A stretch of 24,396 nt of DNA. Origin: a virus. Shown here piece by piece: positions 1-24,396 of this stretch; position 1 is the first letter of the stretch; every line of letters begins with the position of its first letter. The position numbers and the translations under genes were made by a program. The notes below the pieces were generated by a model, which was given only the letters and a program-made list of their open reading frames with translations, did no database searches and was not told the DNA's origin. The stretch is taken from the IMG/VR virus record IMGVR_UViG_3300025127_000267, positions 1 to 24,396 of that record; one strand, 5' to 3'.

Positions 1-2
1 GT

Positions 3-800
3 GGTATTGAGGTAACACCCGGTAATCAAGAGGGTCTAAGGTTTATGAAGTCCGCTGATCAACTAAACTTTATCTCTTTCCAAGATGGTACTGATGGAGG
101 ATCTTACAACGCAAGAATGTCTTACAACTCTGCTGAGTTTCTATTTATTGCACCCGGAAGAGGAGCAGATTTCTTTATCAATTCTGCGGAGAACAGTGGA
201 GACACCACATTCCCATTCAGTATTATGGATGATGGTACTGCTAGATTTGAAAAAGGACTAACGAGTACATCTGATAGAGCAACGGATTTAGACAGTAACA
301 TTTCGTTTTATGTCTCTGGTACATTAGATGGAAATAACGATGCAGTGTTTTTAGGCAGAACAGGTATTGGAGTATCTGCTCCTAAAACAATTCTTGATGT
401 TCATCATGACCCAACCGGACTTGCTAATGATACTGGTGGTGGAGAAGTTGTTAAGTTTGGCTCTGGAACTTTGACTGCTGGAAAACTTTATTATTTGAAT
501 GGATCTAGTTGGGCAGAAGTTGATGCTGATGCTGTGGCCACCGGTGCAGATCAATTATTGGGTATTGCCCTTGGTTCTAACCCAGCCGTAAATGGTGTAT
601 TGATCAGGGGCTTCTTTGATGCTAACAGTTACTTGTCAAACTTCTCTGCTGGAAAGGCTGTGTACGTTGGTACAACCGGTGGTGGTATGGATACTACTGC
701 TCCAAGTGGTGGAGGAGACTTTGTAAGAATAGTTGGGTACTGTACAACCACAGCGAATGTTATTTACTTTAATCCATCGAACAACTGGTTAGAATTATAA
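3..800 (+). CDS. Tail-fibre-like virion structural protein, 5' truncated
   Basis: The frame is open from the window edge, so the true start lies upstream. The ATG at 45 is probably internal, because the residues before it read as the same kind of protein. The visible part is rich in Gly, Ser, Thr, Asn and Asp, with few charged helices and no signal peptide, as expected of a beta-rich fibre. The last ~120 residues follow a pattern I recognise from the C-termini of T4-like cyanophage fibre/structural proteins: LTAGKLYYL, then a W-x-E-x-DADA stretch, LLGIALG, VLIRGFF, and a final VRIVGYC...IYFNPSNNWLEL. This is inferred to be a virion appendage involved in host contact. The stop codon shares its last base with the next start (TAATG), which suggests coupled translation. 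Whether it is a long fibre, short fibre or decoration cannot be told. Confidence 0.75.
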   Translation, partial: GIEVTPGNQEGLRFMKSADQLNFISFQDGTDGGSYNARMSYNSAEFLFIAPGRGADFFINSAENSGDTTFPFSIMDDGTARFEKGLTSTSDRATDLDSNISFYVSGTLDGNNDAVFLGRTGIGVSAPKTILDVHHDPTGLANDTGGGEVVKFGSGTLTAGKLYYLNGSSWAEVDADAVATGADQLLGIALGSNPAVNGVLIRGFFDANSYLSNFSAGKAVYVGTTGGGMDTTAPSGGGDFVRIVGYCTTTANVIYFNPSNNWLEL

Positions 801-1576
801 TGGCTGACTTTACAAAAATAATTGGTGTTAGTTTAGACAATGTCGTCAAGATAGATGGCATCAGTGCAGATAGCATAGAAAAAGTTAATGGCCTAACACC
901 TGATGATGGAGGTGGCGGTGGTGGCTCTGGTATTGAGCAGCATGGCGCCTTTGTTGTTCTCCAAGGGGCACAAAATCAATCTTATCTTAACCAAGTCGTA
1001 GCCAACCCTCCTGCCGATAACACATACATCTATGAAGATGAAGGCGGCGGAATATTTAGAATTAGAGCAGATAGGTTTCCTGACGGAAGTGACGATCAGT
1101 TATACGGCCTTTTAACTGCCACATTACCAAGTCTTTCAACCCTTGCAAACAACACCGATCTCGTCATCAGGTTTGAGATTCAAGCCCAAGGTGCTCATTA
1201 TGGTCTTATGGCACAGGACGATTTAGAAAACTTTACAAAGAATGACGTTGAAAAGAACTCTATTATATGTGTTGATCAAAGAACCGGTAGTAATAAAGGT
1301 CGCGTTCTCACTATAAACAGAACAAATATGGGGAGCACGGTGAGCACTTTAACTGTTAACGCAATTAGATTCTCAAAAGATGGCAGTGGTAATTTTACTG
1401 TCAAATGGCAAACTTACAACGCCGGTGGAAACTACTACGTTGATCGTGTAACCGCGACAAACAACTCAACATTCAATGCCAATTTTGACCCAACACAACC
1501 ACTAAGATTTTTTGTGTACTCTCACACAAGACAAGATGCAAATTTAGTTAGAAACATAGAGACCCTTACGGAATAA
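800..1576 (+). CDS. Virion structural protein with Gly-rich hinge, probable fibre/appendage
   Basis: The 258-aa protein starts at an ATG overlapping the previous stop by one base, so the two genes are probably coupled. The N-terminal ~32 residues contain a short repeated pattern (IIGVSLDNVVKIDGISADS, then IEKVNGL) that I associate with the N-termini of structural proteins in marine T4-like phages. A run of six glycines follows at residues 38-43 and looks like a flexible hinge. The rest (about 46-258) is beta-rich and polar, without cysteines in pairs or membrane segments. Position beside the fibre-like gene and upstream of the capsid operon supports an appendage or adhesin role, but no catalytic or binding motif is visible. 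The exact function is unknown. Confidence 0.65.
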   Translation: MADFTKIIGVSLDNVVKIDGISADSIEKVNGLTPDDGGGGGGSGIEQHGAFVVLQGAQNQSYLNQVVANPPADNTYIYEDEGGGIFRIRADRFPDGSDDQLYGLLTATLPSLSTLANNTDLVIRFEIQAQGAHYGLMAQDDLENFTKNDVEKNSIICVDQRTGSNKGRVLTINRTNMGSTVSTLTVNAIRFSKDGSGNFTVKWQTYNAGGNYYVDRVTATNNSTFNANFDPTQPLRFFVYSHTRQDANLVRNIETLTE

Positions 1577-1614
1577 CTGTAGGCATCAATAAACTTCCTT
1601 TTCTTGACGAGAAC

Positions 1615-1622
1615 ACTATTTA
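1615..1622 (+). promoter_or_regulatory. Late-promoter-like octamer ACTATTTA (P1)
   Basis: ACTATTTA sits in the 79-bp gap upstream of the scaffold gene, ending 33 nt before its ATG. It is one of six intergenic copies of the same octamer in this window. T4-type late promoters consist of a lone -10 element without a -35 box, and this element is inferred to be the equivalent. It would drive scaffold plus major capsid transcription. No experimental support. Confidence 0.55.
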
Positions 1623-1655
1623 ATAAAGAAATACGTATTCTCAGGAGACCCATTA

Positions 1656-2909
1656 ATGTCTAACATGCTAGAACAGGCTATTGTCGATGCTGCTGCATTG
1701 CGAGAGGCCGCCCTCAAAAATGCCGAGCAGGCTATTATTGAAAAATATGCCCCACAAATTAAAGAGGCTGTTGAGGCCATGCTTGAGACTGAAGATTTAA
1801 ATGAAAAGCACTGCATGAAAGGTGATCGCGTAAAACACGAGGGTGTTGTCGTTGAAGTTGTTTACGAAGAAGACGATGATGGAATGGTAACAGTTAAAGA
1901 GATGGGCGGTAAGCCTTACATGGTTAGAAGGGAAGAAATCCAACAGTTAAGCGAAGAGGATTTGTTAAAAGAAGAAGAGATGGGAATGGATGCCGGTGCT
2001 ACTGGCGGTGGAGAGATTGAAGCACCTTTTGCTGGTAATCCATCTATGTCTGCTGATCAATCTGTTGAGTTTTCACTTGACATAGAGGATCTTGGTGATG
2101 GGATGATTAGCATTGATCTTGATGCACTTGAGAAAACAATGAACCTTATGGATGATGCACCAGCAGAGGATGCACTTCCTCGTGATGACGTTGCCACTGA
2201 ACTTGGTTCAGATGAACTAGGAGACCTTGATAATCTTTTGTCTGATCTTGACGACACAGAAGATACAGAAGATGATGACATGGATCTTCAATTACAAGAA
2301 TTACTTGACCTTCTTGGAGAAGATGAGGTTCTTGAGGAAGAAATTATTGTAGATATGAAGCATGATAAAGACGGAACGTTTGATACAAACGAAGCCTCGC
2401 TTGAATACAAGCAAGCCAAGCAAGAGGCGCACGATGCTCATACTGAAAAAGACGAATTAGAAGAAGAGGAAGATGACTCGGATACAGAAAACCCTGGTAG
2501 AGTTAACGATCTTCACGAAACAATTTCCGCACTTGCTTCTCAAAATGAGAAGCTTGAAAGCGTGATTTATAAGCTTCAAGATAAACTTGAAGAAACTTTG
2601 TTATCAAACGCAAAGTTAATTTACCAAAACCGCACTCTCAGCGATGCCTCCTTGAATGAGCGACAAAAAACTAAAATTGTCGAAGCCATTGCCGAAGCGG
2701 AGTCTCCAAAAGAAGCAAAGCAACTTCATGAGACACTCAAAGCTACAGTGGGATCATCCTCTAAAAAGAGGGGTCCACAATCACTAAGCGAGTCAGTCAA
2801 CCGAAGAGCGAATCTTTCGGCTATGCTTAATTCGAGACAAAACTTAAGCGAGAACAAAAGCGTTGATCCATTTATGGAGAAGATGCAAAAACTCGCAGGC
2901 ATTAAATAA
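1656..2909 (+). CDS. Prohead core/scaffolding protein (T4 gp22-like)
   Basis: The 417-aa acidic protein lies directly upstream of the major capsid gene, the position of gp22 in T4-like phages. It is the inner core on which the prohead assembles and is normally degraded by the gp21 protease. Residues 1-48 form an Ala/Glu helix. Residues ~56-98 (from KGDRVKHEGVVVEVVY) look like a small SH3-like barrel. Residues ~145-280 are extremely Asp/Glu-rich. Residues ~283-330 form a coiled coil. Residues 333-350 (LNERQKTKIVEAIAEAES) match a pattern I associate with gp22-type cores. Several L-x-E tripeptides (for example LSE at 98-100, 377-379 and 397-399) are candidate protease sites. It is longer than T4 gp22 (269 aa). 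The SD (CAGGAG) precedes the ATG at good spacing. Portal and protease genes are not in the window. Confidence 0.78.
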   Translation: MSNMLEQAIVDAAALREAALKNAEQAIIEKYAPQIKEAVEAMLETEDLNEKHCMKGDRVKHEGVVVEVVYEEDDDGMVTVKEMGGKPYMVRREEIQQLSEEDLLKEEEMGMDAGATGGGEIEAPFAGNPSMSADQSVEFSLDIEDLGDGMISIDLDALEKTMNLMDDAPAEDALPRDDVATELGSDELGDLDNLLSDLDDTEDTEDDDMDLQLQELLDLLGEDEVLEEEIIVDMKHDKDGTFDTNEASLEYKQAKQEAHDAHTEKDELEEEEDDSDTENPGRVNDLHETISALASQNEKLESVIYKLQDKLEETLLSNAKLIYQNRTLSDASLNERQKTKIVEAIAEAESPKEAKQLHETLKATVGSSSKKRGPQSLSESVNRRANLSAMLNSRQNLSENKSVDPFMEKMQKLAGIK

Positions 2910-2932
2910 TAATTTATAAGGAGAAAAATAAA

Positions 2933-4771
2933 ATGTCTATTGTTGAAAAACTAACTGAAGGCATTGTAAACCGTGATATGAAAAAAGAAGGCGCTGCACT
3001 TCTTTCTAAGTGGGAAGCCACTGGTTTACTTGAAGGCCTTCAAACCGAGCATGATAAAAACAACATGGCTCGTCTATTGGAAAACCAAGCAAAGTCACTT
3101 CTTAAAGAAGTTTCTACCATGGCCACTGGCGATGTTGAAGGTTTTGCTGCTGTTGCTTTCCCTATCGTTCGTCGTGTATTCGCCGGACTTATTGCAAACG
3201 ATCTTGTAAGCGTTCAGCCGATGTCATTGCCATCTGGTCTGATCTTCTTCCTTGACTTCACTTTTGGAGTTAATGAAATTGGTGGTTCACCTCGTATGGG
3301 TAACACTGATGGTGAATCGCTTTATGGTACTAGCCAGGTAGCGAAAGGTATTCAAGGTGGTGTTGATCTTGTCGATGCTACAACTAAAGGTGGATTTAGT
3401 GGTCCACTTCGTGATGGTGCTACTGGTTATGCTTACGGCTCTCCAAGTGGATCATTAGCAGATCTTGGTGGTAACGTTGGTGTTGCTACTGGAAACGCTA
3501 GCTACACTTCATTTACTCTTGATGGTGCTGTTACTGATGCTAACAAGAAAAGAATCAAGTATGACCCAGATATTTTATCAATTACTGATAGTAGTAGATC
3601 TGTTATCGTCTGTGATATCAAAAAAGCAAACATTACTTCATCTGAAGGGGACCCAGACTTTGAAAACCTTTCTGCGTTTGTTTTGGCCACAGCCAACCTT
3701 AATACTGGTGGTGCTGGTGGTGCTTTTGCTGATGCATTGGCTAACGTTGCTGATGTTGTACAAATTCGTCGCTTGAGCGACCTTGTATCTGCCGCAGATG
3801 CAATGACAAGTGCTGAGTCTATTCGTATAGTTTACACTGTTGCTGCTGCAAGTTATACCGCTGATCAAGCAGCCGCCGCAATTGATAACACTATCACAAA
3901 CACTGATTTAACTTTCCCAGTTAAGGATCAGTATGATGCCGTAGCTTCTGCTCCTGGTGCTCTTGTTGGAGACTTGTTCGCTCTTGAGAACAATGTCAAT
4001 ATTCCAGAGATCAACATCAAGGTAGATTCAATCGCAATCACAGCGCAAACCAAGAAGTTGAAGGCCAAGTGGACCCCAGAATTGGGACAAGACTTGAATG
4101 CTTACCACAACTTGGATGCTGAGGTTGAATTGACTTCTATCCTTTCTGAGCAAATTGCTCTTGAAATTGATCGTGAGATCCTTGCTGACCTTGTAAACGG
4201 TGCAAAAGCTGCTACTTATTACTGGTCTCGCTCTCCAGGTCTTTTCGTTAATCGTGAAACTGGTGCTGAACTTGGTGCAAACAAAGCTGCTCCAGATTTC
4301 ACTGGTACTGTTAGCGAGTGGTATGAGACTCTCATTGAAACCATCAATGATGTATCTGCTCAAATCCACAGAAAGACACTTCGTGGCGGCGCTAACTATG
4401 TTGTTTGTTCACCTGAAGTAGCAAACATTCTTGAATTCACTGCTGGATTCCGTGCGAATGTTACTGCTGATGCTGACCGTGGCGACATTGGTGCTGTTAA
4501 TGTTGGTTCTTTGAGCCGTAAGTTTGACGTAATCGTTGATCCTTACTTCCCACGAGGAGTTATTCTTGTTGGACGTAGAGGTAACTCATTCCTTGAGTCT
4601 GGTTATGTCTACGCACCTTACGTGCCACTGCAAACAACTCCTACCATCTTTGGGCCAGAGGACTTCGTACCTAGAAAGGGTGTGATGACTCGTTATGCCA
4701 AGAAGATGGTCCGTCCAGATATGTACGGATTGGTAATCTGTCGTGGACTTCTTGGTGAAGAATACACCTAA
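2933..4771 (+). CDS. 23: Major capsid protein (T4 gp23-like)
   Basis: The 612-aa protein is the main head shell subunit. Residues ~65-105 carry the gp23 signature (a GDVEGF stretch, then FPIVRRVFAGLIANDLVSVQ and PMSLPSGLIF). Residues ~372-417 carry the second (LKAKWTPELGQDLNAYHNLD, then AEVELTSILSEQ). T4 gp23 is cut by the gp21 protease after an (L/I)-x-E motif at residue 65. Here LKE at 57-59 stands in the same place, so mature protein probably begins at V60. It is longer than T4 gp23 (521 aa); the extra length falls in the Gly/Ala/Asp-rich middle (~115-340). The start is preceded by a strong SD (ATAAGGAGAAA) nearly identical to that of the 199-aa gene downstream, which fits very high expression. 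A terminator follows 29 bp after the stop. Identity is secure. Confidence 0.95.
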   Translation: MSIVEKLTEGIVNRDMKKEGAALLSKWEATGLLEGLQTEHDKNNMARLLENQAKSLLKEVSTMATGDVEGFAAVAFPIVRRVFAGLIANDLVSVQPMSLPSGLIFFLDFTFGVNEIGGSPRMGNTDGESLYGTSQVAKGIQGGVDLVDATTKGGFSGPLRDGATGYAYGSPSGSLADLGGNVGVATGNASYTSFTLDGAVTDANKKRIKYDPDILSITDSSRSVIVCDIKKANITSSEGDPDFENLSAFVLATANLNTGGAGGAFADALANVADVVQIRRLSDLVSAADAMTSAESIRIVYTVAAASYTADQAAAAIDNTITNTDLTFPVKDQYDAVASAPGALVGDLFALENNVNIPEINIKVDSIAITAQTKKLKAKWTPELGQDLNAYHNLDAEVELTSILSEQIALEIDREILADLVNGAKAATYYWSRSPGLFVNRETGAELGANKAAPDFTGTVSEWYETLIETINDVSAQIHRKTLRGGANYVVCSPEVANILEFTAGFRANVTADADRGDIGAVNVGSLSRKFDVIVDPYFPRGVILVGRRGNSFLESGYVYAPYVPLQTTPTIFGPEDFVPRKGVMTRYAKKMVRPDMYGLVICRGLLGEEYT

Positions 4772-4800
4772 TCCTTGATTAGTTAGTTCTTCCTGAACGG

Positions 4801-4831
4801 CCCCTGATCGCTTTTGCGATTGGGGGTTTTT
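4801..4831 (+). terminator. Rho-independent terminator after the major capsid gene
   Basis: CCCCTGATCGC and GCGATTGGGGG form an 11-bp stem (nine Watson-Crick pairs, two G-U) around a TTTT loop, followed by five T. It lies 29 bp past the capsid stop codon and should end the scaffold-capsid transcript. Confidence 0.88.
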
Positions 4832-4843
4832 CTTTATCTGAGA

Positions 4844-4851
4844 ACTATTTA
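4844..4851 (+). promoter_or_regulatory. Late-promoter-like octamer ACTATTTA (P2)
   Basis: This copy of the recurring octamer lies 12 bp after the capsid terminator. It would start a transcript for the 199-aa gene, but its end is 132 nt from the ATG, against 21-33 nt at the other copies. The transcript would therefore carry an unusually long leader. Confidence 0.5.
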
Positions 4852-4883
4852 AAGCAACTTGTATTTATTCTCCTTGGGGCGGG

Positions 4884-4929
4884 GCGGCTGTCACTAGAAA
4901 GAATTACATCGAGGCCGCTGGTGTAATTC
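4884..4929 (+). promoter_or_regulatory. Structured leader element, hairpin with possible pseudoknot
   Basis: GAATTACA (4901-4908) and TGTAATTC (4922-4929) are perfect 8-nt inverted arms. Three more pairs inside (T-G, C-G, G-T) leave a 7-nt loop, AGGCCGC. The loop's GCCGC (4914-4918) is complementary to GCGGC at 4884-4888, within a GC-rich patch (GGGGCGGGGCGG) that stands out from its AT-rich surroundings, so a pseudoknot is possible. No T-run follows, so it is not a terminator. It lies in the leader of the 199-aa gene. Role unknown: RNA stabiliser, translation control, or a small RNA are all possible. Confidence 0.45.
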
Positions 4930-4983
4930 ATTGATTAAAGACAAGTTATTGCAATAATATTTTAATTTATAAGGAGAAATAAA

Positions 4984-5583
4984 ATGGCAAGAAGATTAAG
5001 TAGACAAAGATTGTTTGAAATAAACAAAGTAGGAGATAGCCTTGGAACCAACAACAATGGTGCTGGTTCCCCAGGTGCTGCTAACTACTCAAAGATCCGA
5101 GAAGGAAGATTAATTATTAGTGAATTTACAATTGATTTGGCACCTGCTGCTGGTGTTGAGCATAGTCCTGGGACTGTAGATTTGATTCTTGGAGTAAGTT
5201 CATCGGCTACCGGCCTGAAAGCTGGTCACCCACGATCAAACTTGCTTTTGATTGACACTTTAACTCACGGTGTTGTCACAGATGTTGAATTGATTTGTGT
5301 TGAAACACCTGCTGGTGGAATCACTGATATTAACTTAGCAGTTGTTAACGCGGGTAATCTTGATGCAGAGGCTGGATTTTCTGGATCTGTTGATGCTACA
5401 ATCATTAACGCAGGCGCTCAAAGTGCTCCTATGTCAACCGCAGCAGACCTGGCTGGTACTACTATAGATAATAAGTATCTTGTCTTAAGTAGAGGTGCAG
5501 CAACTAATGGAGTTAAGGGCACATACAGTGCCGGTAAGTTTGTTATTCGTACCTTTGGATACGAAGCACCAGACGATGCATAA
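4984..5583 (+). CDS. Unknown structural protein, candidate head decoration
   Basis: I do not recognise this 199-aa protein. It begins with a basic stretch (MARRLSRQR) and continues as a Gly/Ala/Thr/Val-rich, apparently beta-rich domain with no cysteine pairs, membrane segment or catalytic motif; the only visible cysteine is in ELICVE. It is a single-gene unit, with its own promoter-like octamer, a long structured leader, a start context almost copied from the major capsid gene (ATTTATAAGGAGAAA), and its own terminator. That expression design next to the capsid gene suggests an abundant virion protein, for example a head decoration like Hoc or Soc in role. This is inference from context only. 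The ATG is chosen for its ideally spaced SD. Confidence 0.6.
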   Translation: MARRLSRQRLFEINKVGDSLGTNNNGAGSPGAANYSKIREGRLIISEFTIDLAPAAGVEHSPGTVDLILGVSSSATGLKAGHPRSNLLLIDTLTHGVVTDVELICVETPAGGITDINLAVVNAGNLDAEAGFSGSVDATIINAGAQSAPMSTAADLAGTTIDNKYLVLSRGAATNGVKGTYSAGKFVIRTFGYEAPDDA

Positions 5584-5618
5584 TTAACATTGTATTAAGT
5601 GTATCTTTGTATAATAGG

Positions 5619-5650
5619 CACCCTTTCATTGAAAGGGTGTTTTATTTTAT
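5619..5650 (+). terminator. Rho-independent terminator after the 199-aa gene
   Basis: CACCCTTTC and GAAAGGGTG form a perfect 9-bp stem around an ATT loop, followed by a T-rich tract (TTTTATTTTAT). It lies 35 bp after the stop codon. Confidence 0.9.
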
Positions 5651-5654
5651 TGAA

Positions 5655-5662
5655 ACTATTTA
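5655..5662 (+). promoter_or_regulatory. Late-promoter-like octamer ACTATTTA (P3)
   Basis: The octamer follows the preceding terminator by a few bases and ends 24 nt before the ATG of the 62-aa basic protein. Here the complementary strand reads CCATAAATAGT, so the TAAATA core of the T4 late promoter is visible on the opposite strand; on the + strand the match is only partial. Confidence 0.55.
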
Positions 5663-5686
5663 TGGTATAAAATACGGGAGAAATAA

Positions 5687-5875
5687 ATGTCTAGCGCCTT
5701 AAGAGCAAACAAAAAATCAAAAATAAATAAAGCTGCTGATGCTCCTGCTCCACCGCCAAAAGCTGCCCCAAAGGCAAAGTTAAGTGCTGCTGAAGCAAAA
5801 GCAAAAAAGAAGGCAAGAAAAGCTGCCGCTGCTAAAACGAAAAAGCCGTCCAAGGAATCTGACTCCTCCGATTAA
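5687..5875 (+). CDS. Small Lys/Ala-rich basic protein, histone H1-tail-like
   Basis: The 62-aa protein contains about 16 Lys and 18 Ala, over half of all residues, plus a Pro cluster (APAPPPKAAP at ~20-29) and an acidic Ser/Asp end (ESDSSD). The composition resembles histone H1 C-terminal tails and bacterial H1-like/AlgP-type repeats. The family fold cannot be assigned because the sequence is low complexity and probably disordered. Translation looks real: SD GGGAG 7 nt before the ATG, own promoter-like octamer, own terminator, and no overlap with neighbours. A plausible role is binding nucleic acid or polyanions in the head, or neutralising the acidic scaffold. These are inferences. Codon use is strongly repetitive (GCT/GCA, AAA). 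Confidence 0.75.
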   Translation: MSSALRANKKSKINKAADAPAPPPKAAPKAKLSAAEAKAKKKARKAAAAKTKKPSKESDSSD

Positions 5876-5900
5876 AATGTGTTGTGTGAATACGATGGCG

Positions 5901-5930
5901 CCTCCGTTGCATTTTGTAGCGGAGGTTTTT
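5901..5930 (+). terminator. Rho-independent terminator after the basic-protein gene
   Basis: CCTCCGTTGC and GTAGCGGAGG form a 10-bp stem (including G-U pairs) around an ATTTT loop, followed by TTTTT. It lies 25 bp after the stop codon and isolates this gene from the neck operon. Confidence 0.88.
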
Positions 5931-5943
5931 CTTTCATCTTCAA

Positions 5944-5951
5944 ACTATTTA
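5944..5951 (+). promoter_or_regulatory. Late-promoter-like octamer ACTATTTA (P4)
   Basis: The octamer lies 13 bp after a terminator and ends 23 nt before the ATG of the gp13-like gene. It probably drives the neck/tail-completion operon (5975-11232). Confidence 0.55.
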
Positions 5952-5974
5952 GTTTTAGCGGAGGAACCATATAG

Positions 5975-7237
5975 ATGTCATTTCCAGAATTAACCCCAGC
6001 GTCGAATACAAGTGCAATTATTTTACCAGCAACTGGTAACACTGATGATGTTGTTGCAACCCTAGCAATTAACTTTTACGGCGCTAGTGAATTATTTGTA
6101 ACAGGAGCAGCAGCCCAAGTTGCATACACTTATAAAAGACTGGGAGGGGATGTCCTTGATATTGAACTTACAGCAGATAACGTCTATAATCACTACGAGG
6201 AGGCCGTTTTAGAGTATTCCTATATCTTGAACCTCCATCAGGCAAGAAATGCGTTAGGAAGCGCTCTTGGAGGCGAGACAGGGTCTTTTGACCACAAAGG
6301 AACTGTAACTGGTACTGATTCTGTTTCCCTTAAGTATCCAAAGTTTGTTTTTGATTATGCTTTTAGAGTTGCTGATAAATTCTCTACTGAATCTGTAATT
6401 GGTGGAACTGCCAGAATATACTCTGCCTCTTTTGACACTGTTGCTAATCAACAAGATTATGACCTTCAAAATATTGTAAGCGCATCAGCACACGCCGGCG
6501 GTGTGCCTTATGCAGACTTCACTGATAATTCAAAGGATAAAACAAAGAGAATTAAAATTCGTCAAGTATATTATGTCACTCCTCGACAAATGTGGAGATT
6601 CTATGGATACTACGGTGGACTTAATGTTGTTGGAGATCTTCAGACATACGGACAGTATGCTGATGATTCATCTTTCCAGGTGATCCCTGTTTGGCAAAAT
6701 AAAATGCAAGCGATTCAATATGAAGATCATCTTTACACTAGAACATCTCATTACTCATATGAAATCATAGACAACAGATTGAGGCTTTACCCAATACCAG
6801 ATAATGTATCTCCAGAGAAATTCTGGTTTAGATTTTCAATTGAGGATAATGATGCTTTTGCAACCGGCTCTTATGACTCTGGTGTTGATGGAGTTAATAA
6901 CATGAACACTCTTCCAATGGAGAATGTCCCATTTAAGAGTATTAATTCAATTGGTCAACAGTGGATTAGAAGATTTGCCCTCGCTTTGTCGAAAGAAACT
7001 CTCGGACAGATTCGAGGAAAGTTTGGAAACCAAGTTCCAATCCCCGGTGACAGTGTAACTCTCAACGCCACTGAACTTTTATCTCAAGCAAAAGACGAAC
7101 AGAATACTCTTCGTGAAGAACTTAACAAACAACTTGACGAGATGCTTTACTCTAAACTCGCCGAGACAGATAAAGGCATGATTGATAATACCAATGCAAT
7201 GGTTGGCAATACCCCACTTAAAATTTTCGTAGGATAA
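5975..7237 (+). CDS. 13: Neck protein (T4 gp13-like)
   Basis: The 420-aa protein is assigned by pattern and position. Residues ~50-90 (AYTYKRLGGDVLDIELTADN, then YNHYEEAVLEYSYILNLHQA) correspond to the N-terminal pattern of T4-like gp13: a short helix ending R-R/K-L-G, an I/L-D/N-I/V strand, then a helix with a regular Y-x-E heptad. Gp13 and gp14 form the neck that closes the filled head below the portal and accepts the tail. The middle (about 205-290) has the aromatic-rich YYVTPRQMWRFYGYYGG segment and the strand pair RLRLYPIP. The C-terminus is helical and charged. The protein is longer than T4 gp13 (~310 aa). It is first in an operon with gp14- and gp15-like genes, as in cyanophages. An SD (GCGGAGG) precedes the ATG. 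Confidence 0.72.
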   Translation: MSFPELTPASNTSAIILPATGNTDDVVATLAINFYGASELFVTGAAAQVAYTYKRLGGDVLDIELTADNVYNHYEEAVLEYSYILNLHQARNALGSALGGETGSFDHKGTVTGTDSVSLKYPKFVFDYAFRVADKFSTESVIGGTARIYSASFDTVANQQDYDLQNIVSASAHAGGVPYADFTDNSKDKTKRIKIRQVYYVTPRQMWRFYGYYGGLNVVGDLQTYGQYADDSSFQVIPVWQNKMQAIQYEDHLYTRTSHYSYEIIDNRLRLYPIPDNVSPEKFWFRFSIEDNDAFATGSYDSGVDGVNNMNTLPMENVPFKSINSIGQQWIRRFALALSKETLGQIRGKFGNQVPIPGDSVTLNATELLSQAKDEQNTLREELNKQLDEMLYSKLAETDKGMIDNTNAMVGNTPLKIFVG

Positions 7238-7241
7238 CATA

Positions 7242-9911
7242 ATGAAGTTTAATGATAGCACTTGGAGAAAGTTTCTCCTAGAGTCAAAAGAACAGGTCAC
7301 AGAAGCCACAGAAGAAGAGATCGAGTATCTGGGAGACCTTCTTGAGATGCCTCCGTCTGCTTTGCCGTTTGATGATTTTTTCAATGGCAAGTATCGCATG
7401 GCTCAAACCTTTAGCGCCACAGAATCTACAGGTATTCTTGCTGACTTAGAGAAATGGTTTGGCAGAGCCGGTTGGACTATCTATCTTGACGAATCAGGTA
7501 AAAAACCTGTTCTTAAGGGAACTAAAGTTGTCGAAAAAGAATTCACAGATAAAGAAGGTAACAAAAGACAGGTGACAAAGACAGTTGATTTAAAGTTATC
7601 AAAAATCGCCTCTCGCATAATCTCCTTTATTAACAACTATGAAAACTGGAAAGAAGGAGTGGATTTTGCCTGGAATCTTGCTCAGGAATACACAGATAAA
7701 ATTGGAGAACTTCAAAGAGACGAAGACGGAGATTTGATAGGCTATGAGGAACTTAAGGCTGAATATCTTCCAAGAGTGCAAAAGGCCGGAAAAGTCTCTA
7801 GAAAACTTATTGATTCATTCAAGGAATTGCTTGGAAATGCAGCCTATCAAAATTGGGATAGTGATGCAGCGGAAGCCTATCGCCATTCAAAACTCGGCGG
7901 TGATGCAAAAGGCCACGGAAATTATTTTCAAACAGTCCTTGCACCACCTGCTAAAAAAGTCGCTGACTTTCTTTTGGATGGAAGCAAACTAGAAGACTTA
8001 ACCAAAAACATTGACAATTACAAGTTGCAGAACTACATCATTTATTCTAGACACCCAATCGATGTCTATCGTATGTCTGACTTCCGTGGACTTAATTCTT
8101 GTCACTCCTTACCTTCTCGTAAAGGAACAGTATCATTTGACGAATACAATGTGTGTGCTTTGGCTGAGGCTCACGGTAACGGTCTTATTTCTTATGTTGT
8201 GACTGATGCTAGCATGAGAGAATTTGTAGGAGCAGAAGAAGGGCAGGAAATAACCCCAGAGATGATTAGAGAGAAACTTGACCTACACGAACTACCAGAA
8301 GCCGGAGATGGAGAAATCTTTGCAGACGAAGAAAGAGGCGTTGAGGGTATGGTTCCCGTATCAAGGGTTAGAATTAAGCATGTGTCATATGATAGCAACG
8401 GCGATGATGATGACCCAATCAGACTTCTTGTTCCACAAGGAAACATTTATGGACAAAGAGTTCCTGGTCTTGTGGATCACCTTTACAAAACCACAGTAGA
8501 AGCACAAAAAGAAAAGATTGAGGCCATTGCCGAGAAGGAACTTACAAACAAAGAAAATGTTAGCATGTATGCTTTTACTCGTTATGGCGGTTCATACCAA
8601 GATTCTGGTTATCGTGTTAAAGATGCTTTGCCAAGAATGTTTAACATTGTATTTCCTGACGTTGAGATTAACTTCATCGGCTCAATAAACTATGACAATG
8701 ATATGGAGAGGGAATTAGCCGCTGAGGCTGGGTTTATGAACGAAGCCGCAGTTGAAGAACTTATCCAACAGGCAATTGATGGTCTTGGTCTTTCATCTAA
8801 CATCGATGTTAATTATGAAGTTGAACGATGGGATGAATCTTTTAACATTAGTATTAGTGCTACTGTTGAGTTTCGTTTTGAATTTCCAAGACAAACCGGC
8901 ATGACTTACGCTGAAGCATCATCTGTTAATGATCTAATCGATAGCAAACTTGAAAACTTTGGTGAATTGCTGGGTCCGCAAGAAAGTCTAGTTGATAATG
9001 TTACAACAACATACATCGAAGACCCAACATTTTCAGGTTACAAAGTATTGTTAGACATTAACAGCGATTACTTGATAATGATGACTTCGGAAGAATACTG
9101 GCAGTATGAAGAGATAGAGTATCAACTTGAGCAAGTTTTTGGTGGTGATGGTTCTGGATACGGAGTTGGCCTTGGATTTGGCAATCTTGCAACGCGAGGT
9201 GGCCCAATACAACAGGTGGTTTATGCAGCACTTCAACAAGATGACCTTATGCCTGGTGGTAACGAATACAAGTTTGGCGAAATAGCCGAGAACGAATTCC
9301 AGGCCGGCTACAACACACCACTTGTTAATGGTGACTTTGAAATTGATTTTGAACTTTACCATGACGATGAAACTGGTGAGCCAATGTCCTCTGGTTACAG
9401 TATTCAGGGTACAACCGAGTATCAAAAAGACGAAGAAGAAGGTATCAAGATTGCTGCACTTCTCAACTTTGCACGCACTCAAGACTCGTCCCCAAGATCC
9501 TCGGAGATTATCCGTGCAGTTGTGTATGATGCACTTGGAGGTGAGGTTGCACTGAGAATTCCAGCAGACAAAATGAGAATTTACTTTGAATTAGAAGAGG
9601 AAGAAGAAGATCAGTTTGTATACAAATTTGGTTGGTACGCTAATGAGTATGACTTCGAGAAGAAATCAGACATCCAAGATCACCTTGATGCAATAGCAGA
9701 GGAAGCCTACTTTGAGAACATCAATGACCATCTTGTAGATTACATTGATGAGAACATTCCTCTTGAAAAATTAGGTATTGCAGATCTTATCGCCCAGATG
9801 GACCAGGACCTCGGACAGACGCCATCACAGGTTTCCTCTGAAGAATCAGCACCTGAGCAGGGAGTGACTGAGTCAAAGAGAAGAGTCAAACTAAGAATTT
9901 TAAGAGGATAA
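7242..9911 (+). CDS. Large unknown protein, possible head-internal protein
   Basis: I do not recognise a named family in this 889-aa, strongly acidic protein. Its N-terminus, MKFNDSTWRKFLLES, resembles the T4 capsid-targeting sequence (MKTYQEFIAEA in the internal proteins). It has the same length, aromatic-basic helix and an L-x-E tripeptide (12-14) where gp21-type protease would cut. Residues ~265-325 form a distinct conserved-looking segment with RHPIDVYRMSDFRGLNSCHS followed by a cysteine in YNVCALAEAHGNGLISYVV; the Cys/His/Glu content could suit an enzyme, but no catalytic set can be assigned. Residues ~365-415 (RGVEGMVPVSRVRIKHV, GNIYGQRVPGL) continue that domain. The remainder holds long acidic, beta-strand-rich repeats and ends with basic KRRVKLRILRG. 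It is inserted between the gp13- and gp14-like genes, where T4-like phages have no such gene. Start: ATG 5 bp after the gp13-like stop, with AGGA upstream. Confidence 0.62.
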   Translation: MKFNDSTWRKFLLESKEQVTEATEEEIEYLGDLLEMPPSALPFDDFFNGKYRMAQTFSATESTGILADLEKWFGRAGWTIYLDESGKKPVLKGTKVVEKEFTDKEGNKRQVTKTVDLKLSKIASRIISFINNYENWKEGVDFAWNLAQEYTDKIGELQRDEDGDLIGYEELKAEYLPRVQKAGKVSRKLIDSFKELLGNAAYQNWDSDAAEAYRHSKLGGDAKGHGNYFQTVLAPPAKKVADFLLDGSKLEDLTKNIDNYKLQNYIIYSRHPIDVYRMSDFRGLNSCHSLPSRKGTVSFDEYNVCALAEAHGNGLISYVVTDASMREFVGAEEGQEITPEMIREKLDLHELPEAGDGEIFADEERGVEGMVPVSRVRIKHVSYDSNGDDDDPIRLLVPQGNIYGQRVPGLVDHLYKTTVEAQKEKIEAIAEKELTNKENVSMYAFTRYGGSYQDSGYRVKDALPRMFNIVFPDVEINFIGSINYDNDMERELAAEAGFMNEAAVEELIQQAIDGLGLSSNIDVNYEVERWDESFNISISATVEFRFEFPRQTGMTYAEASSVNDLIDSKLENFGELLGPQESLVDNVTTTYIEDPTFSGYKVLLDINSDYLIMMTSEEYWQYEEIEYQLEQVFGGDGSGYGVGLGFGNLATRGGPIQQVVYAALQQDDLMPGGNEYKFGEIAENEFQAGYNTPLVNGDFEIDFELYHDDETGEPMSSGYSIQGTTEYQKDEEEGIKIAALLNFARTQDSSPRSSEIIRAVVYDALGGEVALRIPADKMRIYFELEEEEEDQFVYKFGWYANEYDFEKKSDIQDHLDAIAEEAYFENINDHLVDYIDENIPLEKLGIADLIAQMDQDLGQTPSQVSSEESAPEQGVTESKRRVKLRILRG

Positions 9912-9914
9912 TAA

Positions 9915-10403
9915 ATGTCAAAATGGGAACAACCAGCTTCGCCACCACCTCCACTATTTCTTGGAGAAAAAGAAAAGAATCTTGTAAAGCAAATCAACGA
10001 TGAAATTATTGAACGAGTTGTTGGACAACAGGTTCTTTACTTCCCAATTGACATTGAACACACAAATTATCATCCAATCTACGGAGAAGCAATACAGAAA
10101 ACATTTCTTCACCCTGTTAGAGTGCATGCACTAGTTGAGTATCAAGGAGTTGAAACCTCTGATATGAGTGGTATTGCAATTGACAAGTCAACAAAGATTA
10201 AGATCAACTTTCATAAGAGACGCTTAACTGAAGACCAGAACCTATTTGTAAGAGAGGGAGACTTTGTTAGATACGGTAGTATTTATTATGAGATTGTAAA
10301 ACTCAATGAGCCAAAACTTCTGTTTGGACAAGTAGAGGCACCACGCTTTGAAATACAAGCAGAGTGTATTAGAGCAAGGGATGGGTTGTTTAATGCCGAG
10401 TGA
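9915..10403 (+). CDS. 14: Neck protein (T4 gp14-like)
   Basis: The 162-aa protein matches the layout of T4-like gp14. It has an N-terminal helix leading into GQQVLYFPID (37-46) and NYHPIYGEA (51-59). A beta segment with VRVHALVEYQGVE follows, then INFHKRRL, and finally REGDFVRYG...YYEIVKLNEPKLLFGQ, which corresponds to the R-x-GD-x-hydrophobic, F-E-I, F-x-x-G series near the gp14 C-terminus. It is shorter than T4 gp14 (256 aa). Gp14 joins gp13 in the neck ring. The gene sits between the 889-aa gene and the gp15-like gene and overlaps the latter by 11 bp if the second start is at 10393. AGAGGA precedes its ATG. The N-terminus contains a Pro run (ASPPPPL). Confidence 0.68.
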   Translation: MSKWEQPASPPPPLFLGEKEKNLVKQINDEIIERVVGQQVLYFPIDIEHTNYHPIYGEAIQKTFLHPVRVHALVEYQGVETSDMSGIAIDKSTKIKINFHKRRLTEDQNLFVREGDFVRYGSIYYEIVKLNEPKLLFGQVEAPRFEIQAECIRARDGLFNAE

Positions 10404-11232
10404 AAGCACAGAAACAGTAGAGACATTTGAACCATCAACCTTAGAAACAATTGACTCTGCAATTTACTATTATCTTGATGAGGTGCTAAATCTTTCGTGT
10501 ACAACAAATGATGGCTTTAAAAAAGTTCCGATTATATGGCATGGATCTGAGAGACCTTATCAAATTAAGAATAATAAGGAACTAAGAGACTCGGTAGGCA
10601 AACTTAAGCTTCCCCTCATGTCTGTTCATAGATTATCAGTGGCTAGAGAGGATACGTTTAAGGGTGGATTTCAAGCAACCATCGGAGAAGTTGAGGACTA
10701 TCGTGGTGGAACTGTTGCAACTACAAGGGTAATTAAGCAAGATAAAACAAGAAATTTTGCAAACGCTGATCGTTTGCGACGATCAAAGGGTCGAGGAGAC
10801 GAAACTGGTAGGGGCAACAATACTAAAATTGTTTACGAGACCATTACTGTTCCAGTTCCAACTTATATAACCTGCATGTACGAAGTTAAGGTAAAGACAG
10901 AGTATCAACAACAGATGAATGAGTTGCTTCCTGGTTTTGTTTTTGACACGAAGAACAGTTTTCTGGCTGAGTATGACGGACATCGCTATGAGGCTTTTAT
11001 TCAGGACAATTATAACATTAACAATGTCACAGACCTTAATAATGAAGAGCGAGTGTTTGAGGCTACAATCAATATTAAAGTCTTAGGGTATCTTGTTTCA
11101 GAGGGACCAAACAGAGAGCGTCCAAAGATCACAAGAAGAGAAAACCAAGTTCAAGTTAGAATCACGAGAGAAAGAGTGATTGTTGGGGATACAAGACCCT
11201 GGGCCAATGATGATGGAAAGTATAGGGAGTAA
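10393..11232 (+). CDS. 15: Tail completion / sheath terminator protein (T4 gp15-like)
   Basis: The frame is open from 10348, but the ATG at 10393 (MPSESTE) is preferred. It leaves an 11-bp overlap with the gp14-like gene and places an AAGGG about 12 nt upstream; the ATG at 10381 has its SD too close. From 10393 the product is 279 aa, close to T4 gp15 (272 aa). Gp15 forms the ring that ends the tail tube and sheath and docks the tail to the neck. The supporting segment is TITVPVPTYITCMYEVKVKT followed by E-Y-Q-x-x-M-N-E-L-L-P-G-F (~150-180). It matches the gp15 pattern of a P-V-P-Y strand, a long beta strand and a helix ending in L-x-P-x-F. The next strand pair and an ATINIKVLGYL strand also fit. 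The C-terminus is very basic. Synteny directly before the sheath supports the call. Confidence 0.65.
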   Translation: MPSESTETVETFEPSTLETIDSAIYYYLDEVLNLSCTTNDGFKKVPIIWHGSERPYQIKNNKELRDSVGKLKLPLMSVHRLSVAREDTFKGGFQATIGEVEDYRGGTVATTRVIKQDKTRNFANADRLRRSKGRGDETGRGNNTKIVYETITVPVPTYITCMYEVKVKTEYQQQMNELLPGFVFDTKNSFLAEYDGHRYEAFIQDNYNINNVTDLNNEERVFEATINIKVLGYLVSEGPNRERPKITRRENQVQVRITRERVIVGDTRPWANDDGKYRE

Positions 11233-11253
11233 ATGCGTTTCGTGGTTGAAGAA

Positions 11254-11261
11254 ACTATTTA
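11254..11261 (+). promoter_or_regulatory. Late-promoter-like octamer ACTATTTA (P5)
   Basis: The octamer lies in the 62-bp gap before the tail sheath gene and ends 33 nt before its ATG. No terminator is seen in this gap, so read-through from the neck operon is also possible. Confidence 0.55.
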
Positions 11262-11294
11262 CTTTGAATGTATTAATGCATAAGGAGAATTTTA

Positions 11295-14213
11295 ATGCCT
11301 AGAAGATTTGATTTTATTTCACCTGGTGTTCAACTGAGAGAAGTTGATCAATCGCAAATTAGCCCAACTCCCGAAGAAGACGGATTACTTCTTATTGGTA
11401 GAGCACCGATGGGTCCAGCGATGCAACCTGTCACTATTAGAAATTTTGCAGACTTCCGAGAAGTTTTTGGAGATCCAGTTTCTGGTCAAAGTCCATCAAC
11501 AGATCCGTGGAGAGAAGGCAACTATGCAACGCCAATGTACGCAATGTACGCTGCACAGGCTTATTTAGCCTCTGGTATCGCACCGGTTAAATTTGTCAGA
11601 CTTCTAGGTGAAAAGTCACCAGAGGCCTCCACTGATGCTGGAGAAGCAGGGTGGAAAATCGCTGGAGGACCAAGTGCAACACCATCCTCTAACAAGTCTG
11701 CTTATGGACTGTTTATTTGCCCATCTGGTACAATGACCGATAACCATACAGGGTCGTTAGCTGCTGTGTTTTATATTGATGGAGATTCCACTGGTGTTCG
11801 ACTTGTCGGAGAACCAGTAAGTGCAAACTCTGCGCTTGCGGGCGACGTAACTGCTGCTGGTCAATTTGTAGAATCTATCTCTACGGCTGCAAAGGCTAGT
11901 ACTTTCAAGATTAATGTTGGCGGTCAAGATTTTACTGTAAACTTTGACCCAACAGATACTAGCAACTACATCAGAAAGGTGTTAAACACAAATCCACAAA
12001 AAATTAACAATAATGCAAACTTCGGTAAAACAGACGTTGATTATTTCTTAGGTGAGACTTTTGAACAAGCAGTTGTTGAACACGTAAATGATTTTAAACC
12101 TAATCCCGGAGAACAATTTGGTATTATCCTTGCACTCCAATCTGGTTCACTGAACGCAAATAACAATTGGGGATACAATCTAGGAAACGCACAAGCTGCT
12201 AGGACTGGTTGGTTTTTTGATCAAAGACCAAATCAACAACAGTTATTTAGATTTGCTGCTTTAAGTGAAGGTGTTGAATTTCAAAAGAAATACAAAATTG
12301 CAATTGAAGATCTCAACATTGGAGATGCAGAAAACTTACCATCATTCAGTGTAAGAATTTATAACCGTTCTATGCGAAAGGTAGAAGAATTTACTCAGTG
12401 TACTCTTAGCCCAGGCGATGCAAATTATATTGCAAAGAAAATTGGTGACGAAAGACTCGAATGGGACTCTGTAGAAAAGAGGTTTAATACTTTAGGGCTT
12501 TATGAAAACAAATCAGACCTTATTAGAGTTGAAATGGCATCAATAGTTGAAAATGGTCTTCTTAATAATGCTCAAGCACTTCCTATTGGTTATAATGGTC
12601 CATTAAGACCAGTAGGCTTGACTTTAATGTCTGGATCTACCGCAGTAATGAGATTAGGTCAAACTTTCACTGTCGCTGATGGTGGAACTGCTGAAAACCA
12701 AACTTTTGTAACTGGTGGTGTAACTATGCCAGACTTTAAATTACCTGCTGCCCAAGCTAACCAAGTATTTTTTGGTGGGCCAAATGGACTTACCACTAGT
12801 GCAGTAAAATTAACAGCCTCATTTGTATTCCCTGCTTTGCAAACAACTAATGAAAACTTTGCAAGAACTCAGGGGTCAAATTATCCACCCTCTTCACTCT
12901 TCGGTATTGATCACAGAAGAACTTCGGGCGATCGTAACCAAGACGGTAGTTACGTTGATATAATCAGAGAGTTACCTGGTGCTGCGTTTACTCACCAATT
13001 AAGTGAAGGAGGGAGTCCCCCTGATGGAATGGAATACTCATTCACATTCTCTCTTGACGATATTAAAAAAGCTACTAGTCAAAGACAATTTTTCTTTGAG
13101 TCAGGGTCATTTCTTGCTGGTAATTCTGTTGCTGGGACCGCAGGTAATACCTTGTCAACTCTATTAACTAGTTCAACCGACGGTGGTGTAAGACAGTTTA
13201 TTGCTCCATTTTTTGGTGGACGTGATGGTCTTGATGTCTTTGAAGCTGATCCGTTTGATAATACAAATATTGGCGCTGATGAAACAACCTCTTATGAAAG
13301 AGCGACTCTTGAAAAAGCACTTGATATTGTTGGAGACCCAGAGTATGTTTCTTTTGATCTTCTTTCTATACCTGGTATTACTGATACCGGTGTCACTGAT
13401 CGTGTTTTGTCAAATGCCGCAGAGCGTTCTGATCACCTGGCAATTGTTGATCTAGAAGGAGGCTATGTCCCAGGATATGATGGAGGAAATGGTGTTGCTG
13501 CGGCGGGATCTGTTGAAAGCACTGTAAATAATCTATCTTCAAGGTTTATTGATAATTCATACGCTGCCGCTTATTACCCATGGGTTAGACTTGTAGACAC
13601 AGTGTCGCCTAACAATGCAATACTTCTTGCCCCTCCATCAGTTGCTGGTATTGGAGCGATTGCCGCATCAGAGGCAGCAACACAACCATGGTTTGCCCCT
13701 GCTGGATTTAATCGTGGTGGTCTGAGTCCATTAGGCGGACCAAACGGTCCTCGTGTGGATAACACTTGGCGTAGTCTAACTAAAGGTCTACGTGATGAAC
13801 TTTATGCCGCAAGGGTTAATCCAATTGCTAACTTTACTGCTGCTGGTGGTATTGTTGTATTCGGACAAAAGACTCTTCAACTTCAGCAGTCTGCTCTCGA
13901 TCGTATCAACGTTCGTCGTTTAATGGTCTTTATTAAGAAGCGTATCGGTGCTGTGGCTAGAGATCTACTGTTTGATCAAGCAGTTGACGTAACATTTAAT
14001 AGATTTAAGTCACGAGCAAGTAGAATTCTACAGAGTGTTAAGTCTAACTTTGGTGTCACTGAATTTAAGATTGTCCTTGATGAGACCACAACCACACCTG
14101 ATCTGATTGACCAGAATATTATGTACGCTCAGATCTTTATTAAGCCTGCTCGTGCCATTGAATTCATTGCTATTGATTTTGTTATCTCTAGAAGCGGTGT
14201 AGAATTCGAGTAA
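11295..14213 (+). CDS. 18: Contractile tail sheath protein (T4 gp18-like)
   Basis: The 972-aa protein forms the sheath that contracts to drive the tube through the host envelope. The N-terminal motif SPGVQLREVD (residues ~9-18) followed by LLLIGRAPMGP is typical of sheath proteins. The C-terminal ~170 residues are the conserved core: RINVRRLMVFIKKRIGAVAR, a helix with FKSRASRILQ, and the final strand IKPARAIEFIAIDFVISRSG. The protein is far longer than T4 gp18 (659 aa). The extra sequence lies between residues ~110 and ~780, is rich in Gly/Asn/Thr, and probably forms protruding domains. It starts with a strong SD (ATAAGGAGAA) and is followed by the two tube genes, the canonical order. Confidence 0.95.
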   Translation: MPRRFDFISPGVQLREVDQSQISPTPEEDGLLLIGRAPMGPAMQPVTIRNFADFREVFGDPVSGQSPSTDPWREGNYATPMYAMYAAQAYLASGIAPVKFVRLLGEKSPEASTDAGEAGWKIAGGPSATPSSNKSAYGLFICPSGTMTDNHTGSLAAVFYIDGDSTGVRLVGEPVSANSALAGDVTAAGQFVESISTAAKASTFKINVGGQDFTVNFDPTDTSNYIRKVLNTNPQKINNNANFGKTDVDYFLGETFEQAVVEHVNDFKPNPGEQFGIILALQSGSLNANNNWGYNLGNAQAARTGWFFDQRPNQQQLFRFAALSEGVEFQKKYKIAIEDLNIGDAENLPSFSVRIYNRSMRKVEEFTQCTLSPGDANYIAKKIGDERLEWDSVEKRFNTLGLYENKSDLIRVEMASIVENGLLNNAQALPIGYNGPLRPVGLTLMSGSTAVMRLGQTFTVADGGTAENQTFVTGGVTMPDFKLPAAQANQVFFGGPNGLTTSAVKLTASFVFPALQTTNENFARTQGSNYPPSSLFGIDHRRTSGDRNQDGSYVDIIRELPGAAFTHQLSEGGSPPDGMEYSFTFSLDDIKKATSQRQFFFESGSFLAGNSVAGTAGNTLSTLLTSSTDGGVRQFIAPFFGGRDGLDVFEADPFDNTNIGADETTSYERATLEKALDIVGDPEYVSFDLLSIPGITDTGVTDRVLSNAAERSDHLAIVDLEGGYVPGYDGGNGVAAAGSVESTVNNLSSRFIDNSYAAAYYPWVRLVDTVSPNNAILLAPPSVAGIGAIAASEAATQPWFAPAGFNRGGLSPLGGPNGPRVDNTWRSLTKGLRDELYAARVNPIANFTAAGGIVVFGQKTLQLQQSALDRINVRRLMVFIKKRIGAVARDLLFDQAVDVTFNRFKSRASRILQSVKSNFGVTEFKIVLDETTTTPDLIDQNIMYAQIFIKPARAIEFIAIDFVISRSGVEFE

Positions 14214-14245
14214 ACACTAATTAATTTTGAAGGAGTTATAAAATT

Positions 14246-14836
14246 ATGGGTTTTTGGAAAGAAAATAGCGTTGAGCCTAAGAGACTATTTAGGTTTAAGA
14301 TTCAATTAGATTCAGCAGATGGTACCCAAGGTGTAACCGGTGGTGGTATGTGGTGGGGAAAAAGTGTAAAGATCCCAACCTTTACTTCAAGTCCTGTAGA
14401 GCATCAGTATCTTGATAATGTTTACAAATTTCCTGGGAAGGTAAGATGGCAAGATATCACCTTAACCATGGTTGATCCGAGTAATCCTGATGCTGTCTCA
14501 CAGGTAATGAATTTACTTGAACAAAGCGGATATCACGTTAAAGATCCAGGAGAGTTTCAAACTATATCTAAGAAAAAGGCCACTGATCAATCAGTTAGAA
14601 ACCTTACTATTACCGTGATTGATGCTGATGGTAATGATATTGAAATATGGACTGTTATTAACCCAATGGTTGTAGACGCTGATCTTTCGACTTTTAATTA
14701 CGATTCAGATGAACTTCGAGAAATCACTATGACAATTGCTTATGATTATGCTCAGTGTCAAATCAAGGCAGGAAATAGAAGCGTACCAGAGCGTAATTAT
14801 AAATTTGAGAAAGCAGCAACACCAACCGGTAACTAG
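14246..14836 (+). CDS. 19: Tail tube protein (T4 gp19-like), copy 1
   Basis: The 196-aa protein builds the inner tail tube through which DNA passes; T4 gp19 has 163 aa. Visible gp19 traits are the N-terminal MGFWKENSVEPKRLFRFKI (the P-x-R-x-F-R-F strand), WWGKSVKIPTF, a W-Q-D-I-T-L-T strand near residue 70, and a C-terminal pair of strands with IEIWTVINPMV, LSTFNYDSDELREITMTIAY and DYAQ. It begins 32 bp after the sheath stop with AAGGAG upstream. A copy of ACTATTTA lies inside the gene (14284-14291), probably by coding chance. The second tube-like gene follows directly. Confidence 0.92.
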   Translation: MGFWKENSVEPKRLFRFKIQLDSADGTQGVTGGGMWWGKSVKIPTFTSSPVEHQYLDNVYKFPGKVRWQDITLTMVDPSNPDAVSQVMNLLEQSGYHVKDPGEFQTISKKKATDQSVRNLTITVIDADGNDIEIWTVINPMVVDADLSTFNYDSDELREITMTIAYDYAQCQIKAGNRSVPERNYKFEKAATPTGN

Positions 14837-14866
14837 GCGTTGGCTGTGTTACCTAATGAGGGATGA

Positions 14867-15394
14867 ATGGGGTTCTGGAAAGATAATACAAGTGATCCAA
14901 AAAGACAGTTTCGCTTTAAGGTTAATGGTGATGGAGAATGGTATTGGGCAAAGTCAATTGACAAGCCCACTGCTGAAGTCTCCAGTACATCCTATCAGTT
15001 AATTAATCACAAGTTTAATTTTCCTGGGGTTGTGACATGGCAACCAGTTAGAATTGTTGTTGTTGATGACTCAATAAGAACTGGTCAAATTTATGAATTT
15101 TTAAAAAAATCTGGATATAACAATCCCGGGTTTGGTGGTGGTGCCGTTCCTAATGTAGACGGTATCAAAAAAGAAGGCTTCGATGGTTCTAATGATATTA
15201 TTTTTAATCAACTTGACCCGGATGGTTTTGCACTAGAAACATGGACCTTGCATAATAGCATAATAACAAGTATTGATTTTGGAAGATTAGATTACTCTTC
15301 AGATGATTTAGTTGAACTAACAATACAGATTACATACGACTTTGCTGAGTTAGTTCAGAAGCCATCGCCAAAATCAAAACCTACTACTCCATAA
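14867..15394 (+). CDS. Tail tube paralogue (T4 gp19-like), copy 2
   Basis: The 175-aa protein is clearly related to the preceding tube protein. It starts MGFWKDNTSDPKRQFRFKV, against MGFWKENSVEPKRLFRFKI in copy 1. It keeps the W-Y-W-A-K-S-I-D-K-P strand, FPGVVTWQP, a lengthened middle (GYNNPGFGGGAVPNVDG) and the closing LETWTLHNSIITSIDFGRLD and YSSDDLVELTIQITYDFAE strands. It is shorter at the C-terminus, with a basic Pro/Ser/Lys tail. The ATG at 14867 has a GAGGG SD 4 nt upstream. It may be a minor tube subunit, such as a tube initiator or terminator-adjacent ring, or a second major tube protein. Sequence alone does not decide. Confidence 0.88.
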   Translation: MGFWKDNTSDPKRQFRFKVNGDGEWYWAKSIDKPTAEVSSTSYQLINHKFNFPGVVTWQPVRIVVVDDSIRTGQIYEFLKKSGYNNPGFGGGAVPNVDGIKKEGFDGSNDIIFNQLDPDGFALETWTLHNSIITSIDFGRLDYSSDDLVELTIQITYDFAELVQKPSPKSKPTTP

Positions 15395-15426
15395 AGTCCA
15401 TGACAATAAATTTAATGAGGTGAAAA

Positions 15427-16263
15427 TTGGGAAGAAATAATTCAAGCCGGCTTGGAAATAAAAAACCAGATCAAGCAGAGGCTCCACCAGTAAGTTTACT
15501 GGATTTTGTTGCTCCAACAGAGATTGTAGATATTCCTTCAAAGGGTAAATACTATGCTAAAGGTCATCCAATGTATGGTAGAGACTCTTTGGAAATCCGA
15601 TTTATGACAGCAAAAGATGAAGACATCTTAACAAACAGGTCATTAATCACAAAGGGAATCGTCCTTGATCGTTTTCTTCAGAGCATCATTATTGATGATT
15701 CAATTGACGTTGGAGATCTTTTAATTGGTGATAAAAATGCTTTGCTGATCGCAGCAAGAGCCACAGCCTATGGTGCTGGTTATGATGCGTCTTTAAAGTG
15801 TCGAGAATGCTCTGTAACGAACGAAATGGTGTTTGACCTAACCAAACCCACATTTATTGCTTCGCGGCTTACAGACACCCTTAACATCGCCGAGAATGAT
15901 GATGAAACGTTCTCCACAACACTTCCAATGTGTAAGTTTAATGTTAAGTTTAGATTATTGACAAACAAAGATGAGACTTATCTGGCTAAATATATTTTGG
16001 ATAACATTGAGAGCGAGTCTTTAAGTGCCACCCTAGAGCAGCTTAAGATTGTCACCCTTCAGATTCAAGATGTTGATGATCAAGAAGTTATTCATAAGGT
16101 GTTAGAGAATATTGTTGCTGCTGATGCCCGGCATTTAAAGTTGTGTCTTGAGGCGGCCACTCCTAATATTGAGATTAAACAAACCATGAAGTGCAAAAAC
16201 TGTGGGCATACAGAGGAGGTAGAGGTCCCATTTGGGATCGACTTTTTTTGGCCTAAGCAATGA
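15427..16263 (+). CDS. gp26-like baseplate/tail assembly protein with zinc-binding-type cysteines
   Basis: The start is TTG at 15427, with GAGGTG ending 4 nt upstream; the first in-frame ATG is about 48 codons later and would remove conserved-looking sequence. The 278-aa protein has two CxxC pairs (C125/C128 and C256/C259, in LKCRECS and MKCKNCGHTEE) that probably bind one zinc. It ends in the aromatic FGIDFFWPKQ. This layout fits the T4 gp26-type baseplate-hub assembly family (Pfam T4_baseplate), although T4 gp26 is shorter (208 aa). Residues ~25-60 contain the VDIPSKGKYYAKGHPMYG segment I associate with that family. The 3' end overlaps the next ORF in another frame, the position gp51 has after gp26 in T4. 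The family call is from memory of patterns, not a search. Confidence 0.68.
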   Translation: MGRNNSSRLGNKKPDQAEAPPVSLLDFVAPTEIVDIPSKGKYYAKGHPMYGRDSLEIRFMTAKDEDILTNRSLITKGIVLDRFLQSIIIDDSIDVGDLLIGDKNALLIAARATAYGAGYDASLKCRECSVTNEMVFDLTKPTFIASRLTDTLNIAENDDETFSTTLPMCKFNVKFRLLTNKDETYLAKYILDNIESESLSATLEQLKIVTLQIQDVDDQEVIHKVLENIVAADARHLKLCLEAATPNIEIKQTMKCKNCGHTEEVEVPFGIDFFWPKQ

Positions 16264-16438
16264 CTACATAGAGTCCGTGTATGAGCAGTTCTTTTTACTT
16301 AAGCATCACGGAGGGTGGAGTTTAACAGAAGCTTATAATTTACCTGTCGGTCTTCGTAAATGGTTTGTAGAACGACTTACAAAACAATTTGAAGATGAGG
16401 CTAAAGAAATAGAGAAGGCTCGTGGAAAGTCAAGATAA
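16232..16438 (+). CDS. Small gp51-like/tail-chaperone-like protein in overlapping frame
   Basis: The 68-codon ORF overlaps the gp26-like gene by 32 bp in the +1 frame. The frame opens after a TAG at 16220-16222, and the only start before the conserved-looking part is TTG at 16232, with AGGAGGT (16214-16220) 11 nt upstream. The next option, GTG at 16277, has a poor SD. The segment YIESVYEQFFLLKHHGGWSL and TEAYNLPVGLRKWFVERL is the sort of helix pair seen in tail assembly chaperone second parts (P-x-x-x-R-x-W/L). The tail is highly charged. It may be made alone from TTG, or as a frameshifted extension of the gp26-like protein at the T7 run (16243-16249). T4 gp51 follows gp26 in the same way. 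The function, helping tape-measure/hub assembly, is inferred from position. Confidence 0.62.
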   Translation: MGSTFFGLSNDYIESVYEQFFLLKHHGGWSLTEAYNLPVGLRKWFVERLTKQFEDEAKEIEKARGKSR

Positions 16439-16465
16439 GGCATCCATGAGCATTTCTAATTTTTG

Positions 16466-16473
16466 ACTATTTA
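16466..16473 (+). promoter_or_regulatory. Late-promoter-like octamer ACTATTTA (P6)
   Basis: The octamer lies in the 56-bp gap after the small overlapping gene and ends 21 nt before the GTG start of the 114-aa gene. It probably drives the tape measure/baseplate operon. Confidence 0.55.
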
Positions 16474-16494
16474 ATAAGAGACGGAGGGATTCGC

Positions 16495-16839
16495 GTGATC
16501 CGTATTGATTTTACAAAGAAAGAGGTTCTTCAAGAGTCTTTTATGAAAATGTGGGGTTTCTGGAATAAGAAACTTCTGAAATACATTTATGGCAAGGATG
16601 CAAACGTTGTTGCTAATCTTAATGAAGAAGATGGAGAGGACGTTAAGTTTGTTATCCGTGGAGAGTATGAAGACGTAAAGGCTTATGCTCGAGCGTTGAG
16701 TCTCGAGAAAGAATACCTTGAGTCCTATGTTGCTCGTGGTAAAGACGACGAAGACACAAAGGCAATCAAAGCCGAACTTGATAAAGCCGCCGCAGACTTT
16801 ACACAGAAGACAAATCTGCCATGGCCTTTCAGAGATTGA
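16495..16839 (+). CDS. Small unknown protein preceding the tape measure
   Basis: The start is GTG at 16495, with CGGAGGG 7-8 nt upstream. The 114-aa product is charged and helical, with MWGFWNKKLLKYIYGKD near the N-terminus and a C-terminal helix rich in Lys, Asp, Glu and Ala, ending TNLPWPFRD. There is no signal peptide, membrane segment or cysteine. It is the first gene after an ACTATTTA motif and ends 10 bp before the tape measure, so it is probably a tail/baseplate assembly helper or minor hub part (the T4 gp28 slot by position). No family is recognised. Confidence 0.6.
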   Translation: MIRIDFTKKEVLQESFMKMWGFWNKKLLKYIYGKDANVVANLNEEDGEDVKFVIRGEYEDVKAYARALSLEKEYLESYVARGKDDEDTKAIKAELDKAAADFTQKTNLPWPFRD

Positions 16840-16849
16840 GGGGACCTAA

Positions 16850-19036
16850 ATGTCAGAACTAGAAAAAAATAAACAACTTTTAACTGAGATTGGTTCACTT
16901 ATTGAGTCCAATAAGGAACTATCTGATAGTCAACTTCAGGTTGAGAGAGATCTTGCCGCTGCTCAGGCTCAATCTTCAGAGGTTCTTGGAGATATAATTG
17001 GTAGGCGAGAAGCGCAAATGCGTCTTCTTGAGGCCGAAATTAATTTACATACCCAAAGCAGACAAGAAACAAAACAAATTATTGATAATATAAGAAGCGG
17101 AAATCTTGCTTTAACAGAACAGAACGATCTAATAGCATCTTTGACACCTGAAGCCAGAAAGGTCCTTGAAGTCTTTCAAGAGATGAACCAAGTATCCGAT
17201 GCTCAAAACAAATATGGTAAAGAACAAAAGAAGTTACTTGGAGATATTGCTGGCTCCATGGGTATTGTTACAATGTCTAGCAGTGGTTTTCTTGGTAATA
17301 TTATTAAAGTTGGTAAAGGTCTTAGTGAAGGTGCTGAGCCAGCGGCAGCTGCATTTGCAGAGAATTTTAAAAACACTTTTAACTTTACTAACTTGACATA
17401 TAGCAGTTTACTGAAGATTGTTGAGGCAACTGTAATGCTTGTAGTAGAGGCTGATAAGGCAACTGCTGCATTGGCACGATCAACAGCCACAGGTAGAGAG
17501 TTTGCCGACTCTATGATTGCTGCTCAGGATGCTGGAAACCTTTTGGGAGTTAGATTAGAAAATGCCGGTAAAGCAACCAGTTCCTTAATCACTCAAACAA
17601 CAAACTTTGTTAACCTTTCAGAAACTGCTCGAACATCTTTGATAACACAAACAGCATTGCTTGAAAAACTTGGAGTAACCAATGCAATGGCAGCAGAGAC
17701 GTTTCAGTTTTTAAACATTAACCTGGGGATGACCGCCGCACAAACAGAGGCAGCGACCACTCAGTTAGCAATGATGGGAACAGAACTTGGTATATCAGCA
17801 GAGCAAATAACCTCTGACTTTAATCAATCTCTTGGAACATTGGCTGTTTATGGATCTAGATCAATGCAGGTTTTCCAAGGTTTAGCATCTGCTGCAAAAG
17901 TCGCTGGGGTTGAAGTTTCAACCTTACTTGGTATTGCTAAAAAGTTTGACACATTCCAGGGCGCCGCAGAGGGCGCCGCAAAATTTAATGCTCTTTTGGG
18001 TACTCAATTATCAACTACTGAGATGTTGATGATGTCTGAGGAAGAAAGAATTGAGACTCTCATAAGACAGACTCAAGCACAAGGTGTTGCTTTTGGAGAC
18101 ATGGACAAATTTAGTCAGATGGCCTTAGCATCTGCTGCGGGTATTGATGATATGAACGAGGCACAAAGAATCTTCGGTATGAACTTGGGACAATACGAAC
18201 AATATAGATCAGAGATGGAAAGAAGCGCTAATGCTCAAAAAGAATTTGAAGAGGCAATTAGAGCCACTGCTGATATTCAAGACAAATTTAAAATTCTTAC
18301 TGCTGAATTTGCCGTCATGGTAAAACCAGTCTTAGAAGGAGTCCACGCAGCATTAGACGGTGTGCTTACTTTCCTTGATTCATTTCCTAAAGAATCTAGA
18401 GAGAGATTCATGCAGATTGTTGGTGCGTTAGGAACATTTGCTATTGCTCTTAAGGTTATTGCCCCTCTAGTAGCAATAGTTACAGGTGGTTTTGGTGGTC
18501 TTGCCGCTGCACTTGGAATTGGTGGTGCAGCCGGTGCGGCAGGTGCAGGTGCAGCCGCAGCAGGTGTTGGGGGTGTCGCTGCTGGTGGTGGTCTTGTCGC
18601 TGGTATTACAGCCGTGACAACTGCTTTGGGGCCATTATTATTAGGCCTCGGTGCATTAGCGGCTGCTGCTGCTGGGTTAGGTGCATTAGGTAAAGTTATA
18701 TTTGGTGCTGATACCTCCTCTATAGATGCAGCATCAGTTAGTATGTCAGAACTTGGCGATAGTGCCCAACGATTAAATGGATCTGAAAGTGTTTTAAATG
18801 TTGGTACTAGACCACAGACATTAGCAAATAATGCGGTGCTAGAGAATGCACAAATTAATAATTTGGCTGTTGATGCCGCAACTGGTCGGACTATTGCTGG
18901 AGTTACCACTAGTGGAGTTAGAGACTTAGACCTAGTTAGTCAACTTTCTAACGCTCTTCGAGGACAACAGATCAGTTTAAATGTTGACGGTCAACAAATG
19001 ACAGCATTTGTAGAGATGAGGGCTAATGCATCATGA
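16850..19036 (+). CDS. Tail tape measure protein (gp29-like role)
   Basis: The 728-aa protein has the standard tape measure design. Residues 1-115 form a long Gln/Glu/Leu/Ala coiled coil (SELEKNKQLLTEIGSLIESN and onward). A largely helical Ala/Thr/Gln-rich body follows, with few prolines. A long hydrophobic Ala/Gly/Val stretch at ~524-617 looks like a cluster of membrane-inserting segments and is where tape measures usually cross the membrane during DNA entry. The C-terminus (~640-728) is polar. It sets tail length; at about 0.15 nm per residue a 728-aa protein suggests a tail of roughly 110 nm. GAGGGGA lies just upstream of the ATG. The next gene starts inside its stop (ATGA overlap), so the pair is coupled. 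Confidence 0.85.
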   Translation: MSELEKNKQLLTEIGSLIESNKELSDSQLQVERDLAAAQAQSSEVLGDIIGRREAQMRLLEAEINLHTQSRQETKQIIDNIRSGNLALTEQNDLIASLTPEARKVLEVFQEMNQVSDAQNKYGKEQKKLLGDIAGSMGIVTMSSSGFLGNIIKVGKGLSEGAEPAAAAFAENFKNTFNFTNLTYSSLLKIVEATVMLVVEADKATAALARSTATGREFADSMIAAQDAGNLLGVRLENAGKATSSLITQTTNFVNLSETARTSLITQTALLEKLGVTNAMAAETFQFLNINLGMTAAQTEAATTQLAMMGTELGISAEQITSDFNQSLGTLAVYGSRSMQVFQGLASAAKVAGVEVSTLLGIAKKFDTFQGAAEGAAKFNALLGTQLSTTEMLMMSEEERIETLIRQTQAQGVAFGDMDKFSQMALASAAGIDDMNEAQRIFGMNLGQYEQYRSEMERSANAQKEFEEAIRATADIQDKFKILTAEFAVMVKPVLEGVHAALDGVLTFLDSFPKESRERFMQIVGALGTFAIALKVIAPLVAIVTGGFGGLAAALGIGGAAGAAGAGAAAAGVGGVAAGGGLVAGITAVTTALGPLLLGLGALAAAAAGLGALGKVIFGADTSSIDAASVSMSELGDSAQRLNGSESVLNVGTRPQTLANNAVLENAQINNLAVDAATGRTIAGVTTSGVRDLDLVSQLSNALRGQQISLNVDGQQMTAFVEMRANAS

Positions 19037-19668
19037 CATTTTATTCAAAAAATTCAATACCAGCGGGATACGCAAAAAAAACTGGGGCTTTTTTAGAGTT
19101 TCAGTCGATGATCGATACAGGTCAAAAAGTTCAGTTTCTTGCTTATTTAGACAACCTATCTCAAGATTTTAGTTCTACCTGGAATGCAGAGCAAGTCTAT
19201 GGTCGAAATGATGATATTGCAACATTCCAAGGAACAAAAAGATCATATTCTATATCCTGGACATTACCAGCAAAAAACTTAGAAGAGGCACAATCAAACT
19301 TGAAAAACTGTGGCATTCTAGTAAAAATGCTCTATCCTCAGTATAACACAGACAGAAAAGATTTAGGGAACCAAGTAGTGTCTCAAAATGCTCTTAGTTT
19401 ATCTAAGTCTCCTTTGATAAGACTGAAATTTGCAAACTTAGTTATCAATTCTGTCAACAATGAAGGGCTGCTTGGATACATAACAAGCGTTAATTGGGCA
19501 CCAAGTTTAGAGATGGGGATGTTTACTGGTAATCAAGAATTTTATCCAAAGGTAATTAGACTATCAATTAACTTCAATGTTCTCCACGAACACCAGTTAG
19601 GATTTAGTAAGTCAAGCACAGAAGAAGATTTTGGTGGTGCTATTGGGTTTCCATTTAAAGGAAAGTAA
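19033..19668 (+). CDS. Probable tail-tube cap / baseplate protein (gp48/gp54-type role)
   Basis: The 211-aa protein follows the tape measure and is translationally coupled to it by a 4-bp ATGA overlap. It has a beta-rich tube-like layout: FLAYLDNLSQDFSSTWNAEQ, VYGRNDDI, a YSISWTLPAKN strand, helix, KMLYPQY, LIRLKFANLVI, GLLGYITSVNWAPSLEMGMF, then YPKVIRLSINFNVLHEHQLG. The L-Y-P, R-x-x-F-A-N and V-L-H-x-H motifs look like hallmarks of a family found between tape measure and LysM genes in large contractile phages. I infer a tube initiator or cap role like T4 gp48/gp54 from order and strand pattern. A baseplate wedge component is the alternative. Confidence 0.58.
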   Translation: MTFYSKNSIPAGYAKKTGAFLEFQSMIDTGQKVQFLAYLDNLSQDFSSTWNAEQVYGRNDDIATFQGTKRSYSISWTLPAKNLEEAQSNLKNCGILVKMLYPQYNTDRKDLGNQVVSQNALSLSKSPLIRLKFANLVINSVNNEGLLGYITSVNWAPSLEMGMFTGNQEFYPKVIRLSINFNVLHEHQLGFSKSSTEEDFGGAIGFPFKGK

Positions 19669-19670
19669 TT

Positions 19671-20003
19671 ATGAGCAGATTTAATTCTAGAGTAAAAGCA
19701 ATCAATGACGATGAAATGTATGAAAACACCCTTGAGGAAAGAGGTGTCAAGCAAATTATACAGTATACTACAGAGGAATTGATTTATCCTGATGAGGAAG
19801 AAAAAGAAAGAATTAATGTTGTCAAGCATGCTTGGACTCAAGGTGATAAATTCTGGAAACTTGCTCTTAAATTTTATGGCGATCAAACTCTTTGGTATAT
19901 CATTGCTCAGTGGAATAAAGCACCAACCGAGGGGCATCTGATGCCAGGAGACATTATTGAGATCCCAACCAACCTTAACGTTGTATTGGGGGCTTTTGAA
20001 TAA
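19671..20003 (+). CDS. 53: LysM-domain baseplate protein (T4 gp53-like)
   Basis: The 110-aa protein has an acidic N-terminal arm (YTTEELIYPDEEEKERINV at ~32-50) and a LysM-like domain at ~50-100. The domain runs VKHAWTQGDKFWKLALKFYG, then DQTLWYIIAQWN, and closes with LMPGDIIEIP, the usual G-D-x-h-x-h-P end of LysM. In T4 gp53, XkdP and P2 gpX, small LysM proteins bind peptidoglycan or clamp baseplate parts. T4 gp53 is longer (196 aa). The stop overlaps the start of the giant downstream gene by one base (TAATG), indicating coupling. The baseplate role is well supported by domain and position; exact equivalence to gp53 is less sure. Confidence 0.72.
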   Translation: MSRFNSRVKAINDDEMYENTLEERGVKQIIQYTTEELIYPDEEEKERINVVKHAWTQGDKFWKLALKFYGDQTLWYIIAQWNKAPTEGHLMPGDIIEIPTNLNVVLGAFE

Positions 20004-23000
20004 TGGCCGATGTAATTTTAGAACTAGATATATTAAACAAAAACATTGATAACACCTTTGATACTGTATTAAGGGCTAGGAAAAAAATTGACGAATTTTT
20101 AGATTTAACAAGCAAAATTGATACAGAGGGATTTAAAAAGTTTGACGACTATTATCCTGATGAGTCAATGTATGCAATGATTAGGTTAATTTTATCTCAA
20201 AAACTTTCGTTTGATGATTTTGTGCAGAATGTCACTTTTTCTGTTACTAACGATCTTGGCGATACCTATTCTGGTACCTGGAGACAGTTGATAGATATTT
20301 ATGAAGATAGAAATGGACCTGGAGGAATCAGAACAAATCCTGGGGCCAGACCTGCTAATGCTCGAGGTGGCATAATTCCTAAATATGATATTATTGAACT
20401 ATGGGGTGGCATTGCATCATATTCTTTAGAGACCACACAAAAAATTGATTTTCCACTGACTAGATTAATAAAACAAAGCTATATGTTTAATGACTTTGAT
20501 AGAATTGTGACCGAAAGGGTTAGGGGATTTTTGTTAGAGGCAAAAACAACCACAATATCACTTTTAAGAATGCCAGGGCCTGGTTCTGTTGAACAAACAA
20601 TTGCAAATCAAAACAATATTAATAGTGGACCAAACAATGTTGCTTTCCCTGCTAGTTCTTTTGCTGAAGATATAAAAAACCCAGTATTTGTAGATAAATT
20701 CTTAGGAAACTCTCTGGCCAGTGGTAATTTTGAATTAGACCCAAATGACGTATCAGATTCTTGGTTTGATAGTGTCATATCTTTTCTGTTAAATGATAAA
20801 TTACCAACTAAATCAATCCGATCAAAGATGGAAGAGGACTATTCCTTATTTATCCAAGCTGTTATTGAAGACAGTATTGATATCGCAACCAATGATAATC
20901 AATCAACACTACTGGATAAATTACAAAGCACAGTTCAACAATCTGTTGATAACCCAATGACATTGGATGAAGATAAAATAAATCTATCAACATCTGGTCT
21001 ATATTCTTTGATTGCTAGGTATTTTGAAAACACAAGAAGACAGGCATTCTATGATCAAGAACAAATAGAGTTGACAGATGAAGAAATTGCTGCTGGTGTT
21101 ACCGCACAGGATAAAATAGAGCAGCAAGTCACACAAGAATTATCAGATGCACCTGCTGGGGCTGATGTTGAAGAGCCTGAACTTACTGAAGAAGATATTA
21201 AAAATCGACAAAGATTTTTCAAACAGTGTGCCTTAATGATGAACTTACCTATTTTGTCTGAGGCTTTTACAGACATTATTAAACAAAGAGTAGAGACTAA
21301 AATCAACAATAGACAGAATTTTACAGGCCCTGTGAATAATACTTGTGGTGTCTTAACAGAGCAGTTTAATAACATGCCATTTGATGGTAGATTATTTATG
21401 GTATCAAACCCTCAAGATCAGTCTGCTACTTTAAGTAAAATGTTGAATTCTAACGTGGCTAAAGAATTGTTCAATATACCACCCGCTGTGCTATCATCAC
21501 TAGTTCCAAAAATTAAGTTATACCGGGTTGAAAATACTGACGAGGGTATAAAGAAAACAGAGTTTGTTTTTGATTCATCTGAGGATCTAAATAGGCAAAG
21601 AAATTTTATGAAAGCAACAAATTTCCTTGATATGCCATTTGATAAAGGCTCAGGCGTTGGTCTTAAAGATTTTAGCTTTGAATTCAATGGTACAAACCCT
21701 GCGGAGTCTCGAAAAGATATTAAGGCATCACTAACACTGCACTTTCAATCATTTGATGATTTTGTAGCCGATAGAAAAAGCTATAATAATGAAAAATACG
21801 CTTTTGTAGACTTGATTATTCATTCTGATGAAGTTGATAATGTTTTACTTCATCCTGATCAGTATAATCCGTCTTTTTACAGAATAATGGCAGAAGTAGG
21901 TTATCATATTCCATCCAAAGAAGAATTGCAAGCGATGTTCCCTTGGTATCAAAATGTTGAAAACCTTGTTGAAGCGCTTAAAAGAACTAATAAAGCATTT
22001 TATCTCTGCATGATTGATCATGATTTTAATATTAATGTTGATGGAACAGTAAACTTAACAGTTAGTTATGGTGCTTATGTTGAAACGATACTCAAAACAC
22101 ATCAATATGATGCCTTAGCAACACCAGATGTAGTTGCACAAAGAAAAGTAAACACCAAACAGTACCTAGACGCTCTTAAAAGCAATCAATGTACACAAGA
22201 TCAGTTACAGAGAATATTAGCAGCACTTGATGCACAAGAGGCAGCCTTAAGAGAGAAGTCTCTCAAATCAATAATACAAAGATTAGTTGAAAGAAATAAA
22301 ATTTTTGTTTGTGAGATCTCCACAGCGCAGGCATCTTCATACAGAAGATTTGGTTTTTTTAAGAAAAAGCCAGAGTTAAAGGGTCTAGTGTCTAAAAGTA
22401 AAGAAGTGACTCAAGATGATGTTGTCAAGCAAGGACAAGAAACAGGGGTTACAGAGACAATTCTCACTCAAGTTTATTTACCAGAGGATTACAACTTTAA
22501 TTCTCCTCATGACAATACAATACAGTATTTTTATTTTGGCGATTTATTGCACACTGTGCTTGACACCATGTATGAAGATGGAAGCCCATCAAAATTAAGA
22601 GAAGAAGTTGAAAATTGTCGTTTTATTTTAGGTAGTTTTGATTTTGATGTTTACAAAGATGCTGGTAATTTAGATCACACTGTCAATATAGCACAAATAC
22701 CAATATCAGTAGAATATTTTGCTGATTGGTTTCAAGATAACGTTCTTAAGAAGGGTGACACAAGAAAATCTTTTCCAATTGTTACATTTATCAGAAATTT
22801 ATCAAGTAAATTATTGCAACAGTCCTTACTTGAAAGCTGTATTAACAGAAGAATTGATAAAAACTTTAGCTTTCAGACCGGACAGATTACTGCATATAAC
22901 AAAGCTGGTAATCCTTTAAGATCAATTTTTGGAGAACAAAATGTAGAACCCATTATAAACATTGATGAACATCGTCCAACAGAAAGTGTTGGTGTTTTTC

Positions 23001-24396
23001 CTTTTGCCGGAGACACCACTTCTGAAGTTAAAGATATAAGTGGTTATCACAATTTTATGTATCTCGGTGTGCTTGGTAGTTCTTTAACCACTGATGGTTC
23101 GGGAAAATATGCGACAGATAATAGTAATGGAATATATCATATTGAAATTGGAAATAATAAAGGAATTGTAAAATCAGTTAGTTTTGCCAAGACAGATATG
23201 CAGTTTGTTCGCGAGGCTAGGTTTTTTCAACAGGGTATTGACGGACTACTTCAGTTATCAACTGTTTACAAAGTAACAATTGAAATGTTTGGTAATACAA
23301 TTTTCTATCCAGGAATGGATTTGTTTCTTAATCCTTATGGTATTGGCGGCGATAAGTTAGGTTCTCCTACTCAAGGTGGCTTAGTGGCTGGTCAAAAACG
23401 ATCTTTAGCAAATAAACTAGGTATAGGAGGATATCACACCGTCACTAGTGTAAGGTCATCAATAGGAGTCAATGGGTTTAAAACTACAATAGAGGCTCAG
23501 ATGTATTATGCTGGTGATGGTAGCAAAATTAAACTCGGTAGTAATCCAAATAAAAGAATGCAAAAAATAAGTCAAACAAACGCACCATCGAAAACAAACA
23601 ATAACAACTCGTGTAAAGCAATTGTAGAGAGGGTGGAGTCAGATCTAGATAGGATTGAAAGTTCGTTACGAACATTTGGAATATCAAGCATATCTAATGT
23701 AAACCAAACAGCAAATAATGTTCAAAATAATGCCACCAATTCTACACCAGCCAGTCCTTTGTTGCCAGTTGATCCTAATGACATTGATGGAGATGGATTA
23801 CCCAACGCCATAGACCCAGAACCCACCGTTCCCTTTGATCCAGCTTCAGGAACGCAGGCAGCCGCCCAGGCAGCAGTGGTGCAAACCCAAGCTGCCTCCA
23901 CAGGTCAAGGTGCCTCATCAGGTGCTGCTGCGATTAACCAATTTAATCAAAGTCAAAATCCATCCGCACCCCCGGCACCCCCTGCTGCACCCACTACAAC
24001 CCCAGAGACCCCTACTACACCCCCTGCTAGTGGTACACAGCCTACTGAGGCCCCTGCTGAAGCTGCTGCTGCTGAAGAAACACCCGCTGAGACCCCAGAA
24101 CCAGAGGCGGCAGCAGAGGAGAACTTGCAGGTAACAATCAGTGATGAAGAACAAGCAGAGGCTGCCGTTTTTGATGAATATTTTCCTCTATATCAAGATT
24201 TAATACCAAAAGAAGTGAGTGCCCAAAATGCCTTTGAAGAATTGAATAGACTGGATAAACTGTATGACACAACCGGTGTTGCACGAGTACCTGGGCCTGC
24301 ATTACTAGATGAAGTTGAAAATGGTGTAGAATTTCAGCGCCTAATAATGTCATTTACGGACGGTCGTCCAAGAATTAATGTGAGAAAAAGAAAATG
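20003..24396 (+). CDS. Giant baseplate hub-like structural protein, 3' end outside window
   Basis: The frame from ATG 20003 stays open to the window end: 1464 codons plus two bases, no stop. I read it through by eye. The N-terminus (1-~260) is helical, with RARKKIDEFLDLTSKID and WRQLIDIYEDRNGPGG. A central region holds PFDGRLFMVSNPQDQSATL and PFDKGSGVGLKDFSFEF. Residues ~1087-1175 (YKVTIEMFGNTIFYPGMDLF, GGYHTVTSVRSSIGVNGFKT) look like the beta-barrel part of gp27/gpD-type hubs, where a G-x-Y-x-V-x-x-V strand precedes a G-F-x-T-x-x-E strand. A thrombospondin-type-3-like motif follows at 1257-1274 (D-P-N-D-I-D-G-D-G-L-P-N-A-I-D). Next is a Pro/Ala/Thr linker (~1275-1370), then a further acidic domain. 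It lies after tape measure, cap and LysM genes, so a hub role is likely. Much of it is unassigned. Confidence 0.66.
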   Translation, partial: MADVILELDILNKNIDNTFDTVLRARKKIDEFLDLTSKIDTEGFKKFDDYYPDESMYAMIRLILSQKLSFDDFVQNVTFSVTNDLGDTYSGTWRQLIDIYEDRNGPGGIRTNPGARPANARGGIIPKYDIIELWGGIASYSLETTQKIDFPLTRLIKQSYMFNDFDRIVTERVRGFLLEAKTTTISLLRMPGPGSVEQTIANQNNINSGPNNVAFPASSFAEDIKNPVFVDKFLGNSLASGNFELDPNDVSDSWFDSVISFLLNDKLPTKSIRSKMEEDYSLFIQAVIEDSIDIATNDNQSTLLDKLQSTVQQSVDNPMTLDEDKINLSTSGLYSLIARYFENTRRQAFYDQEQIELTDEEIAAGVTAQDKIEQQVTQELSDAPAGADVEEPELTEEDIKNRQRFFKQCALMMNLPILSEAFTDIIKQRVETKINNRQNFTGPVNNTCGVLTEQFNNMPFDGRLFMVSNPQDQSATLSKMLNSNVAKELFNIPPAVLSSLVPKIKLYRVENTDEGIKKTEFVFDSSEDLNRQRNFMKATNFLDMPFDKGSGVGLKDFSFEFNGTNPAESRKDIKASLTLHFQSFDDFVADRKSYNNEKYAFVDLIIHSDEVDNVLLHPDQYNPSFYRIMAEVGYHIPSKEELQAMFPWYQNVENLVEALKRTNKAFYLCMIDHDFNINVDGTVNLTVSYGAYVETILKTHQYDALATPDVVAQRKVNTKQYLDALKSNQCTQDQLQRILAALDAQEAALREKSLKSIIQRLVERNKIFVCEISTAQASSYRRFGFFKKKPELKGLVSKSKEVTQDDVVKQGQETGVTETILTQVYLPEDYNFNSPHDNTIQYFYFGDLLHTVLDTMYEDGSPSKLREEVENCRFILGSFDFDVYKDAGNLDHTVNIAQIPISVEYFADWFQDNVLKKGDTRKSFPIVTFIRNLSSKLLQQSLLESCINRRIDKNFSFQTGQITAYNKAGNPLRSIFGEQNVEPIINIDEHRPTESVGVFPFAGDTTSEVKDISGYHNFMYLGVLGSSLTTDGSGKYATDNSNGIYHIEIGNNKGIVKSVSFAKTDMQFVREARFFQQGIDGLLQLSTVYKVTIEMFGNTIFYPGMDLFLNPYGIGGDKLGSPTQGGLVAGQKRSLANKLGIGGYHTVTSVRSSIGVNGFKTTIEAQMYYAGDGSKIKLGSNPNKRMQKISQTNAPSKTNNNNSCKAIVERVESDLDRIESSLRTFGISSISNVNQTANNVQNNATNSTPASPLLPVDPNDIDGDGLPNAIDPEPTVPFDPASGTQAAAQAAVVQTQAASTGQGASSGAAAINQFNQSQNPSAPPAPPAAPTTTPETPTTPPASGTQPTEAPAEAAAAEETPAETPEPEAAAEENLQVTISDEEQAEAAVFDEYFPLYQDLIPKEVSAQNAFEELNRLDKLYDTTGVARVPGPALLDEVENGVEFQRLIMSFTDGRPRINVRKRK

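Follow-up and report, generated by a model that had tools for sequence, protein, structure and literature searches.

Knowledge of the proteins that T4 injects together with its DNA comes from a handful of small examples, each confined to its lineage. The internal proteins IPI, IPII and IPIII (95–193 aa) bear a short N-terminal tag (MKTYQEFIAE) with spaced aromatic and hydrophobic residues, which ends in [LIV]xE↓A (xTE↓AT in IPI) and is all that these otherwise unrelated cargo proteins share. T4 propeptides are short (PMC5694885), and for IPIII ten CTS residues suffice for targeting (PMC9026906). Alt, a large injected enzyme from the head interior, is processed by gp21 at both ends (PMC9026906), while in phiKZ-like giant phages (SPN3US, phiKZ) a protease related to gp21 cleaves the ejection proteins, which also reside in the head, behind Glu (PMC10052503, PMC9026906). 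The 889-aa protein described here shares with the T4 internal proteins the build of the tag, the type of its end, including the IPI-like variant, and its presence on unrelated cargo, but the tag consensus is different (MKLLFENWRKFLxE), the cargo is much larger and no sequence kinship of the mature part was detected. With Alt it shares propeptides at both ends, which are predicted here, although no sequence similarity was found; the ADP-ribosyltransferase profile PF01129 is also unmatched in T4 and therefore uninformative for this comparison. A predicted cut after Glu by the prohead protease is common with phiKZ-like ejection proteins, which differ, however, in the motif (AxE or S/AxE) and in the much greater length of most propeptides (PMC10052503, PMC9026906).

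The window analysed is the whole viral record of 24,396 bases, in which the protein is encoded among genes of the head and neck:

1656..2909, plus strand: scaffold-like gene in the gp22 position, presumed from place and composition (no library match)
2933..4771, plus strand: T4-type major capsid protein (Pfam Gp23, E=7e-74)
5975..7237, plus strand: gp13-like neck gene upstream of the 889-aa ORF (PHROG 211 head-tail adaptor, E=3e-9)
7242..9911, plus strand: ORF of 889 aa, protein of a putative head-cargo family (full-length homologues and codon-position pattern of differences, see below)
9915..10403, plus strand: conserved downstream gene, 64–98% identity in relatives (no library match)

The original prediction placed the ORF between gp13- and gp14-like genes; the upstream neighbour agrees with this, while the downstream one found no counterpart in the libraries that would make it gp14-like. 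Other matches in the window are a tail sheath, two tail-tube genes and a baseplate hub. The nearest named capsid proteins belong to Flavobacterium phage immuto, an uncultured megaphage, Microcystis phage Mel-JY01 and Rhodothermus phage RM378, and therefore sequence comparison places this phage near the “Far-T4” group (PMC4360716). Far-T4 phages (RM378, immuto, Mel-JY01), with 43–50% capsid identity in aligned pieces, also provide the nearest named gp13-like proteins, but the family of the 889-aa protein was present in none of the named relatives tested. Two peculiarities were registered along the way: approximately 200 residues are inserted between the N-terminal stretch and the Gp23-like region of the capsid protein (2933–4771), and the adjacent genes 14246–14836 and 14867–15394 both match tail-tube PHROG 4542, which looks like a tail-tube duplication.

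The ORF is intact, starting with ATG at 7242 and with its stop codon ending at 9911. Full-length homologues (L001–L003) were found in three IMG/VR contigs with 84–89% identity, and since third codon positions differ most in comparison with L001 (61/45/148 for the three positions), the ORF is under coding constraint. The protein is acidic (pI 4.4; 70 D and 99 E versus 50 K and 37 R), and its sole cysteines, C287 and C305, lie together with H271 and H288 in one segment, as the original prediction described for residues ~265–325. A degenerate DNA pattern of this segment matched 32 IMG/VR stretches, all encoding relatives, a profile scan of IMG/VR gave 270 of them, and a scan of species genomes added one, in a marine MAG contig that is probably viral. 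Two predicted structures in BFVD, both unnamed, probably belong to relatives as well (A0A516LC34, E=1e-27, and A0A516MAR6). Searches with the 889-aa protein in Pfam, NCBIfam, PHROGs and PDB sequences gave no significant match; when four members or cores of the family were compared with 50,697 named phage records by tblastn, no relative was found at the limits used (one search returned matches at E≥5 only), and the core profile was unmatched in T4, KVP40, HTVC008M, P-SSM2, RM378, immuto, Mel-JY01 and two megaphages. Judging by these comparisons, the family is widespread, large and so far without a name. Some members are unusual: one genome (G005) has, besides a shorter member, a 1,416-aa paralogue in which the core motif recurs (171886–176136); the subgroup L111, L113, L116 and L120 has a QE[KE]CW-G-Y...NCV-type segment ahead of its family domain; and four members match PHROGs of unknown function (9737, 4359, 727, 28131), possibly via the QE[KE]CW-type segment.

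Conservation along the protein peaks in its centre:

8004..8621, plus strand: conserved central domain, residues about 255–460 (alignments A4 and A5)
8046..8105, plus strand: core motif SRHPIDVYRMSDFRGLNSCH, residues 269–288, with R270, H271, P272, D274, R277, M278, S279, D280, S286, C287 and H288 invariant across the 58 sequences of A4
8154..8156, plus strand: C305, invariant in the same alignment

Invariant polar residues at this place favour an enzyme as the mature protein, while libraries and structure searches offered no recognisable family or fold for the domain. The model of the full protein (mean pLDDT 75.9, residues 1–20 mostly below 50) had no convincing match among PDB structures by Foldseek or VIA. 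Its top Foldseek row, a LAGLIDADG homing endonuclease, combined E=8e-4 with TM 0.07–0.17 and rmsd 23 and had no Pfam match; such rows were discarded as weak, and so were HMG-CoA reductase and biotin ligase among the VIA rows. For the isolated domain (pTM 0.70) the top Foldseek and VIA-align rows were GNAT enzymes only, with a compatible order of strands and helices, so that one might see here a distant GNAT-like acyltransferase, a cargo acetylating some host target. However, E was at least 0.18 and Z at most 4.7, which is below the stated background, the part with invariant Cys and His is modelled with pLDDT of 52–64, and a Pfam search of 56 members at E≤1, which could miss distant ones, gave no GNAT family. 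Thus, of the profile search and structure prediction suggested earlier for the centre, the models were obtained and a profile match was not; the GNAT rows are far too weak for a claim, and we regard this assignment as rather unlikely.

At the N-terminus the following elements can be distinguished:

7242..7304, plus strand: predicted targeting propeptide, residues 1–21 (MKFNDSTWRKFLLESKEQVTE), supported by positional enrichment of the tag; in the model a low-confidence helix at 5–15 and disorder at 16–23
7263..7283, plus strand: W-R-K-F-L-L-E tag motif, residues 8–14, with a possible secondary cut after E14 (frequency of E after the N-terminal W-motif, see below)
7296..7307, plus strand: predicted main cleavage site VTE21↓A22 (in an automatic alignment column 21 is E in 51/51 members with an N-terminus and column 19 is L/I/V in 49/51; compare STITE↓ATLT in T4 ipI)

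Read from the T4 record, ipI begins with MKTFKEFTSTTTPVSTITE-ATLTSE, and removal of 19 of its 95 residues leaves 76 aa, which is its published mature length (PMC3012670). VTE21-A22-T of the window fits ITE↓AT of this protein better than LLE14-S15 does. The triplet L12-L13-E14, taken originally for the cut site, is indeed present, but as the main cut E21↓A22, giving a mature N-terminus at A22, seems likelier than E14↓S15, and S15 may mark a second cut. Residues before E21 vary by type. Most members have W-x-[KR]-[FY]-[LI]-x-E, while about 20 of the 51 lack the W-motif and start with MKIKIKKKQ-like, LTKDFLRSLIIEEM-like or other sequences; alternative types include LTKDFLRSLIIEEMNKQ in L016, L035 and L087 and KIKIKKKQVLSE in L071 and its kin. 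Since columns 21 and 19 are fixed while the preceding residues change type, the putative cleavage site appears more constant across the family than the tag. Conservation of E21 could instead serve folding, as an ordered domain of the model starts near residue 24.

The same tag was found on other proteins of related phages. Among 1,244 ORFs of 13 contigs W.[KR][FY][LIV].[EQ] occurs within the first 26 residues of 22 ORFs, as against 0–2 ORFs for every stretch of equal length further along. A looser T4-like motif, which also picks T4 ipII and ipIII as positive controls, gave 38 ORFs N-terminally versus 1–5 per later window. The W-motif is thus present at N-termini more often than by chance. If E is not required (W.x[FYH][LIVM]), it follows in 32 of 39 near-start ORFs versus 7 of 32 elsewhere. 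Tagged neighbours in G004 and G005 include a NUDIX protein (E=3.5e-18), a protein kinase (5e-8) and a sub-threshold HAD-like protein; among the tagged proteins of G009 and G011 are a nucleotidyltransferase (6e-5) and AAA_33 (2e-10). Over the 12 tag codons in G005 and G009, 3.3–3.4 differences are synonymous versus 1.5–1.9 nonsynonymous (G004, with three tags, offers too few for this comparison), which suggests that within one genome the tag peptide is kept while its codons drift. A short synthetic tag probe gave chance-level matches only in named phages.

The closest relative of the window (L122/G001) has two tagged genes, 15163–17805 and 36880–37389. The second (minus strand; MSKQRIILESWRKFLNE...) encodes 169 aa, lies beside the S77 protease gene and has a homologue in G002; its ParB/sulfiredoxin-like appearance, noticed by eye, received no support from Pfam. 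Eleven tagged genes, most of them without a known family, stand in a row in G009 (71965–86429), where the products of 82683–83939 and 84515–85900 start very similarly. Several small proteins encoded in a row at 87351–93545 of the same contig carry a MKITKTQLKQIIKEEL-like N-terminal motif, registered at N-termini of 15 ORFs versus 0–2 elsewhere. Since some family members (L016, L035, L087) have this motif in place of the W-tag, it may be a second head-targeting tag.

A similar site is seen at the opposite end of the protein:

9864..9908, plus strand: C-terminal VTE877 with a 12-residue basic tail SKRRVKLRILRG, possible C-terminal propeptide

Of 53 complete members, 49 have near their C-terminal end an [LIVMT]xE that leaves 10–16 residues, mostly exactly 11–12. 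The tail beyond it is usually basic, and in one subgroup it ends with W-K-x-F-L. By analogy with Alt, cleavage may take place here too.

An S77 prohead protease is encoded in 11 of 15 contigs, namely in both nearest relatives (G001, G002) and nine further ones, while the four contigs without it are fragments of 42–73 kb; the window fragment itself has no protease gene, and a portal family search (PF07230) gave no match anywhere. Because the tag stands on unrelated proteins, [LIV]xE is invariant, the closest relatives possess S77 and T4 ipI corresponds so well, the N-terminus can be read as capsid-targeting, and the resemblance of its first 15 residues to the T4 internal-protein targeting peptide, as originally proposed, is well supported as a sequence signal. 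Together with the gp23-type capsid and the [LI]xE type of site, these are features of T4-type CTS internal proteins.

In eight contigs (G001, G002, G006, G007, G008, G011, G015, G016) the gene follows directly 3′ of the gp13-like gene, as it should if the product were a structural neck or connector protein whose site of assembly keeps its gene between the gp13-like gene and the neck genes downstream. However, in G004, G005 and G009 the gp13-like gene and the next one abut with gaps of a few bases, the family gene being located about 40–120 kb from them (in G004 and G005 it opens a row of unrelated tagged genes), and the related phage Mel-JY01 has no family gene at this place. On these grounds the family gene is not an obligatory neck part, and since an unordered tag with protease-type sites is also unexpected in a neck protein, such a role is quite improbable. 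Equally little credence can be given to a component of the prohead scaffold core, digested and lost at maturation rather than delivered. T4 core proteins are cut by the same protease at the same motif (PMC5694885), and the 889-aa protein is both acidic and rich in [LIV]xE triplets, but the gp22 position is occupied by a separate scaffold-like gene, the conserved charged Cys/His centre suggests activity, tagged enzymes accompany the family gene, and this gene also occurs away from the head locus. A leader for some non-head target, for instance localisation inside the infected cell, would fit the absence of the W-motif in some members, but it is very unlikely given the close T4 CTS correspondence, the protease-type site and the T4-type capsid and S77 protease in the same phages.

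We therefore return to the head-targeting reading and consider it likely that the 889-aa protein is a head-loaded, protease-trimmed and probably injected enzyme. By analogy with T4, the N-terminal 21 residues would serve as a targeting propeptide and attach the precursor to the prohead's scaffolding core, after which the S77 protease of the phage would cut behind E21, perhaps also behind E14, and probably behind E877 at the C-terminus. The acidic product of ~97 kDa would stay inside the head and, like T4 internal proteins and Alt, would probably be injected with the DNA, so that its conserved Arg/His/Asp/Cys centre may act in the host as an enzyme or inhibitor. The family, the tag, the conserved sites, the protease in relatives and the company of other tagged genes are observations, whereas packaging, cleavage, injection and catalysis are all inferred in this scheme, and the alternatives of the original prediction, an injected effector or a head-internal enzyme, both remain compatible with it as inferred roles. 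More tentatively, and with somewhat more doubt than confidence, one can imagine that uncultivated Far-T4-like marine phages have a common head-loading code, unlike that of T4 in sequence and placed at both ends in this family, which delivers a set of mutually exchangeable enzymes (kinase, NUDIX, nucleotidyltransferase, HAD-like and others), where the 889-aa protein would be the most widespread cargo found and would have a new enzymatic fold or chemistry based on the R-H-D-R-D-C-H-C centre.

With a readable tag one may draw up, from sequence alone, a list of the proteins that abundant uncultured phages probably inject, and this list already includes proteins with kinase, NUDIX and nucleotidyltransferase domains. 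A conserved, unstudied domain is now pinpointed in the middle of the cargo found most widely, and the effects that these phages may exert on the host in the first minute become testable.
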